Source of the DNA: Sediminibacillus dalangtanensis
GTDB lineage: Bacteria > Bacillota > Bacilli > Bacillales > Amphibacillaceae
DNA: 64,000 bases
NCBI RefSeq assembly: GCF_017792025.1
Contig: NZ_CP046956.1
Span: 1,860,001 to 1,924,000, forward strand
Reading direction: 5' to 3'
The position numbers were made by a program, and so were the translations under genes. The notes beneath the pieces are model-generated. The model saw only the letters and a program-made list of their open reading frames with translations, was not told the origin of the DNA and made no database searches. This document shows, one piece after another, positions 1 through 64,000 of this stretch (positions are counted from its first letter, which is position 1; every line of letters begins with the position of its first letter).

Positions 1-134
1 ACGAAATTGACGATCTGGAAGCACTGAAAATAGCAAGAGAAATAAGGAAAAAAATTGAAGATGAACTGGATTACCCCGGTCACATAAAAGTGACGGTCAT
101 CCGGGAAACACGTGCAGTGGAATATGCAAAATAA
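1..134 (+). CDS. rny: Ribonuclease Y, C-terminal end (partial)
   Basis: The window opens inside a reading frame whose last 43 codons match the C-terminal tail of ribonuclease Y, ending in [12 protein letters not shown] before a TAA stop. RNase Y is a membrane-anchored endoribonuclease that starts decay of many mRNAs in Firmicutes. Only the tail after the HD domain is present, so no catalytic residues can be checked. The downstream neighbour is ymdB, the same order as in Bacillus subtilis, which supports the call. Confidence 0.88.
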
Positions 135-159
135 AGCGGCTTTTGGCCGCTTTATTTTT
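133..159 (+). terminator. Terminator after rny
   Basis: An 8-bp stem AAAGCGGC/GCCGCTTT with a 5-nt loop is followed by a T-rich run. The stem begins at the rny stop codon. It should separate rny from ymdB. Confidence 0.85.
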
Positions 160-293
160 GTGCTTTTTCATAAAAAACCGAGAATCATATATATTATCTA
201 CAAGAACCTGCATTTATTGAATGATCTATTTTGACATGGATACACATCTATGTGAAACTGAAACTAACTAACAAGATAGGATGGTTGAAGCTG

Positions 294-1091
294 ATGAGGA
301 TTTTATTTATAGGCGATGTGGTCGGTTCACCAGGAAGAGAAATGGTACGCGACTATCTGCCTCGTTTAAAGCAAAAATACCAGCCGCATGTAAGCATCGT
401 TAATGGTGAGAATGCAGCTGCAGGAAAAGGTATAACAGAGAAAATCTATAAACAGTTCCTGGAATCGGGAGCACAGGCTGTAACACTGGGGAACCACGCT
501 TGGGATAAAAAAGAAATATTTGAATTCATCGATGAAGCCGAGTATATGGTCAGGCCTGCTAATTTTCCAGAGGGAACGCCTGGGAGAGAAATTGTTTATG
601 TACGCAGCAACAAGGCTGAAGTAGCTGTGATAAATCTGCAGGGGAGAACGTTTTTGCCGCCGCTTGATGACCCTTTTCGGAAAGCGGATCAATTGATTGC
701 TGAAGCAAAAAAAAGAACCAATCTTATATTCGTCGACTTCCATGCGGAAGCTACCAGTGAAAAACAGGCAATGGGCTGGTATCTTGATGGGAAAGTCAGC
801 GCTGTAGTCGGAACCCACACCCATACGCAAACGGCAGATGAGCGGATATTACCAAAGGGAACTGGATATATTACCGATGCAGGAATGACCGGACCTTATG
901 ATGGAATTTTGGGTACAGACAAAGAAGCGGTACTGAACCGGTTTCTTACCAATCTTCCGGTACGTTTTGAAGTGACCAAAACGGGAAGAACACAATTAAA
1001 CGGTTTTATTGTCGATCTTGATGAAAGCACCGGTTTTGCCAAGAAAGTAGAACGGATATTAATCAATGATGACCACCCGTTTTTTGGATGA
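294..1091 (+). CDS. ymdB: YmdB metallophosphodiesterase
   Basis: This 265-residue protein belongs to the YmdB family of calcineurin-like phosphodiesterases, cytoplasmic enzymes that hydrolyse 2',3'-cyclic nucleotides in vitro and influence biofilm versus motility choices in B. subtilis. Metal-binding motifs are intact: GDVVG with Asp8, NGEN with Glu39 and Asn40, GNHAWD with Asn67 and His68, then DFHAE and GTHTHTQTAD with the later histidines. The frame is open further upstream, but ATG at 294 gives the family length (264 in B. subtilis) and starts directly with the conserved MRILFIGD. The gene lies between rny and spoVS as in B. subtilis. Confidence 0.93.
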   Translation: MRILFIGDVVGSPGREMVRDYLPRLKQKYQPHVSIVNGENAAAGKGITEKIYKQFLESGAQAVTLGNHAWDKKEIFEFIDEAEYMVRPANFPEGTPGREIVYVRSNKAEVAVINLQGRTFLPPLDDPFRKADQLIAEAKKRTNLIFVDFHAEATSEKQAMGWYLDGKVSAVVGTHTHTQTADERILPKGTGYITDAGMTGPYDGILGTDKEAVLNRFLTNLPVRFEVTKTGRTQLNGFIVDLDESTGFAKKVERILINDDHPFFG

Positions 1092-1125
1092 TTATTTGAA
1101 TTTTTAGAATAATTACCGCATAATA

Positions 1126-1155
1126 AAAGGGAATATCTATCAACTCCAAGAATAT
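1126..1155 (+). promoter_or_regulatory. Candidate sigma-H promoter of spoVS
   Basis: AAAGGGAAT is followed after 12 nt by CAAGAATAT, close to the sigma-H consensus (RnAGGAWWW, 11-12 nt, RnnGAATWW) with about two mismatches. It lies 44 nt before the spoVS start. spoVS is sigma-H dependent in B. subtilis, which makes the match more believable, but it rests on inspection only. Confidence 0.45.
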
Positions 1156-1198
1156 AGTAAAAGTGGAACAACTTTAGTAAACGAAGGAGGTACTAGGA

Positions 1199-1459
1199 AT
1201 GGACATATTAAAAGTTTCAGCTAAATCAAATCCCAATTCAGTAGCAGGTGCACTCGCGAATGTGCTAAGGGAACGCGGCTCAGCAGAAATACAGGCAATC
1301 GGTGCTGGTGCATTAAACCAGGCCGTTAAAGCGGTTGCAATCGCCCGAGGATTTGTCGCCCCCAGTGGAGTTGATCTAATATGTATTCCGGCTTTTACTG
1401 ATATAATGATTGATAATGAGGAACGGACTGCTATTAAACTGATAATAGAGCCTAGATAA
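1199..1459 (+). CDS. spoVS: Stage V sporulation protein S
   Basis: This 86-residue protein has the exact length of B. subtilis SpoVS and the family's near-invariant sequence, for example LKVSAKSNPNSVAGALA near the N-terminus and GAGALNQAVKAVAIARG in the middle. SpoVS is a small Alba-like, probably nucleic-acid-binding protein needed for normal progression of spore development. A strong GAAGGAGGT ribosome site precedes the ATG. A sigma-H-like promoter lies just upstream and a hairpin terminator follows, so the gene is probably a single-gene unit. Confidence 0.97.
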   Translation: MDILKVSAKSNPNSVAGALANVLRERGSAEIQAIGAGALNQAVKAVAIARGFVAPSGVDLICIPAFTDIMIDNEERTAIKLIIEPR

Positions 1460-1467
1460 ATCCCTTT

Positions 1468-1500
1468 ACCTGTTTGCCATAGCAAGCAGGTTTTTCTTTT
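1468..1500 (+). terminator. Terminator after spoVS
   Basis: A 10-bp stem ACCTGTTTGC/GCAAGCAGGT (one G-T pair) with a CATA loop is followed by TTTTCTTTT. Confidence 0.88.
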
Positions 1501-1558
1501 ATAGATTTGTGACGAATATCTGTCGTCTAATTTTAATGGACCCGTAAGGAGGAAGAAA

Positions 1559-2482
1559 ATGATAATCGATGCCCATTGTGATGCTTTATATAAGATGTGG
1601 GAATATCAGCTGCCCTTCGAATCGAGTGAACAACTGCAGGTGAATTATCAAAAATGGATGGAAAGTCCAGTTAAAATTCAGTGCTTTGCTATTTTTGTAC
1701 CTCCCGAAGTATCAGAGGAAGCACAATTTTCAGCAGCATTAGAGATGGTGAATTTATTTTATGAACAAATCATCGAGCCTTACGACCATATAAAACGGAT
1801 TACATCCCGCCGTGATATAGAAACATTAAAGGAGCATGAAAAAGGTGCGATGCTTACACTGGAAGGTTGCCACGTAATTGGGTCTGACATAAACAAATTG
1901 AAAACCCTGCTGCACTTAGGAGTCAAAGCGGTCGGGCTTACGTGGAATCAGGCAAATGCGGTATGTGATGGTATTGAAGAACAGAGAGGAGCCGGTTTAA
2001 GCTCTTTCGGACACGAAGTGGTCAAGCTACTCAACAAGGAAAAAATATGGACAGACGTATCTCATTTATCCTATCAAGGTTTTTGGGATGTTATCGATTT
2101 AGCTGAATTTCCGATGGCAAGTCATTCCAATGCGATCGAACTGGCTTCCCATAAACGAAATTTGGACAAACAGCAAATTCAACAGCTGATTAAAAAGAAG
2201 GCATGGATCGGCATCACTTTTGTACCGGATTTTCTGAATGATGGAAAAGAGGCTACCTATCTGGATGTCCTGAATCATATCTCCTATTATATAAGTGAGG
2301 GAGCTGAAGACTGCCTGGGCTTGGGTTCAGATTTTGACGGAACCAGTGAGTTTGTAAAAGGTCTTTTCGACCCAACGGACTATCATGCCTTTAATCAGGA
2401 GCTTTTACATAGATGGCCTAGAAACGTAGTTCACAAGATAACCAATCAGAATTTCATAAAAAAATTTCCGTGCAACGGTTAG
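1559..2482 (+). CDS. Membrane dipeptidase (peptidase M19 family)
   Basis: This 307-residue protein matches bacterial members of the renal/membrane dipeptidase family, zinc enzymes that cleave dipeptides. The N-terminal DAHCD contains the HxD metal ligands, followed by LEGCHVIG with the bridging glutamate, TWNQANAV, DVSHLS, ASHSNA and LGLGSDFDG, all in family order. There is no signal peptide, so it is probably cytoplasmic. Start ATG has an AAGGAGG site 6 nt upstream. The gene lies between spoVS and tdh, where B. subtilis has none. No terminator is seen after it; a weak TTGCCA/TGGCAA inverted repeat lies at 2491-2508. Its natural substrate cannot be inferred. Confidence 0.86.
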   Translation: MIIDAHCDALYKMWEYQLPFESSEQLQVNYQKWMESPVKIQCFAIFVPPEVSEEAQFSAALEMVNLFYEQIIEPYDHIKRITSRRDIETLKEHEKGAMLTLEGCHVIGSDINKLKTLLHLGVKAVGLTWNQANAVCDGIEEQRGAGLSSFGHEVVKLLNKEKIWTDVSHLSYQGFWDVIDLAEFPMASHSNAIELASHKRNLDKQQIQQLIKKKAWIGITFVPDFLNDGKEATYLDVLNHISYYISEGAEDCLGLGSDFDGTSEFVKGLFDPTDYHAFNQELLHRWPRNVVHKITNQNFIKKFPCNG

Positions 2483-2654
2483 GTGTTTCCTTGCCAGTCT
2501 GATGGCAATACAGAATCAAAGGATAAACGGTTGCTTCAGCAGCGCTCAAATGTCCATTCCAAATAGACACAGGAGATTGATTAATATTTTTATCATGTTA
2601 AAATATGAATATATCAATCTACAATGTATCTTCATGTGAGGAGTTGTGTTCACA

Positions 2655-3695
2655 GTGAATGGAACTATGAAAGCGTTAGTGAAAAGCAGAAAGGAAAAAG
2701 GTGCGGAAATTCAACAGGTGGAAATACCTTCTATCGGGGATCGGGAGGTGCTAATAAAAGTAAAGGCAACTTCTATCTGCGGCACAGATGTCCATATTTA
2801 TAACTGGGACGAATGGTCGCAAAGCAGGGTTCATCCTCCATACGTATTTGGCCACGAATTTGCGGGCGAAGTGGTGGAAACGGGTGAAAAAGTGACAAAG
2901 GTTGCAGTAGGCGATTATGTCAGTGCAGAGACCCATATTGTTTGCGGACACTGTCCTCAGTGCTTGACTGGAAAGTACCATATTTGCGAAAATACACAAA
3001 TCATTGGTGTGGACCGGGATGGTTGCTTTGCTGAATATGTAGCTTTGCCGGAAGATAACATGTGGAAGAATCCAGAAGATATGCCAGTGGAAATTGCCTC
3101 CGTCCAAGAACCGATGGGGAATGCTGTCCATACTGTATTAAGCGGTGATGTGGTCGGTAAATCAGTGGCTGTCATAGGTTGTGGCCCCATTGGAATGATG
3201 GCTGTAGGTGTGGCTAAAGCAGCTGGAGCTTCCCAAGTAATTGCATTTGATTTAAATGATTACCGACTCGATTTGGCAAATCAAATGGGAGCAACGACCA
3301 TAATCAATTCAGCAAAAGAGAATCCGGTCGATCGGGTCAAAGAGCTTACCGGAGGCCATGGGGTCGATGTCGTTTGTGAAATGAGCGGTCATCCGACAGC
3401 GATAAACCAGGGTTTTAAAATGGTGACCAACGGGGGAAGAGTATCGATTCTCAGTCTTCCGACAAAACCGGTTGAAGTCGATATTACGGACGACATCGTG
3501 TTTAAGGGAATAACGGTTCAAGGAATCACCGGCAGAAAGATGTTTGAAACTTGGCAGCAGGTTTCTCGTCTGCTTAATTCCGAACAAGTAGATGTCAGTC
3601 CGATGATTACACACCACTTCCCTTTAGAGGACTTTGAAAAAGGGTTTAATCTTATGAATGAAGGCAAGTGTGGTAAAGTGGTTTTACACCCATAA
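2655..3695 (+). CDS. tdh: L-threonine 3-dehydrogenase
   Basis: A 346-residue zinc-dependent medium-chain dehydrogenase that oxidises L-threonine to 2-amino-3-ketobutyrate with NAD+. Catalytic zinc motifs are visible (SICGTDVH, GHEFAGEVV), as are the four structural-zinc cysteines in CGHCPQCLTGKYHIC and the nucleotide-binding GCGPIGMMAVG. A longer frame starts at GTG 2646, but the GAGGAG ribosome site at 2638-2643 is too close to it. GTG 2655, giving MNGTMKALVKS, has better spacing and matches the N-terminus and length (347) of the B. subtilis enzyme. kbl follows after 21 nt, making a threonine-to-glycine operon. Confidence 0.94.
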   Translation: MNGTMKALVKSRKEKGAEIQQVEIPSIGDREVLIKVKATSICGTDVHIYNWDEWSQSRVHPPYVFGHEFAGEVVETGEKVTKVAVGDYVSAETHIVCGHCPQCLTGKYHICENTQIIGVDRDGCFAEYVALPEDNMWKNPEDMPVEIASVQEPMGNAVHTVLSGDVVGKSVAVIGCGPIGMMAVGVAKAAGASQVIAFDLNDYRLDLANQMGATTIINSAKENPVDRVKELTGGHGVDVVCEMSGHPTAINQGFKMVTNGGRVSILSLPTKPVEVDITDDIVFKGITVQGITGRKMFETWQQVSRLLNSEQVDVSPMITHHFPLEDFEKGFNLMNEGKCGKVVLHP

Positions 3696-3716
3696 AAAAA
3701 TAGGGAGGCGTTTTGA

Positions 3717-4895
3717 TTGAAAGGTTTTGAATTTCTCCAGGAGCAATTGGAAGATATGAAGAAGGAGGGGACTTTCCGTAACTTGATCCCCCTCGAATCT
3801 GCACAAGGGGCAAGAGTTACGATAAAAGGGAAAGAGGTTATTCAATTATCTTCCAATAACTATTTAGGATTGACCTCACATCCCAGAATGGAAAAAGCGG
3901 CAGAAGAAGCGATTGAAAAGTACGGAGTTGGTACAGGATCGGTCCGCACGATCGCCGGAACGTTAAAAATGCACGAGGATTACGAAAGAAAACTGGCGGA
4001 ATTTAAACATACCGAAGCAGCACTGGTCTTCCAATCTGGTTTTACCACAAACCAGGGTGTGCTTTCCTCGATTTTGACAAACGAAGATGTGGTTATTTCG
4101 GATGAATTAAATCACGCTTCCATTATCGACGGTATTCGCTTGACTAAAGCAGGCCGAAAGATTTATAAGCATGTCGATATGGATTCTCTCGAACAGGCAT
4201 TGAAAGAAACGCAAGATTACCGGACAAGATTGGTCGTGACCGACGGCGTATTTTCCATGGATGGTAATATTGCTCCACTGCCTCAAATCGTGGAGTTGGC
4301 TGAAAAATATGATGCACTTGTCATGGTCGATGATGCTCATGCCAGCGGGGTTTTAGGGAAAAACGGCCGCGGTACCGTCAACCATTTTGGACTGGATGGT
4401 CGTGTTCATATTCAAGTGGGAACATTAAGTAAAGCTATTGGTGTACTGGGAGGATACGTCGCTAGTACGCAGACATTAAAGGATTATTTGATTCATAAAG
4501 GCAGACCGTTCCTATTCAGCACTTCCCATCCGCCGGCAGTGACAGCGGCTTGTGATGCATCGATCGATGTTTTACTGGAAGAGCCGGAATTGATTGAAAA
4601 ACTTTGGGAAAACACGAAATTCTTCAAGAATGGACTGAAGGAGTTAGGATTCGACATCGGCATCAGCGAGACGCCGATAACTCCGGTGATGGTAGGAGAC
4701 GATGCATTAGCTCACCGCTTTTCCGATCAGTTGTTTGAGGAAGGGGTTTTTGCTCAAGGAATCGCTTTTCCTACTGTGCAAAAGGGAAAAGCACGTGTTC
4801 GGACAATTGTAACAGCAGAACATTCCCGAGAAGACTTACAGGAAGCACTGCATGCATTTGAACAAGCAGGAAAAAAACTGAAAATTATTGATTAA
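3717..4895 (+). CDS. kbl: 2-amino-3-ketobutyrate CoA ligase (glycine C-acetyltransferase)
   Basis: This 392-residue PLP enzyme, the same length as B. subtilis Kbl, converts 2-amino-3-ketobutyrate and CoA to glycine and acetyl-CoA, the second step after Tdh. Family motifs run throughout: [41 protein letters not shown], and the PLP-lysine segment [13 protein letters not shown]. Translation starts at TTG, eight nt after a GGAGG site; no ATG in frame gives a full N-terminus. It forms a two-gene operon with tdh and ends in a strong terminator. Confidence 0.96.
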
Positions 4896-4903
4896 TAGGA
4901 CAA

Positions 4904-4953
4904 GAATGGCGAAAAAGACCATCGTGGTACTTTTTCGCCATTCGTCTATTTCC
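4904..4953 (+). terminator. Terminator of the tdh-kbl operon
   Basis: A perfect 14-bp stem GAATGGCGAAAAAG/CTTTTTCGCCATTC encloses a 12-nt loop and is followed by GTCTATTTCC and a T-run. Confidence 0.85.
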
Positions 4954-5091
4954 TTTTTTCATACAAAATCCCTTTATTTTTAGTATTAGTAGTTGATATA
5001 ATAAGTAAATTGGAGATACCTTTATGGTGATAGGTTCCGGACAGATACATAAAAAGGAACGACAGTTTTTTCAAGGAAGGAGCTTCTGTAA

Positions 5092-6672
5092 ATGAATGAA
5101 CAGCAGCGGAAAGAAATGAACCAAATAAAACAGGAGAATCCAGCGGACATAAAATCCGACCAGGAGAAGAACCTATCTCGTTTAAAAAATATGGACAGCG
5201 ATGAACTCATCGGAAAATATTTTCAAACAACCTACGAACCGCCAAATTTAAAAAAGGCCAAAAAACGCCGTAGAGAAGATGTGCAGATTCATTATGACTA
5301 TGAGGTACCAGAAGATATGCAAAACATCGGCAAAGATAAAAAGTTCTTGATCCGCACTTATGGTTGCCAAATGAACGAACATGATACGGAAGTAATGGCG
5401 GGTCTGCTGACCGATATGGGATATGAGTCGACAGACGAAGCAACGGAAGCCGATATTATTTTGTTGAACACTTGTGCTATCAGGGAAAATGCCGAGAACA
5501 AAGTGTTTGGTGAAATTGGACATTTGAAAACACTGAAAACGGAAAATCCAGATGTAATTTTAGGTGTGTGCGGTTGTATGTCTCAAGAAGAATCGGTCGT
5601 AAACCGGATATTGAAAAAACATCCGTTCATCGATATGATTTTCGGTACGCATAATATTCATCGTCTTCCACAATTGTTGAAAGAAGCTATGTTCGGCAAG
5701 GAAATGGTTGTCGAGGTATGGTCAAAAGAGGGAGATATCATTGAAAACCTGCCAAAAGTAAGAAAAGGGAAAATAAAAGGCTGGGTTAATATCATGTACG
5801 GATGTGATAAGTTCTGTACCTATTGTATTGTTCCCTACACACGCGGCAAGGAAAGAAGCCGGCGGCCTGAGGATATCATCCAGGAGGTAAGGCAGCTTGC
5901 TGCTCAAGGCTACAAGGAAATAACCTTGCTAGGGCAAAATGTTAATGCTTATGGGAAAGATCTTACAGATATGGATTATGGTCTGGGAGACTTGATGGAT
6001 GAAATCCGGAAAATTGATATCCCGCGTGTTCGTTTCACTACATCACATCCTAGGGATTTTGACGACCGCTTGATCGAAGTTTTGGCCAAAGGCGGCAATC
6101 TACTGGACCATATTCATCTGCCTGTTCAATCCGGAAGTTCGGAAGTGCTTCGCGTTATGGCGCGGCGATATACCAGGGAAAGGTACCTTGAGCTGGTCGA
6201 TAAAATCAGAACTGCAATGCCGAATGCCACTCTTACGACGGATATCATCGTCGGCTTTCCAAATGAGACAGACGAACAATTTGAAGAGACACTGAGCCTT
6301 GTGGAAGAAGTAGGTTTTGAGAGTGCCTACACATTCATTTATTCACCAAGGGAAGGTACTCCGGCAGCACGCTGGGAAGATAATGTTCCAATGGAAGTGA
6401 AAAAGGAACGTCTGCAGCGATTGAACAAATTGATTAATAAGCAATCAGCAGAAGCAATGAAGAAGTACCAAGGCCAGGTCGTCGATGTTCTTGTAGAAGG
6501 AGAAAGTAAGAAGAACCCGGACGTACTGGCAGGTTATACCGAGCGGAACAAATTGGTCAATTTTAAAGCACCTAGGTCTGCAATCGGTAAGATTGTTAAG
6601 GTTAAAATAACAAATGCGAAAACCTGGTCTCTTGACGGAGAAATGGTTGAAGAAACTGCAGAGGTGAAATGA
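5092..6672 (+). CDS. miaB: tRNA-2-methylthio-N6-dimethylallyladenosine synthase
   Basis: A 526-residue radical-SAM methylthiotransferase that adds a methylthio group to i6A37 of tRNAs, acting after MiaA (encoded at 15189). The N-terminal UPF0004 domain has its three cluster cysteines ([25 protein letters not shown]); the radical-SAM motif is [14 protein letters not shown]; a TRAM domain forms the C-terminus. The first 80 or so residues form the lysine/glutamate-rich extension typical of the Bacillus protein. An AAGGAGG site precedes the ATG. ricA begins 1 nt after the stop, as in B. subtilis ymcB-ymcA. Confidence 0.95.
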
Positions 6673-6673
6673 T

Positions 6674-7102
6674 TTGGCTCCATATACAAAAAAGCAAGTA
6701 CTGGACGAAGCGAATAAGTTGGCCCAAATGATGGCTAATACCGAAGAAATCGAGCGTTTTAAGCAATTAGAAGCTAAGTTGAACGAGAACCAGAAGGTAC
6801 AGATTTTAATTAAGAAATTAAAAGCAATGCAAAAACAAGTCGTGAATCTACAAGCTTATGGGAAAGAAGAAGCCCAGAAGAAAGCGGAAGCAGAACTGGA
6901 TCGTATCGAAAAAGAAATCGATGAAATCCCATTAGTACAAGAATTTAAAGATTCCCAGTTAGTGATCAATGACATTTTGCAGCTTGTTTCCAATACCATT
7001 GCCAGAGAGGTTACCAATGAAGTAATTCGCTCTACAGGCGGTGATTTACTGGCAGGGGAAACTGGCTCCAAACTGGGTAATGGCTCTTCCTGTAGTCATT
7101 GA
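6674..7102 (+). CDS. ricA: RicA (YmcA), Y-complex subunit
   Basis: A 142-residue mostly helical cytoplasmic protein of the YlbF/YmcA family. With RicF and RicT it forms an Fe-S complex that stimulates mRNA maturation by RNase Y and promotes sporulation, competence and biofilm formation. The diagnostic C-terminus GGDLLAGETGSK plus a terminal Cys-Ser-His is conserved. The start is TTG, 7 nt after GAGGTG, which itself lies in the last codons of miaB, so the pair is translationally linked. The genes for RicF and RicT are not in this window. The gene ends at a terminator followed directly by repeat A1. Confidence 0.93.
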   Translation: MAPYTKKQVLDEANKLAQMMANTEEIERFKQLEAKLNENQKVQILIKKLKAMQKQVVNLQAYGKEEAQKKAEAELDRIEKEIDEIPLVQEFKDSQLVINDILQLVSNTIAREVTNEVIRSTGGDLLAGETGSKLGNGSSCSH

Positions 7103-7109
7103 CCTTTGG

Positions 7110-7144
7110 AGAGGACTGTTCCGTGAGACGGAATGGTCCTCTTT
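7110..7144 (+). terminator. Terminator after ricA
   Basis: A long stem: AGAGGAC pairs with GTCCTCT and, inside, GTTCCGT pairs with ACGGAAT around a GAG loop, followed by TTTCGTT. It falls 5 nt before repeat A1. Confidence 0.82.
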
Positions 7145-7149
7145 CGTTG

Positions 7150-7381
7150 TATAGGAAATTATAAATTTAACTGTCTGTGGATAATTATTGGCTGAAACCG
7201 CCGCGTCCAGCTCCAGCGCCTCCCCCCTCGAGGTTAAGCCCACCCTCTGTGTGGCAAAAAGCGCCACGCCGAGGCTGTTCTTAAGCTTGTCGGAGGCCCC
7301 AACGATGTGGGTCATGCAGGCGTTGCCACAGGACGTGGCGGCTTTAGCCTGTACTTCTTTAAACAGGCGCTTGCGCTTTTG
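7150..7381 (+). repeat. Family A repeat, copy 1
   Basis: One of five copies of a roughly 230-bp non-coding repeat (others at 8232, 13160, 22179 reversed and 40341). It begins TATAGGAAAT, runs through CTGTCTGTGGATAA and CAGCTCCAGCGCC, and ends GGCGCTTGCGCTTTT. Internal pairing is extensive: GTGGC/GCCAC, CCTCG/CGAGG, CTTAAG/CTTAAG, and the long-range pair CACGTCC/GGACGTG in the other copies. It fills the space between the ricA terminator and the cotE promoters. It carries no transposase; short open frames inside it are a by-product of its sequence. Confidence 0.9.
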
Positions 7382-7428
7382 TTCATTTTGAGTTGCTTTG
7401 TTTTTACGGAAGCCCGAACGAGCCAAGT

Positions 7429-7455
7429 ACAACTGGCGTATATTTTCATATAAAA
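7429..7455 (+). promoter_or_regulatory. Candidate upstream mother-cell promoter of cotE
   Basis: AC is followed after 16 nt by CATATAAAA, resembling the -10 element (CATAnnnTA) shared by sigma-E and sigma-K. B. subtilis cotE has a sigma-E and a sigma-K promoter. The match is by eye and AT-rich, so weak. Confidence 0.3.
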
Positions 7456-7494
7456 CCGTTTTACTTATTGGAATCTTCCTCTTTTGGTTTATGT

Positions 7495-7522
7495 ACATTT
7501 TGCTGGGCATCTGCATAGGATG
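7495..7522 (+). promoter_or_regulatory. Candidate downstream sigma-K-type promoter of cotE
   Basis: AC is followed after 17 nt by CATAGGATG, one base from the sigma-K pattern AC-N16/17-CATAnnnTA. It lies about 110 nt before the cotE start. Confidence 0.38.
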
Positions 7523-7631
7523 TTGTAGAGCCTATCATGTCAATTACCGCGGATCAATTGGAAAAAAGGATGCACTATAGGTGATTGCCATGCATAAACT
7601 GACTATGAAAAAAGAGGAGGTTTTAGTTCTT

Positions 7632-8195
7632 ATGTCATTTCTGGATCAGGAGTATCGGGAAATCATAACAAAAGCCGTTATCGGAAAAGGCCGGAAATTC
7701 ATCCAGGATACCAACACGATCACCCCTTCACATAGACCCTCCAGTATTCTTGGCTGCTGGGTGATAAATCATTTATATAACGCCCGGAAAAAAGGTGAAG
7801 ACACGGTAGAAATCAATGGTAGTTATGATGTGAATATCTGGTATTCTTATAACGATAACACCAAAACAGAGGTAGTTACCGAACGGGTCACGTATTGTGA
7901 TTTAGTAAAGCTTTCTGTAAAAGATGATCAAACCCTGAATGATGATTATGAAGTGTTTGCTAAAGTGATTCAGCAGCCAAATTGTCTAGAATGCAAGATT
8001 GCCAGCCACGATCATAAAATCCTTGTCGAAGTTGAGCGGGAATTTTTAGTGGAAGTTATCGGAGAAACAAAAGTGTGCGTGAAAGTGGATCCACATGGAT
8101 ACGTCGCGGATGACGACGACTGGGACTTTGAATTGTCGGATGAAGAGTTCAAGGACATTAATCCTGACTTTTTAGCGACTGAAGAGGAAGAATAA
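7632..8195 (+). CDS. cotE: Outer spore coat morphogenetic protein CotE
   Basis: This 187-residue protein directs assembly of the outer spore coat from the mother-cell side. It is clearly homologous to B. subtilis CotE (181 residues): [51 protein letters not shown] and [13 protein letters not shown], then the characteristic acidic tail ([18 protein letters not shown]). The frame is open upstream, but ATG 7632 has a strong AGAGGAGG site 11 nt before and matches the family N-terminus. Repeats A1 and A2 flank it, so it is transcribed alone, probably from the two candidate sporulation promoters upstream. Confidence 0.96.
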
Positions 8196-8200
8196 GTGGA

Positions 8201-8228
8201 AAACGAGGGAGAAATCTCTCGTTTTTTT
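8201..8228 (+). terminator. Terminator after cotE
   Basis: A 10-bp stem AAACGAGGGA/TCTCTCGTTT closed by a GAAA tetraloop, followed by a T7 run. Repeat A2 starts 4 nt further on. Confidence 0.9.
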
Positions 8229-8231
8229 GTT

Positions 8232-8464
8232 TATAGGAAATGATAAATTTAACTGTCTGTGGATAACTATTGGCTGAACCAGCCACGTCCAGCTCCAGCG
8301 CCTACCCCCTCGAGGTCTTAAGCCCATCCTTTGTGTGGCAAAAAGCGCCACGCCGAGGCTGTTCTTAAGCTTGTCGGTGGCCCAAACGATGTGGGTCATG
8401 CAGGCGTTGCCACAGGACGTGGCGGCTCTAGTCTATACTCCTTTAAACAGACGCTTGCGCTTTT
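8232..8464 (+). repeat. Family A repeat, copy 2
   Basis: A full-length copy in the same orientation as copy 1, differing by scattered substitutions. It keeps the pair CCACGTCC/GGACGTGG near its two ends, the GTGGC/GCCAC hairpin and the terminal GCTTGCGCTTTT. It lies between the cotE terminator and mutS. Confidence 0.9.
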
Positions 8465-8551
8465 GGCCTTGTTTTCAACTGCCTTCTTTTATTATGATCA
8501 TTCTGTTATTTCTTCAACTGCGTACTCTTAAGTCCTACAACTGTATTATGA

Positions 8552-8557
8552 TATAAT
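8552..8557 (+). promoter_or_regulatory. Possible -10 box of mutS
   Basis: A perfect TATAAT lies 35 nt before the mutS start, just past repeat A2. No good TTGACA lies at the right distance (TTAAGT is the nearest), so the promoter is provisional. Confidence 0.4.
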
Positions 8558-8591
8558 GTAAGATAGATTTTTTAGTTGTGGGGGAAAAAAC

Positions 8592-11204
8592 ATGTCGACA
8601 TATACACCGATGATACAGCAGTATTTGAAAATAAAAGCGCAGCACAAAGATTGTTTTCTGTTTTTCCGTTTGGGAGATTTCTATGAAATGTTTTTTGAAG
8701 ACGCTCTTGCTGCTTCCAGGGAGCTGGAAATCACGTTAACAAGCAGGGATGGTGGCGCCGATGAAAGAATTCCGATGTGCGGCGTTCCCTACCATTCCGC
8801 TGAGAACTACATAAAGAACCTCGTAGAAAAAGGTTACAAGGTTGCCATATGTGAGCAGGTAGAAGATCCCAAAACGGCTAAGGGTGTGGTGAAAAGGGAT
8901 GTCGTGCAGCTGATTACTCCCGGGACGGTTATGGAAGGAACCATGCTGGAAGAAAAAGAAAATAATTTTCTTGCCAGTGTCAGTGAATTTTCCGGCAATA
9001 CATATGTGATTACGTATAACGATTTGTCCACGGGAGAAACAAGTGTCGCGCGCGTTTCCTCAGGATGGGACGCTGTACTGAGTGAATTGTTCAACCAGCC
9101 TGTAAAAGAAATCGTCGTTTCTCCTGATCTCCCGGAAAACTATCAAACGGATTTACGTGAAAGATTGCAAGTAACGGTATCCTATCAACAAGAATACAGT
9201 ATCAAAGAAGGTTTTCATGATCTGACAGAACAGTTGACAGAGGATAAGCAGTTATTAGAGGGATTCGGGAGGATGCTGAATTACCTGCAGAATACGCAAA
9301 AACGATCACTTGACCATCTGCAGCCAGCAAGAATTATTCAATTACAGGAATATATGTCGTTGGATATGTTTTCAAAACGTAACTTGGAACTGACACAGAC
9401 TATACTGCGCAAAGGGAAGCAGGGTAGTCTGCTTTGGGTTCTTGATAAGACGGTCACAGCCATGGGAGCACGTATGCTTAAAAAATGGCTTGAACGGCCT
9501 TTGCTGAATAAACAAGTGATCAACCAACGTTTTGCTGTTGTCCAGGCATTTTTAGAGCAGTTCTTCGAGCGGGAATCAATCCGGGAGGCACTAAAAACCG
9601 TGTATGATTTAGAACGCCTGGCTGGAAGAGTTTCCTATGGAAATGTCAATGCCAGGGATTTGATCCAGGTAAAACAATCTCTTCAAAATATCCCTGCAAT
9701 CAAACAGCTTTTGTCCCAATTCGAAAATGAGAGTGTCCGTTCGCTGGCGGAGGGAATTGACGAGCTTCGCGGGCTGGCTGAATTGTTGGAGGAAAGCATA
9801 AAAGAAGACGCACCATTAACTATTAAAGAAGGCGGAATTATCAAGGATGGGTTCGATCCTACTTTAGATGAGTACCGCGACGCTTCCAAGAACGGTAAAA
9901 AGTGGATAACAGAATTGGAGCAGCGGGAAAAGCAGGCGACAAATATCAAATCGTTAAAAATTGGGTATAATCGTGTGTTTGGTTACTATATTGAAGTCAC
10001 CCGTGCTAATTTGCACTTGCTTCCTGAAGGAAAATATGAGCGGAAGCAGACGCTGACAAATGCGGAACGATTTATCACACCAGAATTGAAGGAAAAAGAG
10101 TCTCTTATTCTTGAGGCAGAGGAGAAAAGTGTTGATTTGGAATACCAGTTATTTGTAGAATTGCGGGAAAAAGTGAAACAATACATTCCTGCTCTGCAGG
10201 CTTTAGCTGAAAAGGTCAGCACACTCGATGTCCTGCAAAGCTTTGCAGCAGTTAGTGAAGAGAATAACTATGTAAGACCAACTTTTAATGGATCAAGAAA
10301 AATCTCCATAAAACAGGGGAGACATCCGGTGGTCGAACAAGTAATGAAAGGCGAATCCTTTGTGCCAAATGATGTGTATATGGATGAGTCTTCGGAAATA
10401 TTGCTGATCACCGGTCCGAATATGTCAGGGAAAAGTACGTATATGCGTCAACTTGCTCTTACGGCAATCATGGCGCAAATCGGCTGCTTTGTGCCATGTG
10501 AGGAAGCGTCTTTACCTGTTTTTGACCAGATTTTCACCAGGATCGGTGCGGCTGATGACCTTGTTTCGGGTCAGAGTACGTTTATGGTAGAAATGCTGGA
10601 AGCAAAACACGCCATTACCCAGGCATCTGAAAACAGTTTAATTTTAATGGATGAAATCGGCAGAGGGACAAGCACCTATGATGGAATGGCGTTGGCTCAG
10701 GCGATTATCGAGTATGTCCATGACCATGTGAAGGCAAAGACGTTGTTTTCAACCCATTACCATGAGTTGACCAGTTTGGAAAATACACTGGATGCCGTCC
10801 AAAATATTCATGTCCGTGCAGAAGAATACCAAGGAAATGTTGTATTCTTGCATCAAATTCAGCCTGGAGCGGCAGACGAGAGCTATGGGATTCATGTAGC
10901 AAAGCTGGCCGAATTGCCCGATCAATTAATTTCCAGAGCTTCGGATATTTTAAAGCAGTTTGAAACAGAGCAAAATCATTCCGGCACCCCTGAAAAAACC
11001 AAACCAGCCCGTCAGGTGGAAAAGGAACCTGAACAGCAGATGTCCTTTTTTGTACCGGAGGAAGAGCGCCCTTCCAATGTTCAGACACGTTCCAAGCGGG
11101 AACAAACACTAGCGAAAGAGTTAGTGGACCTGGATATCATGGAATTGACTCCATTGGAAGCGATGAATATCCTTTATCAACTACAGAAGAAAGCGAAAAA
11201 GTAA
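8592..11204 (+). CDS. mutS: DNA mismatch repair protein MutS
   Basis: This 870-residue ATPase recognises mismatches and small loops and recruits MutL. The mismatch-reading Phe-x-Glu motif is in GDFYEMF (Phe30, Glu32). The clamp and lever domains span the middle, the Walker A motif GPNMSGKST is near residue 608, and Walker B is [17 protein letters not shown] lysine/glutamate-rich linker near residue 800 leads to a short C-terminal segment ending [13 protein letters not shown]. The ATG follows a GGGGG site. mutL follows after 18 nt, forming the usual mutSL operon. Confidence 0.97.
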
Positions 11205-11222
11205 CTGGTGAGGAGGAATAGC

Positions 11223-13097
11223 ATGCGTATAAAGCAAATGCCGGACGCACTTGCGAACAAAATAGCGGCGGGTGAAGTTGTCGAACGTCCGGCTTCCGTT
11301 GTAAAGGAGCTGGTCGAAAACAGCATCGATGCGAACAGCAGCTTTATCAAAATCGAAGTGTCTGAAGCTGGACTAGAGAGAATAAAGATAACGGATAACG
11401 GGGACGGAATGAGTGAACCGGACTGTGAACGGTCTGTGCTCCGCCACGCTACCAGTAAAATAAGTGAGGAAAATGATCTTTTTCATGTTCGGACACTTGG
11501 TTTCCGAGGGGAAGCACTTGCCAGTATCGCGGCCGTTAGCAGGTTGACCGTTAAATCCTCGACCGGAGATGAAGCAGGTACCCTGCTGGAACTTGAAGGA
11601 GGAAAACTGGTCAGAAAATCAAAAAGTGATGCCAGGCAGGGTACAGAGATCGTTGTGGAAAATTTGTTTTTTAATACACCTGCCCGTCTAAAATACATGA
11701 AGACGATTCATACAGAACTGGGACACATTACCGATGTAATGAACCGGATGGCTTTATCTCATCCAACTATCCGCTTTGAAGTTTATCATAATGAAAAGCA
11801 GCTGTTTCGATCGCCCGGGAGGGGAGATTTACTGCAAATCATTGCTCAAGTATACGGAATGAATGTTGCAAAAAAAATGGTCCCGGTTGAGCACTCTACG
11901 CTTGATTTTTCCATTAAAGGTTATGTGGCCAAACCGGAAGTGACAAGGGCATCGAGAAATTATATATCCACTATCGTCAATGGCCGGTTTATCAGGAGTA
12001 TCGCCTTGAACAAGGCAATTGCCAAAGGGTACCATACGCTGTTGCCGATTGGAAGACACCCGTTAGTTGTGTTGAACATCCAAATGGATCCCATATTGGT
12101 CGATGTAAATGTGCATCCGGCTAAACTGGAGGTGCGTTTCAGCAAGGAGAAAGAATTGTTTGAAGCAATTGAATCTACCATAAGGGAAGCTTTCCGGAAA
12201 GAGACGCTCATCCCTGAGGCAAGTCAACCCAAGCCTAATCGCCAGCCAAGTGTACAAAACAGTTTTGAATTCCATGAACCTGCTCCCTATCCGACGGCAA
12301 AGGAAAACACCCAAATGTATGATGGGCAGGAACATGTCGGGATGATTGACGATCGGCTGGCTAAAACAGCGGAAGAAGCATCGGAACTATCAATGGATGA
12401 GCGACTGAAGGAAACCTTCCCGGAGGTGGAACAGTATCCTCATCAAGAGGATAGTCGGGATTGGACTGCAGAACCAGTACAGGCCATTGAAGAAGAGCAG
12501 GAAACGAAAACCGACCGAATACCAGCTATGTACCCTATCGGACAGCATCATGGCACCTATATTCTTGCACAAAATGAAAATGGTTTGTATATTATCGACC
12601 AGCATGCCGCCCAGGAACGCATAAAATATGAATTTTTTAAAGAGAAAATCGGAGAAGTGCCAAATGAAGTACAGGAGCTCTTAATGCCTTTAACTTTTGA
12701 CTTTTCAAAACAGGAAGCCTTGCTGATCGAACAATACCAGGAAGAATTTAGGAGGATCGGTTTGTTCTTTGAACCATTTGGTGAACAAAGTTACGCAATA
12801 CGATCGCATCCTCAATGGTTCCCTAAAGGTTTTGAAGAGGAAGTTATCCAGGAAATTGTTGAGCAAGTAATCGCTGATGAAAAAGTGAATATTAAAAAAA
12901 TCAGGGAAGAAGCGGCCATTTTAATGTCCTGTAAACGATCCATTAAAGCAAACCATTACTTGAATCATGATGATATGTTCCGGTTGCTAGAAGACTTGAG
13001 AAAATCGACCGATCCGTTCACTTGCCCGCACGGACGTCCTATTATTGCCCATTTTTCTCCTTATGATATGGAAAAAATGTTCAAGCGTGTGATGTGA
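11223..13097 (+). CDS. mutL: DNA mismatch repair protein MutL
   Basis: A 624-residue GHKL ATPase with C-terminal nicking-endonuclease domain; it couples MutS recognition to strand removal. N-terminal motifs are intact ([46 protein letters not shown]). The C-terminal endonuclease motif [12 protein letters not shown] and the later SCKRSIKA and CPHGRP are present, so this organism uses the endonuclease-type, MutH-independent pathway. The frame opens at GTG 11208, but ATG 11223 follows GTGAGGAGG with proper spacing. Residues of about 340 to 430 form a variable, low-complexity linker. Confidence 0.96.
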
Positions 13098-13120
13098 TTG
13101 TTATAAACAGAATGATTGCC

Positions 13121-13155
13121 AGCTTGTAGAAAATACAGTTTTCTGCAAGCTTTTA
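13121..13155 (+). terminator. Terminator of mutSL
   Basis: A 13-bp stem AGCTTGTAGAAAA/TTTTCTGCAAGCT (one mismatched or G-T position) with a 5-nt loop, followed by TTTAATT. Repeat A3 starts within 5-10 nt. Confidence 0.85.
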
Positions 13156-13159
13156 ATTG

Positions 13160-13392
13160 TATAGGAAATGATAAATTTGACTGTCTGTGGATCATTATTG
13201 GCTGAAACAGCCACGTCCAGCTCCAGCGCCTCCTCCCTCGAGGTCTTAAGCCCACCCTCTGTGTGGCAAAAAGCGCCACGCCGAGGCTGTTCTTAAGCTT
13301 GTCGGAGGCCCAAACGATGTGGGTCATGCAGGCGTTGCTACAGGACGTGGCGGCTCTAGTCTGTACTCCTTTAAACAGGCGCTTGCGCTTTT
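13160..13392 (+). repeat. Family A repeat, copy 3
   Basis: A full-length copy in the same orientation as copies 1 and 2, starting TATAGGAAATGATAAATTTG and ending GGCGCTTGCGCTTTT. CCACGTCC near the start can pair with GGACGTGG near the end. It again sits directly after a terminator. Confidence 0.9.
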
Positions 13393-13574
13393 GTCCTTTG
13401 GACTGTTTGAACATAGAGAGAAAATACGACATAGTGTTTTTTTAGCGAGACATTCTCTCCTCTGTTGTTTGGGCGGTAGGGATCTAAAATATAGTTTGCA
13501 GTTTAACCGCTTATTCGAGAAGCAACAAACTGCGAAATGAAGTTTTCTGCCGTTTCTTTCTTAACGCTTTTCAT

Positions 13575-13600
13575 GTTTGTTATTAGTGTTGGCGGGGTAT
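13575..13600 (+). promoter_or_regulatory. Sigma-B-like promoter of dps
   Basis: GTTTGT, 14 nt, GGGTAT closely matches the general-stress sigma-B consensus (GTTTAA-N12-15-GGGTAT) with a perfect -10. It lies 80 nt before dps, which is a sigma-B gene in B. subtilis. Confidence 0.68.
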
Positions 13601-13679
13601 TTAGATAACAACAGTTAACGATTATGTATAATTCGCGTACATAATAAAAAAATAACCCTATAGAAAGGTGTGATGGAAA

Positions 13680-14171
13680 ATGGCGGAAAACTTAAATGTG
13701 CATGTGAATGAAAATATGCCGGAAAATCAACGATTGATCAATTTTTTAAATCAAGAGCTGTCAAATTTTGCGGTGCTATATGTTAAACTTCATCGATACC
13801 ACTGGTTTGTCACTGGCAGACACTTTTTTAAATTACACGAGGTGTTCGAGGAACTTTATAACGAGGCAGCAGAAGACTTGGATAACATAGCGGAACGGGT
13901 ACTTGCTATCGGCGGTAGGCCCTTGGCCACTATGCATAAATACATCAAAGAGGCGACCATCCATGAAGCACAGGCAGACGATACAGAAGATGAAATTGTC
14001 ACCCAGCTTTCTCGCGATTATCAGACGATCATCGATGAAATCAAAGAGAAAGGCGGTAAGTTGGCGGAAGAAGTGAATGACCAGCCATCGCTTGATCTGT
14101 TAAACGAACTACAGGGTCGTTTGGAAAAACATGTGTGGATGTTGACTGCTTTTGAAGGCCATCTAAAATAA
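13680..14171 (+). CDS. dps: Dps family DNA-protecting ferritin-like protein
   Basis: This 163-residue protein is a Dps/miniferritin: a four-helix subunit that assembles into dodecamers, oxidises and stores iron, and shields DNA in stressed or stationary cells. Family features are NQELSNFAVLYVKLHRYHWFV, the ferroxidase region FKLHEVFEELYNEAAEDLDNIAERV with His and Asp/Glu ligands, and the helix ending HVWMLTAFEGHLK. Start ATG has a modest AAAGGTG site. A sigma-B-like promoter precedes it and a hairpin terminator follows, consistent with a stress-induced single gene. Confidence 0.94.
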   Translation: MAENLNVHVNENMPENQRLINFLNQELSNFAVLYVKLHRYHWFVTGRHFFKLHEVFEELYNEAAEDLDNIAERVLAIGGRPLATMHKYIKEATIHEAQADDTEDEIVTQLSRDYQTIIDEIKEKGGKLAEEVNDQPSLDLLNELQGRLEKHVWMLTAFEGHLK

Positions 14172-14206
14172 TAAGTTCACATAAGAATAGTGTTAACCAT
14201 GCATTC

Positions 14207-14247
14207 AACTTGTAGAGAAACCTTGTGTTTTTCTGCAAGTTTTTTTA
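14207..14247 (+). terminator. Terminator after dps
   Basis: A 13-bp stem ACTTGTAGAGAAA/TTTTTCTGCAAGT with two G-T pairs and a 7-nt loop, followed by a T7 run. Confidence 0.85.
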
Positions 14248-14430
14248 ATCCACGATTGCTTCTTTTCCAAGTTCTCCTTAGCATAAGCTTTTATTAAAAA
14301 GCCTCCACGATGGACAACTGCTTTCAAAGAGATTTAGTTATGAAACATATAAAATACGACATAACGCTCACGCAGTAACAGCTTCCTCCCATCCTATACA
14401 GTGCTAATCCGGCGCTGTGGAAAAAACACT

Positions 14431-14583
14431 CGCTTTCCGTGGGACTGCGATTACTCGTCCCATCGTAAACACTCGTGCTGCGGGAAGAGAGGTACCCGCA
14501 GAGCGCTTGTTCTAGTAAGTTCACCAGGCGCCCGCGCAAAAAGCACAAGGTATTTACGCAGCGTTGGTCTACACTGCTTCTAT
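14431..14583 (+). repeat. Family B repeat, copy 1 (type Bb)
   Basis: A GC-rich, non-coding segment running from CGCTTTCCGTGGGACTGCG to CTACACTGCTTCTAT. It matches 38045-38203 (GGGACTGCG-TTACTCGTCCCA, CTGCGGGA, CCGCAGAGCG, GGTATTT-CG-AGCG-TGG-CTACAC). Inverted pairs GGGAC/GTCCC and CTGCGGG/CCCGCAG give it hairpin potential. It occupies the 540-bp gap between dps and the reverse-strand gene at 14714. The short open frame across it has no coding character. Confidence 0.75.
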
Positions 14584-14675
14584 GGAGGGATAGAAGGACT
14601 CAATGAGAAAGTTAGTTCGCAGTGTATAACAGCTTTTCTTTACCAAGCAACCCGTGTACGAGCGTATAACAACCG

Positions 14676-14712
14676 AAAAAGGAGGCGCTGAATGAAACAG
14701 CGCCTCCTTTTT
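14676..14712. terminator. Bidirectional terminator
   Basis: A perfect 15-bp stem AAAAAGGAGGCGCTG/CAGCGCCTCCTTTTT with a 7-nt loop has T-runs in both directions. It ends the reverse-strand gene at 14714 and insulates the repeat region. Confidence 0.9.
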
Positions 14713-14713
14713 A

Positions 14714-14962
14714 TTACCTTCTTACTGCACGGATGATGAGACTTAGTATTAGCACGAAAATAATCGCACCGATTAATGCGGGGATAAGATAAATGCCACC
14801 TAGTTCAGGACCCCATTCCCCGAACAATTCTCCTCCAATCCATGCACCGATAATACCTGCGATAATGTTACCGAAAATACCTGCCGGTAAATCCTTTCCG
14901 ACTACTAAACCAGCAAGCCAACCGATTAGTCCGCCGACTATTAAATAGATAATAAAACCCAT
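14714..14962 (-). CDS. GlsB/YeaQ/YmgE family stress membrane protein
   Basis: An 82-residue, very hydrophobic, glycine-rich protein with three membrane segments: residues of about 3-22 (IYLIVGGLIGWLAGLVVG), 28-45 (GIFGNIIAGIIGAWIGG) and 55-78. This is the transglycosylase-associated (Tag) family, small stress proteins of unknown biochemical role; B. subtilis YwzA belongs here. An AAAAGGAGG site lies 8 nt before the ATG. A sigma-B-like promoter lies about 80 nt upstream on the same strand, consistent with general stress control. Confidence 0.88.
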   Translation of the reverse strand: MGFIIYLIVGGLIGWLAGLVVGKDLPAGIFGNIIAGIIGAWIGGELFGEWGPELGGIYLIPALIGAIIFVLILSLIIRAVRR

Positions 14963-15045
14963 ATTGTGTTGCCTCCTTTTAGTATTTCGCTATTTTTGCT
15001 GTTAAGTTGAAAACTACAGTATAGGATACTGCGTTTATAAAACAT

Positions 15046-15071
15046 GTACCCTGACAAAGTAAAAACCAAAC
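15046..15071 (-). promoter_or_regulatory. Sigma-B-like promoter of the GlsB-type gene
   Basis: Read on the reverse strand: GTTTGG, 14 nt, GGGTAC. The 14-nt spacing equals that at dps and at the OpuF operon. It lies 84 nt before the start codon at 14962. Confidence 0.58.
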
Positions 15072-15188
15072 GCTTGCTTAGATTGATTGTCAGACGAGAA
15101 GATTGCGAAAAATCAAAGTTGATGTATAATGGTTTATCAAAAGGATAGTATAACCAAAACGTTAATTTATAATCTTAGGAGTATTAGC

Positions 15189-16124
15189 ATGAAACCAGTT
15201 GTAGTTGCGGTTGTTGGTCCGACAGCTGTCGGAAAGACCAGTTTGAGCGTAGAAATAGGCAGGAACTTTTCCGGAGAAGTAATCAGCGGCGACTCGATGC
15301 AAATTTATCGAGGAATGGATATAGGGACGGCAAAAATAACAAAAGAAGAAACAAAAGGCGTGCCACATCACATGATTGATATAAAGCAGCCCGGCGAGAC
15401 GTTCTCTGTTGCAGAATTCCAACAAAAAGTAGCGGATTATGTGAGGGAGATCACGGAAAGAAATCATTTACCAATTATCGCCGGAGGAACTGGCTTATAC
15501 ATACAAGCTGCTTTAAACGGTTATATTTTCGCTGACGAGAAGAGAGATGATACCTTTCATGCAAAACTTGAAAAGGATATCAATCAGTATGGAATCGATT
15601 CATTCTATGCCAAGCTGCAACGAGTAGATCCGGAACAAGCTGAAAAGATCCATCCCAATAATAAGCGCAGAGTCATCCGTGCCTTGGAAGTATATGAAAA
15701 GACAGGCAAAACGATGAGTGAATATCAAGCGGGGCAAAAGGGAGACTCTCCTTATCGTCCTATTATCATTGGTTTGGAAATGGAAAGGGATTTACTTTAT
15801 CAACGGATCAACGAGCGGGTTGACGTAATGATTGAAACAGGGCTTGTGGAAGAAGTAAAGAATCTATATAATCGAGGTTTTGCAAACAGTCAGTCCATGA
15901 AAGCAATTGGATATAAAGAAATAATTCCTTATCTTAAAGGGGAAATGACCCTGGATGAAGCTGTCGATTTGTTAAAGCGAAATTCTCGAAGGTTTGCCAA
16001 GCGACAGTTGACATGGTTTAAGAATAAGATGGATATTCATTGGTACACGATAAAAACTGGACAAAAGGAGGAACAATTTGAAATAATTTTATCGGAATTA
16101 GCAGGAATGCTAAAGAAAAAATAG
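15189..16124 (+). CDS. miaA: tRNA dimethylallyltransferase MiaA
   Basis: A 311-residue enzyme that transfers a dimethylallyl group to A37 of tRNAs reading UNN codons, producing the substrate of MiaB (5092). Motifs: P-loop [28 protein letters not shown], the DMAPP-binding region [11 protein letters not shown], and [15 protein letters not shown] near the C-terminus. The frame is open from 15129, but ATG 15189 with TTAGGAG upstream begins with the conserved [12 protein letters not shown]. hfq follows after 37 nt, the conserved miaA-hfq pair. Confidence 0.96.
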
Positions 16125-16161
16125 AAATTACATAGTACAGATAAAAAGAGGAGGAAAAACT

Positions 16162-16386
16162 ATGTCTCAATCGGTAAATATTCAAGACCAATATTTAAAC
16201 CAACTCCGGAAAGAACGGATTCAAGTCACCGTTTTTTTATTAAATGGTTTTCAGTTGAGAGGGACCGTGAAAGCTTTTGATAACTTTACCGTTCTATTTG
16301 ATACGGACGGTAAGCAGCAATTAATTTTCAAACATGCTATTTCGACGTTTGCGCCAGTTAAGAACGTTGCTTTGGAAAAGGAATAA
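16162..16386 (+). CDS. hfq: RNA chaperone Hfq
   Basis: A 74-residue Sm-like protein forming hexameric rings that bind A/U-rich RNA. The Sm1 motif [20 protein letters not shown] and Sm2 [10 protein letters not shown] (the counterpart of the YKHAIST type) are intact. An AGAGGAGG site precedes the ATG. The gene follows miaA, probably in one transcript ending at the terminator at 16428. In Bacillus the B. subtilis Hfq has little effect on sRNA action, so a role here is not assumed. Confidence 0.97.
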
Positions 16387-16427
16387 TACCAAAGAGGTTC
16401 CGTATCGGCTGTAAGGATATAGGTAAC

Positions 16428-16457
16428 AAAAAAGGCGTTCATCGAGCGCCTTTTTTT
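16428..16457 (+). terminator. Terminator after hfq
   Basis: A stem AAAAAAGGCG/CGCCTTTTTT with a 9-nt loop runs straight into a T7 run. Confidence 0.88.
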
Positions 16458-16518
16458 AATTTTAATCGCGTCCGGTTCCAGGACGATGTTGTTTGCCGCC
16501 GGACTATGGGCGAATGTC

Positions 16519-16546
16519 ACACTCGCTGCCCTTTCCACGTATAATA
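16519..16546 (+). promoter_or_regulatory. Candidate mother-cell promoter of spoVK
   Basis: AC, 17 nt, CGTATAATA resembles AC-N16/17-CATAnnnTA with one mismatch, ending 21 nt before the spoVK start. A sporulation sigma factor is expected for spoVK, but TATAAT within the motif could equally serve sigma-A. Confidence 0.3.
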
Positions 16547-16567
16547 TCGTGAATAAGGGGTGGTAAT

Positions 16568-17482
16568 GTGGAATCTCAAGTATCTTTAAAACGAAATGGC
16601 CAAATAAATATTATTTTAAACGAAAGAGAAAAACTCTCTACCTCCAGAGAAACAAGGGAAGAAAATAGCTATGACCCATTTGTTGACATCGACCATCAAT
16701 TTTCATCCTTTATTGGTTTAGCCAACCTGAAGGATACCATGAAAGAAATTTACGCATCGATCACCATTAACCAAAAAAGGGAAAAAGCTGGGTTAAAAGC
16801 GGAAAAACAGGTACTGCACATGCTTTTCAAGGGGAACCCGGGAACCGGAAAGACCACCGTGGCAAGGCAGCTTGCCAGAACGTTGTTTGAAATGAATATT
16901 TTGTCTAGAGGACATTTTATCGAAGCGGAGAGAGCTGATCTAGTAGGAGAATATATTGGCCATACCGCACAGAAAACAAGAGATTTAATCGAGAAGGCAA
17001 AAGGCGGCATTTTGTTTATTGATGAAGCCTATTCACTGGGGCGCGGCGGTGATAAAGATTTCGGAAAAGAAGCGATTGATACACTGGTGAAGCATATGGA
17101 AGACAGCCACAATGAATTTATTTTGATTTTGGCTGGTTATCCAAACGAAATGGAATACTTTCTGTCGTTAAATCCAGGGTTGGTTTCTCGATTTCCAATC
17201 GTCCTTGAGTTTGAAGATTACTCTGTAGGGCAATTACTCGAAATAGCCAAACAGATGGCCGCTGAAAGGGAATACCACTTTACGAAGGAAGCGGAGTGGA
17301 AACTGCAAGATTATTTAATCAAGCAAAAACAGAACAAAAGCCATGATTTCTCAAATGCCCGCTTTGTACGTAATTTATTGGAGAAATCCATTCGAAAGCA
17401 TGCTGTCCGATTGATGAGAAAGCAAAACCTAACGACCAAAGATCTGACCACCATCACCAAAAGTGATCTTCATTTGGATTAG
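16568..17482 (+). CDS. spoVK: Stage V sporulation protein K (AAA+ ATPase)
   Basis: A 304-residue CbbX-like AAA+ ATPase required for late spore maturation. One AAA module fills most of the chain: GLANLKDTMKEI, Walker A FKGNPGTGKTTVARQLA, the pore-loop region LVGEYIGHTAQKT, Walker B GGILFIDEAYSL and sensor ILAGYPNEM, followed by the arginine-finger-type PGLVSRFP. The start is GTG after AAGGGGTGG; B. subtilis SpoVK is slightly longer (322). hflX follows, the same order as in B. subtilis. A two-module relative lies at 40691. Confidence 0.94.
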   Translation: MESQVSLKRNGQINIILNEREKLSTSRETREENSYDPFVDIDHQFSSFIGLANLKDTMKEIYASITINQKREKAGLKAEKQVLHMLFKGNPGTGKTTVARQLARTLFEMNILSRGHFIEAERADLVGEYIGHTAQKTRDLIEKAKGGILFIDEAYSLGRGGDKDFGKEAIDTLVKHMEDSHNEFILILAGYPNEMEYFLSLNPGLVSRFPIVLEFEDYSVGQLLEIAKQMAAEREYHFTKEAEWKLQDYLIKQKQNKSHDFSNARFVRNLLEKSIRKHAVRLMRKQNLTTKDLTTITKSDLHLD

Positions 17483-17487
17483 ATGGC

Positions 17488-17525
17488 AACTAGAACCTTG
17501 CTGCGCGAGGTTCTAGTTTTTATTT
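17488..17525 (+). terminator. Terminator after spoVK
   Basis: An 11-bp stem AACTAGAACCT/AGGTTCTAGTT with a 9-nt loop is followed by TTTATTT. Confidence 0.9.
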
Positions 17526-17576
17526 CGTTATATATCTGATATGATGAAAGCAGAATCAGAGAAAGAGGTTGAACAG

Positions 17577-18824
17577 ATGCAGGAAAAAGTGCTAATCATA
17601 GCTGTCCGACAACCAAGACAAGAAGAGGAACGCTTTCAATCTTCACTGAGTGAATTACAGTCTCTTACGGAAACAGCGCAGGGAAATGTCCTGAAAATTA
17701 TTACACAAAATCGGGAAAGGATACATCCTGCTCTTTACATGGGCGAAGGGAAGGTGCAGGAACTTACTGAAATTGTGGAGGAATGGGAAATAGATTTAGT
17801 CATATCCAATGACGAGCTTTCACCAAGCCAGGCCAAAAATCTAGGTGAACGGCTCGGTGTACGAATTATAGATAGAAGTCAATTGATTCTCGATATCTTT
17901 GCAAAACGGGCTAATACAAAAGAAGGAAAACTGCAAGTGGAATTGGCGCAGTTGGAATATATGCTTCCTCGTCTTTATGGGCAAGGAAAGTCGCTATCCC
18001 GGCTTGCAGGAGGTATCGGTACCCGTGGTCCCGGTGAAACCAAATTAGAGTCTGACCGTAGGCACATTAGACGAAGAATAGACGAAATCAAGGCAAGATT
18101 GCAAGCAGTTGTGAACCAACGCGCACAGTATAGAAGCAGAAGAAAAGAAAACAAAGCATTTCAAATAGCGATTGTCGGTTATACGAATGCCGGAAAATCC
18201 ACTTTTTTTAATCGGATAACCAAAAGTGAATCACTGGAAGAAAATCAACTGTTTGCAACTCTTGATCCGATGACGCGTCAAATTCAGCTTCCTTCCGGGT
18301 TTGCTGCCTTAATCACGGACACGGTAGGTTTCATCCAAGATTTACCGACGACATTGATTGCAGCTTTTCGCTCTACGCTGGAAGAAGTAACAGAGGCCGA
18401 TTTTATCCTCCACATGGTGGATGCTTCCCACCCGGATTTGGAGAATCATTCGAAAACAGTAAACAAACTGTTAGAGGATTTGGGAGCGGAAAAGCTGCCT
18501 ATGCTAACTGTCTATAATAAAAAAGACATCCTGCAGGAGGATTTTATTCCTTCCGTACATCCATCGATGACGATAAGCGCCCACGATCCAATCGATTTAA
18601 AGCGGGTATTGCATGAAGTTGAACAAATACTTATCGAGCAGTGGGAAGCATACCAGACCTTTCTCCCGCCTGATGAAGGTAAGTTACTTCAAACATTGAG
18701 GAGAAAGACGATTATGACGGACCGTTATTTTGATGAAGAAAGAGATGGATATCGGGTCAGTGGTTATATTAGCCCTGACCATCCATTAAAATATAGGGTG
18801 AAGGAGCAGCACGAGAAAGAATGA
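17577..18824 (+). CDS. hflX: GTPase HflX
   Basis: A 415-residue ribosome-associated GTPase that splits stalled or heat-damaged 70S ribosomes. The N-terminal HflX domain (residues 1 to about 180) ends with the glycine-rich GGIGTRGPGETKLE and a helical arm. The G domain follows: G1 GYTNAGKST near residue 200, G3 DTVGFIQDLP, G4 NKKD. The frame is open from 17541, but ATG 17577 has AGAGG at 8 nt and matches the usual N-terminus. It overlaps ynbB by 4 nt (ATGA). Confidence 0.93.
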   Translation: MQEKVLIIAVRQPRQEEERFQSSLSELQSLTETAQGNVLKIITQNRERIHPALYMGEGKVQELTEIVEEWEIDLVISNDELSPSQAKNLGERLGVRIIDRSQLILDIFAKRANTKEGKLQVELAQLEYMLPRLYGQGKSLSRLAGGIGTRGPGETKLESDRRHIRRRIDEIKARLQAVVNQRAQYRSRRKENKAFQIAIVGYTNAGKSTFFNRITKSESLEENQLFATLDPMTRQIQLPSGFAALITDTVGFIQDLPTTLIAAFRSTLEEVTEADFILHMVDASHPDLENHSKTVNKLLEDLGAEKLPMLTVYNKKDILQEDFIPSVHPSMTISAHDPIDLKRVLHEVEQILIEQWEAYQTFLPPDEGKLLQTLRRKTIMTDRYFDEERDGYRVSGYISPDHPLKYRVKEQHEKE

Positions 18825-20062
18825 TTGATTCAACCATCAAAGAAGCAGAACAGGATATACAAAAACAAATACAAGTAACAAACAAGATTTCGGAAACCAA
18901 TCAAAGAAGTGTGTTGCAGGCTTTTCAGAAACATCGAGTCAGTGACAGCCATTTCCATGCTACAACCGGTTATGGATACGATGATTTTGGAAGGGAAACC
19001 CTTGAAGCAGTTTATGCAGAAGTTTTCGGGGGAGAAGACGCATTGGTGCGTCCTCAAATCGTCTCTGGTACACACGCAATTACAACAGCCCTGTTCGGTC
19101 TCCTGCGTCCGGGGGATGAGTTGCTTTATATGACCGGCAAACCCTATGATACCTTAGAAGAGGTGATCGGCAGCCGTGGGTCAAATAATGGGAGTCTCAA
19201 GGATTTCGGCATCGATTATTGTGCGGTGGACTTGAAGGGAAATGGAGCAATTGATTGGAATAAAGTAAAACAATCAGTGAAGACAAATACAAAAGTTGTA
19301 GCTATTCAGCGATCGAAGGGTTATCATGACCGCCCATCTTTTACGATCGACGAAATAAAAGAGATGGTTCAGTTTATTAAACACTTGGACAAGGACTTGC
19401 AAGTGTTCGTGGATAACTGCTATGGCGAATTTGTTGAAACGAAAGAACCGCTCCATGTGGGAGCAGATTTGATTGCCGGTTCACTGATTAAGAATCCCGG
19501 TGGCGGGATCGTCCGCACGGGAGGATACATTGCCGGTAAAAAACATCTGGTAGAACAGTGTGCCAACCATTTGACAGCACCTGGACTAGGTAAAGAAACC
19601 GGTGCGAGCCTCGGAATGTTACAGGAGATGTTCCAAGGACTTTTTTTGGCACCGCATGTAGTTGGAGAAGCGGTGAAGGGCGCCGTTTTCACATCGCGCT
19701 TTTTGGAAAAAAAAGGGTTTCAAACAACGCCGGCCTATCAGGCGAAAAGGACGGATTTGATCCAATCAGTTAATTTTGATACAGCAGAACAAATGATCGC
19801 TTTTTGCCAGGCTATTCAACAAGCATCTCCTGTCAATTCTTTTGTCACGCCTTATCCTTCCGCGATGCCGGGGTATGAAGATGAAGTGATCATGGCTGCC
19901 GGGACTTTCATTCAGGGTGCAAGCCTTGAACTTACAGCTGACGGACCGATTCGTCCGCCATATACTGCTTATGTCCAAGGCGGTCTTACTTATGCACACG
20001 TAAAAATCGCGGTAACAGAAGCAGTGAAGACGTTACAAGAAAAAGGGTATTTATTAAAATAA
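18821..20062 (+). CDS. ynbB: YnbB, PLP-dependent aluminium-resistance/cystathionine lyase-like protein
   Basis: A 413-residue fold-type I PLP enzyme of the methionine gamma-lyase/aluminium-resistance family. Features: HFHATTGYGYDDFGRE and GGEDALVRPQIVSGTHAI near the N-terminus, RSKGYHDRPSF, VDNCYGEF, and the likely PLP lysine in AGSLIKNPGGG. Its substrate is not established in B. subtilis. The start codon overlaps the hflX stop (ATGA), indicating coupled translation. A strong terminator follows, separating it from glnR. Confidence 0.88.
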   Translation: MIDSTIKEAEQDIQKQIQVTNKISETNQRSVLQAFQKHRVSDSHFHATTGYGYDDFGRETLEAVYAEVFGGEDALVRPQIVSGTHAITTALFGLLRPGDELLYMTGKPYDTLEEVIGSRGSNNGSLKDFGIDYCAVDLKGNGAIDWNKVKQSVKTNTKVVAIQRSKGYHDRPSFTIDEIKEMVQFIKHLDKDLQVFVDNCYGEFVETKEPLHVGADLIAGSLIKNPGGGIVRTGGYIAGKKHLVEQCANHLTAPGLGKETGASLGMLQEMFQGLFLAPHVVGEAVKGAVFTSRFLEKKGFQTTPAYQAKRTDLIQSVNFDTAEQMIAFCQAIQQASPVNSFVTPYPSAMPGYEDEVIMAAGTFIQGASLELTADGPIRPPYTAYVQGGLTYAHVKIAVTEAVKTLQEKGYLLK

Positions 20063-20068
20063 TGACAT

Positions 20069-20105
20069 AAAAGAATCAGCCATTGAAGTGGCTGATTCTT
20101 TTATA
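20069..20105 (+). terminator. Terminator after ynbB
   Basis: A perfect 14-bp stem AAAAGAATCAGCCA/TGGCTGATTCTTTT with a 6-nt loop. Confidence 0.9.
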
Positions 20106-20265
20106 TGGCAATATTCAAAAAGAATTTTGTGTTTGGACAAAAGTTGACTATCATTTTCCTATTATAGTGATAGGAGCATTTACTGAAAGCAAAGACAATT
20201 AAAAAAGAAGAAAATGAACCCTTAACTCTATTATAAGAAAATTCAAGAAATTAATTATTTTTTGA

Positions 20266-20282
20266 TGTGAAGAAAGTTAACA
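20266..20282 (+). promoter_or_regulatory. GlnR/TnrA operator
   Basis: TGTGAAGAAAGTTAACA fits the GlnR/TnrA consensus TGTNA-N7-TNACA at every fixed position. It lies directly upstream of the glnRA -35 box, as expected for autorepression by GlnR. Confidence 0.85.
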
Positions 20283-20286
20283 TGCC

Positions 20287-20314
20287 TTGACAATAATTGT
20301 TCCGAAGGTATAAT
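20287..20314 (+). promoter_or_regulatory. Sigma-A promoter of glnRA
   Basis: Perfect TTGACA and TATAAT boxes separated by 16 nt, just downstream of the GlnR box and 38 nt before glnR. Confidence 0.87.
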
Positions 20315-20351
20315 GGAGTTATGGAAAAATAACTGGGAAAGGGGTTTTTAC

Positions 20352-20747
20352 ATGAGCGATCTGGACAGACGTTCCATGCCGTTATTTTCCATAGGTATTG
20401 TTAAGTCACTGACCGATCTGACAGCAAGACAAATCCGCTATTATGAAGAACATAACTTGGTTCATCCCGCCAGGACAAACGGAAATCAGCGTTTGTTTTC
20501 ATTCAATGATGTTGACCGTTTACTGGAAATAAAAGAATTGATTGAAAAGGGGATTAACTTGGCAGGCATCAAACAAGTACTTAACATAAAAGATCTCCCA
20601 ACAACCAAACAGTTGAAGGAAAATGAAAAAGCCCCGGAACTGTCTGAAAAGGAATTGCGGAAAATGCTGCAAAAAGAGCTCTACAGTACCGGACGTATGG
20701 GAAAAACATCGTTGCGCCAGGGAGAATTATCACGATTCTTCCATTAA
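20352..20747 (+). CDS. glnR: Glutamine synthetase repressor GlnR
   Basis: A 131-residue MerR-family repressor. The winged helix-turn-helix spans about residues 10-80 (GIVKSLTDLTARQIRYYEEHN, NGNQRLFSFNDVDRLLEIK). The C-terminal tail senses feedback-inhibited glutamine synthetase and relieves autoinhibition. ATG 20352 follows AAAGGGG; the frame is open upstream but that stretch carries the -10 box. glnA follows after 22 nt. Autorepression through the box at 20266 is expected. Confidence 0.96.
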   Translation: MSDLDRRSMPLFSIGIVKSLTDLTARQIRYYEEHNLVHPARTNGNQRLFSFNDVDRLLEIKELIEKGINLAGIKQVLNIKDLPTTKQLKENEKAPELSEKELRKMLQKELYSTGRMGKTSLRQGELSRFFH

Positions 20748-20769
20748 ATATATAGGAGGAGAGGAATAA

Positions 20770-22107
20770 ATGGCTGCTAAATTTACGAAAGAAGAGATAA
20801 TGCAAAAAATCAAGGAGGAAAACGTACGATTCATCCGTTTGCAGTTTACTGACATGCTCGGAACCATCAAGAACGTTGAAATCCCTTTAAGTCAACTAGA
20901 AAAAGCATTTGACAATGAAATGATGTTCGATGGCTCTTCTATCGAAGGATTTGTTCGCATTGAGGAATCCGATATGAAACTATATCCAGATCTTGATACA
21001 TTCGTCGTTTTCCCTTGGACATCTGAAAAAGGAAAAGTTGCACGTTTCATTTGCGATATTTACAATCCAGACGGCACACCTTTCGAAGGGGACCCTCGTT
21101 ATAACTTGAAGCGCAACCTGAAAAAGATGGAAGAGCTAGGCTTCTCCGCTTTTAATATCGGTACTGAACCAGAATTCTTCCTTTTCAAATTAGATGAAAA
21201 AGGCGACCCTTCCCTTGAGTTGAATGACAAGGGAGGCTACTTCGACTTAGCTCCTACTGATTTGGGCGAAAATTGCCGGCGCGATATCGTACTTGAACTG
21301 GAAGAGATGGGTTTTGAAATCGAGGCTTCCCATCATGAGGTGGCGCCAGGCCAGCACGAGATCGACTTTAAATATTCTGATGCCTTGAAGCACTGTGATG
21401 ATATCCAAACGTTTAAATTGGTTGTCAAAACGATAGCTCGTAAACACGGATTGCATGCTACGTTTATGCCAAAACCGCTGTTCGGCGTGAACGGTTCGGG
21501 AATGCACTCCAATATGTCTCTATTCAAAGACGGCAAAAACTCTTTTTATGATCCCGAAGGAGAGCTGGAACTTAGCGAAACGGCTTATCAATTTATTGCG
21601 GGAATCATTAAGCATGCTACCAACTTCACTGCTGTAACAAACCCGACAATCAACTCATACAAACGTCTCGTTCCTGGGTATGAGGCTCCTTGCTATGTAG
21701 CATGGTCGGGTCTGAACCGAAGCCCGCTTATCCGTGTACCTTCTTCAAGGGGGTTAAGCACGCGTGTGGAAGTGAGAAGCGTCGATCCAGCCGCGAACCC
21801 TTATTTGGCTATGTCAGTCATGCTTGCAGCGGGTCTTGACGGTGTCAAAAACAAAATGGAAGCTCCAACAGCTGTTGATCGCAATATTTACGTCATGGAT
21901 AAAGAAGAAAGGGAAGAAAACGGCGTACAAGATTTGCCGGCTACCCTTTACAATGCAGTAGAACTATTGAAAAAAGATGAAATCATCGTAGAAGCGCTTG
22001 GAGAGCACCTTTTCGAACATTTCGTCGAAGCAAAAGAAATCGAGTGGGATATGTTTAGAACACAAGTACACCCTTGGGAACGCGAACAGTATCTGCAAAC
22101 TTATTAA
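20770..22107 (+). CDS. glnA: Glutamine synthetase (type I-alpha)
   Basis: A 445-residue enzyme that condenses glutamate and ammonia with ATP, and in its feedback-inhibited form controls GlnR and TnrA. Signatures: [19 protein letters not shown] (with Arg63, the counterpart of the arginine important for feedback inhibition in B. subtilis), [19 protein letters not shown], and [16 protein letters not shown]. Its length and lack of an adenylylation loop make it the GSI-alpha type. A strong AGGAGG site precedes the ATG. It is the second gene of the glnRA operon and ends at a terminator. Confidence 0.98.
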
Positions 22108-22116
22108 TCTATCAAT

Positions 22117-22147
22117 CCCTTGGCGCACAAGCGTCAGGGGTTTTTTT
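22117..22147 (+). terminator. Terminator after glnA
   Basis: A 10-bp stem CCCTTGGCGC/GCGTCAGGGG (two G-T pairs) with an ACAA loop, followed by a T7 run. Confidence 0.9.
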
Positions 22148-22178
22148 GTCTTTAAAAGAACTTAAAAGTTTTAAGGAC

Positions 22179-22410
22179 AAAAGCGTAAGCGCCTGTTTAA
22201 AGGAATACAGGCTAGAGCCGCCACTTCCTGTGGCAACGCCTGCATGACCCACATCGTGTGGGCCTCCGACAAGCTTAAGAACAGCCTCGGCGTGGCGCTT
22301 TTTGCCACACAGAGGGTGGGCTTAAGACCTCGAGGGGGTAGGCGTGGAGCTACACGTGGCTGGTTCAGCCAACAATTATCCACAGACAGTTAAATTTATC
22401 ATTTCCTATA
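22179..22410 (-). repeat. Family A repeat, copy 4 (reversed)
   Basis: A full-length copy in the opposite orientation; its right end reads ATTTCCTATA, the complement of the TATAGGAAAT end. It lies 30 nt after the glnA terminator and makes up over half of the 440-bp gap before the holin-like gene. Its CCACGTG/CACTTCC outer pairing is less perfect than in copies 2 and 3. Confidence 0.9.
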
Positions 22411-22551
22411 CAACAAGAAAAGCCTATGGCATGGCTCCCGTCGTTTTGTCTTTATAAGAAACCAACCTCAGGAAGAATAGAAGTCAAGCAGTTTATAGAT
22501 CCGCTTCTAGAATGGCTGATAACGTCATAGTTTAATAAGGGGGGTTTTAAT

Positions 22552-22818
22552 TTGGAAAATGTCTTGATGTTTGCTACTGTTTTATTTCCGGTTGTTTCCG
22601 CTTTAGTTGAATTGGTAAAAAAAACGTTCGTTCTTCCTAAAAATATTATACCAACCATCAGCTTAGTGATTGGGATGGTGATTGGAGTCATTGCTTATCC
22701 ATTTAGTGAAATGGATATTGTTTTACGGCTGTGGGCAGGGGGGATCGCTGGTTTGGCAGGTACAGGTTTATTCGAACTTGTCAAAAAAAGAGATGGTCAA
22801 ACAGATAAAAATAAATAG
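22552..22818 (+). CDS. Holin-like small membrane protein
   Basis: An 88-residue protein with three apparent membrane segments (about residues 4-22, 33-50 and 58-75; for example TISLVIGMVIGVIAYPF and LWAGGIAGLAGTGLFELV), a short connecting loop and a charged C-terminal tail (KKRDGQTDKNK). This resembles phage-type holins carried as single chromosomal genes in Bacillaceae. Translation starts at TTG, 7 nt after an AAGGGGGG site. There is no neighbouring endolysin or phage gene, so a lysis role is not supported; transport or a small accessory membrane role is possible. It converges on the subtilase gene. Confidence 0.62.
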   Translation: MENVLMFATVLFPVVSALVELVKKTFVLPKNIIPTISLVIGMVIGVIAYPFSEMDIVLRLWAGGIAGLAGTGLFELVKKRDGQTDKNK

Positions 22819-22840
22819 CCCTCTACACCTGGTAAGAGGG
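22803..22840 (-). terminator. Terminator between the holin-like gene and the subtilase
   Basis: A GCCCTCT/AGAGGGC stem with a 10-nt loop. On the reverse strand it is followed by TATTTATTTTTA, so it should end the subtilase transcript. It overlaps the end of the holin-like gene. Confidence 0.65.
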
Positions 22841-22852
22841 CCACTGTTACTT

Positions 22853-24844
22853 TTACATTTTCATAGACAAGTATCGGAAAAAGAGTGTGATAAATTCCAT
22901 AACCAAATAGATAATTTTAGAGAGGCCAGATAATTCGTTGGTTATAGACTCATTCTCTTGCAATTGGATGTCATCTGACTCAGCATTTTCCGCTGTTGTT
23001 TTAGTCAGGTCTCCGGATTGAAAGTCGTTTTCTCGTTTCGGCGTTAATTCATCCGTGGGCGGAGGTCCAGCATTATTAATTTTAGCTTTTTCTACGGCAT
23101 TTGATTCCTCATGGTTAGAAAGTGTAGTGACAATTTTTTCATGATTATTTTGTTGTTTACCACCGCTTGCTTTTTGTCCGGTCAAGGGAGTTGAATTCTC
23201 GATCGTCTTGCCAGGATCCCTATCTTCTGTTTCTTTTGCAGGTTGTATTTCTTTCCCTGTATTGCCTGGCTCCGTTTGCTTTTTAGAAGGTAATGATATT
23301 TTCGTATTACCTTGTACTTCTTCCGTTCCTTCGGACAACTGTTCTTCTTGCTCCATTTCCTCTTTCTCGGGTGGTTGGGGAAGGTTCTCTAAACTGCTTT
23401 CTTCATTGTTTTCAGTTATGGAGGACCCAAGATCAGAATTGGTTTCCGGTTTCGTTTTAACGGTGATTGTTATCCCTGCCGATTCATTTGAAAAGGTGTC
23501 AACTGTCGTCAATTTTATTAAGTATGTTTGGTCTGCTTCCAAATTTGAAAACGTAATTTCTGGATTTTCCGAACCATTCACGGATGTAATAAGTTTACTG
23601 TCTAAATAGAAGTTCGTCTTTTCAAAGTCAGTATCTTCGGGATTTTCCCACGTTAGAGATAGGGTATTTTGTGTTTTTTCTTTTATAACAACATCAGAAA
23701 CCTCATGGGGAGCAATTTGGTCAGAACGCCGAAAATCTATCAAACCAGCTCCAAAATAGACATCGTAGCCAGGATCCCCCAAATCAGTTGTATAATCCGC
23801 AGCTAGTTTTCTTAATTCTTCGTATGCTAATTCTGGGTATTTTTGTTTTAACAATGCAAGCATACCAGTAACATGTGGAGCTGCTTGTGATGTACCGCTA
23901 TAGGTAGCGTATGTGTTATTTAAATACGTACTTCTTATATTTACACCTGGTGCGGCTAATTCGACCTCTGGCCCGGTGGAAGAGAAGGAACCTAGTTCGT
24001 TATTTTTATTTATGGCAGAAACCGCAATGACTTCTTGATATTTGGAAGGATAAATAACAGAATCGTCTGTCCCTTCATTACCACTGGCCCCAACGATAAG
24101 AATTCCTTCCTCGTAAGCTTTTCTCATCATATCCTTTAATATTTCGCTATTGAATGAAGTTCCCAAAGAAAGATTGATTATATCTATATCCTGCTGAATT
24201 GCCCAATCAATCGCCTCAACAATATCCGCAAGACTACCTTCTCCATCATGGTTTAATGCCTTAACAGCATATAGGTTTGCGTCCGGAGCTATTCCGGATA
24301 TACCAGTTTTATTATGCTTTGCCCCTATGATTCCTGCTATGTGGGTACCATGACCATTATCATCGACCCATTCAGGATTCTTATTCATTGTTGAATAGCC
24401 ACCTTGAATGTTAAGATCTGCATGCTCGGCTATACCAGTATCGATGATGGCTATGTCGACTCCTTTTCCGGTGATCTTTTCCGACCAGGCAAGAGGAGCT
24501 CCAATTGTATCCATATTCCACTGATTTTCAACGGATGCCGCTTGATTGATTTCTCGTGCAGTTTCTCCAGATAATTTAACTGGACTATTCTTCTCTATGT
24601 ATGAAATATCATCGTGATTCCGCAATAATTCTTTTTTGTTAGGGTTTATCAAGACGGATAGGACAGGAAGATTCTCATATTGATTGATAACTTCATAGCT
24701 TTCATTCATGATTTCATGTTTGCTTTGCTCACTCTGATAACGGATAAGTACTTCTTCCTTTTCCAGTGCAGCTCCGTCCACTTTTATAAAATCAAGGGAG
24801 CTGAGGATAAGTAGCAAAGAAAAGACAAAAAGCCATTTATTCAC
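22853..24844 (-). CDS. Cell-surface subtilisin-like serine protease with FN3 domain
   Basis: A 663-residue S8 peptidase. A signal peptide (MNKWLFVFSLLLILSSLDF) leads into an inhibitor-I9-like propeptide of about 80 residues. The catalytic triad is complete: Asp135 in AIIDTG, His165 in DDNGHGTH and Ser319 in SGTSQAAPH, with the oxyanion Asn in GASGNEG. A fibronectin-III-like domain spans about residues 380-465. A long Glu/Thr/Ser/Lys-rich linker follows, and a hydrophobic segment (IIYLVMEFITLFFRYL) ends the chain, suggesting membrane tethering with the protease outside. GTG 24844 sits 9 nt after AAAGGAG; TTG 24850 is too close. Substrate unknown. Confidence 0.9.
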   Translation of the reverse strand: MNKWLFVFSLLLILSSLDFIKVDGAALEKEEVLIRYQSEQSKHEIMNESYEVINQYENLPVLSVLINPNKKELLRNHDDISYIEKNSPVKLSGETAREINQAASVENQWNMDTIGAPLAWSEKITGKGVDIAIIDTGIAEHADLNIQGGYSTMNKNPEWVDDNGHGTHIAGIIGAKHNKTGISGIAPDANLYAVKALNHDGEGSLADIVEAIDWAIQQDIDIINLSLGTSFNSEILKDMMRKAYEEGILIVGASGNEGTDDSVIYPSKYQEVIAVSAINKNNELGSFSSTGPEVELAAPGVNIRSTYLNNTYATYSGTSQAAPHVTGMLALLKQKYPELAYEELRKLAADYTTDLGDPGYDVYFGAGLIDFRRSDQIAPHEVSDVVIKEKTQNTLSLTWENPEDTDFEKTNFYLDSKLITSVNGSENPEITFSNLEADQTYLIKLTTVDTFSNESAGITITVKTKPETNSDLGSSITENNEESSLENLPQPPEKEEMEQEEQLSEGTEEVQGNTKISLPSKKQTEPGNTGKEIQPAKETEDRDPGKTIENSTPLTGQKASGGKQQNNHEKIVTTLSNHEESNAVEKAKINNAGPPPTDELTPKRENDFQSGDLTKTTAENAESDDIQLQENESITNELSGLSKIIYLVMEFITLFFRYLSMKM

Positions 24845-25015
24845 AGGCAATTACTCCTTTACGAATTAATACAGAATTATATTTTACCAGCATAACAACG
24901 ATTTGTCCTTAGTATTTTTTTTAGTAGTTCCATAAAGTGCATAAAGGAGCAGTTTTGTTAAAAGGAAAAAACTTTGGACATTTTCATGGAAATTTAATAA
25001 AATTATGAAAGGGAG

Positions 25016-25207
25016 GTGTTATTTATCAAGTATGTAGGTTTTGTGCTGATAGCCGCTTTGGTATTGGCCGTCACAAAGAATTTTCAAGAGATATACGATT
25101 TTTCTTCCATATGGTTATTTGTTTTCAATGTTTTATTGTTGGGGTATTTCGCATTCTTGGTAGTATTTCCGCTTCCTGAAAACAAAAAGCGAAACACTGC
25201 TAACTAA
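25016..25207 (+). CDS. Small two-segment membrane protein (uncertain start)
   Basis: An open frame of up to 63 residues with two hydrophobic stretches (YVGFVLIAALVLAV and WLFVFNVLLLGYFAFLVVF) and a basic tail. I do not recognise a family. A good GGGAGG ribosome site is present at 25011, but the only upstream in-frame standard start, GTG 25016, overlaps it; the true start may be a non-standard codon a few codons later. It converges on lexA and shares a bidirectional terminator with it, which favours a real gene. Confidence 0.45.
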   Translation: MLFIKYVGFVLIAALVLAVTKNFQEIYDFSSIWLFVFNVLLLGYFAFLVVFPLPENKKRNTAN

Positions 25208-25252
25208 ATTTATGGATAACGTAAACACATATAGATAGAAGATCATTCTAGA

Positions 25253-25289
25253 AAGAAAAAAACCAAATCTGATGATTTGGTTTTTTCTT
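25253..25289. terminator. Bidirectional terminator between the small membrane protein and lexA
   Basis: A stem of about 16 bp, AAGAAAAAAACCAAATC against GATTTGGTTTTTTCTT, with a 4-nt loop and T-runs on both strands. Confidence 0.88.
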
Positions 25290-25295
25290 TACTTT

Positions 25296-25919
25296 TTACT
25301 GGATATGTCGATATAGACCTATTACTTTTCCTAGGATCGAAACATTATTGAGAATGATTGGTTCCATTGTTGCATTTTCAGGTTGTAAACGAATATGGTC
25401 TTTTTCTTTAAAGAAGCGCTTAACGGTGGCCTCTCCTTCTTCAGTCATGGCCACGACAATTTCCCCATTTTGAGCGGTTTGCTGTTGTTTGACAATTACC
25501 ATGTCCCCATCCAGTATTCCTGCTTCAACCATACTTTCTCCCTCGATAATCAATACAAATATATTATCATCCGGATTAGCTATTGTGCCGGGGAGTGGCA
25601 CATACTCTTCGATGTTTTCCACTGCTGTTATTGGTATCCCTGCCGTTACCTTCCCGATAACGGGAGCGAAAGTGGCTTCCCCGGCAGGAATTTCGTTTGC
25701 CTCTTCCAAACTGAGCACCTCAATGGCGCGAGGTTTGGTAGGATCTCTTCTGATAAACCCCTTTTTTTCCAACCTCGATAAATGGCCGTGCACAGTAGAA
25801 CTCGATGCAAGTCCGACAGCCTCTCCTATTTCCCTTACAGAAGGCGGATAGCCTTTATCCAAAACCTGTTCTTTAATATATTCTAAAATTGCCTGCTGCC
25901 TTTTTGATAGTTTTGTCAT
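25296..25919 (-). CDS. lexA: SOS repressor LexA (DinR)
   Basis: A 207-residue SOS repressor. The N-terminal winged helix ([35 protein letters not shown]) is followed by the self-cleavage site Ala-Gly in [11 protein letters not shown], the catalytic serine in [13 protein letters not shown] and the catalytic lysine in GEATVKRFF. RecA filaments trigger cleavage. A longer frame is open upstream, but ATG 25919 follows GAGGTG and matches the usual N-terminus (205 residues in B. subtilis). Three LexA boxes in the divergent promoter region imply autoregulation. Confidence 0.97.
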
Positions 25920-25981
25920 TTGTGTAACACCTCGGACATAGTATTTATTGTGAATATTATACCATGCATGGCATGTATATA

Positions 25982-25995
25982 CAAACACTCGTTCG
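25982..25995 (-). promoter_or_regulatory. LexA box proximal to lexA
   Basis: Read on the reverse strand, CGAACGAGTGTTTG matches the DinR/LexA consensus CGAACRNRYGTTYC at 13 of 14 positions. It lies about 60 nt before lexA and probably controls lexA itself. Confidence 0.75.
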
Positions 25996-26004
25996 AAAAA
26001 AATG

Positions 26005-26032
26005 TTGACAAGAACCTATGTTCGTATATAAT
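26005..26032 (+). promoter_or_regulatory. LexA-controlled promoter of the SOS operon
   Basis: TTGACA, 16 nt, TATAAT drives rightward transcription into the micropeptide-yneB-ynzC genes. A LexA box fills the spacer. Confidence 0.85.
26011..26024 (-). promoter_or_regulatory. LexA box in the SOS promoter spacer
   Basis: AGAACCTATGTTCG on the + strand is the exact reverse complement of the box at 26046. It sits between the -35 and -10 elements, so LexA binding would block RNA polymerase. Confidence 0.88.
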
Positions 26033-26045
26033 AAAAGTATAAACA

Positions 26046-26059
26046 CGAACATAGGTTCT
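26046..26059 (+). promoter_or_regulatory. Downstream LexA box
   Basis: CGAACATAGGTTCT, identical to the box at 26011 in inverted orientation and placed about 35 nt from it, just past the likely transcription start. Confidence 0.87.
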
Positions 26060-26081
26060 AATTATTTGGGAGGCGTATAAA

Positions 26082-26174
26082 ATGTTTCAAAAACTTTCGA
26101 AACTAGACCTTTTCTATTTAACCTTATTTATTTTGACTTTAGGATTAATGTATTATTCAATGGTCACCATCTAA
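26082..26174 (+). CDS. SOS-controlled 30-residue single-pass membrane peptide (YneA position)
   Basis: A short gene of 31 codons (30 residues and TAA), starting ATG after a well-spaced GGGAGGC site. The product begins MFQKLSKLDL, with two lysines, then a hydrophobic stretch FYLTLFILTLGLMYYSMV that would span the membrane once, and ends TI. It is the first gene after the LexA-controlled promoter and is followed by yneB and ynzC. In B. subtilis this place is held by yneA, a 105-residue division inhibitor with one membrane segment and a LysM domain. I infer, but cannot show, that the peptide is an SOS membrane effector, perhaps of cell division, comparable in size to Caulobacter SidA. A YneA remnant is the main alternative, although no decayed LysM sequence is visible. 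Confidence 0.72.
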   Translation: MFQKLSKLDLFYLTLFILTLGLMYYSMVTI

Positions 26175-26891
<717 letters not shown>

Positions 26892-26903
26892 GATATGTAC
26901 AAG

Positions 26904-26936
26904 ACAAGTTCGGTTCTGTCTGAACTTGTTTTTTTG
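26904..26936 (+). terminator. Terminator after yneB
   Basis: An 8-bp stem ACAAGTTC/GAACTTGT with a 10-nt loop and a T7 run. Some read-through into ynzC would be needed if ynzC has no promoter of its own. Confidence 0.85.
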
Positions 26937-26995
26937 TTTCAAGAATCTGTTTTATGGAAAAACAAGAACTATAAATTAATTTAAAGGAGTATCTT

Positions 26996-27232
26996 ATGCT
27001 TTCAAAAGATAAGTTGAATAGAATCAATGTACTTGCTAAAAAGGCAAAAGAAGAAGGGTTGACTGCTAAAGAAAAGCAGGAACAACAATCATTGAGGGAA
27101 GAGTACTTGAAAAATGTCCGGAAATCCTTTAAAAACCAATTCAAGAGCATGACAGTGGTTGATCCGGAAGGAAAGGATGTCACTCCCCAAAAAGTAAAAG
27201 ATTTAAAACAGCGGGAGAAAAACAATCATTGA
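26996..27232 (+). CDS. ynzC: YnzC family protein (DUF896)
   Basis: A 78-residue, highly charged helical protein. The N-terminal half, LNRINVLAKKAKEEGLTAKEKQEQQSLREEYL (seen as two helices), is the DUF896 hairpin; the tail is lysine-rich. The molecular role is unknown. In B. subtilis the gene belongs to the SOS-induced yneA-yneB-ynzC operon. An AAAGGAG site precedes the ATG. A terminator lies between yneB and this gene, so its SOS control may be weaker here. Confidence 0.9.
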   Translation: MLSKDKLNRINVLAKKAKEEGLTAKEKQEQQSLREEYLKNVRKSFKNQFKSMTVVDPEGKDVTPQKVKDLKQREKNNH

Positions 27233-27249
27233 GAAGGAAGCCTTTTTTG

Positions 27250-27311
27250 ACAAGCATTCCAGCATGAAATTATAATGGACATGTTGAAATGCTTGTTTGT
27301 TTTGTTTTTTC
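27250..27311 (+). terminator. Terminator after ynzC
   Basis: A 17-bp stem ACAAGCATTCCAGCATG/CATGTTGAAATGCTTGT with one mismatch and a 13-nt loop, followed by TTGTTTTGTTTTTTC. Confidence 0.85.
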
Positions 27312-27367
27312 ATTATAGGATATGAGGTGTACATAATCCGTAAATCAGAAAGGGGTTACAACAATAC

Positions 27368-29374
27368 ATGGTAAACCAAACAGAAAAACTATCCATTAAT
27401 ACCATTCGTACACTATCAATCGATGCAATTGAAAATGCGAATTCCGGTCATCCAGGACTGCCTATGGGAGCTGCTCCGATGGCATATACACTTTGGACAG
27501 ACTTCATGACCCATAATCCGAAGAATTCGCACTGGTTCAATCGTGATAGATTTGTACTATCGGCTGGACATGGGTCAATGCTGTTATACAGCCTTCTCCA
27601 TCTTTCCGGTTATGGATTGACGATCGATGATTTGAAAGGTTTCCGGCAATGGGGGTCAAAAACTCCAGGCCATCCGGAAGTTCATCATACAGAAGGGGTA
27701 GAAGCAACGACTGGACCACTCGGACAAGGACTGGCAATGACGGTCGGAATGGCAATGGCCGAACAACATCTTGCTGCCAAGTACAACAAGGAAGGCTATC
27801 CGATTATTGATCATCACTCTTTTGCTCTTGTCAGTGATGGTGATTTAATGGAAGGTATCTCGCATGAAGCAGCATCGTTGGCTGGTCATTTAAAGCTTGG
27901 CAAGTTGGTCGCTTTATATGATTCGAATGATATATCGCTGGACGGTGAGTTGTCCCAATCTTTTTCTGAAAACGTAGAAGAAAGGTTCAAAGCATACGGC
28001 TGGCAGGTTATTCGGGTGGAAGATGGCAACGATTTATCCGCTATCCGAGATGCAATTAAAAAAGCGAAAGCAAACACAGAACAGCCCACATTGATCGAAG
28101 TGAAAACGGTTATCGGTTATGGATCACCCAACAAATCTGCTTCGTCGGCTTCCCACGGTGCTCCCCTTGGTGCTGATGAAATCAAGCTTACCAAACAGGC
28201 ATATGAATGGGAGCATGAGGAATTTCATGTGCCGGAAGAAGTCTACCAGGATTTCGATAAAAAAATCGTACAACAAGGCAAACAGGCTGAAGATGAATGG
28301 AACGCTCTTTTCGACAAGTATAAATCGGAATATCCAGAGCTTGCCAAAGAACTGGCAGAAGCCATTGCCGGCGAACTGCCTGCTAACTGGACAGAGGAGC
28401 TTCCAGCTTACGAGACGGGAAAAGATAAGTTAGCTACTCGTGCTTCTTCCGGCGAAGTAATCAATGCTATTGCCAACAAAGTACCTTACTTCTTTGGGGG
28501 GAGCGCTGATTTAGCTGGATCGAATAAAACGAATGTAAAAGACGCCGGCGATTTCTCGAGAAATAACTATTCCGGCAGAAATATTTGGTTTGGTGTGCGC
28601 GAGTTTGCTATGGCTGCAGCTTTGAATGGAATGGGACTACACGGCGGATTAAAGGTCTATGCTGGTACCTTCTTTGTGTTTAGTGATTACTTGCGTCCGG
28701 CAGTAAGGCTGTCCGCGATTATGAATCTTCCGGTAACATATGTCTTCACGCATGATTCCATCGCTGTGGGAGAAGATGGACCGACCCATGAGCCGATCGA
28801 ACAGTTGGCATCTCTTCGTGCAATGCCGAATTTGTCTGTGATTCGTCCGGCTGATGGAAACGAAACCAGTGCTGCGTGGCGGCTAGCGTTAGAATCCACA
28901 AAAACTCCAACAGCGCTTGTTCTTACCAGACAAGGCCTTCCTACTTTGGAGGGCACAAAAGAACAGGCATATGAAGGAGTCAAAAAAGGTGCTTACGTCA
29001 TTAGTCCTGCTGATAGTGACCAACCGGACGGTTTGCTTCTTGCTTCTGGATCTGAAGTACAGCTGGCCGTCAACGCGCAGAAAGAACTGAAAAACAAGAA
29101 TATTCATGTCAGTGTGGTCAGCATGCCTTCCTGGGATCGGTTTAAACAGCAGGATAAAGCTTATCAGGAAGAAGTTCTTCCGTCTACTGTGAAAAAACGT
29201 CTGGCAATTGAAATGGCTTCTCCTTTCGGATGGGAACGTTATGTAGGAGATGAAGGCAAAATGTTGGGTATAGAAACCTTCGGCGCTTCCGCTAACGGAG
29301 ATAAGATTTTGGAAGAGTACGGGTTTACCGTAGAAAATGTAGTCAACCAGGCAGAGAGCCTCATCAAAGGTTAA
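27368..29374 (+). CDS. tkt: Transketolase
   Basis: A 668-residue thiamine-diphosphate enzyme of the non-oxidative pentose phosphate pathway, moving two-carbon ketol units between sugars. It is full length (667 in B. subtilis). Signatures: [31 protein letters not shown], the ThDP motif [22 protein letters not shown], the [13 protein letters not shown] region and [18 protein letters not shown]. The ATG has an AAAGGGG site about 12 nt upstream. It lies between ynzC and sirA as in B. subtilis and is flanked by terminators. Confidence 0.97.
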
Positions 29375-29383
29375 ATGTCAATT

Positions 29384-29413
29384 CCCCCCCAGGCTGTTAT
29401 CCAGCCGGGGGGG
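29384..29413 (+). terminator. Hairpin after tkt
   Basis: A very strong GC stem, C7/G7 and GGCTG/CAGCC with one bulge and a 5-nt loop, 10 nt after the tkt stop. The trailing sequence is only moderately T-rich (TCTATTATGG). Confidence 0.75.
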
Positions 29414-29439
29414 TCTATTATGGCCTCATATTTTTCTTG

Positions 29440-29448
29440 TGCGACAAA
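29440..29448 (-). promoter_or_regulatory. Possible Spo0A box upstream of sirA
   Basis: Reverse-strand TTTGTCGCA matches the 0A box TTTGTCGAA at 8 of 9 positions, about 85 nt before sirA. sirA is Spo0A-activated in B. subtilis. A single short site can arise by chance. Confidence 0.33.
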
Positions 29449-29531
29449 AATCGCGGAATTCTCCACCATCGTTTGACAACCGTTTCGCATTGGATTGTGT
29501 ATAATTGTTCCTAGCAGGGAGGGACAAGCCA

Positions 29532-29990
29532 ATGCCTAATTACTCCATTTTTTTGGTGAACAGTGAATTCGCGAATCATTACTATTATCGTTCTGAAATT
29601 TTATATCGTTTTTTACGCAAGTTTGATGTTTATCCAGTAGATAGTATCAACTATAAACAATCGAGATACGTTACTTCTGAAATTCCTGTACGAGAATTAA
29701 TGGACTATCTGGCACTTTGCCATTCCGGCGAAAATGCATTTGAAAAGAAGGGGAACGTACTGCGTATTGAAGGTCAATCAGACGTTGCGGAACTACTGAT
29801 TGCCGGGACTTGCATATATGGAAGTTCCTCTAGCTTTTCCGGAGCGGAAAAGCTGTTGTTTCAATATTTCAGGCGATTTAACAGCCGCTTTTTTATTATT
29901 GAATATGATTCTGACAATTATGGATGGATCTCACCGATAGGTAAACGTCATAAGGACTTGAATACAAGGCTATTGTATTCTCTATTATGA
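29532..29990 (+). CDS. sirA: Sporulation inhibitor of replication SirA
   Basis: A 152-residue protein of the SirA (YneE) family, which binds domain I of DnaA and stops new rounds of replication when a cell commits to sporulation. Recognisable parts are YSIFLVNSEFANHYYYRSEIL at the N-terminus (read as two short blocks) and the C-terminal FFIIEYDSDNYGWISPIGKR. The middle diverges, as is usual for this family. ATG 29532 follows GGGAGGG; the frame extends upstream but without a site. The position between tkt and yneF is conserved. Confidence 0.88.
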   Translation: MPNYSIFLVNSEFANHYYYRSEILYRFLRKFDVYPVDSINYKQSRYVTSEIPVRELMDYLALCHSGENAFEKKGNVLRIEGQSDVAELLIAGTCIYGSSSSFSGAEKLLFQYFRRFNSRFFIIEYDSDNYGWISPIGKRHKDLNTRLLYSLL

Positions 29991-30035
29991 TTTACTATAC
30001 TGTATGAGAGACAACTTGAAGGAGGAAGACGTGAC

Positions 30036-30254
30036 ATGGGCACGATTTGGGTAGTATTGATTGCCATTATTGCTTTGATTGCCGGTGTTGCTCTGGGGTT
30101 TTTCATTGCGAGAAAGTATATGATGAATTACCTTAAGAAGAACCCGCCGATTAATGAACAAATGCTCCGTACATTGATGATGCAAATGGGACAAAAGCCG
30201 TCGCAGAAAAAAATCAATCAAATGATGCGGGCGATGAACAACCAGTCAAAATAA
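30036..30254 (+). CDS. yneF: YneF family protein (UPF0154)
   Basis: A 72-residue protein with one N-terminal membrane segment ([22 protein letters not shown]) and a basic cytoplasmic tail carrying [22 protein letters not shown]. This is the UPF0154 family, conserved in Firmicutes, of unknown function. A GAAGGAGGAAG site precedes the ATG. It stands between sirA and ccdA as in B. subtilis. Confidence 0.92.
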
Positions 30255-30314
30255 TGAATGAACCCACTTATTAGTGGTCAATGGTATCTAAAATAGATTC
30301 TATTTGATAACTAT

Positions 30315-30357
30315 ACATATAAATCCCTTGTCACTTAGCGGCAAGGGATTTATATGT
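30315..30357. repeat. 16-bp perfect inverted repeat after yneF
   Basis: ACATATAAATCCCTTG pairs perfectly with CAAGGGATTTATATGT around an 11-nt loop. It may end yneF transcription, but no T-run follows on either strand. The rest of the gap to ccdA (30358-30590) holds no other clear element. Confidence 0.7.
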
Positions 30358-30605
30358 AAGAAAGTGATAATTTCACTTAGTTGTCACAATGGCGGTTCTA
30401 TCTTCTGCTACACTTAAGAGGACGGATTTATCGGTTATGTTTAGTGGGAACTTCGATGCAATTACAATATAACGGGGTGATTCGCACTCTTAGACACTTA
30501 CTATGTCAGGACTTTAATTGAATTCATTGGATGCTTAGACATACAGAAGCGAGCACTGTTACAAATAAGTTACAAAAGAATTATGTTAATGAAGGAGGGA
30601 GAAAA

Positions 30606-31313
30606 ATGGCAGCAGAATTAAATATATTTATTGCCTTTGGAGCAGGCTTCCTATCGTTTATCTCTCCATGTGTTCTGCCATTATATCCAGCTTTTTTATC
30701 TTACATAACTGGAATGAGTGTGAACGAAATAAAGGTTGAAAACGGAATGCTGAATAGCAAAAGTATTTTCCATACATTATTGTTTTTGCTTGGATTTTCG
30801 AGTGTTTTTGTTTTACTCGGTTTTTTCACCACCTTTATAGGGGAGTTTTTATTAACTTGGCAGGATGCAATACGGCAGCTTGGAGCAATTCTAATTGTAT
30901 TTTTTGGATTGGTTATCATAGGAGTATTCAATTTTCAATTTCTGATGAAGGATCATAAAATCGTTTTCCGCAATAGACCTAGCGGATTTATCGGTTCCTT
31001 TTTTATCGGAATGGCTTTCTCCATGGGATGGACGCCATGTACGGGACCTATACTTGGTGCCGTTATCTCGTTATCTGCAGATAAGCCGGATCTTGGAATG
31101 GTGATGATGAGTGCTTATTCGTTGGGATTCTCTGTTCCGTTTTTGATCCTTTCCTTTTTTGTGGGAAAGATGAAATGGATAAAAAGGAACGGTCCACGAT
31201 TGGTGAAAATCGGGGGTTATGTCATGATATTTATGGGAATCGCCCTTTTTTTCGACTGGATGACGGCGTTAACTTCCTATCTTGCTGGGTGGTTTAATTT
31301 TTACGGGTTTTAA
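30606..31313 (+). CDS. ccdA: Cytochrome c biogenesis protein CcdA
   Basis: A 235-residue protein with six membrane segments, the same length as B. subtilis CcdA. It carries electrons from cytoplasmic thioredoxin across the membrane for cytochrome c maturation and spore synthesis. The redox cysteines lie in FISPCVLPLYPAF and GWTPCTGPILGA. The frame is open from 30531 but ATG 30606 follows GAAGGAGGG and matches the family start. The next genes, MrpB-like, yneI and ccdC, follow on the same strand without terminators. Confidence 0.95.
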   Translation: MAAELNIFIAFGAGFLSFISPCVLPLYPAFLSYITGMSVNEIKVENGMLNSKSIFHTLLFLLGFSSVFVLLGFFTTFIGEFLLTWQDAIRQLGAILIVFFGLVIIGVFNFQFLMKDHKIVFRNRPSGFIGSFFIGMAFSMGWTPCTGPILGAVISLSADKPDLGMVMMSAYSLGFSVPFLILSFFVGKMKWIKRNGPRLVKIGGYVMIFMGIALFFDWMTALTSYLAGWFNFYGF

Positions 31314-31378
31314 CCGATGGAAATCACTGCACATTTATATTATGATAGAATTACGGAAATGGAAAAGGAGTTATGAAA

Positions 31379-31807
31379 ATGCACGGAACGAATGACTTGA
31401 TTTTAAGAACGGCGACAGTGCTAATATCATTCATCTTATTCGCTTTCTCGATTTATTTATTTCTTGCAGGGCATAACGCGCCTGGAGGTGGATTTGTCGG
31501 TGGATTAATGACCGCTTCGGCGATTGTACTTATGTATATGGCATATGGAGAGAGAGCTGTCAGCAAAATTATACCAGTTAATTTTCGTTTTCTAGTACCG
31601 ACTGGACTTATGATCGCCTTGTTGACAGGTGTCGGTTCCTTCGCTTTTGGCGAACCGTTTTTAAATCAAACTTTTGGCCACTTCCATATTCCGTTACTGG
31701 GGGATAAAGAACTGGCCACAGCACTTTTATTTGATTTGGGTGTATATCTTACGGTGGTAGGGATAACCATGACAATCATTCTTTCGATTGCCGGCGATCG
31801 TGACTAG
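31379..31807 (+). CDS. Orphan MnhB/MrpB-like membrane protein
   Basis: A 142-residue protein with four membrane segments that matches subunit B of Mrp-type multisubunit Na+/H+ antiporters: NDLILRTATVLISFILFAFS, then the signature AGHNAPGGGFVGGLMTASA, and a C-terminal helix DLGVYLTVVGITMTI. Mrp subunits normally occur in six- or seven-gene clusters, and no other subunit is in this window. AAAGGAG is well spaced for ATG 31379, less so for ATG 31373. It lies inside the ccdA-yneI-ccdC group, where B. subtilis has no such gene. It could serve a distant mrp locus, or have a separate role. Confidence 0.85.
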   Translation: MHGTNDLILRTATVLISFILFAFSIYLFLAGHNAPGGGFVGGLMTASAIVLMYMAYGERAVSKIIPVNFRFLVPTGLMIALLTGVGSFAFGEPFLNQTFGHFHIPLLGDKELATALLFDLGVYLTVVGITMTIILSIAGDRD

Positions 31808-31821
31808 TAAGGGGGAATTTG

Positions 31822-32181
31822 ATGGCAAACATATTAGTGGTTGATGATGCAAAATTTATTCGTGTAACGCTGTCGGGGATTTTAGAAAACGGGAGCCATA
31901 CCGTTGTAGGGGAAGCAGAAGATGGTGATCAAGCAGTTGAGATGTACAAGCAGTTATCACCGGATTTAGTTACAATGGATATCACCATGCCGGGAAAAAA
32001 CGGTATGGACGCGATGCAAGAGATCAAAGCGTTTGACGGTCAAGCAAAAGTAATTATGTGCTCAGCGATGGGACAACAAAAGCTGGTAGTGGAAGCGATC
32101 GAAAAAGGTGCAAAAGACTTTATTGTAAAGCCTTTTGATGAAAACAGAGTACTTGAGGCGGTTAATCGGGTGCTGAGCTGA
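31822..32181 (+). CDS. yneI: CheY-like response regulator YneI (CcdB)
   Basis: A 119-residue single-domain receiver. The acidic pair is in LVVDDAKF, the phosphoacceptor Asp in LVTMDITMPGKNG, the conserved Thr/Ser in IMCSAMGQ and the Lys in FIVKPFDE. It has no output domain. The matching B. subtilis gene yneI lies between ccdA and yneJ. ATG 31822 follows GGGGG by 6 nt. Its partner kinase is not known; the histidine kinase at 33526 is nearby but there is no proof of pairing. Confidence 0.92.
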   Translation: MANILVVDDAKFIRVTLSGILENGSHTVVGEAEDGDQAVEMYKQLSPDLVTMDITMPGKNGMDAMQEIKAFDGQAKVIMCSAMGQQKLVVEAIEKGAKDFIVKPFDENRVLEAVNRVLS

Positions 32182-32226
32182 CAACAGTTGCTACATACAT
32201 ATAGATAAGATGGAAGAGTTGATAAT

Positions 32227-32703
32227 ATGCTGATCACAGCAACCACAATCGTAGGAATTCTGATGGCAGTTACCATGATTTTTGTCAGAATGAAAGCTTC
32301 GAGGAGACCAGCAAGTAAAGCCAGAATCATTTTGCCGCCTTTATTTATGAGTACGGGTGCATTTATGTTTTTGGTACCTGCCTTTCAGGTGTCGTGGGCA
32401 CAAGTATTGGAAGCTTTTTCTGTCGGAGTGGTATTTTCTCTTTTTTTAATCAAAACCTCCAATTTTGAAGTGAAAAATGGATATATTTATTTGATTCCTT
32501 CGAAAGCATTTGTATTTATATTGTTTGGATTATTAATCGTCCGGATCACCCTAAAGGTGATCATCGGGAAAACTATTTCCGTGGGAGAAACAAGCGGTAT
32601 GTTTTTTTTACTGGCATTCGGGATGATATTATCCTGGAGGATTGCCATGCTGTGGAAATTCATCAGAATTGAAAAACGCTTGAATAGCTCGGTAACATCC
32701 TAA
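32227..32703 (+). CDS. ccdC: CcdC (YneJ) family membrane protein
   Basis: A 158-residue membrane protein (DUF1453/CcdC family) with about five hydrophobic segments, e.g. LITATTIVGILMAVTMIFV, and the conserved KASRRPASKARIILPPLFM loop. It lies downstream of ccdA and yneI as in B. subtilis. B. subtilis ccdC is dispensable for cytochrome c synthesis, so its role is unknown. Translation starts at ATG after GGAAGAG. A strong bidirectional terminator follows. Confidence 0.9.
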   Translation: MLITATTIVGILMAVTMIFVRMKASRRPASKARIILPPLFMSTGAFMFLVPAFQVSWAQVLEAFSVGVVFSLFLIKTSNFEVKNGYIYLIPSKAFVFILFGLLIVRITLKVIIGKTISVGETSGMFFLLAFGMILSWRIAMLWKFIRIEKRLNSSVTS

Positions 32704-32752
32704 AATCAACACCCCGCAGTCGATTTGATTATTGGCTGCGGGGTGTTGATTT
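32703..32752. terminator. Bidirectional terminator between ccdC and yneK
   Basis: A perfect 17-bp stem AAATCAACACCCCGCAG/CTGCGGGGTGTTGATTT with a 16-nt loop. Its left arm begins at the ccdC stop codon and its right arm lies inside the last codons of yneK. Confidence 0.85.
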
Positions 32753-33196
32753 ATTAGCGGGAACCTTTTCCAACTCAAATAACTCAGCATAAGGTTCCAT
32801 GTCAATTTGTTTTTCGTTCAGCTTTTTTCGTAAGAATTTATGGTCGCGCTTAGGCGTCGCGATAATATATCCTTCGATTAATATGTCTTGCGTTATTTTC
32901 TTTCGTTTCTTTTCCAAAGCAATTTCACCAATCTTCCCCGCTATCTTTTGTCGTGCAATATCCCGGAATAATTCGGGCACGGGAGAGACCAGTTCTTCTA
33001 GCAATGCCAATTCTTTTTTGCCCCACATATGGCGTGTTTTTTTTACGTAATATTCTTCCCAGTCAAGAATGGACTTGCCATCTTCTTTAGGGAGCCGTTT
33101 AAGGAATTTGCGGAACATAAAGAAACCGCCAATCGCCATCAAACCAACAAGCAGGAACACCCAGGCAACGATGAAATAAGCAAAACCGCCTGTCAT
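32729..33196 (-). CDS. yneK: YneK family protein (DUF2621)
   Basis: A 155-residue protein with one N-terminal membrane segment (AYFIVAWVFLLVGLMAIGGF) followed by FRKFLKRLPKEDGKS, a conserved block LEELVSPVPELFRDIARQKI, and IEGYIIATPKRDHKFL. It is clearly the DUF2621 family of B. subtilis YneK; function unknown. The frame extends to ATG 33226, but that start has no ribosome site; ATG 33196 with GGTGAT nearby agrees better with the homologue. It is encoded opposite to ccdC, as in B. subtilis. Confidence 0.88.
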   Translation of the reverse strand: MTGGFAYFIVAWVFLLVGLMAIGGFFMFRKFLKRLPKEDGKSILDWEEYYVKKTRHMWGKKELALLEELVSPVPELFRDIARQKIAGKIGEIALEKKRKKITQDILIEGYIIATPKRDHKFLRKKLNEKQIDMEPYAELFELEKVPANKSTPRSQ

Positions 33197-33525
33197 GTCG
33201 ATCACCAATCTTTCTATTTTTGTCATATTGTATTCAAGTAAAGAAATATAGTGGAAATAGAGAAAAAATAGTGCAAAAGTTTAATTTTTTTGATATTTAT
33301 AGTAATATTACTAATAATTGTTTAATCATTTTACGGAATGGAAATAGGCTGCTCTATTTTTTTATCTGCAAGCTTTTTATCATCGGAATCAGCTATGGTA
33401 ATTATAAAAGGATATTTTTATAAATACAAGTTTTCATACTGGATATAGGAAAAAGATAGAAGAAAGGCGGACTTTTTGAGATAATCATCCTAGTAGTCGG
33501 TACATGAGATAGGGGGATAAAAGGA
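33197..33525. other. Intergenic region between yneK and the histidine kinase
   Basis: About 330 bp, very AT-rich (poly-T and TAATATTACTAATAATT tracts around 33280-33320). It must hold two divergent promoters, but no convincing promoter pair, operator or RNA gene could be named. Small open frames here lack ribosome sites. Confidence 0.5.
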
Positions 33526-34659
33526 ATGGATTCAGAAGAAAGAAACAAAGAGACGAATATCCATCTCACGCATACTATGGAATTAAACGAACATCATCAT
33601 CCTGCTACTGATTATTTGCTGAGCAGCTTGCCGGATAACATGCTCGAATGGATTGAGAATAACGGATATGATTTAATAACTGTATGCAATCTGGATGGCA
33701 GGGTCTTATATATTTCTAAGTCAGTACATCATATGCTCGGCTTTAAAGCGGAAGAATTGATTGGAATCTCTGTATTAGAGCTTTTATCGCCGTATGATCA
33801 AAACCTTCTGAAGTCTAAATTAAGCCAATATGCCGCTGAATCCCAAAAGGTTCATTTGAGTATTCGCAATAAAGAAGGAAAATACATTTGGGCAGAAAGC
33901 GTTATAGGAAGATTAAGAGATGAAGAGCATGCAGCTGACTTATTGATTTCTGTAACAAAAGATATACAGGACAAAAAGGAAGCAGAGGAAATGATGATCC
34001 GCTCAGAAAAAATGTCCGTGGCAGGACAGCTAGCTGCAGGGGTAGCTCATGAGATCCGTAATCCGCTAACGTCCATCAAAGGATTTCTCCAATTGCTTCA
34101 GGCAGGCATCGACCGGAAAGAGGAGTACTATAAAATAATGGTGGATGAGATCGAAAAAATTGAAACCATTACTTCTGAATTGCTTTTCATTTCGAAGCCC
34201 ATGACGGATGACAAAAAAATGGAGAGGATATCTGAATTGTTGGGCGATGTCATTGTGCTGCTCCGTTCTCAGGCCAAGTTGAAAAATGTCGATATATACC
34301 TGGACCTTGATAAAGAGCAATCTGTATTTTGTGACCGTTCGCAAATTAAACAAGTCTTTATAAATTTAATTAAAAACGCGGTTGAGGCAATGAAAGATGG
34401 AGGAAGCGTCTTCGTGAATGGAAGAACGAAAAAAGGATCGGTTGAGATCGATATTGTCGATGAGGGTCCCGGCATACCGGAAAACATTCTTCATAAATTG
34501 AAAGAACCTTTTTTCACGACGAAAAAAGATGGCACAGGACTCGGCTTGATGATATCCAACCAAATCGTCGAAAAACACCAGGGTAGACTGGAAATCTATC
34601 GTAACCCCGAGAAAGGGAGCACCTTCAGGGTGATCCTGCCAACCAAACAGGAATACTAA
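33526..34659 (+). CDS. Cytoplasmic PAS-domain sensor histidine kinase (sporulation kinase-like)
   Basis: A 377-residue kinase without membrane segments. One PAS domain (about residues 40-150: ITVCNLDGRVLYISKSV, MLGFKAEELIGISV) precedes the HisKA domain with phosphoacceptor His175 in AAGVAHEIRNPLTSIKGFLQ, and an HATPase domain (N box LIKNAVEAM, G1 DEGPGIP, G2 GTGLGLMISNQI). The H-box sequence is that of the KinA-KinE phosphorelay kinases. No response regulator is adjacent, which also fits a phosphorelay input. It occupies the interval where B. subtilis has cotM, sspP and sspO. Orthology to a particular Kin protein cannot be fixed. Confidence 0.85.
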   Translation: MDSEERNKETNIHLTHTMELNEHHHPATDYLLSSLPDNMLEWIENNGYDLITVCNLDGRVLYISKSVHHMLGFKAEELIGISVLELLSPYDQNLLKSKLSQYAAESQKVHLSIRNKEGKYIWAESVIGRLRDEEHAADLLISVTKDIQDKKEAEEMMIRSEKMSVAGQLAAGVAHEIRNPLTSIKGFLQLLQAGIDRKEEYYKIMVDEIEKIETITSELLFISKPMTDDKKMERISELLGDVIVLLRSQAKLKNVDIYLDLDKEQSVFCDRSQIKQVFINLIKNAVEAMKDGGSVFVNGRTKKGSVEIDIVDEGPGIPENILHKLKEPFFTTKKDGTGLGLMISNQIVEKHQGRLEIYRNPEKGSTFRVILPTKQEY

Positions 34660-34680
34660 ACAGAAACCCCTGCAAAAACG

Positions 34681-34728
34681 TCCTGTAGAAAGTATGGTGA
34701 AAAGGGAGCAAGAAGACTTTCTACAGGA
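34681..34728 (+). repeat. 13-bp inverted repeat after the histidine kinase
   Basis: TCCTGTAGAAAGT pairs perfectly with ACTTTCTACAGGA around a 22-nt loop, 20 nt after the kinase stop. No T-run follows, so terminator function is uncertain. A second nested pair (TTGAAG/CTTCAA around TTGCTA/TAGCAA) lies at 34771-34828. Confidence 0.6.
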
Positions 34729-34914
34729 GATGCCCGACAACAACTTTTCCTGGTAATAAATAGTAACGTCTTGAAGGGCTTGCGTTTCCTATCCTTGCTA
34801 AAACTCCTATTGTACTAGCAATCTTCAAAACTTAAAACTTTCTAAAAATATGTTCAAATGTTTTACTTATAAATCGATTTCATTTAAAATATATTGTGGA
34901 TTCAAACAATAGAT

Positions 34915-34959
34915 TTTGTCGAAGGCTGTTTAAAAGGGGATTGGAGGATCCTTCGACAA
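34915..34959. promoter_or_regulatory. Dyad with Spo0A-box-like arms in the citB upstream region
   Basis: TTTTGTCGAAGG at 34914 and CCTTCGACAAT at 34950 form a 10-bp inverted repeat with a 24-nt spacer. The left arm contains a perfect 0A box (TTTGTCGAA) and the right arm an 8-of-9 box on the other strand. It could be an operator pair or a stem-loop in the citB leader. Confidence 0.45.
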
Positions 34960-34993
34960 TTCATAATCTTTAAAGGGGGTAACATAAAGTCTT

Positions 34994-37702
34994 ATGGCAG
35001 CAAACAATACTTATAATGCAAAAAAGCAATTTGAATTGAATGGTAAAACGTATAACTATTATCAATTAAAAGCCCTGGAAGACGCAGGACTAGGCGAAAT
35101 TACCCGCCTTCCTTTTTCTATCCGTGTGTTGCTTGAATCCCTTGTGAGACAACACGATGGCTTTGTTATCAAGGATGAACATGTTGAAAGCCTGGCGAAA
35201 TGGGGGAAAGCGGAAGGAAAGGATGTTCCGTTCAAGCCATCGCGCGTTATATTGCAGGACTTCACTGGGGTACCTGCAGTGGTGGATCTCGCTTCCTTAC
35301 GAAAAGCAATGGTCGACATGGGAGGAGCACCTGATAAAATCAATCCGGAAGTCCCTGTGGACCTGGTTATCGACCATTCTGTCCAGGTAGACAAATATGG
35401 AACACCTAATGCATTACAAGCGAATATGGATTTGGAATTTGAGCGGAACATGGAGCGATACGAATTTTTAAATTGGGCTCAAAAAGCATTCGATAACTAT
35501 CGCGCTGTTCCACCTGCAACAGGTATTGTCCATCAGGTCAATCTCGAATATATCGCGAATGTTGTCCATGCACTCGAAAATGAAAGCGGTGAATATGACG
35601 CTTTTCCTGATACCCTTGTAGGCACGGATTCCCATACCACCATGATCAATGGTTTAGGAGTTCTAGGCTGGGGTGTTGGCGGTATCGAAGCAGAAGCAGG
35701 AATGCTTGGCCAGCCATCATACTTCCCGGCACCGGAGGTTATCGGTGTTAAATTCACCGGCAGTTTCCCAAATGGAACAACTGCCACCGATTTGGCATTG
35801 AAAGTGACACAAGTACTAAGAAAACGTAATGTTGTCGGGAAATTTGTGGAATATTTCGGACCGGGATTGAAGGATATGCCATTGGCTGATCGTGCCACCA
35901 TTTCCAATATGGCTCCTGAATATGGCGCTACGTGCGGTTTCTTCCCTGTTGATCAGGAATCCCTGAATTATTTGCGACTGACAGGAAGAAGCGAGGATCA
36001 TATTGCTTTAGTCGAGAAATATTGTAAAGAAAATAACCTTTGGTATTCATCCGACCAACCGGATCCAGAATTTACTGAACTAGTTGAAATAAATCTTTCA
36101 GAGCTTGAGCCGAATTTATCTGGACCGAAACGTCCTCAAGATTTAATTCCGCTTTCCAAAATGAAAGAGTCATTTAACGAGGCAGTAACAGCACCGGCAG
36201 GCAACCAAGGTTTTGGTTTGGATGCAAAAGAATTTGAAAAAGAAGCAGCGATTGATCATCCAGATGGAAAATCGTCCGTGATGAAAACAGGTGCTGTGGC
36301 AATCGCAGCCATTACTTCTTGTACCAACACTTCCAATCCTTACGTTATGCTGGGGGCAGGACTCTTGGCTAAAAAGGCTGTAGAAAAAGGACTCGAAGTA
36401 CCGGCCTATGTAAAAACATCACTTGCCCCGGGTTCGAAAGTGGTTACCCGTTATTTGGAGGATTCCGGACTAATGCCTTATCTTGAACGGTTAGGTTTTA
36501 GCCTTGTAGGTTACGGCTGTACGACTTGTATTGGAAATTCTGGTCCATTGTCTCCAGAAATAGAGGATGCAATCGTGGAAAACGATCTCACTGTTTCTTC
36601 CGTGCTATCAGGGAACCGTAACTTTGAAGGTCGAATTCATCCACTGGTGAAAGCGAATTACTTGGCTTCTCCTCCACTTGTGGTGGCTTATGCGCTTGCA
36701 GGCAGTGTCGATGTTGACTTATACAATGAACCAATCGGCACCGACAACGATGGAAATGCCGTTTATTTCAATGATATTTGGCCATCCATTGACGAAATCA
36801 AACAGGAAGTAGCTAAGGCAGTAACACCTGAAATTTTCCGGAAAGAATACGAAAACGTATTTGATTCTAATGAGAAATGGAATGCTATCGATACGACCGA
36901 TGAACCATTGTATAAATGGAATGATGAATCAACCTATATTCAAAATCCGCCGTTCTTTGAGGGATTATCTAAAGAAGCGGGGGAAGTCCACCAGCTTAAT
37001 AATTTACGGGCAATCGGTAAATTCGGCGACTCGGTAACAACGGATCACATTTCTCCAGCCGGGGCGATTGCAAAAGACATGCCTGCCGGTAAGTATTTAC
37101 AGGAAAAAGATGTTTCCCCTAGAAACTTTAACTCGTATGGTTCTCGTCGTGGTAATCACGAAGTCATGATGCGAGGAACATTTGCGAATATCCGGATTCG
37201 TAACTTGCTGGCTCCGGGAACAGAGGGTGGATACACAACGTACTGGCCAACCGAAGAAGTGATGCCGATTTATGATGCTGCAATGAAATATCAAGAAGAC
37301 GAAACAGGTCTATTGGTTATTGCTGGGAAAGATTATGGCATGGGTAGCTCTCGCGACTGGGCAGCCAAGGGTACAAACTTGCTAGGGATTAAAACAGTTA
37401 TTGCAGAAAGCTTTGAACGAATCCATCGTTCCAACTTGGTGATGATGGGAGTACTTCCGTTGCAATTTGCCAAAGGTGAAAGTGCTGAATCCCTAGGATT
37501 GACTGGAAAAGAAACATTTGACGTAGATATTGATGAAACGGTCAAACCCCATGACCTTGTGAAGGTAACCGCAACCGACGAGCAAGGCAATAAAACAGAG
37601 TTTGAAGTCATTGCACGCTTTGATAGCGAAGTTGAAATTGACTACTATCGTCATGGCGGCATCCTGCAAATGGTGCTTCGAAACAAATTGAAAACGAACT
37701 AA
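34994..37702 (+). CDS. citB: Aconitate hydratase
   Basis: A 902-residue TCA-cycle enzyme that isomerises citrate to isocitrate through a 4Fe-4S cluster; the apo-form binds RNA in B. subtilis. Cluster cysteines are in [12 protein letters not shown] and [14 protein letters not shown]. Other signatures are [14 protein letters not shown], the [12 protein letters not shown] segment, and [15 protein letters not shown] at the start of the swivel domain. It is of the AcnA/IRP type (909 in B. subtilis). The AAAGGGGGT site lies rather far (14 nt) from the ATG. A terminator follows. The upstream dyad at 34915 may affect its expression. Confidence 0.97.
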
Positions 37703-37710
37703 TGGAGATT

Positions 37711-37743
37711 AAAACAGTCCGGCGTTGCCGGGCTGTTTTTCAT
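37711..37743 (+). terminator. Terminator after citB
   Basis: AAAACAG-CCGGC pairs with GCCGG-CTGTTTT around a GTT loop, followed by TTCATTT. Confidence 0.9.
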
Positions 37744-37865
37744 TTGGACAATTTTCAACAGCATGGCACTTTTTTTGCGGATAAGATGTAAACTGCGCAG
37801 TAACTGTGATTGGAAGTTTCATTTCCTATTCAAAAAAATTGGTAACCACCGCTTCGGTAGCATCC

Positions 37866-37976
37866 TTCGCTTTCCGCGGGCACGGCTTCAGCTAACTTGG
37901 TAAAGAAAACCGATTTACCAAGTGGATTCAGCTCGCGCTTTTCCCGCAGGAGTCTGCGTATGCTCCCTGCGCTAAG
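37866..37976 (+). repeat. Family B repeat, copy 2 left half (type Ba)
   Basis: Begins TTCGCTTTCCGCGGGCACGG and continues CTTCAGCTAACTTGG, then an ACTTGGTAAAG/TTTACCAAGT hairpin, AGCTCGCGCT and CCCGCAGGAGTCTGCG. It matches 39839-39950 closely and pairs CCGCGGG with CCCGCAGG. It lies with its Bb partner in the 768-bp gap between citB and yneN. Confidence 0.75.
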
Positions 37977-38044
37977 AAGCATGCTGATTAACGCTAGCAT
38001 AGAAATTTTTTTCCTTGACCCAACAGATGCATCGCCGCCGCAGC

Positions 38045-38203
38045 CTTCCTTGGGACTGCGGTTACTCGTCCCACCGAAAACACTTGTCCTGCGGGAGGAA
38101 AGGTCTCGGTGAGATCCGCAGAGCGTTCGTTCGAGGAAGCTTACCAGCCGCCCGCGGAAAGCCCAGGGTATTTCCGTAGCGCTGGACTACACCACTACTA
38201 TAA
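38045..38203 (+). repeat. Family B repeat, copy 2 right half (type Bb)
   Basis: Matches 14431-14583: TGGGACTGCGGTTACTCGTC, CCTGCGGGAGG, CCGCAGAGCGTTCGTTC, CCGCCCGCGGAAAG and GGTATTTCCGTAGCG. The remaining 38204-38460 is AT-rich and holds no gene I can support. Confidence 0.75.
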
Positions 38204-38471
38204 AAAGGCCCAAGGACTACAAAGGAAATTACTGCCTTTTTTATCAAAGGTGTTTAAAGGTAATATGTTTTCTCTGTTGATCTTTTTAGGAAGTATGCTC
38301 TTTTTACAGAAGGACGAATAACAATAGTATGAACAATTTCCCGTAATTCTTTACATATTATGAGAAACAAATTAAGATTACAGAGTAAACAAGGCTTCTA
38401 AATCAATGATTTCCTACATAGAATGAAACGGGATCTGTACAAGCTGCAAAATTTTTAGAGGAATGGTGAAA

Positions 38472-39026
38472 ATGATTAAAAAAGCGACTGCTGCAATTTT
38501 GTTACTAACCTTGATTGTCATTTTTATCTATAATGTGACTGATAATGGAACGGAGAAAGAAATGCAGCAGATGGCCAATAACCAAGCATCTGCGAACAAT
38601 TTGAAAGCAGGACAGGCTGCTCCTGATTTATCGTTGAAATCGCTTGAAGATAAACAAATAAATTTGTCCGATTTTAAAGGAAAAAAAGTATTGTTGAATT
38701 TTTGGGCAACCTGGTGCGGACCGTGCAAAGAAGAAATCCCCGCTTTAGAACAGCTGAAGCAGGGACATGGTGAAGAAGTGGAAATATTGGCAGTCAACGC
38801 CACAGCGACAGAAATCGAAGGAATCGAAAAAGTTAAATCGTTTAAAGAGCAGGCAAATGTTACTTTCCGCATTCTTTTGGATAAGGATTCGAAAGCAGTA
38901 GATAGTTACCGTGTCTTGAATATCCCGACATCCTATTTCATTGGCAGCGATGGAAACATCAAGCAGACAGTGACGGGCCCGATGTCCTACGAATTTATGG
39001 AAAACACACTAAAATCTTTCGATTAG
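38472..39026 (+). CDS. yneN: YneN, membrane-anchored thiol-disulfide oxidoreductase
   Basis: A 184-residue TlpA/ResA-like protein. A single N-terminal hydrophobic segment (ATAAILLLTLIVIFIYNV) anchors it with the thioredoxin domain outside. The domain opens with GQAAPDLSLKSLEDKQINL, and the active site WCGPC lies in NFWATWCGPCKEEIPALEQL; the cis-proline motif is NIPTSYFI. It resembles reductases that maintain extracytoplasmic thiols, e.g. for cytochrome c or spore synthesis. ATG 38472 has AGAGG upstream; ATG 38463 overlaps it. It follows citB as in B. subtilis. Confidence 0.9.
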   Translation: MIKKATAAILLLTLIVIFIYNVTDNGTEKEMQQMANNQASANNLKAGQAAPDLSLKSLEDKQINLSDFKGKKVLLNFWATWCGPCKEEIPALEQLKQGHGEEVEILAVNATATEIEGIEKVKSFKEQANVTFRILLDKDSKAVDSYRVLNIPTSYFIGSDGNIKQTVTGPMSYEFMENTLKSFD

Positions 39027-39081
39027 CTTATATTTTTTGAAAAATTAGGCAATCCTCCTATTAATGGAATCAGAGGAGGGA

Positions 39082-39231
39082 TTGACCATTTCTTTAAGAA
39101 AACGTAAATCACTTGAAGATCTAATAAAGGAAAACAGGGAAGCCATTTTAAACGACAGTAGATTGCTGAATCATATTGAAGACAGGCTCGATAGTCGAAG
39201 GAATGTCATTTCGTCAAAACAGGATGACTGA
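39082..39231 (+). CDS. FbpB-family small basic protein
   Basis: A 49-residue, highly charged protein reading [20 protein letters not shown] followed by [16 protein letters not shown], the pattern of FbpB-family small basic proteins (RRKK-SFEELV-ENK-LLND---IE-R---R). B. subtilis FbpB is Fur-regulated and acts with the sRNA FsrA in iron sparing. The start is unusual: GAGGAGGG at 39073-39080 is close to in-frame TTG 39082, while ATT 39088 has the ideal distance; ATG 39064 lacks a site. A perfect terminator overlaps its stop. No Fur box was recognised, so iron control is not supported here. Confidence 0.72.
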
Positions 39232-39256
39232 TTTTACTGGTCATCCTGTTTTGTAT
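39216..39256 (+). terminator. Terminator after the FbpB-like gene
   Basis: A perfect 13-bp stem AAAACAGGATGAC/GTCATCCTGTTTT with an 11-nt loop; the left arm overlaps the last codons. Confidence 0.88.
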
Positions 39257-39281
39257 AACTGCATTTATTTAGCCAATAATA
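39253..39281 (+). promoter_or_regulatory. Candidate forespore (sigma-G/F) promoter of sspN-tlp
   Basis: GTATA, 17 nt, AATAATA resembles the sigma-G pattern (GHATR, 17-18 nt, CATnHTA) with one mismatch in the -10. It lies 30 nt before sspN, whose homologue is a sigma-G gene. Confidence 0.42.
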
Positions 39282-39310
39282 ATGGTATCCTTTTGAAAGG
39301 AGGACTCGAC

Positions 39311-39454
39311 GTGGGTAATCCTAAAAAGGACAGCAAACATTTCCGGCCCAGACATCTAGGAACGCAGCCGTTGGAGGCTGGGGGAAATAAGGGAAAACAA
39401 ATGCAGGTAAAAAGTGACCAAAAGCCTCAAGTGATTCAAACCAAAGGTGAATAG
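39311..39454 (+). CDS. sspN: Small acid-soluble spore protein N
   Basis: A 47-residue forespore protein of the SspN family (48 in B. subtilis). [20 protein letters not shown] and the C-terminal VIQTKGE match the family closely, with a central GNKGKQM. It is a minor spore-core protein of unclear action. The start is GTG, 8 nt after AAGGAGG; upstream in-frame codons overlap the candidate promoter. It is followed after 12 nt by tlp, the same pair as in B. subtilis. Confidence 0.92.
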
Positions 39455-39466
39455 GAGGGCTTCTCA

Positions 39467-39700
39467 ATGGATAAACATCGACCACAGCCGAATCCTGATG
39501 ATCGCTCTGACAATGTGGAAAAGTTACAGGATATGGTTCAAAATACAATTGCCAATCTGGAAGCTGCTCATGAAACGATGAAGTTCGCATCTGGAGAGGA
39601 AAAGGAACAAATCAAAGCTAAGAACGCTCGCAGAGAAGAATCTATCCGCGGCTTTCGTGACGAAATAAAAGACGAATATCATGACAGACAGCAACATTAA
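39467..39700 (+). CDS. tlp: Small acid-soluble spore protein Tlp
   Basis: A 77-residue hydrophilic protein of the Tlp (thioredoxin-like, a historical name) family: PNPDDRSDNVEKLQDMVQNT, NLEAAHETM, NARREESIRGFRDEIKDEY. It accumulates in the spore core; there is no redox motif. An AGGAGGG site precedes the ATG. It is co-transcribed with sspN and ends at repeat C1, whose hairpin serves as terminator. Confidence 0.93.
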   Translation: MDKHRPQPNPDDRSDNVEKLQDMVQNTIANLEAAHETMKFASGEEKEQIKAKNARREESIRGFRDEIKDEYHDRQQH

Positions 39701-39705
39701 GAACC

Positions 39706-39770
39706 TGGGACAAAAGCATCGTGACCAAAATAAAAACCGAACGATACCTCCATTCGTTCGGTTTTTATTT
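39706..39770 (+). repeat. Family C repeat, copy 1 (terminator-type)
   Basis: TGGGACAAAAGCATCGTGAC leads to a 13-bp stem AAAAACCGAACGA/TCGTTCGGTTTTT with a 9-nt loop and a T-rich tail. It starts 6 nt after the tlp stop and acts as its terminator. Related copies are at 40245 (reversed), 43756, 46248 (reversed) and 63958. Confidence 0.85.
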
Positions 39771-39838
39771 GATTAGCAAAAAGCAAACTGTTCTACTCTT
39801 CTCTCATGAAAAGTGCAACTTCCCACTCCGGCAAGGTA

Positions 39839-39950
39839 CTTCGCTTTCCGTGGGCACGGCTTTAGCTAACTTGACAAAGAATATCGCTTTGCCAAGTGGA
39901 TCTTCAGCTTGCGCTCATCCCGTTGGAGTCTGCTTAACTTGCCTCCGTTG
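39839..39950 (+). repeat. Family B repeat, copy 3 (type Ba)
   Basis: CTTCGCTTTCCGTGGGCACG, GCTAACTTGACAAAG, GCTTTGCCAAGTGGAT, TCAGCTTGCGCTCATCCCG and GGAGTCTGC match 37866-37976. It lies in the 990-bp gap between tlp and the AAA+ gene, which is entirely repeat-derived or without genes (C1, B3, C2, A5). Confidence 0.72.
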
Positions 39951-40244
39951 AATGGAGATATCTTCTCTTCTGGTGTGTTTTTCGTGTTGCCTATTGCCGT
40001 TACGGATAGAAAGCGAAGCCGCATGGAAACCAGGAGTACTTCTTTATCCTTATGCTATTGTCCAATTTTCAAAGAATAAAGGAGCCCCCATGCCGATTTT
40101 TCGTCTTCTTCCCTGTTTAGATATTTATCAGCCAATAGAAGAATACGATTCATCTTGGCTTGATCGTGTGGAAATCAGACCACGAAAACATAGCGATTCG
40201 AAGCACGCATCAACCAACAGGATAAAAAGAGAATATACAAATAC

Positions 40245-40311
40245 AAACCGAACGAATTTGATTGGAATTTTGAATTCGTTCGGTTTTGACTTACTGGCCA
40301 TGTTTTTGTCC
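40245..40311 (-). repeat. Family C repeat, copy 2 (reversed)
   Basis: A 14-bp stem AAACCGAACGAATT/AATTCGTTCGGTTT with a 14-nt loop, followed on its right by TGTTTTTGTCC, the reverse complement of the GGACAAAAACA leader. There is no gene for it to terminate on the reverse strand. It lies in inverted orientation to copy C1, with repeat B3 between them. Confidence 0.75.
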
Positions 40312-40340
40312 AAAGATAAGAAAGTATAAACTTCAGAGAT

Positions 40341-40519
40341 GTCTAGCTCCAGCGCCTACCCCTCGAGGTCTTAAGCAAAACCTCTGTGTGGCAAAAGGCC
40401 GCCACTTCGAGGCTTTGCTTAAGCTTGTCGGAGGCCCAAACGATGTGGGTCATGCAGGCGTTGCCCCAGGACGTGGCGGCTTTAGCATGTATTCCTTTGA
40501 CCAAGGCGCTTGCGCTTTT
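40341..40519 (+). repeat. Family A repeat, copy 5 (short, divergent)
   Basis: Lacks the first 55 or so bases (TATAGGAAAT part) of the other copies and starts GTCTAGCTCCAGCGCC. Its long stem CTTAAGCAAA/TTTGCTTAAG plus CCTC/GAGG pairs fully, where copies 1-4 have an internal loop. It ends GGCGCTTGCGCTTTTC, about 170 bp before the AAA+ gene. Confidence 0.85.
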
Positions 40520-40690
40520 CTTTACGGCCTTTTTATATAGCGCTATTTTTGGGAAGGTTGATCCTTCAGCCATTAGAGGAACGAGAATAATTGGACATTT
40601 TATGATCATTATCGGCGGAAAAGCATGAAAATCTACAACATAGGATGCCTGTGATAAAATAGGTTTGGAAAGAAGGGAGCGGAATCGAAA

Positions 40691-42988
40691 GTGGCATTTA
40701 CTGATAGAGATAACACAACAATTAGCGGACATCTTGAGCAATGGACGACGATAAACCAACATCCCCCTTTTAGCGAGGTAGAGGCACTGCGACTTATTAA
40801 CGACTGGCAAAACGGAACAATAGAGCTTTCAGAATTTTATAGAGCAGTTGTTTACATGATCATTGCCTTTCATCGGTTAAAACGAAATCAAGAAAATGAC
40901 CACATTGTTGATCTCCTTTTGAAAGAAACAGGTGAATTGAGTGAAAAGCCTGTGGTATTGCAAGAATTAAAAAGTATCAAAGCATATTTAAATTTTTATT
41001 CCGAACTGGAAAAGCTCCCGATAGCCGAATGGGCTATCAGGGAAACCGATTTTGATCCTGCTAAGTTAAAAAAAATACGTGAACTGGCAGAGGAAATTGA
41101 TGAATTTTTGAATAAAACCAGCTTGGTTCAAGCAGAATTCACTGACAACCCTCTTTCACAAGTGGGCTCTCAAATCATTGATCGATTATCACGTTTACTG
41201 GATATGCTAAAAGAGACTGGAGATGCGATTGAAAATAAAAAAACCGGGCTCGCGGTTCAACAATTGAACCAGCAAGTAAAAGAAATCGTAAAATGGAGAA
41301 CGGAACTGGCCACTCTGTTTCCTGAGGCTTTCAAAAAAAATAATCAGGAAGACCCTCTGAAAACGCTTGATGAATTAATTGGAATGAAGGAAATCAAGCA
41401 ATATATTCATCAGTATTATCATTATTTAAAATACCAAAAAGAACGAAAAGAGCTTGGCTTCCAAATGGTTGATGAGCCGGGACTCCATATGATTATAAGT
41501 GGTAATCCTGGAACAGGTAAAACAACCATTGCCAGACTGTTGGCAGCTATTTATCATGAACTTGGACTATTGGAAACAAACCAGGTCACCGAAGTAAATC
41601 GAGCGCACTTAGTCGGTTCCTACGTCGGACAGAGCGAGGAAAATACTGTCAACTATGTAAGGCAATCAGTGGGCGGGATATTATTTATCGATGAAGCATA
41701 CAGCTTGAAACGGGAAGGTCAAAGCGGCAGTGACTATGGACAAGCTGTTATTGATACGTTGGTATCCAGTATGACCAGCAAGGAATATGCAGACCGGTTT
41801 GCGGTTATTCTGGCAGGTTATCCTGAAGAAATGCGACAGTTTCTTTGGGCAAATCCTGGTTTACGCAGTCGTTTTCCTGAGCCGAATCATATTACACTTC
41901 CCGACTTTAAAAATGACGAGTTACTACAAATTGCTGAAAAAACAGCATTAAGCAATGATTACTTTTTTACAGAAAAAGCGTTGCGTAAATTTGAAGGATT
42001 AATAGAGAAATCCAGAGTGGATGAGACCTTCGGCAATGCAAGGACAGTCAGAGACTTGGTGTTACGGGCTATTTTTCGAAAGGGGGCATATAAACAGCGT
42101 GCTGCCGGTGAAAACTGGCTCGACCATATGAGAATTGAGACCGAGGATCTCGAAGACTTGAACGATGAATCAGAAGACCAACAACCGATGCAACGTCTGG
42201 ATAATCTTATAGGACTGGAAAATGTGAAAGAGGAAGTGAAAAAGCTATCTTCATTTGTCCGGATACAACAACAAAGAAAACAGCAAGGTCTGCCAACTGT
42301 TCCGATTCAATTACACGCAATATTTTCCGGGAATCCCGGAACTGGTAAAACAACCGTTGCCAACATTTATTCACGGATATTAAATGAATGCGGCTTGTTA
42401 AAAAGAGGACACCTGGTCGTTGCTTCGCGAAGCGACCTTGTTGCTGGGTTTGTCGGCCAAACTGCCATTAAAACAAAGCAAAAAGTCAGGGAGGCCCTTG
42501 GCGGTGTGTTATTCATAGATGAAGCATACAGTCTATACCGAGGGGATAAAGATTTCGGGAAGGAAGCCATTGACACCCTAGTTGACGAGATGACCAAGCA
42601 CAATGAAAATCTGGTCGTGATACTCGCAGGCTATAGCAGAGAAATGGAGCAGTTCATTTCCAGTAATCCAGGGCTTGAATCCCGTTTTAAAAAATACTTT
42701 TACTTCCCGGATTATCAGCCCGAAGATTTGATGAAGATTACCAAGTCCCATCTCGAGGAATATCACTATCACTTAGAAGAAGAAGCGGATCATTACTTGA
42801 ACGAGCAATATCAGGAACATGAAATTGATGGAAATGCCAGATTTGCAGTCAATCTAGTGGACGAAGCTGTTCAATTCCAGGCTCTTCGTATTATAGAAGA
42901 ACAACAGGACACTGCTGAAGTGAATCAGCTTTTGACGAAAGAAGACTTTGCCCAGGCCTGGAGTACGATTAGGGGGAAAAGACCATGA
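40691..42988 (+). CDS. Double-module SpoVK/CbbX-like AAA+ ATPase
   Basis: A 765-residue protein with an N-terminal helical region (residues 1 to about 220) and two complete AAA+ modules. Module 1: Walker A GNPGTGKT at 271-278, Walker B ILFIDEAYSL near 330, sensor ILAGYPEEM, NPGLRSRFPEP. Module 2: Walker A at 547-554, Walker B VLFIDEAYSL near 606, ILAGYSREM, NPGLESRF. Both are of the CbbX/SpoVK type, so both should hydrolyse ATP. The start is GTG about 11 nt after GGGAG. The stop overlaps the start of yneP (ATGA). B. subtilis has no gene here. A sporulation or remodelling role is inference from the family alone. Confidence 0.88.
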   Translation: MAFTDRDNTTISGHLEQWTTINQHPPFSEVEALRLINDWQNGTIELSEFYRAVVYMIIAFHRLKRNQENDHIVDLLLKETGELSEKPVVLQELKSIKAYLNFYSELEKLPIAEWAIRETDFDPAKLKKIRELAEEIDEFLNKTSLVQAEFTDNPLSQVGSQIIDRLSRLLDMLKETGDAIENKKTGLAVQQLNQQVKEIVKWRTELATLFPEAFKKNNQEDPLKTLDELIGMKEIKQYIHQYYHYLKYQKERKELGFQMVDEPGLHMIISGNPGTGKTTIARLLAAIYHELGLLETNQVTEVNRAHLVGSYVGQSEENTVNYVRQSVGGILFIDEAYSLKREGQSGSDYGQAVIDTLVSSMTSKEYADRFAVILAGYPEEMRQFLWANPGLRSRFPEPNHITLPDFKNDELLQIAEKTALSNDYFFTEKALRKFEGLIEKSRVDETFGNARTVRDLVLRAIFRKGAYKQRAAGENWLDHMRIETEDLEDLNDESEDQQPMQRLDNLIGLENVKEEVKKLSSFVRIQQQRKQQGLPTVPIQLHAIFSGNPGTGKTTVANIYSRILNECGLLKRGHLVVASRSDLVAGFVGQTAIKTKQKVREALGGVLFIDEAYSLYRGDKDFGKEAIDTLVDEMTKHNENLVVILAGYSREMEQFISSNPGLESRFKKYFYFPDYQPEDLMKITKSHLEEYHYHLEEEADHYLNEQYQEHEIDGNARFAVNLVDEAVQFQALRIIEEQQDTAEVNQLLTKEDFAQAWSTIRGKRP

Positions 42989-43407
42989 AAACAGTGAAAA
43001 CACCAATAAAGGTGAGATATCAAGAGACCGATCAAATGGGAGTCGTTTACCATGCCAACTATTTGGTGTGGTTTGAAATTGGCCGGACTTCGTTTATTGA
43101 AGAATTAGGGTTTAAATATCATGAAATGGAAAACTTAGGGGTTGTATCTCCAGTTGTGGATGCCGATTTATCATTCAAACAACCAATTCGTTACGGAGAA
43201 GAAGCATTTATAGATACTTGGATAAAAGAATACGATGGTTTGCGGGTTTCGTACGGTTATCGGATTTATAATGCAGAAGGAAGTACAGCAGTCACAGGTT
43301 CCACCAGGCATGTCGTGGTGAAAAAGGAATCTTTCCGACCGGTTTCCATAAGAAAATCCCTTCCAGACTGGCATCAGGCATACCTTGACGCCATGAAAGG
43401 AGAATAA
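42985..43407 (+). CDS. yneP: YneP, 4-hydroxybenzoyl-CoA-type thioesterase
   Basis: A 140-residue hotdog-fold acyl-CoA thioesterase of the YbgC/4HBT family. The active-site motif VRYQETDQMGVVYHANYLVWFEIGR (conserved Asp in TDQMG, then HANY) is intact. Probably cytoplasmic; substrate unknown. It starts by a 4-nt overlap (ATGA) with the double AAA+ gene and is followed after 3 nt by yneQ, so all three are likely co-translated. tlp-yneP-yneQ-yneR is the B. subtilis order without the AAA+ gene. Confidence 0.92.
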   Translation: MKTVKTPIKVRYQETDQMGVVYHANYLVWFEIGRTSFIEELGFKYHEMENLGVVSPVVDADLSFKQPIRYGEEAFIDTWIKEYDGLRVSYGYRIYNAEGSTAVTGSTRHVVVKKESFRPVSIRKSLPDWHQAYLDAMKGE

Positions 43408-43410
43408 CGG

Positions 43411-43710
43411 ATGGCTTTTGGATTGAAAAGGGAAGAGCTGAATCAGTGGAAAAAGGATGTAGAAAAAGGAAATATCGCTTTTCTTACTCACTTTTGGCTT
43501 GATTCCAGATTCCCTGGATGTGATACTGTTACAAAAGCAGGCTGTAGTGATGTGAATAAATTGATAAAGTGGGGGAAGCAGTACGGGTTGGATCCTCATT
43601 GGATACACCGCGATGATAAGTACCCTCATTATGATTTATTTGGTGAGAGACAAAAACAAATTTTAACTGCCGAAAAGCAGTGGAGTCAATTGGAAAAATT
43701 CCATATTTAA
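43411..43710 (+). CDS. yneQ: YneQ, conserved protein of unknown function
   Basis: A 99-residue soluble protein found beside yneP in Bacillus. Conserved blocks include MAFGLKREELNQWKKDVEKG, IAFLTHFWLDSRFPGC, VTKAGCSDVNKLIKWGKQYGL and HYDLFGERQKQIL. No catalytic motif can be named, though two cysteines and several histidines are conserved-looking. Its start lies 3 nt after the yneP stop with GAAAGGAG within the end of yneP. Repeat C3 follows as its terminator. Confidence 0.88.
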   Translation: MAFGLKREELNQWKKDVEKGNIAFLTHFWLDSRFPGCDTVTKAGCSDVNKLIKWGKQYGLDPHWIHRDDKYPHYDLFGERQKQILTAEKQWSQLEKFHI

Positions 43711-43755
43711 AGTGGTATATTTCCCGTTTGTGCACCTTTCTATTAACAGTGGATG

Positions 43756-43838
43756 GGGATAAAAGCATAGTGTGCAAAAGCAAAAATCGAACGATGTTTC
43801 GAACTACTGAGCATTCGAACTCGTTCGATTTTCTTTTT
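43756..43838 (+). repeat. Family C repeat, copy 3 (terminator-type)
   Basis: GGGATAAAAGCATAGTGTGC leads to a 12-bp stem AAAATCGAACGA/TCGTTCGATTTT with a 26-nt loop that can pair further (TTCGAA parts), followed by CTTTTTTG. It lies 45 nt after the yneQ stop. Confidence 0.75.
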
Positions 43839-43886
43839 TGATTTTACTGCAGAATTACTTTCAAATCTTCCTAATGATTCTTTTTA

Positions 43887-44168
43887 TTACTTGTATAGAA
43901 ATTGCGGTTCCTCGGAGTCCATCTCAACTTGCAGGTCAGCGCCGTCGAAATACCAGGAATCATCTTCTTCTATAAAAAAATGAATCCCATTTACTGTTGA
44001 ATCGGCAGTCGGGTTTTCAGGATCTTCCCTGGTTACACCGAGTGAAAACCCAGGCTGATGACCTCCGACTCCGCCGTAACGTACAAAGAAACGTACTTGC
44101 TCATTTTGATCTAATTCCAATTCTTCAATATACCATTGTGCGGCTGATTCTGAAATGATTAAATCCAC
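43887..44168 (-). CDS. yneR: YneR, HesB/IscA-like protein
   Basis: A 93-residue protein of the HesB-like family (B. subtilis YneR, 95): ISESAAQWYIEELELDQNEQ, VRFFVRYGGVGG, GFSLGVTREDP and DDSWYFDGADLQVEMDSEEP. The cluster-binding cysteines of true A-type carriers are absent, so Fe-S carriage is not supported. GTG 44168 is 10 nt after AAAGGAG and matches the family start; TTG 44177 is too close to the site. Confidence 0.88.
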   Translation of the reverse strand: MDLIISESAAQWYIEELELDQNEQVRFFVRYGGVGGHQPGFSLGVTREDPENPTADSTVNGIHFFIEEDDSWYFDGADLQVEMDSEEPQFLYK

Positions 44169-44411
44169 TATTATCAAACTCCTTTCGAACCTGTTATCGT
44201 TTGTATTAACGAAATAAGTTATCCTAAAACCTATTTATTTCCTGTTCGACTATCGCCTGCTCTATAAAATTTTTGGAAAAACAAAAAGGTTTTTGTTGAA
44301 AAAAAAGAAATAGTCAAGAGGTTTCAATCTTTATATGTTTACTATTTATCTTTTTCAGACTGGTAATTCTGCTTGTCAGTCCGTTATGATTGTCAATAAA
44401 AAGAAGAAGAG

Positions 44412-45164
44412 GTGAGTATCATTTTTGACCTGTCATTCCTGCAATGGCTGATTGTGATTCTATGCGGGGTTTTCATCGGTTTTGCGAAGGCAGGAATACC
44501 GAGCTTGGGGATATTGGTAGTGACTGTCATGATGTTTGTCTTTCCCGCAAAGCAATCCGTCGGTATTTTGGTACCGATGTTGATTATAGGAGATATTTTT
44601 GCTGTTACTTATTATCGTAGGAATGTTGTATGGAAGTATTTGATTTCCTTGCTTCCATGGGTGTTGGCGGGGATTGTGGCAGGCTATTTTGTGTTGGACC
44701 ATGTAAGCAGCGATCAACTTAAACCGTTAATCGGAAGCATCGTTCTTTCCATGGTTCTTTTACACGTATTTCGGAGCAAGCTGGGGGAAAGATTTAATCA
44801 GCTTCTGCCAGAATCGAATTGGTTTACCGTTTTCATGGGAATGTTGGGAGGATTCACCACGATGGTGGGGAATGCGGCAGGAGGGGTCATGGCTGTCTAT
44901 TTGTTGGTCAAGGGCTTGCCGAAACAAGAGTTTATCGGGACAGGAGCCTGGTTTTTTCTATGTGTGAATGTAATCAAAGTTCCGTTTTACATCTCTTTAG
45001 GGTTGATTACCACCGACTCTGCTCTGTTCAACTTATACATGACGGCTGCGATAATTGCCGGAGGTTTTCTAGGTGTCTATCTTTTGAAGTTCATTCCCCA
45101 GAAAATGTTCCAGGTTCTTGTTTTGTGCTTTGCTGCACTTGGGGCTGTCAGGTTGTTGTTTTAG
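44412..45164 (+). CDS. TauE/SafE (TSUP) family anion exporter
   Basis: A 250-residue protein with about eight membrane segments, typical of the TSUP family that exports sulfite, sulfoacetate or related organosulfur anions. Family features are GVFIGFAKAGIPSLGILVV near the N-terminus, GMLGGFTTMVGNAAGGVMAVYLL in the middle, and GTGAWFFLCVNVIKVPFY. The GTG start partly overlaps its purine-rich site (AAGAAGAAGAGG), so the exact start is uncertain. It is followed after 21 nt by the alpha/beta hydrolase. Substrate not predictable. Confidence 0.88.
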   Translation: MSIIFDLSFLQWLIVILCGVFIGFAKAGIPSLGILVVTVMMFVFPAKQSVGILVPMLIIGDIFAVTYYRRNVVWKYLISLLPWVLAGIVAGYFVLDHVSSDQLKPLIGSIVLSMVLLHVFRSKLGERFNQLLPESNWFTVFMGMLGGFTTMVGNAAGGVMAVYLLVKGLPKQEFIGTGAWFFLCVNVIKVPFYISLGLITTDSALFNLYMTAAIIAGGFLGVYLLKFIPQKMFQVLVLCFAALGAVRLLF

Positions 45165-45185
45165 GCAGTTTTAGAAGAGGTTTGA

Positions 45186-46130
45186 ATGCTTATGAAGAGG
45201 AGTAATCAATTAATGAAACATACGCAAAAAGAAAAAAACAGTAGGAATGATTTTTATGTGAGAAAAGTAGGAGTTGGAAAACCAGTAGTATTTTTGCCTG
45301 CGGCCGGATTTTCTGGGATGGAGGGGTTGAATATTGCAGACAGACTGAGTCCATCCTGCCAGTCACACCTGCTTGATCTTCCGGGGTATGGAAATAGTAA
45401 AGGAGTGAGCGAAAAGTGTACAGAGAAACGATTGGCTGACTGGTTGAAAGAATATCTTGATCAACAACACCTCCATTCTGCTGACATTATTGCCCATTCG
45501 CTAGGGGGAGGCGTTGCATTGTCATTCGCTGTTCATTATCCGGAAAGGGTGAATCGACTTATATTATTGGATGCTGGACATAAATCTTTTCCACGGTTTC
45601 CTTTCCAAGAATTCGGGCCCTTTGCGCTTTTGTTTCCTTTGTTAAATGTAGGTTACCATCTGAAAGGCTTTTCGTTTATGGAAAGGCTGACCGGGTTGTT
45701 CTCAGGAAGCGGTGCTAAGCAGGAAAACGAGGGAGAGAAGGTCGAGCGATTCTGTGAAATTGTCGGAATTGAAAATAGTACGTATGTACAGGAAGCTTTA
45801 CGACACTCCCCAGAACTGACTGCTTCCGGTATGAATCTTTTATTCGGTTATTATAATCTCAATTTGCCAAAGCTTTTCAGGAAATTGACTGTGCCAACTT
45901 ACCTAATATATGGAACTTTTGCAAACAGAAATCTTAAACAATATAAGTTGACCAGAAGAAGCATAGAAAGTCTGCAGAAAAAGCAAAATCTTCCGGTGAA
46001 ATACGTGCCGGTTAACAGTGGACATTATGTGCACTGGAGTGGGGAAGAGATACTGGATAAATTGGCATTTATTATGGACCAGGATTCAGAAAAAGAAAGA
46101 GATCAAAACGAAATGTATCGCTCGATTTAG
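45186..46130 (+). CDS. Alpha/beta hydrolase
   Basis: A 314-residue protein with an alpha/beta hydrolase fold. The oxyanion region is VVFLPAAGFSGMEG, the nucleophile elbow IIAHSLGGGVALSFAVHYPE with Ser in SLGGG (G-x-S variant, here AHSLGG), the likely acid Asp after TYLIYGTF and the catalytic His in NSGHYVHWS. No signal peptide. Two starts are credible: ATG 45186 (GAGG at 5 nt) and ATG 45213 (GAGGAG at 10 nt). Located just after the TSUP gene, possibly one transcript. The substrate is unknown. Confidence 0.85.
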   Translation: MLMKRSNQLMKHTQKEKNSRNDFYVRKVGVGKPVVFLPAAGFSGMEGLNIADRLSPSCQSHLLDLPGYGNSKGVSEKCTEKRLADWLKEYLDQQHLHSADIIAHSLGGGVALSFAVHYPERVNRLILLDAGHKSFPRFPFQEFGPFALLFPLLNVGYHLKGFSFMERLTGLFSGSGAKQENEGEKVERFCEIVGIENSTYVQEALRHSPELTASGMNLLFGYYNLNLPKLFRKLTVPTYLIYGTFANRNLKQYKLTRRSIESLQKKQNLPVKYVPVNSGHYVHWSGEEILDKLAFIMDQDSEKERDQNEMYRSI

Positions 46131-46247
46131 GCACCATTAAGCTGTAGAGAATACTCTCTTATTGTAGTGCTTCTTAATCGCTAAGGAAGATACTGGGCTT
46201 TCACGGTTTCAACTTTCATAAGTTAATTAACAGGAAAAATCAAAAAA

Positions 46248-46320
46248 GAAAAACCGAACGGATTCGAGTGCTTATGATTTCGAATCCTTGTTCGGTTATT
46301 GCTTTTGTCGCTAAATTTTT
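46248..46320 (-). repeat. Family C repeat, copy 4 (reversed, terminator of the catalase)
   Basis: Reverse-strand GCGACAAAAGCAATAACCG leads to a stem AACCGAAC-GGATTCGA/TCGAATCC-GTTCGGTT (one mismatch) and a T-rich tail (TTTTTCTTTTTTG). It begins about 15 nt after the catalase stop codon and should end that transcript. Confidence 0.8.
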
Positions 46321-46336
46321 GCGTCAGCCAGTTTCG

Positions 46337-47215
46337 TCAAGTGTTATCGGATTGGCTTTGAAAATTTGCCTGTCCGGTTTCTGGTGGAATAGTGTCGGGA
46401 GGAACGGTACCATGAATGTATGCTGGTGCAGGCTGAAGTTGAGGGTTTTGCCCCATCGCTTCTGGTTTTGATACATACTCAAAGGAACCTTGACCATCCA
46501 TGCTTTTTCCTTTTGCCCATCTGCCGTTTGAACTTTCCTCACCCTCTGAGAAGTTCATGAACGAATAAGAAACATCTTGTTTTTCAAGTTTTTGGGGAAA
46601 AGTACTCGGTACAATGGCTTTTTGATTAGCCTCCAGTTCTTCGATGGCAGCCATCCATTGATTCTGATGCATGGTATCCCTCGCAATTAAAAAGGAAAGC
46701 ATATCTCGGACTCCGGGATCTGTCGTCGATTCATACAACCGGACGACCTGAAGGCGGCCTTGTGACTCCGCATTCAAATTTGCACGGAAGTCTGCCAGAA
46801 GGTTGCCGCTAGCAATGGTATAACGTGAATTCCATGGATAACCGACACTATCTGTGGGTGTAGCACCAAGTCCGGAAACAATAACATGCTGGGGATTCAT
46901 GCCACCCAGTACTGCTTCGACAGCAGGGTTTTTGACGGCAGCCTCCTCCTGCTCCTTTGCCGGTGCGCCGTCTAACAATTGGGCAATCATGGTTGCGATC
47001 ATTTCAACATGTGCTATCTCTTCGGTTCCGATGTCCAGAAGCATATCTTTGTATTTTTGTTCTGCACGGCAATTCCAACCTTGGAACAAATACTGCATCA
47101 TCACCGTTATCTCCCCAAATTGGCCACCCAGTATTTCCTGTAGCTTTTTGGCATAAACGGGGTCTGGTCTTGTTGGTTTGGCATTGTATTGCAATTCTTT
47201 TATATGAGTAAACAA
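46337..47215 (-). CDS. Manganese catalase
   Basis: A 292-residue di-manganese catalase (B. subtilis YdbD type) that breaks down hydrogen peroxide without haem. The ferritin-like bundle carries the metal ligands: Glu in GGQFGEITVMMQYLFQ, Glu and His in GTEEIAHVEMIATMI, and the later Glu/His pair in NAESQGRLQVVRLYE and IARDTMHQNQW. The C-terminal 70 residues are proline- and glutamine-rich, as in other spore-former homologues, some of which are spore coat proteins. The TTG start follows GGAGGG by 7 nt. Repeat C4 ends it. Confidence 0.93.
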   Translation of the reverse strand: MFTHIKELQYNAKPTRPDPVYAKKLQEILGGQFGEITVMMQYLFQGWNCRAEQKYKDMLLDIGTEEIAHVEMIATMIAQLLDGAPAKEQEEAAVKNPAVEAVLGGMNPQHVIVSGLGATPTDSVGYPWNSRYTIASGNLLADFRANLNAESQGRLQVVRLYESTTDPGVRDMLSFLIARDTMHQNQWMAAIEELEANQKAIVPSTFPQKLEKQDVSYSFMNFSEGEESSNGRWAKGKSMDGQGSFEYVSKPEAMGQNPQLQPAPAYIHGTVPPDTIPPETGQANFQSQSDNT

Positions 47216-47327
47216 TTATATCCCTCCAATCAGATTCACTGTGTATTATTCTTCATTCACACGGAAATATTCCGGAGGAGAGACAAAATAAAAACCCCCC
47301 GTTGGTACGAGAGGTTGAGGTCTTACT

Positions 47328-47561
47328 TTATTTTTCCGTTTTTTTCTCTGGAACCGGATCAAAACCGCCTGGATGGAAAGGGTGGCATTTCAACAACCTT
47401 TTGATTGTCAAAAATCCTCCCTTGATGACTCCGAACTGCTCCAATGATTCTAATCCATATTGGGAACATGTGGGATAAAAACGACATGTCGGAGGCTTTA
47501 TGGGACTGATCACCTTTTGATACACCTTGATAAAAAGGATAAACAATCGTTTCATCCGCAT
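47328..47561 (-). CDS. yidD: Membrane protein insertion efficiency factor YidD
   Basis: A 77-residue protein with an N-terminal amphipathic/hydrophobic helix ([16 protein letters not shown]) and the conserved block [19 protein letters not shown], then [18 protein letters not shown]. YidD assists YidC/Sec-dependent insertion of membrane proteins. The start at ATG 47561 lies 3 nt after the folE2 stop; ATG 47555 is also possible. It is probably co-transcribed with folE2. Confidence 0.93.
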
Positions 47562-47564
47562 CGC

Positions 47565-48494
47565 CTACGCATCTTTGTTTTTATCAAAGGATAACGATGC
47601 AACCGCGTCATGCAAATGGATTGATTCCTCATTTCGGCAAGAAATCGTGAATCTTTCCACAAACGGCAGTTCATACAAATCTGCAGCAACCAACCGTACA
47701 ATATCTTCCACAAAACGCGGATTTTCGTATGCCTGTTCTGTCACCATTTTTTCATCAGGGCGCTTCAACACAGGATGGATTCTTGCACTGGCATTGCTTT
47801 CTGCAGCTTCCAACAGCGCTTCTTTCCAGTCTGTTTCATTCTCATCAAAATCTTCTGAAAGGACTGCTGTCATTTCCACTCTGCCTCGTTGGTTATGGGC
47901 GCTATATTCACTGATTTCTTTTGAGCAAGGGCAAAGTGTAGTGATGGTACCTGCCAGAGTGACTTCGATATAGTGACCCTTGTCTTGATCATAAGTCACT
48001 TTTATACCTGCATCCGCGTGATTTAACCCAGCTAATTCCGAGGAAGGGCCTTTCCGTTCGAAAAACCAAGGGAAACTCACTTCCATTTGGGCATCCTTTT
48101 GCTTTAACCTGATAGCTAAATCCTTGGTGAATCTCTTCAATGTGTCGATATCAATAGAGTAATTTTTTTTGTAATAGGCATCAAGCTGTTCGGTGAATCG
48201 GCTCATGTTCGTTCCTTTGCTATCCTTGTCAATGCGGGAAGTGAAACGGAATGTACCAATGGTTGTCTGATTGTTTGGTATTAAATTGCTTGTGATATTA
48301 ATGGGATTTTTGACATTGGCAATTCCAACTGCATCTATATCGAACAAAAAATCTTTTTTTGAATTTTGTAGATCAGCCATTTTTTCCTTGTCGACAGGCT
48401 TTGTTTTCGGTCCAGGTTCCACAGAACCAAATAATTTATGTCGTTCTGGCTTGCTGGGCAATGTTTTTCTGTTTTTAAGTTCTGTATTGTTCAT
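47565..48494 (-). CDS. folE2: GTP cyclohydrolase FolE2 (type IB)
   Basis: A 309-residue zinc-independent GTP cyclohydrolase that makes dihydroneopterin triphosphate for folate synthesis. Signature regions: DIDAVGIANVKNPINI, VSFPWFFERKGPSS, and CPCSKEISEYSAHNQRG with the conserved metal-site cysteine. In B. subtilis the homologue is Zur-regulated and covers for the zinc-dependent FolE. ATG 48494 follows AAAGGAG by 8 nt; the upstream extension contains the ribosome site. yidD follows. A good promoter (48530) and a possible Zur box (48598) lie upstream. Confidence 0.95.
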   Translation of the reverse strand: MNNTELKNRKTLPSKPERHKLFGSVEPGPKTKPVDKEKMADLQNSKKDFLFDIDAVGIANVKNPINITSNLIPNNQTTIGTFRFTSRIDKDSKGTNMSRFTEQLDAYYKKNYSIDIDTLKRFTKDLAIRLKQKDAQMEVSFPWFFERKGPSSELAGLNHADAGIKVTYDQDKGHYIEVTLAGTITTLCPCSKEISEYSAHNQRGRVEMTAVLSEDFDENETDWKEALLEAAESNASARIHPVLKRPDEKMVTEQAYENPRFVEDIVRLVAADLYELPFVERFTISCRNEESIHLHDAVASLSFDKNKDA

Positions 48495-48529
48495 AGCAGT
48501 GGCTCCTTTCAACCATTTCAGCTACTAAA

Positions 48530-48558
48530 AGTATAGTAAACTGCAATTTATTATTCAA
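48530..48558 (-). promoter_or_regulatory. Sigma-A promoter of folE2
   Basis: On the reverse strand TTGAAT, 17 nt, TATACT, ending 36 nt before folE2. Confidence 0.65.
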
Positions 48559-48597
48559 TTTTTCAGCTTGTAAGCAGATTAATTTAAAAATTTTTAT

Positions 48598-48618
48598 CAA
48601 CATGTAATGATTATTAAG
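48598..48618 (-). promoter_or_regulatory. Possible Zur box upstream of folE2
   Basis: A GTAATGATTA core fits the Zur half-site pair GTAAT-N-ATTAC except the last base; outer positions agree poorly. It lies 40 bp upstream of the -35 box, which is unusual for a repressor site. Confidence 0.3.
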
Positions 48619-48674
48619 TAGTAGGTTGAAGCACAAATGGAAAAGGATCCGGCTGGTGCCTGATCCTCTCCTTT

Positions 48675-49256
48675 TTACATCCAGGTGATTTTTGGTTCGG
48701 TTTTATTGATGATCCGTTTAATATTGGCACGATGCCGGTAAAAAACAAAGATGGTCAATAAAGAAGTCGCAATTAACAACCCTGTTTCCTGGAAAATGAT
48801 GGTGACCACAACGGTGACGACACCGGTAATCATCGAAGCTAATGATACATATTTCGTTAAGAACAGACTTAGAAAGAACGTTGCCAGTATAACAAGGAAC
48901 AACAGTGGGTTTACTCCGAGAATTACTCCTCCAGAAGTAGCCACTGCTTTTCCGCCCTTGAATTTAGCGAAGACAGGGTACATGTGGCCAATGACCGCAA
49001 AAATACCAATAATTAAAGCATTGACATCATCCGTAAAGACTTGGGGAAGAATAACCGCCAATGTTCCTTTTAAAATATCGGAAACCGTAACAAGCAGGCC
49101 GGCTTTGACACCAAGGACCCTGAAGGAATTGGTGCCCCCAAGATTTCCGCTCCCATGCTGTCGGATATCGATTTTAAATCCGAGCTTTCCCACGATCAAT
49201 CCGAATGGAATTGATCCGATAAGATATGCAATAACTGCAAAAACAATATAACTCAT
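48675..49256 (-). CDS. plsY: Glycerol-3-phosphate acyltransferase PlsY
   Basis: A 193-residue integral membrane enzyme, identical in length to B. subtilis PlsY, that acylates glycerol-3-phosphate from acyl-phosphate at the start of phospholipid synthesis. Motifs: [51 protein letters not shown], and the C-terminal [13 protein letters not shown] 49256 lies 8 nt after GGAG; TTG 49262 is too close. A weak AGGATC/GATCCT hairpin lies after its stop near 48645-48670. Confidence 0.96.
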
Positions 49257-49389
49257 ATGCAAAACTCCTTTTTCAATGCACAGCTTGTAATCTCATTTTA
49301 TCACGAAGAGGAAACAGTTACATTAGAAACTTTGCCATTTGTTCAAAGTTGAAGATGAACCGTTCTGCGACAATGATCGGTTTGTATGA

Positions 49390-49415
49390 GTTTTCAATTT
49401 TATCTGCGAGGGTAA
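49390..49415 (+). promoter_or_regulatory. Sigma-B-like promoter of the opuF operon
   Basis: GTTTTC, 14 nt, GGGTAA lies 38 nt before the start codon. The core GTTT and GGGTA fit the sigma-B consensus. Osmotic stress control of such transporters by sigma-B is known for B. subtilis opuD and opuE. Confidence 0.5.
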
Positions 49416-49452
49416 AGGGAAATAATCCATTAATTTAACAAGGGAGAATACC

Positions 49453-50520
49453 ATGATTCAGTTTGAGAATGTTTCGAAAATTTATCCAGACGGCACTGAA
49501 GCTGTTAAACAGTTGAATTTGACTGTCGAAGAAGGGGAGTTACTAACCCTCATCGGACCGAGTGGCTGTGGGAAAACGACGACAATGAAGATGATCAACC
49601 GACTGATCGAACCATCAACAGGAATAATACGCATACATAACAAAAAGATCAATGACTATAACATCCATGAACTCCGCTGGAATATTGGATATGTATTGCA
49701 GGAAATAGCGCTTTTTCCACATATGACAATTGAAGAGAACATTATGATTGTTCCGGAAATGAAAAAATGGGAAAAACAAAAGATCCGGCGCAGAGTGGAT
49801 GAACTGATGGAAATGGTCGGCCTTGATCCGGAAAACTTCAAAAAAAGAAGACCACAGGAATTATCTGGCGGTCAGCAGCAGCGTGTCGGCGTTTTAAGAG
49901 CTCTCGCAGCGGATCCGGATATCCTGTTGATGGATGAACCTTTCAGTGCGCTTGATCCAATAACAAGGGAGCAGTTACAAAGCGACATCCGTACACTTCA
50001 AAAAGAAATCAAGAAAACCATTGTATTTGTCACGCACGACATCGATGAGGCGATGGCTATAGGAGACCGCGTTTGCTTAATGAAAGATGGCGAAGTTGTT
50101 CAAGTAGACAGGCCCCAGCAGTTGATCCTACAGCCGCGTACTGACTTTGTAAGAAACTTTATCGGGGAGAAGAAATCTCCCTGGCAAACGGCTGTGGATG
50201 TGATTATGGATCACACTGGAAGCAGGGTGGTTTCCCGTCTGCAATATGAGCGTAAAAACTTCAAACCCAACGGTGTTTATATCATTGTGGATGAAGAAAA
50301 TCAGTACATCGGCACTTATAAAGATGGCCAAAAACTGGAACATCCCGAACTACCCAATGACATGCAGTTAGTACAGACTACGGAAATTTTCCTCCGGAAT
50401 GAGATTGATATATTGCCTGTTGTACAAAATAACAAAGTGATTGGGACACTATCCTACGGAGATATCGTCCATTACCTGGATAGTAAAACGACAATGGAAA
50501 ACGGGGTGGTTCAGCAATGA
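49453..50520 (+). CDS. opuFA: Compatible-solute ABC transporter ATPase (OpuFA/OpuCA type)
   Basis: A 355-residue ATPase of the OpuA/OpuC family of glycine betaine/carnitine/choline importers. Walker A GPSGCGKTTT, signature LSGGQQQRVGV, Walker B ILLMDEPFSALDP and the switch histidine in FVTHDIDEA are intact. The C-terminal 100 residues form a CBS-type regulatory domain (EIFLRNEIDILPVVQNNKVIGTLSYGD). An AAGGGAG site precedes the ATG. The stop overlaps the fused permease gene by 4 nt (ATGA). The pair matches the OpuF-type two-gene system. Confidence 0.9.
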   Translation: MIQFENVSKIYPDGTEAVKQLNLTVEEGELLTLIGPSGCGKTTTMKMINRLIEPSTGIIRIHNKKINDYNIHELRWNIGYVLQEIALFPHMTIEENIMIVPEMKKWEKQKIRRRVDELMEMVGLDPENFKKRRPQELSGGQQQRVGVLRALAADPDILLMDEPFSALDPITREQLQSDIRTLQKEIKKTIVFVTHDIDEAMAIGDRVCLMKDGEVVQVDRPQQLILQPRTDFVRNFIGEKKSPWQTAVDVIMDHTGSRVVSRLQYERKNFKPNGVYIIVDEENQYIGTYKDGQKLEHPELPNDMQLVQTTEIFLRNEIDILPVVQNNKVIGTLSYGDIVHYLDSKTTMENGVVQQ

Positions 50521-52040
50521 GTCGCTTTTTGGAAGTTTTCCAGTCACGCCAATTCATGCTGTGGGAAAAAATTTGGGAGCATTTACAAATCTCCATCGTT
50601 TCTCTGTTAATAGCGGTTATTATCGCGGTACCCCTTGGTATTGCACTCACAAGGTCGAAACGGCTGGCAGAGCCAATCATTGGTGTTACTGCTGTTTTAC
50701 AAACTATTCCAAGTCTTGCTGTTCTGGCTTTTTTGATTCCTTTTTTAGGAATAGGAAGGCAGCCGGCTGTCGTTGCATTGATTGCTTACGGACTTTTGCC
50801 CATCTTAAGGAATACATATACGGGGATTAAAGAGGTGAATCCCGCCCTCAAGGAAGCAGCTACTGGTATGGGAATGAATTCTTTACGTCGCTTAGCGAAA
50901 GTGGAACTGCCTTTGGCAATGCCTGTCATCATGGCTGGCATCCGTACTTCCATGGTATTGATTGTGGGCACTACCACCATAGCCGCTCTTATCGGGGCAG
51001 GCGGATTAGGAGAACTAATACTGCTTGGCATCGATCGGGGCGGGGAAATTAATTTGATTTTACTAGGGGCTGTACCGGCTGCGTTATTAGCTGTATTACT
51101 AGATTTTATTTTAAGAATAGTGGAGCGTACTTCCGTCAAGGCTGGTTTCCGTTCATTGGCAGCTGTTATGGTGGCGGCAGTATTGATCATCGTCAGTCCG
51201 TTTATCATAAATATGGAACAACGAACAGACTTGGTTATCGGAGGAAAGTTGAACGCGGAGCCGTCCATCTTAATCAATATGTATAAAATCCTTATTGAAG
51301 AAGAAACGGATTTGAAGGTGGAGCTGGAAGAAGGGCTTGGAAAAACTGCATTTGTATTCAGTGCCTTACAGGAAGGCAGTATTGACATTTATCCAGAATT
51401 CACTGGAACTGCCATTGTAACCCATCTGGAAGAGCAGGCGGTGAGCAACGATGCGAGAGAAGTATATGAACAGGCGAAAGAAGGGATGAAGGAACAGTAC
51501 GACATGGCATTCCTGGAGCCGATGGCATACAACAATACGTACACATTAGCAACAACTCGTAAATTTGCGGAAGAAAATGAACTTGAAACGATAAGTGATT
51601 TGAAATCCATCGATGACGAAGTCACTGCTGGATTCACATTGGAATTCAATGACCGGGAAGATGGCTACCAAGGCATCCAGAAGTTGTATGGAATTGCATT
51701 CGGTGAAGTAAGAACGATGGAACCTGGTATCCGTCAAGGAGCGATTGCCAATGGACAAGTAGATATCATTGATGCCTACTCGACGGATAGTTATATGGTG
51801 GAATTGGATTTGAAAGCTTTAGAAGATGACAAAAATTTATTTCCTCCATATCAAGGTGCACCATTGATGAGACAGGAAACGCTTGACCGCTACCCAGAAC
51901 TTGAAGCCATTCTAAACCAGCTTGCCGGAAAGATTACAGATGAACAAATGCGGGAAATGAATTACCAGGTCGATTATGAAGAAAAAAGTTATGAAGAAGT
52001 GGCTCGGAAATTTTTAAGAGATCAAGAACTGATTCATTAA
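50517..52040 (+). CDS. opuFB: Fused permease/substrate-binding protein of the compatible-solute transporter (OpuFB type)
   Basis: A 507-residue fusion. Residues 1 to about 210 are a BPD-type permease with five or more membrane segments and the EAA-like loop EAATGMGMNSLRRLAKVELPL. A last hydrophobic segment (AAVMVAAVLIIVSPFII, about 215-232) leads to an OpuAC-type binding domain outside the membrane, starting LVIGGKLNAEPSILINMYK, with the EGSIDIYPEFTGT and DAYSTD ligand-site segments. Such fusions are described as OpuF in Bacillus. The likely cargo is glycine betaine or a related solute; the exact ligand cannot be read from the sequence. Confidence 0.9.
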   Translation: MSRFLEVFQSRQFMLWEKIWEHLQISIVSLLIAVIIAVPLGIALTRSKRLAEPIIGVTAVLQTIPSLAVLAFLIPFLGIGRQPAVVALIAYGLLPILRNTYTGIKEVNPALKEAATGMGMNSLRRLAKVELPLAMPVIMAGIRTSMVLIVGTTTIAALIGAGGLGELILLGIDRGGEINLILLGAVPAALLAVLLDFILRIVERTSVKAGFRSLAAVMVAAVLIIVSPFIINMEQRTDLVIGGKLNAEPSILINMYKILIEEETDLKVELEEGLGKTAFVFSALQEGSIDIYPEFTGTAIVTHLEEQAVSNDAREVYEQAKEGMKEQYDMAFLEPMAYNNTYTLATTRKFAEENELETISDLKSIDDEVTAGFTLEFNDREDGYQGIQKLYGIAFGEVRTMEPGIRQGAIANGQVDIIDAYSTDSYMVELDLKALEDDKNLFPPYQGAPLMRQETLDRYPELEAILNQLAGKITDEQMREMNYQVDYEEKSYEEVARKFLRDQELIH

Positions 52041-52056
52041 AGAAAGGAGAAAAACC

Positions 52057-52476
52057 ATGGCATACAAAGCTCCTGATAAACAGGAAATGAAAAAAATTTT
52101 AGAAGAAGCTAAAACCATTGCTGTAGTCGGTCTTTCTGACAAGCCTGAAAGAACTTCTTATCAGATTGCCAAGGCTATGAAGGAAGCAGGGTACCGGATT
52201 ATCCCTGTCAATCCCGAAGTCGAAGAATCACTCGGCGAGAAAGCTTATGACACACTTGCCGAAGTGGAGGAAAATATCGATATTATCAATGTTTTCCGTC
52301 GTTCTGAATATTTGTATGACCTTGCAAAACAAGCAATCGAAACAAAAGCAGATGTTTTTTGGGCGCAGCAGGGTATTTTTGACGAAAAGGCGTATGAACT
52401 ATTAAAGGATCATGGTTATACCGTCATCATGGATATGTGCATCAAGGTGGCCCATTCGATAACGATTGGAAAATAA
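52057..52476 (+). CDS. yneT: YneT, CoA-binding domain protein
   Basis: A 139-residue Rossmann-fold CoA-binding protein. Features: TIAVVGLSDKPERTSYQIAKAMKEAGYRIIPVNP, then GEKAYDTLAEV, INVFRRSEYLYDLAKQAI, ADVFWAQQGI, and VIMDMCIKVAH. Function is unknown; the domain is that of succinyl-CoA ligase alpha subunits without the catalytic part. AAAGGAG precedes the ATG. In B. subtilis plsY and yneT are adjacent; here the opuF pair stands between them. Confidence 0.92.
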   Translation: MAYKAPDKQEMKKILEEAKTIAVVGLSDKPERTSYQIAKAMKEAGYRIIPVNPEVEESLGEKAYDTLAEVEENIDIINVFRRSEYLYDLAKQAIETKADVFWAQQGIFDEKAYELLKDHGYTVIMDMCIKVAHSITIGK

Positions 52477-52489
52477 TTAGTAATACCAT

Positions 52490-52513
52490 CCCCCCAATTT
52501 TTGGGGGGGTTTC
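52490..52513 (+). terminator. Terminator after yneT
   Basis: An 8-bp stem CCCCCCAA/TTGGGGGG with a 3-nt loop, followed by GTTTCTTATT. Confidence 0.82.
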
Positions 52514-52985
52514 TTATTATTCCAGCAAATAAAAACTGCGAATTAATTCTCTCATGGCCTCCTTCTATTTTTCACGAGAAGAGGTGTAGAGTGCCGCTGC
52601 GGAAAAATGGGAGATCCTCAAAAATGAAGACCGCATATTTTTCGTGCGGTGTAATGAAATGTATAGTTATGTTGCTTCTATTAAGCGTTAGGTTGAGTTT
52701 CTATCCTATCCGCATTATTGTGAAAAAATATTCTTTGATTAAAACTTTCATGATATGCTACCAAAGAGCCTTACTTTGTTGAGCATTTAACTTGAATTTA
52801 TACGGCAGGGATTGACTTTGTTGATACTTTTTCCTTAGGATATAAAAGAGTATGCAGGGAGGTTTTTCCTTCTTGACGATTTGCGTATCTAGAAAAAAAG
52901 GCTAAAATAAGAAATACGCTTATTAATATTTCTTTTGGTATAGAGCATCCAAAAGATCGGACGAGGGCCGTTTTCTAAGCAATTC
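52514..52985. other. Intergenic region before parE
   Basis: About 470 bp. A small ACCGCA/TGCGGT hairpin lies near 52630-52655. The rest is AT-rich and no coding sequence, RNA gene or repeat family is supported; an open frame here lacks coding character. Confidence 0.5.
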
Positions 52986-52995
52986 TTTACAGAAG

Positions 52996-53017
52996 CAAAC
53001 ATTTGTTCTATTATAAT
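52996..53017 (+). promoter_or_regulatory. Promoter -10 with LexA-like box before parE
   Basis: CAAACATTTGTTCT (52996-53009) matches the LexA consensus at about 11 of 14 positions, and TATAAT follows at 53012. The nearest -35 (TTTACA, 52986) has a 20-nt spacer, longer than usual. Confidence 0.38.
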
Positions 53018-53030
53018 GCAAAGAGAGTAG

Positions 53031-55004
<1,974 letters not shown>

Positions 55005-55034
55005 AACGAGTCGTTTGAAACGGGGGGAGCCTAC

Positions 55035-57488
55035 TTGGCTGAAACAGAACAATATTTAGATTTACCCTTGGAGGATGTAATCGGGGACCGGTTTGGAAGA
55101 TATAGTAAATATATTATCCAGGACCGGGCGCTTCCTGACGCCAGGGATGGATTGAAACCTGTACAGAGAAGAATTCTTTATGCCATGCATGAAGAAAGGA
55201 ACACCCATGACAAACCGTTCCGTAAATCGGCAAAAACGGTAGGAACGGTAATTGGTAACTATCATCCGCACGGAGACAGCTCTGTGTATGAAGCAATGGT
55301 AAGATTAAGCCAGGAGTGGAAGGTACGCAATTTATTGGTGGAAATGCATGGGAACAATGGGAGTGTCGATGGTGACCCACCTGCAGCCATGCGTTACACA
55401 GAAGCCCGCCTGTCGAGCATTGCGTCTGAGTTAATAAGAGGCATCGAAAAAGAGACGGTTGATTTTGTTCCTAATTTCGATGACACGATCAATGAACCGG
55501 TTGTATTGCCGGCAAAGTTTCCGAATTTGCTTGTCAATGGTTCAACCGGTATTTCCTCTGGTTATGCCACCGAGATACCACCGCATAATCTCGGAGAAAT
55601 TATTGATGCTGTCATCCGCAAAATTGACAAACCTTCTGTCACTTTGGATGAATTGATGCAAGTAATCAAAGGGCCGGATTTCCCAACTGGTGGAATCATC
55701 CAGGGTGTAGAGGGATTGAAGAAGGCCTATGAAACAGGTAAAGGAAAAGTTATCGTTCGCGGCCGGGCGACTATAGAAAAGCTTCGGACCAGCCGCGAAC
55801 AAATAGTCATCGATGAAATCCCATACGAAGTTAACAAAGCAAGCCTGGTTAAACGGATGGATGAACTGCGAATCGACAAAAAAGTCGAGGGGATCGCCGA
55901 AGTTCGAGATGAAACGGACCGAACCGGTCTTCGGATCGTGGTCGAATTAAAAAAGGATGCCGATAGCGAAGGAATCCTGCACTATTTATATAAAAACACA
56001 GATTTACAAATTTCTTACCATTTCAACATGGTGGCGATCAAGGATAAAACCCCAAAACAGTTAAATCTGCAAATGATGCTGGAAGCTTATATTGATCATC
56101 AAAAAGATGTGGTGACCAGGCAGTCGCAGTTTGACTTGCGAAAAGCCAACGAACGTTCTCACATTGTCGAAGGTTTGATCAAAGCAATTTCCATTCTTGA
56201 TGAGTTGATTGCTACGATCCGGGCCTCCAAAGACAAGCAGGACGCCAAAGCACGTATAAAGCAAGCATATGATTTTTCCGAAGCACAAGCAGAAGCTATC
56301 GTAAACCTCCAGCTTTATCGGCTTACCAATACAGATATCACATCTTTGGAGAAAGAAGCGGATGAACTGAGAGCCAAAATCAAAGAACTGGAAGAAATCC
56401 TTGGAAACGAAAAGAAGCTTTTAAAAGTCATCAAAGATGATTTAAAAAGCTTAAAAAAGAAGTACACAGAACAGAGACGAACCGTTATTCAACAAGAAAT
56501 TGAAGAATTAAAGATTAATTTGGAAGTGATGGTAGCAAGCGAGGATGTGCTCGTTTCCGTTACCAAAGACGGTTATATCAAACGAACAAGCCTTCGTTCA
56601 TATGCTGCCTCGAATGGAGAGGATCTGGCGATTAAAGAGGAAGACCATCTCATCGCCTTACAGGAAATCAACACGACGGATAAGTTACTGGTGTTTACGA
56701 ATAAAGGAAGATATTTGTATTTGCCGGTTCATGAATTGCCTGATATCCGTTGGAAAGATCTCGGCCAGCATATTTCCAATATCGTATCTATTCAAAAAGA
56801 TGAAACGCTTGTTAAAGCCATACCTATACGGGATTTCAATACAAGTCAATATCTCGTATTTTTCACGAAAAATGGAATGGTCAAGCGTAGTGAGTTGAAA
56901 TTATATGAAGCACAACGCTACTCCAAGGCCCTGGTAGCTGTCAACCTTAAAGGAGATGATTTGGTACACAGCGTCCATCTCACGGATGGAAATGCCAATC
57001 TCTTTGTTGCTTCTGATAAAGGTTATGGCCTCTGGTTTGAAGAACAAGAGGTTTCACCGGTAGGACAGCGTGCTGCGGGTGTTAAAGCAATGCAATTGAA
57101 GGATGGAGAAACGGTTGTCGGTGGTGAAGTGTTTGCACCTGATTCCGATCCCAATATTGTTTTATTGACGCAAAGGGGCGCATGCAAACGAATGAAATTG
57201 ACGGAATTTGAGCCGACAGGTCGGGCAAAAAGAGGATCGGTTATGCTGCGAGAATTAAAGCGAAAACCACATCGTATTACAGGTTTTTATCTTGTACAAG
57301 ATCATGAAGCCCTCCAGTTTAAGACTGCGAGTGGGTCAATCCAGTCTGTATTGCCGCTCGACCTACCTAAAAGCGACCGGTACAGCAACGGATCCTATGT
57401 CGTTGATTCCGATGAAAAAGGGGAAGTTATAGAAGTTTGGCCGTCGACTAATTATGAACAGCCATTTTTAGAGGAAAATGAATCCTAA
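55035..57488 (+). CDS. parC: DNA topoisomerase IV subunit A
   Basis: An 817-residue DNA-breaking subunit of topoisomerase IV. The catalytic tyrosine is Tyr121 in [11 protein letters not shown]. The quinolone-resistance region reads [14 protein letters not shown], with Ser82 and Glu86 in the usual sensitive form. Coiled-coil and GyrA-type C-terminal beta-pinwheel repeats follow (e.g. [44 protein letters not shown]). The TTG start follows a GGGGGGAG site. A weak terminator lies at 57607. Confidence 0.96.
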
Positions 57489-57606
57489 TATGTGGCCGAT
57501 TGAAAATGCAAGAAAAAACTCCTTTAAAGGCTAACGCTGTTTTTTTGCCACAACGTCACATAAGTATAGAAGCAGGTCGTGAGAGAAATTGATTTAAAAT
57601 GTTTTT

Positions 57607-57655
57607 GGAGGCTGCCTTATAAGTATCTTTGGCTTGTGAGGCAGTCCTTTTTAGT
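57607..57655 (+). terminator. Probable terminator of parEC
   Basis: GGA-CTGCCT pairs with AGGCAG-TCC (one bulge) around a 22-nt loop, followed by TTTTTAG. It lies 118 nt after the parC stop. Confidence 0.6.
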
Positions 57656-57836
57656 ATCGGAAAATTCGTATAAATGATAATTGTTTTTTTACTGATTTAT
57701 GATAAAATGCTAACTGTGAGGAGGATTTCATACTCCTTCGCTTTATGTGCCGTTTCAGCAGCAATTACACTTCTCTTTGATCTCACCCTAGACAAAACAT
57801 ACATAATACCTTACCAACATTTTTTTTTAATCAATC

Positions 57837-57850
57837 AGAAAGCGCTTACA
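57837..57850 (+). promoter_or_regulatory. CcpA cre-like site before the yng operon
   Basis: AGAAAGCGCTTACA differs from an ideal cre (TGAAAGCGCTTACA) only in the first base. It lies 57 nt before yngJ, where CcpA could block transcription. The rest of the 418-bp gap holds a TTGTTT/TAAAAT promoter-like pair (57677-57710) and a sigma-E-like -10, CATACATA (57798), without a good -35. Confidence 0.6.
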
Positions 57851-57906
57851 AAGTTCGAGGCAAAACGCAGATTTTATTGAACATTTAAAAAAAAGGGGGA
57901 AATTGG

Positions 57907-59049
57907 ATGGATTTTGATTTAACAGAGGAACAACAAATGACGCAAAAAATGGTCCGAGACTTTGCACAGTCTGTCCTCGCTCCTCGAGCGGAAGAAATCG
58001 ATACCTCTGCTATTTTTCCAGAGGATGTCTTTGAAGAGTTAGGCAAACTGGGACTCTTGGGAATTCCCTTTCCTGAAAAGTATGGTGGAGCTGGGGGAGA
58101 CACTGTAACTTATACACTCGCAGTAGAGGAAATTGGACGGGTGTGTGGTAGCACAGGATTGAGTTACGCAGCAGCAGTGTCCCTGGGTGCAAGTCCGATT
58201 TTTTATTTTGGCACGGAAGAACAGAAAGAAAAATACTTAACCCCTTTGGCGACAGGACAAAAACTCGGCTCTTTCGGCTTGACTGAACCTAACGCAGGAT
58301 CTGACGCAGGCGGTACCCAAACGACTGCGGTTTCTAAAGGTAACAGCTATATCATCAATGGTGAAAAATGTTTTATTACCAATGCTTCTTACGCTAGTAC
58401 GATTATCGTGACAGCAGTAACAGGTAAGGATAAAAGCGATAAAAATATTATCTCTGCTTTCATCGTGCCGGCAGATTCTCCTGGAGTTACCATCACTAGT
58501 AGTTATCAAAAGTTGGGAGTTCGCGGTTCCAATACAGCAGCGATTATATTAGAGGATGTGGAAGTGCCGGCGGATCATTTATTGGGCGATCCGGAAAAAG
58601 GATTCAAACAGTTCTTATACACATTAGACGGCGGGAGAATTTCGATTGCAGCCTTATCATTGGGGATCGCCCAGGCATCCCTGGATAAAGCACTAGAATA
58701 CGCTAAACAAAGAAAACAATTCGGAAAGCCGATAGCTGCTTTTCAGGCAGTTCAATTCAAGTTAGCAGACATGGCAATGGAAGTAGAACTGGCGAGAGGT
58801 ATGGTACGAAAAGCGGCATGGTTGAAAGATCAGAACCGTTCTTTTGCGAAAGAAGCAGCTTTTGCCAAGTTGTTTGCTAGTGAAACTGCCACACGTGCAG
58901 CAAACCAGGCAATACAAATACTTGGTGGTTATGGTTATATGCAGGAATACCAGGTGGAACGTTATCTTCGAGACGCAAAACTGATGGAAATCGGGGAAGG
59001 AACCTCAGAGATACAGCGCCTTGTTATCGCGCGTCAGTTGGGTTGTTGA
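57907..59049 (+). CDS. yngJ: Acyl-CoA dehydrogenase (YngJ)
   Basis: A 380-residue FAD-dependent acyl-CoA dehydrogenase. Signatures: GSFGLTEPNAGSDAGGTQTTA, NGEKCFITNASYA, the FAD site AYAKQRKQFGKPIAAFQAVQ (two stretches), and the C-terminal QILGGYGYMQEYQVER. The catalytic base seems to be the Glu in IGEGTSEIQRL, the MCAD/SCAD arrangement rather than that of isovaleryl-CoA dehydrogenase, so a short-chain substrate such as butyryl-CoA is as likely as isovaleryl-CoA. First gene of a six-gene operon after a cre-like site. Confidence 0.92.
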   Translation: MDFDLTEEQQMTQKMVRDFAQSVLAPRAEEIDTSAIFPEDVFEELGKLGLLGIPFPEKYGGAGGDTVTYTLAVEEIGRVCGSTGLSYAAAVSLGASPIFYFGTEEQKEKYLTPLATGQKLGSFGLTEPNAGSDAGGTQTTAVSKGNSYIINGEKCFITNASYASTIIVTAVTGKDKSDKNIISAFIVPADSPGVTITSSYQKLGVRGSNTAAIILEDVEVPADHLLGDPEKGFKQFLYTLDGGRISIAALSLGIAQASLDKALEYAKQRKQFGKPIAAFQAVQFKLADMAMEVELARGMVRKAAWLKDQNRSFAKEAAFAKLFASETATRAANQAIQILGGYGYMQEYQVERYLRDAKLMEIGEGTSEIQRLVIARQLGC

Positions 59050-59075
59050 GTAAATCGCTAATCGGGAGGGCAAAC

Positions 59076-60452
59076 ATGTTCGAAAAAATATTGATAGCAA
59101 ACCGTGGAGAAATTGCAGCCAGAATCATCAGATCCTGCAAAAAATTAGGAATAAAAACAGTAGCCGTGTATTCGGATGCCGATAGGCAAGCAAAGTTTGT
59201 CGATTTGGCTGATGAAAGTTATCATATCGGACCGGCTCCCGTCAGTAAAAGCTATATGAATATAGAGAAAGTAATAGCAGCGGCAAAACAATCAGGCTCT
59301 GAGGCTGTGCATCCCGGTTATGGTTTGTTGAGTGAGCAAGCCTCTTTTGCCGAAGCATGTGAATTGGAAAGCCTGACATTCATCGGTCCGAAACCTGCTG
59401 CAATCGAGAAAATGGGCAGCAAGGTGATGGCGAGACAAACAATGAAAGATGCCGGGATTCCGATTGTTCCAGGAAGCAGCAATCCTGTTACCGATGTTGA
59501 GGAAGCTGCAGCAATTGCTGAAAAAATCGGTTATCCAGTGATGATCAAAGCTTCAGCAGGCGGCGGTGGAATCGGGATGGTCCTGGCAGATAATCTACAT
59601 ACATTAAGGGAAAAATTCCCGGATACAAGTAAACGTGCTGCGATGCTATTCGGGGATGGCACGATGTTCATCGAGAAAGTCATACCCAGGGCGAGGCATA
59701 TAGAAGTCCAGCTCCTTGCAGATTCATATGGGAATGTTGTTCATTTGTTTGAACGGGAATGTTCCATTCAACGTCGTCACCAGAAAGTGATTGAAGAAGC
59801 TCCATCGGGAACGGTTCAGCCAGCTTTACGCGAGAAATTGGGAATGACGGCAATGAAAGCTGCCCGGGCAATTGGCTATGAAAACGCCGGGACCATTGAG
59901 TTCTTGATGGATGAAGAGCAAAACTTTTATTTTCTTGAAATGAATACTCGTCTTCAGGTAGAACATCCGGTTACAGAAGAAATAACAGGAGTGGATATTG
60001 TCGAAGAACAGATTAAGATTGCGGCGGGGCACAGTCTCGGCATGAAGCAAGACAGCATGAAAATAAATGGTCACGCCATCGAGGTGAGAATTTATGCAGA
60101 GGATCCGTATACTTTTTATCCGTCTCCTGGAAGGATTACCAGCTTGAAATTGCCAGAAGGAAAAGGGATCAGGCATGAATTAGCTGTGAGAGAAGGTTCG
60201 GAAGTGACTCCATATTATGACCCCATGATAGGAAAACTCGTTGTCTCAGCTGCGTCCAGAAAAGAAGCTATCCGATTGTTGAAGGAAGCATTGGATCACT
60301 ATCAGGTAGACGGGATAAAAACCAATATACCGATGCTGAAAGAAATTGTTCGTCATGAACAATTCGAAAAAAGCAACACCCTGACAAGTTTCATTGAAGA
60401 CTATTACCTTAAGGGTTCCCATAATCAAAAGGAAAAGGAGAAAAGCAAATGA
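59076..60452 (+). CDS. yngH: Biotin carboxylase subunit (YngH/AccC type)
   Basis: A 458-residue biotin carboxylase of an acyl-CoA carboxylase. Motifs: MFEKILIANRGEIAARII, VHPGYGLLSE, ATP-grasp loop KASAGGGGIGM, RECSIQRRHQKVIEEAP, and EMNTRLQVEHPVTE. It carboxylates biotin on YngHB with ATP and bicarbonate. ATG 59076 follows GGGAGGG; the open frame extends into yngJ. Its stop overlaps yngHB (ATGA). The organism should have a separate accC for fatty acid synthesis. Confidence 0.94.
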   Translation: MFEKILIANRGEIAARIIRSCKKLGIKTVAVYSDADRQAKFVDLADESYHIGPAPVSKSYMNIEKVIAAAKQSGSEAVHPGYGLLSEQASFAEACELESLTFIGPKPAAIEKMGSKVMARQTMKDAGIPIVPGSSNPVTDVEEAAAIAEKIGYPVMIKASAGGGGIGMVLADNLHTLREKFPDTSKRAAMLFGDGTMFIEKVIPRARHIEVQLLADSYGNVVHLFERECSIQRRHQKVIEEAPSGTVQPALREKLGMTAMKAARAIGYENAGTIEFLMDEEQNFYFLEMNTRLQVEHPVTEEITGVDIVEEQIKIAAGHSLGMKQDSMKINGHAIEVRIYAEDPYTFYPSPGRITSLKLPEGKGIRHELAVREGSEVTPYYDPMIGKLVVSAASRKEAIRLLKEALDHYQVDGIKTNIPMLKEIVRHEQFEKSNTLTSFIEDYYLKGSHNQKEKEKSK

Positions 60453-60661
60453 CAGAAGTTCAAGCAACCATGGCCGGAAGTGTATGGAAAATCATCGCTG
60501 AAAAAGGGGAAACAATCAAGTCAGGAGAGGATATCGCCATTTTAGAATCGATGAAAATGGAAATACCCATTACAAGCACTTCAGATGGCGTGCTAAAAGA
60601 ATGGAAAGTGACAGAGGGGGACTTTGTCGATGAGGGAGATACAATCGCCATCATCGAGTAA
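60449..60661 (+). CDS. yngHB: Biotinyl carrier protein (YngHB)
   Basis: A 70-residue biotin/lipoyl attachment domain on its own. The biotinylation site is Lys36 in ILESMKMEIPI, inside the usual hammerhead fold with GDTIAIIE at the end. It shuttles carboxybiotin between YngH and YngE. It starts in the overlap ATGA with yngH, after AAAGGAG, and is followed after 21 nt by yngG. Confidence 0.94.
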   Translation: MTEVQATMAGSVWKIIAEKGETIKSGEDIAILESMKMEIPITSTSDGVLKEWKVTEGDFVDEGDTIAIIE

Positions 60662-60682
60662 CGGATTAGCCAGGGAGGCAAG

Positions 60683-61612
60683 ATGATGAGTGAAATACCT
60701 AAGAAAATAAACGTGAAGGAAGTCGGGCCACGTGATGGTCTGCAAAATGAAAAGCTGATTTTACCTTCAAAAGATAAGATCGGCTGGATTGACGCATTAT
60801 CCTCTACCGGGCTGTCTTATATTGAGATGACCTCTTTTGTTCATCCAGACTGGATTCCTCAGTTAAGTGATGCGCAAGAAGTTGCTGAAAGAATCCGGCG
60901 ACATCCTGATGTTACCTATGCAGCTTTGGTTCCCAATCAACGAGGGTTGGAACGAGCATTAACAGCAGGTATCGATGAAGCGGCTGTATTTATGTCAGCA
61001 AGTGAAAGCCATAACCGGAAAAACATTAATAAAACCATTGAGGATACGTTTCCAGTTTTACAAGGGGTAGTTGACACAGCGAAATCGGAAGGGAAAACAG
61101 TCCGTGCGTACCTGTCGACAGTTTTTGGATGTCCTTATGAAGGAGCGGTGGCCGTAGACAAAGTTATGAAAATCTGCGACCGGTTGTTTTCTATGGGAAT
61201 CGATGAACTCTCGTTAGGAGATACAATCGGAATTGCCAATCCACTGCAGGTAGATGAAATGCTAACAAAGCTGCTTCCCCGTTTCAAGGAAGGTTCTGTC
61301 GCCTTGCACTTCCATAATACAAGAGGGATGGCCTTAGCCAATGTCTGGTCCGCTTTGCAGCACGGAGTGACAACATTCGATGCTTCCTTAGGTGGATTGG
61401 GCGGCTGTCCTTATGCCAAAGGTGCATCTGGAAATTTAGCAACGGATGATTTGGTATTCATGCTTGAGCAAATGGGAGTGGAAACCGGAATTGACCAATC
61501 CAGATTAATGAATGCTGCGAATTTTATAGAAGAACGGCTTGGCAAGCCTTTATCAAGCCACCAAACTCAACTGCAACATTCGAAACAGGGGGGTGACCGG
61601 TTTGTCAGATGA
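60683..61612 (+). CDS. yngG: Hydroxymethylglutaryl-CoA lyase (YngG)
   Basis: A 309-residue lyase that splits HMG-CoA to acetyl-CoA and acetoacetate, the last step of leucine degradation. Family motifs: KEVGPRDGLQNE (metal Asp), SASESHNRKNIN, FHFHNTRGMALAN-type metal histidines (LHFHNTRG), and the signature GLGGCPYAKGASGN with the catalytic Cys. ATG 60683 and ATG 60686 are both possible; GGGAGGC better fits 60686. It overlaps yngF by 11 nt. Confidence 0.94.
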   Translation: MMSEIPKKINVKEVGPRDGLQNEKLILPSKDKIGWIDALSSTGLSYIEMTSFVHPDWIPQLSDAQEVAERIRRHPDVTYAALVPNQRGLERALTAGIDEAAVFMSASESHNRKNINKTIEDTFPVLQGVVDTAKSEGKTVRAYLSTVFGCPYEGAVAVDKVMKICDRLFSMGIDELSLGDTIGIANPLQVDEMLTKLLPRFKEGSVALHFHNTRGMALANVWSALQHGVTTFDASLGGLGGCPYAKGASGNLATDDLVFMLEQMGVETGIDQSRLMNAANFIEERLGKPLSSHQTQLQHSKQGGDRFVR

Positions 61613-62387
61613 ACTGATAAGCTTGCAAAAACGGAATGAGCGTATTGCAGTATTGACACTTAACAGGCCAAGTGCTGCTAATGCTTTATCAAGGGAATTG
61701 CTCCATCAATTTAATGAGCGGCTAACACAGTTGGAGAGTGATCCGCTATTGCGTTGCCTGGTGATTACCGGTTCTGGAGAGAAAGCATTCTGTGCAGGTG
61801 CCGACTTGAAAGAAAGAAGCCAAATGACGGAAGAGCAAACAAGAGAAGCAGTCCAATACATCGGCAGCACGCTGCAGAGGGTCAGTGAATTGCCAATGCC
61901 GACAATCGCGGCGATAAACGGAGCCGCTTTCGGTGGTGGGTTGGAACTCGCACTTGCATGTGATTTAAGGATTTCTGCTTCACATAGTAAATTGGCTTTA
62001 ACGGAAACTTCTTTGGGCATCATTCCCGGAGCTGGCGGAACACAGAGGTTAAGCCGTCAAGTAGGACCGTCCAAAGCAAAAGAAATGATATTTACTGCCA
62101 GGCCTGTAGACGCTGAAAAAGCTGAACAAATAGGACTAGTCGAATACGTCCATCACCCAGAGGAATTAATGGAAAAGGCAGAATTTTTAGCGGAAGAAAT
62201 TTCTAAAAATGCCCCTATTGCTTTGAGACAGGCCAAACTGGCTATTAATAAAGGATTGGATATGGAAATTTCGGAAGGGCTGGTATTTGAGAAACAATGC
62301 TACCAGCAAACGATCAAGACAAAAGATCGATTGGAAGGACTACAAGCTTTTAAAGAGAAGCGGACTGCTGTATTCATTGGAGAATAG
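61602..62387 (+). CDS. yngF: Enoyl-CoA hydratase/isomerase (YngF), probable methylglutaconyl-CoA hydratase
   Basis: A 261-residue crotonase-fold protein. Oxyanion-hole and catalytic segments are GAGADLKERSQM-type (FCAGADLKER), AINGAAFGGGLELALACD and IIPGAGGTQRLSR, with both catalytic glutamates plausible. In the yng context it should hydrate 3-methylglutaconyl-CoA to HMG-CoA. The start is TTG 61602, 7 nt after GGGGGGTGA inside yngG; the frame runs further upstream but without a site. B. subtilis YngF is 260 residues. Confidence 0.92.
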   Translation: MSDELISLQKRNERIAVLTLNRPSAANALSRELLHQFNERLTQLESDPLLRCLVITGSGEKAFCAGADLKERSQMTEEQTREAVQYIGSTLQRVSELPMPTIAAINGAAFGGGLELALACDLRISASHSKLALTETSLGIIPGAGGTQRLSRQVGPSKAKEMIFTARPVDAEKAEQIGLVEYVHHPEELMEKAEFLAEEISKNAPIALRQAKLAINKGLDMEISEGLVFEKQCYQQTIKTKDRLEGLQAFKEKRTAVFIGE

Positions 62388-62406
62388 AGAAACTGGAGGA
62401 ATGACC

Positions 62407-63942
62407 ATGCAAATGGACAAAGCAGAAATAAAATCCTCACACCAAGATCGCATTAAAAAAGGCGGAGCAGAAAAATACCATGAAAAAAACCTAGAAAAAG
62501 GGAAACTATTTGTGAGAGATCGTTTGAAGGAACTGTTTGATGATGATGTTGAATTGGAAGACGGCTTGTTTGCCAACTGTATGGACCCAACGCTTCCTGC
62601 TGATGGAGTGGTGACTGGTATCGGCAAAATCCATGGCAAAACAGTATGTGTCATGGCAAACGATTCTACCGTCAAAGCGGGGTCCTGGGGAGCAAAGACT
62701 GTCGAGAAGATTGTCAGAATACAAGAAACCGCTGCAAAGTTAAATGTACCAATGCTTTATTTGGTTGACTCTGCCGGTGCCAGGATAACCGACCAAATCG
62801 AAATGTTTCCGGGTAGACGAGGGGCAGGGAGAATTTTTCACAATCAAATCAAACTTTCGGGAAGGGTGCCTCAGGTTTGTTTGCTGTTCGGTCCTTCGGC
62901 AGCAGGGGGGGCATACATACCAGCTTTTTGTGATATTGTCGTCATGGTAGATGGAAATGCTTCTATGTATCTCGGCTCTCCGCGTATGGCTGAGAAAGTG
63001 ATCGGGGAAAAAGTTACACTGGAGGAAATGGGCGGTGCTGCGATGCACTGTTCCGTATCCGGTTGCGGGGATGTATTAGCTGCATCCGAAAAGGAAGCAA
63101 TTGAATTTGCCCGTCATTATCTTCAGTATTTCCCGGATAATTATCAGGGGAGGCCGCCCCGTATATCGGCGCTTCCTCCGAAAACTAGCGAAAAAACGAT
63201 CGGTGAGCTGATACCTGAAAATCAGAATGCTCCATTTGATATGTATGAGTTAATCAACCACATCATCGACGAAGATTCCTTTTGTGAAATAAAGCGGCTG
63301 TTTGCGCCAGAATTAATAACCGGTTTCGCCCGGTTGGACGGGGAAGCAGTCGGCGTAATCGCCAATCAGCCGAAAAGTAAAGGCGGCGTGTTATTTCCTG
63401 ATTCTGCAGACAAAGCGGCAAAATTCATTCAACTCTGTGACGCCTTCCATATTCCTTTGCTGTTTTTAGCCGACATCCCCGGTTTTATGATCGGGACCAA
63501 AGTGGAGAGGGCAGGGATAATCAGACATGGCGCCAAAATGCTCGCTGCAATGAGCGAAGCGACAGTGCCCAAAATATCGGTTGTCGTTCGAAAAGCGTAC
63601 GGAGCAGGATTGTACGCCATGGCCGGTCCTGCATTTGAGCCGGATTGCACACTGGCGTTACCTGGTGCACAAATCGCAGTGATGGGACCAGAAGCTGCTG
63701 TCAACGCCGTCTATGCCAACAAGATTGCAGAGCTGCCAGCAGAAGAAAAAGCTGAATTTATTCGTGCTAAACAGGAGGAGTATAAAGCCAATATCGATAT
63801 ATACCGGCTGGCATCGGAATTGGTTGTTGATGCTGTAATTGAACCAGAGAAACTAAGAAGGGAACTAATCTCTAGATTTGCTTTTTACAAAAACAAATCC
63901 GTACAATTCACGGAAAGAAAACACGGCGTTTATCCAGTTTGA
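62407..63942 (+). CDS. yngE: Acyl-CoA carboxylase carboxyltransferase (YngE)
   Basis: A 511-residue carboxyltransferase beta-type subunit, the same length as B. subtilis YngE, probably of methylcrotonyl-CoA or propionyl-CoA carboxylase. Motifs: VDSAGARITDQIEMFPGRRG, FGPSAAGGAYIPAFCD, EEMGGAAMHC, and DIPGFMIGTKVERAGIIRHG. With YngH and YngHB it makes a three-subunit carboxylase. ATG 62407 is 7 nt after TGGAGGA; ATG 62401 abuts the site. Last gene of the operon; repeat C5 begins 15 nt after the stop. Confidence 0.94.
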   Translation: MQMDKAEIKSSHQDRIKKGGAEKYHEKNLEKGKLFVRDRLKELFDDDVELEDGLFANCMDPTLPADGVVTGIGKIHGKTVCVMANDSTVKAGSWGAKTVEKIVRIQETAAKLNVPMLYLVDSAGARITDQIEMFPGRRGAGRIFHNQIKLSGRVPQVCLLFGPSAAGGAYIPAFCDIVVMVDGNASMYLGSPRMAEKVIGEKVTLEEMGGAAMHCSVSGCGDVLAASEKEAIEFARHYLQYFPDNYQGRPPRISALPPKTSEKTIGELIPENQNAPFDMYELINHIIDEDSFCEIKRLFAPELITGFARLDGEAVGVIANQPKSKGGVLFPDSADKAAKFIQLCDAFHIPLLFLADIPGFMIGTKVERAGIIRHGAKMLAAMSEATVPKISVVVRKAYGAGLYAMAGPAFEPDCTLALPGAQIAVMGPEAAVNAVYANKIAELPAEEKAEFIRAKQEEYKANIDIYRLASELVVDAVIEPEKLRRELISRFAFYKNKSVQFTERKHGVYPV

Positions 63943-63957
63943 TAAAAGAGGAGAAAG

Positions 63958-64000
63958 AGTCTGGGACAAAAGCATCGTGATCAAAATAACAACCGAACAT
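63958..64000 (+). repeat. Family C repeat, copy 5 (cut by window end)
   Basis: AGTCTGGGACAAAAGCATCG, then TGATCAAAATAACAACCGAAC matches the leader and left stem arm of copy C1 almost base for base. The right arm lies beyond the window. Its placement after the yngE stop again suggests a terminator. Confidence 0.78.

Follow-up and report, generated by a model that had tools for sequence, protein, structure and literature searches.

A 30-residue membrane peptide behind LexA boxes at the yneA position of Sediminibacillus dalangtanensis and its relatives, a candidate LysM-less descendant of the division inhibitor YneA

The segment of the Sediminibacillus dalangtanensis genome analyzed here (64,000 nucleotides, hereafter the window) carries a gene for a membrane peptide of only 30 residues. 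With LexA boxes in front of it, lexA on one side, and yneB on the other, the gene occupies the position of YneA. We lean toward the view that this peptide is a LysM-less descendant of YneA, in which the FtsW-binding helix has been kept alone and acts as an SOS division inhibitor. The lack of a LysM domain sets the peptide apart from YneA proper, and descent from YneA is the best-supported reading: sequence comparison and phylogeny favor a shortened descendant, with the N-terminal helix kept and LysM lost, over an unrelated replacement, and the case for homology is moderate.

The gene (26082-26174, plus strand; MFQKLSKLDLFYLTLFILTLGLMYYSMVTI) is an ATG-started frame of 30 codons, preceded on the same strand, 8 bases 5' of the ATG, by the ribosome-binding site GGGAGG (26068-26073), as read from the sequence. 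The promoter, also on the plus strand, matches the consensus at 12 of 12 bases (TTGACA at 26005-26010, a 16-base spacer, and TATAAT at 26027-26032); promoter-like sites number 5 in 401 bases, against a shuffle mean of 2.1. When LexA boxes are scored against CGAACN4GTTCG, with mismatches counted over 10 bases, three sites, to which no strand is assigned, show a single mismatch each: one within the promoter spacer (26011-26024, AGAACCTATGTTCG), one just 3' of the expected transcription start (26046-26059, CGAACATAGGTTCT), and a box-like site (25982-25995, CAAACACTCGTTCG) that probably serves the promoter of lexA itself. Judged by these boxes, the peptide gene would be under SOS control; a genome-wide count of perfect boxes, with 4 sites against 9 in the reversed control, is uninformative. 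The divergent repressor gene lexA (25296-25919, minus strand) encodes LexA_DNA_bind and Peptidase_S24 domains, and behind the peptide gene follow, both on the plus strand, yneB (26214-26891), encoding a serine-recombinase-domain protein (Resolvase, PF00239) that is 94% identical to YneB of Sediminibacillus halophilus, and ynzC (26996-27232; DUF896, PF05979). A first-pass annotation had described the locus in just these terms, as a 30-residue frame with two lysines and one membrane-spanning stretch, provided with a good ribosome site and a LexA-blocked promoter and followed by yneB and ynzC, and all of this stands. On the other side, a hydrophobic ORF of 63 residues with a GTG start (25016-25207 of the window), which belongs to no Pfam family, adjoins lexA.

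The same annotation had made conservation of the frame in relatives a test of its reading, and the frame indeed recurs in 87 loci, compiled as two sets (52 and 35) with some genomes in common. A ribosome-site-like word of at least 4 bases precedes the peptide in all 87, and so do LexA-box-like sites with at most 2 of 10 mismatches, 2 to 4 of them within the 140 bases upstream; about 0.05 per locus would be expected by chance, as estimated by hand under the assumption that all bases are equally frequent. In one genome (G052, locus L032), the peptide, promoter, and LexA boxes are kept 5' of yneB, and an adjoining lexA was not found. Codon analysis covered 85 of the 87 loci, which yield 72 different nucleotide sequences and 65 different peptides. 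For the 42 close pairs, those whose DNA identity is 85% or more, pN/pS is 0.11; it rises to 0.43 in the band of 50-65% identity, the bands leaving out 61 pairs below 50%. The recurrence in 87 loci, the ubiquitous ribosome-site words, and the low pN/pS among close pairs put the frame beyond chance, and the codon comparison indicates that selection on the peptide at the amino-acid level is strong.

The architecture of the peptide is simple: an N-terminal K-x-D motif (lysines at positions 4 and 7, K4 and K7, with the acidic D9 following), then a single hydrophobic helix with which the peptide ends. Among the 72 distinct DNA sequences, D9, F16, and Y24 are invariant, Y12 and a K or R at position 7 are each found in 71, and L20 in 68. 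Conservation follows a helical period, falling on one face, with 243 of 10,000 shuffles as strong (547 of 10,000 when position 9 is left out). None of the 65 distinct peptides contains K, R, D, E, or H at positions 10-24, or K, R, D, or E at positions 25-30. AlphaFold2 models the peptide alone, and hence is silent on any partner, as a single helix spanning residues 7-29 (mean pLDDT 89.7); by prediction, this is a small membrane peptide with a single transmembrane (TM) helix. Searched against Pfam, the 30 residues match no family, so that there is no LysM domain, and they match none of the NCBIfam families either, the YneA model NF010723 not exceeding its cut-off.

The distribution of the peptide and that of LysM-containing YneA are mutually exclusive. 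We sought yneB in 101 genomes from the GTDB family of the window (f1) and from other GTDB families (f2, f7, f32, and f36 among them), found matches (E <=0.001) in 94, and, having set aside 10 genomes (7 without a yneB match and 3 with distant recombinases only), compared 91 lexA-yneB junctions, 57 in f1 and 34 in other families. A peptide of 27-34 residues lies 5' of yneB in 49 of the 57 f1 genomes that have yneB; junction peptides lacking a strict ribosome site were picked out by hand reading, and one genome (G035) was counted from its profile match, the lexA side not being in view. The other eight f1 junctions, which count against our favored reading, hold neither the peptide nor YneA (G006, G011, G012, G028, G034, G040, G044, and G054; loci L055, L059, L064, L068, L072, L078, L089, and L092), and a LysM protein was found at none of the 57. 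Outside f1, the 34 junctions comprise 24 with YneA, each of which also exceeds the NF010723 cut-off, four with the peptide (one genome each in f2, f7, f32, and f36), four with LysM-less proteins of 59-91 residues (G062, G065, G080, and G093; no Pfam LysM match), and two with nothing. The presence of these longer proteins at the yneA place in four further lineages (L088, L094, L097, and L076), again with no LysM match in Pfam, suggests that LysM has been lost there repeatedly. In a second set of 64 loci, the peptide is present in 35, and a pattern scan of the remaining 29 gave 14 with a LysM-type protein and 15 with neither. The carrier genera include Sediminibacillus, Virgibacillus, Oceanobacillus, Lentibacillus, Terribacillus, Cerasibacillus, Halobacillus, Thalassobacillus, and Pontibacillus.

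Profile searches extend the same picture. Run against 299 genomes drawn from the order, a hidden Markov model (HMM) of the peptide finds matches with E <=0.01 in 41; 37 of these fall below 1e-5, every one in f1, f2, f7, f32, or f36, and the four weak matches are probably due to chance. Within f1, 137 of 159 genomes contain a match (E <=0.003), that in G386 being no better than 0.0028. Conversely, the NF010723 cut-off is exceeded in 28 of the 101 genomes, in one (G061) only via a LysM repeat protein, and in 0 of 61 f1 genomes. The possibility of a YneA elsewhere in the genome of the window was rejected: the best NF010723 match, to a 276-residue frame, scores 40.4 bits against a cut-off of 60. 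The first-pass annotation had also made the lack of a full YneA homologue elsewhere in the genome part of its test, and at this cut-off the lack holds; the position, the boxes, and the absence of YneA above the cut-off agree with its phrase 'replacing YneA'. The part of that phrase that implies an unrelated replacement is less favored than a shortened descendant of YneA.

The argument for descent combines the shared slot and LexA boxes, the exclusive distribution, profile alignment, SK-type N-termini, and HMM matches. Aligned start to start with YneA N-termini by hhalign, the peptide profile scores 16.8 (probability 48-56%), a score that shuffling the columns reached in 1 of 200, 4 of 300, and 6 of 300 cases. 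Among 31 sequences, the peptide HMM detects the LysM-containing YneA of G076 (SKIDMTFVAAF) at E 1.7e-5, and the YneA proteins of G076 and G069, both with LysM, have SKIDMTF and SKRDLSY, respectively, near their starts. Of the LysM-less junction proteins, the HMM weakly matches those of G065 (60 residues, E 4e-4) and G062 (E 0.012), and leaves the short ones of G080 and G093 unmatched; at E 0.05 or better, only 4 of 26 YneA N-termini are found, and the B. subtilis-group YneA comes in at E 1.4. According to a study of YneA and FtsW (PMC13396833), the B. subtilis protein loses nearly all of its toxicity through any of the substitutions K5A, E6A, F10A, V11A, and F14A, and loss-of-function mutants fail to localize to midcell. 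When SKESIIFVGLF of the B. subtilis group is set by hand against SKLDLFYLTLF of the peptide, K5, F10, V11, and F14 fall on K7, Y12, L13, and F16, so that four of the five critical residues are matched. This correspondence is a lead, not proof, because E6 has no counterpart, the offset was chosen by hand, and hhalign prefers another (gapless profile score of 5.1 at its offset vs 0.6 at the hand-set one). In a LexA tree of 89 genomes, a branch with SH-aLRT support of 99 separates 24 LysM, 4 short LysM-less, and 2 empty junctions from 51 with the peptide and 8 with none; the tree was built by a quick method with a midpoint root, without L032 and G035, and 49 of its 86 inner branches are weak. Six of the eight peptide-less f1 genomes cluster in it (SH-aLRT 94).

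Comparison with known systems helps to define what kind of protein this may be. YneA of B. subtilis (NF010723) shares with the peptide the lexA-yneB slot, the LexA boxes, a single N-terminal helix, and, in the B. subtilis group, the SK-x-x-x-x-aromatic-x-x-x-F pattern, but has about 105 residues with LysM, whereas the peptide, which matches no NCBIfam or Pfam family, lacks both LysM and any extracellular part. SidA of Caulobacter (29 residues), compared by description, is likewise a bare SOS-induced membrane helix of similar size. TisB of E. coli, also 29 residues and compared by description, is another short SOS-induced membrane peptide; TisB-type toxins have a charge-striped amphipathic helix and an antisense RNA partner, whereas the helix of our peptide is charge-free at positions 10-30 and shows no such striping. 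SosA of Staphylococcus aureus (77 residues), again compared by description, is an SOS-induced small single-TM protein without LysM (PMC6851548), but depends for its activity on an extracellular C-terminal part, which the peptide does not have. For SidA, AF3 models suggest contact with FtsW TM7, the contact also envisaged for our peptide, but on the opposite side of that helix (PMC13396833); SidA further differs in belonging to another phylum. On two features, the SOS boxes and the small, single predicted TM helix, the peptide may be placed with the small SOS membrane division inhibitors of the SidA/SosA kind.

In the mechanism that we envisage, DNA damage would trigger LexA cleavage and production of the peptide, which would insert in the N-in/C-out orientation; its conserved face (D9, Y12, F16, L20, and Y24) would then pack on a divisome membrane protein, most likely TM7 of FtsW, and septal peptidoglycan synthesis would pause until repair is complete. 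Division inhibition is plausible, and should not be taken for granted, because the 2026 FtsW paper (PMC13396833) concludes that inhibition by YneA requires the LysM domain: in B. subtilis, the LysM-less YneA-TM reaches midcell and binds FtsW, yet division goes on. Either this clade has altered the helix and its FtsW, so that the helix alone, or with a further partner, would do the work that in B. subtilis requires LysM too, or the peptide has another role. We inspected FtsW, choosing the paralogue by rank and position (for G066, a candidate only). In seven peptide genomes, FtsW differs at TM7 and is about 7 residues shorter behind it; position 206, a YneA-resistance site in B. subtilis, is T, T, P, P, T, P, and M in the seven, which counts against the proposed mechanism. 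The stretch behind TM7 decides nothing, because two genomes with LysM-containing YneA also lack those residues, and no clear pattern of co-variation between TM7 and the peptide emerged among the 14 of 16 chosen genomes that could be aligned (G018 and G050 were not recovered).

These considerations bear directly on a reading, rather unlikely in our estimation, under which the peptide is a remnant that only docks on FtsW or on proteases; like YneA-TM in B. subtilis, it would not itself stop division but would fine-tune the divisome or the recovery. The binding of FtsW by YneA-TM without inhibition (PMC13396833) is in line with this, and the shortened FtsW of the seven peptide genomes would be as well, but for the same shortening in the two LysM-YneA genomes; strict conservation and the LexA boxes argue instead for an SOS output, and no YneA above the cut-off is present to be modulated. 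That the peptide is a different kind of SOS membrane effector, a TisB- or holin-like one that perturbs the membrane and leads to dormancy or self-killing after damage, strikes us as unlikely. Its size, SOS boxes, and single helix resemble those of TisB, and the copies in prophage-like regions described below are compatible with a lytic role, but the uniform lack of charge along the helix speaks against it, as do conservation on one helical face, which suits a specific partner, the lack of any Rfam match within 25200-27300, and a genomic place that follows YneA. A leader ORF whose translation regulates yneB, the peptide itself being non-functional, would fit the short distance from its stop to yneB, which in 84 of the 87 loci lies between -17 and 46 bases; it is a very improbable explanation given selection at the amino-acid level, peptides that are intact at 142 bases from yneB in Cerasibacillus (a double entry) and at 536 bases in Oceanobacillus sp. 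J11TS1, and copies away from yneB in other elements.

Those copies go beyond what the first-pass annotation contained. In f1, 19 of 159 genomes have more than one HMM match, and we examined 16 extra places: 14 in 12 f1 genomes, of which G437 and G037 contribute two apiece, one in f7 (G320), and one in f2 (G201). The 16 do not include the extra matches of G360, G376, G392, G409, G417, G022, and G047, nor a second one of G388 or a weak match in G341. Eleven of the 16 (L171-L173, L179, L182, L184-L187, L189, and L190) are prophage-like, lying within a few kb of matches to PHROG integrase, anti-repressor, DnaB helicase, primase, RecT, or SbcC-like families; four of these (L179, L187, L189, and L190) may be other integrating elements, because integrase was the only gene tested there. 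The prophage-like copies have 25-31 residues and lie near position 5000 in most loci (3228 in L179); the one in L185 is broken by a stop. L181, L183, and L188 were judged by eye, L183 as prophage-like; the copy in L178 is near a DNA-invertase family gene and that in L180 near a phrog_2467 gene. The copies in L178, L180, and L188 (at about 5000) are near HTH or invertase/resolvase-type genes, possibly in plasmid-like elements. None of the 16 has a LexA box with at most one mismatch within 300 bases upstream, and LexA-like sites with two mismatches precede two of them (L172 and L178). In several, the start of the peptide roughly coincides with the end of a gene of about 90 residues; two such genes were tested and match phrog_14041 and phrog_6048, to which no function is assigned. 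With tblastn, two prophage copies found nothing in INPHARED beyond one chance-level match in two records of a single phage, and one copy found no match among plasmids.

Viral contigs hold similar peptides. Among viral loci drawn by neighboring genes (108, the final draw being 80 of 90), the HMM gave two clear matches, in L256 (4.8e-11; identical to a sequence used in training the HMM) and L255 (7.7e-7), and weak ones in L279, L264, and L274 (E 0.004-0.013). Inspection of the ORFs in 10 loci revealed a single-helix peptide starting at the end of such a gene of about 90 residues in five (L255, L256, L264, L279, and L312), a short helix ORF with that gene not seen in three (L257, L258, and L274), and no such peptide in two (L259 and L265). 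The IMG/VR single-helix peptides in L255 (3101-3193), L256 (2867-2950), L264 (3138-3224), and L279 (3611-3700) share a similar early-gene slot 5' of an SbcC-like gene. The phage peptides may either descend from the chromosomal one or have converged on it. It is conceivable, if speculative, that prophages of the same hosts use these look-alikes among their early genes against host septation. A more far-reaching proposal, which we put forward tentatively and hold to be doubtful, is that in five GTDB families the bare 30-residue helix would by itself be the whole SOS division inhibitor, a LysM-free core aimed at FtsW, and that temperate phages of these hosts would hold host septation with divergent versions of it, encoded in an early-gene slot that follows a phrog_14041/6048-like gene; checkpoint and phage would then share a single minimal module.

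In the titles and abstract openings of the open-licence PMC literature, we found no description of a LysM-less YneA. The clade that carries the peptide is a group of salt-loving relatives of Bacillus, and here the whole clade, along with four further lineages with longer proteins, has in the LexA slot a membrane protein with no detectable LysM. The gene for it in the clade is conserved and yet falls outside the models of Pfam and NCBIfam. The look-alikes in prophages suggest a strategy common to host and phage. With a natural peptide of 30 residues at hand, the notion of a minimal inhibitor of FtsW becomes testable.
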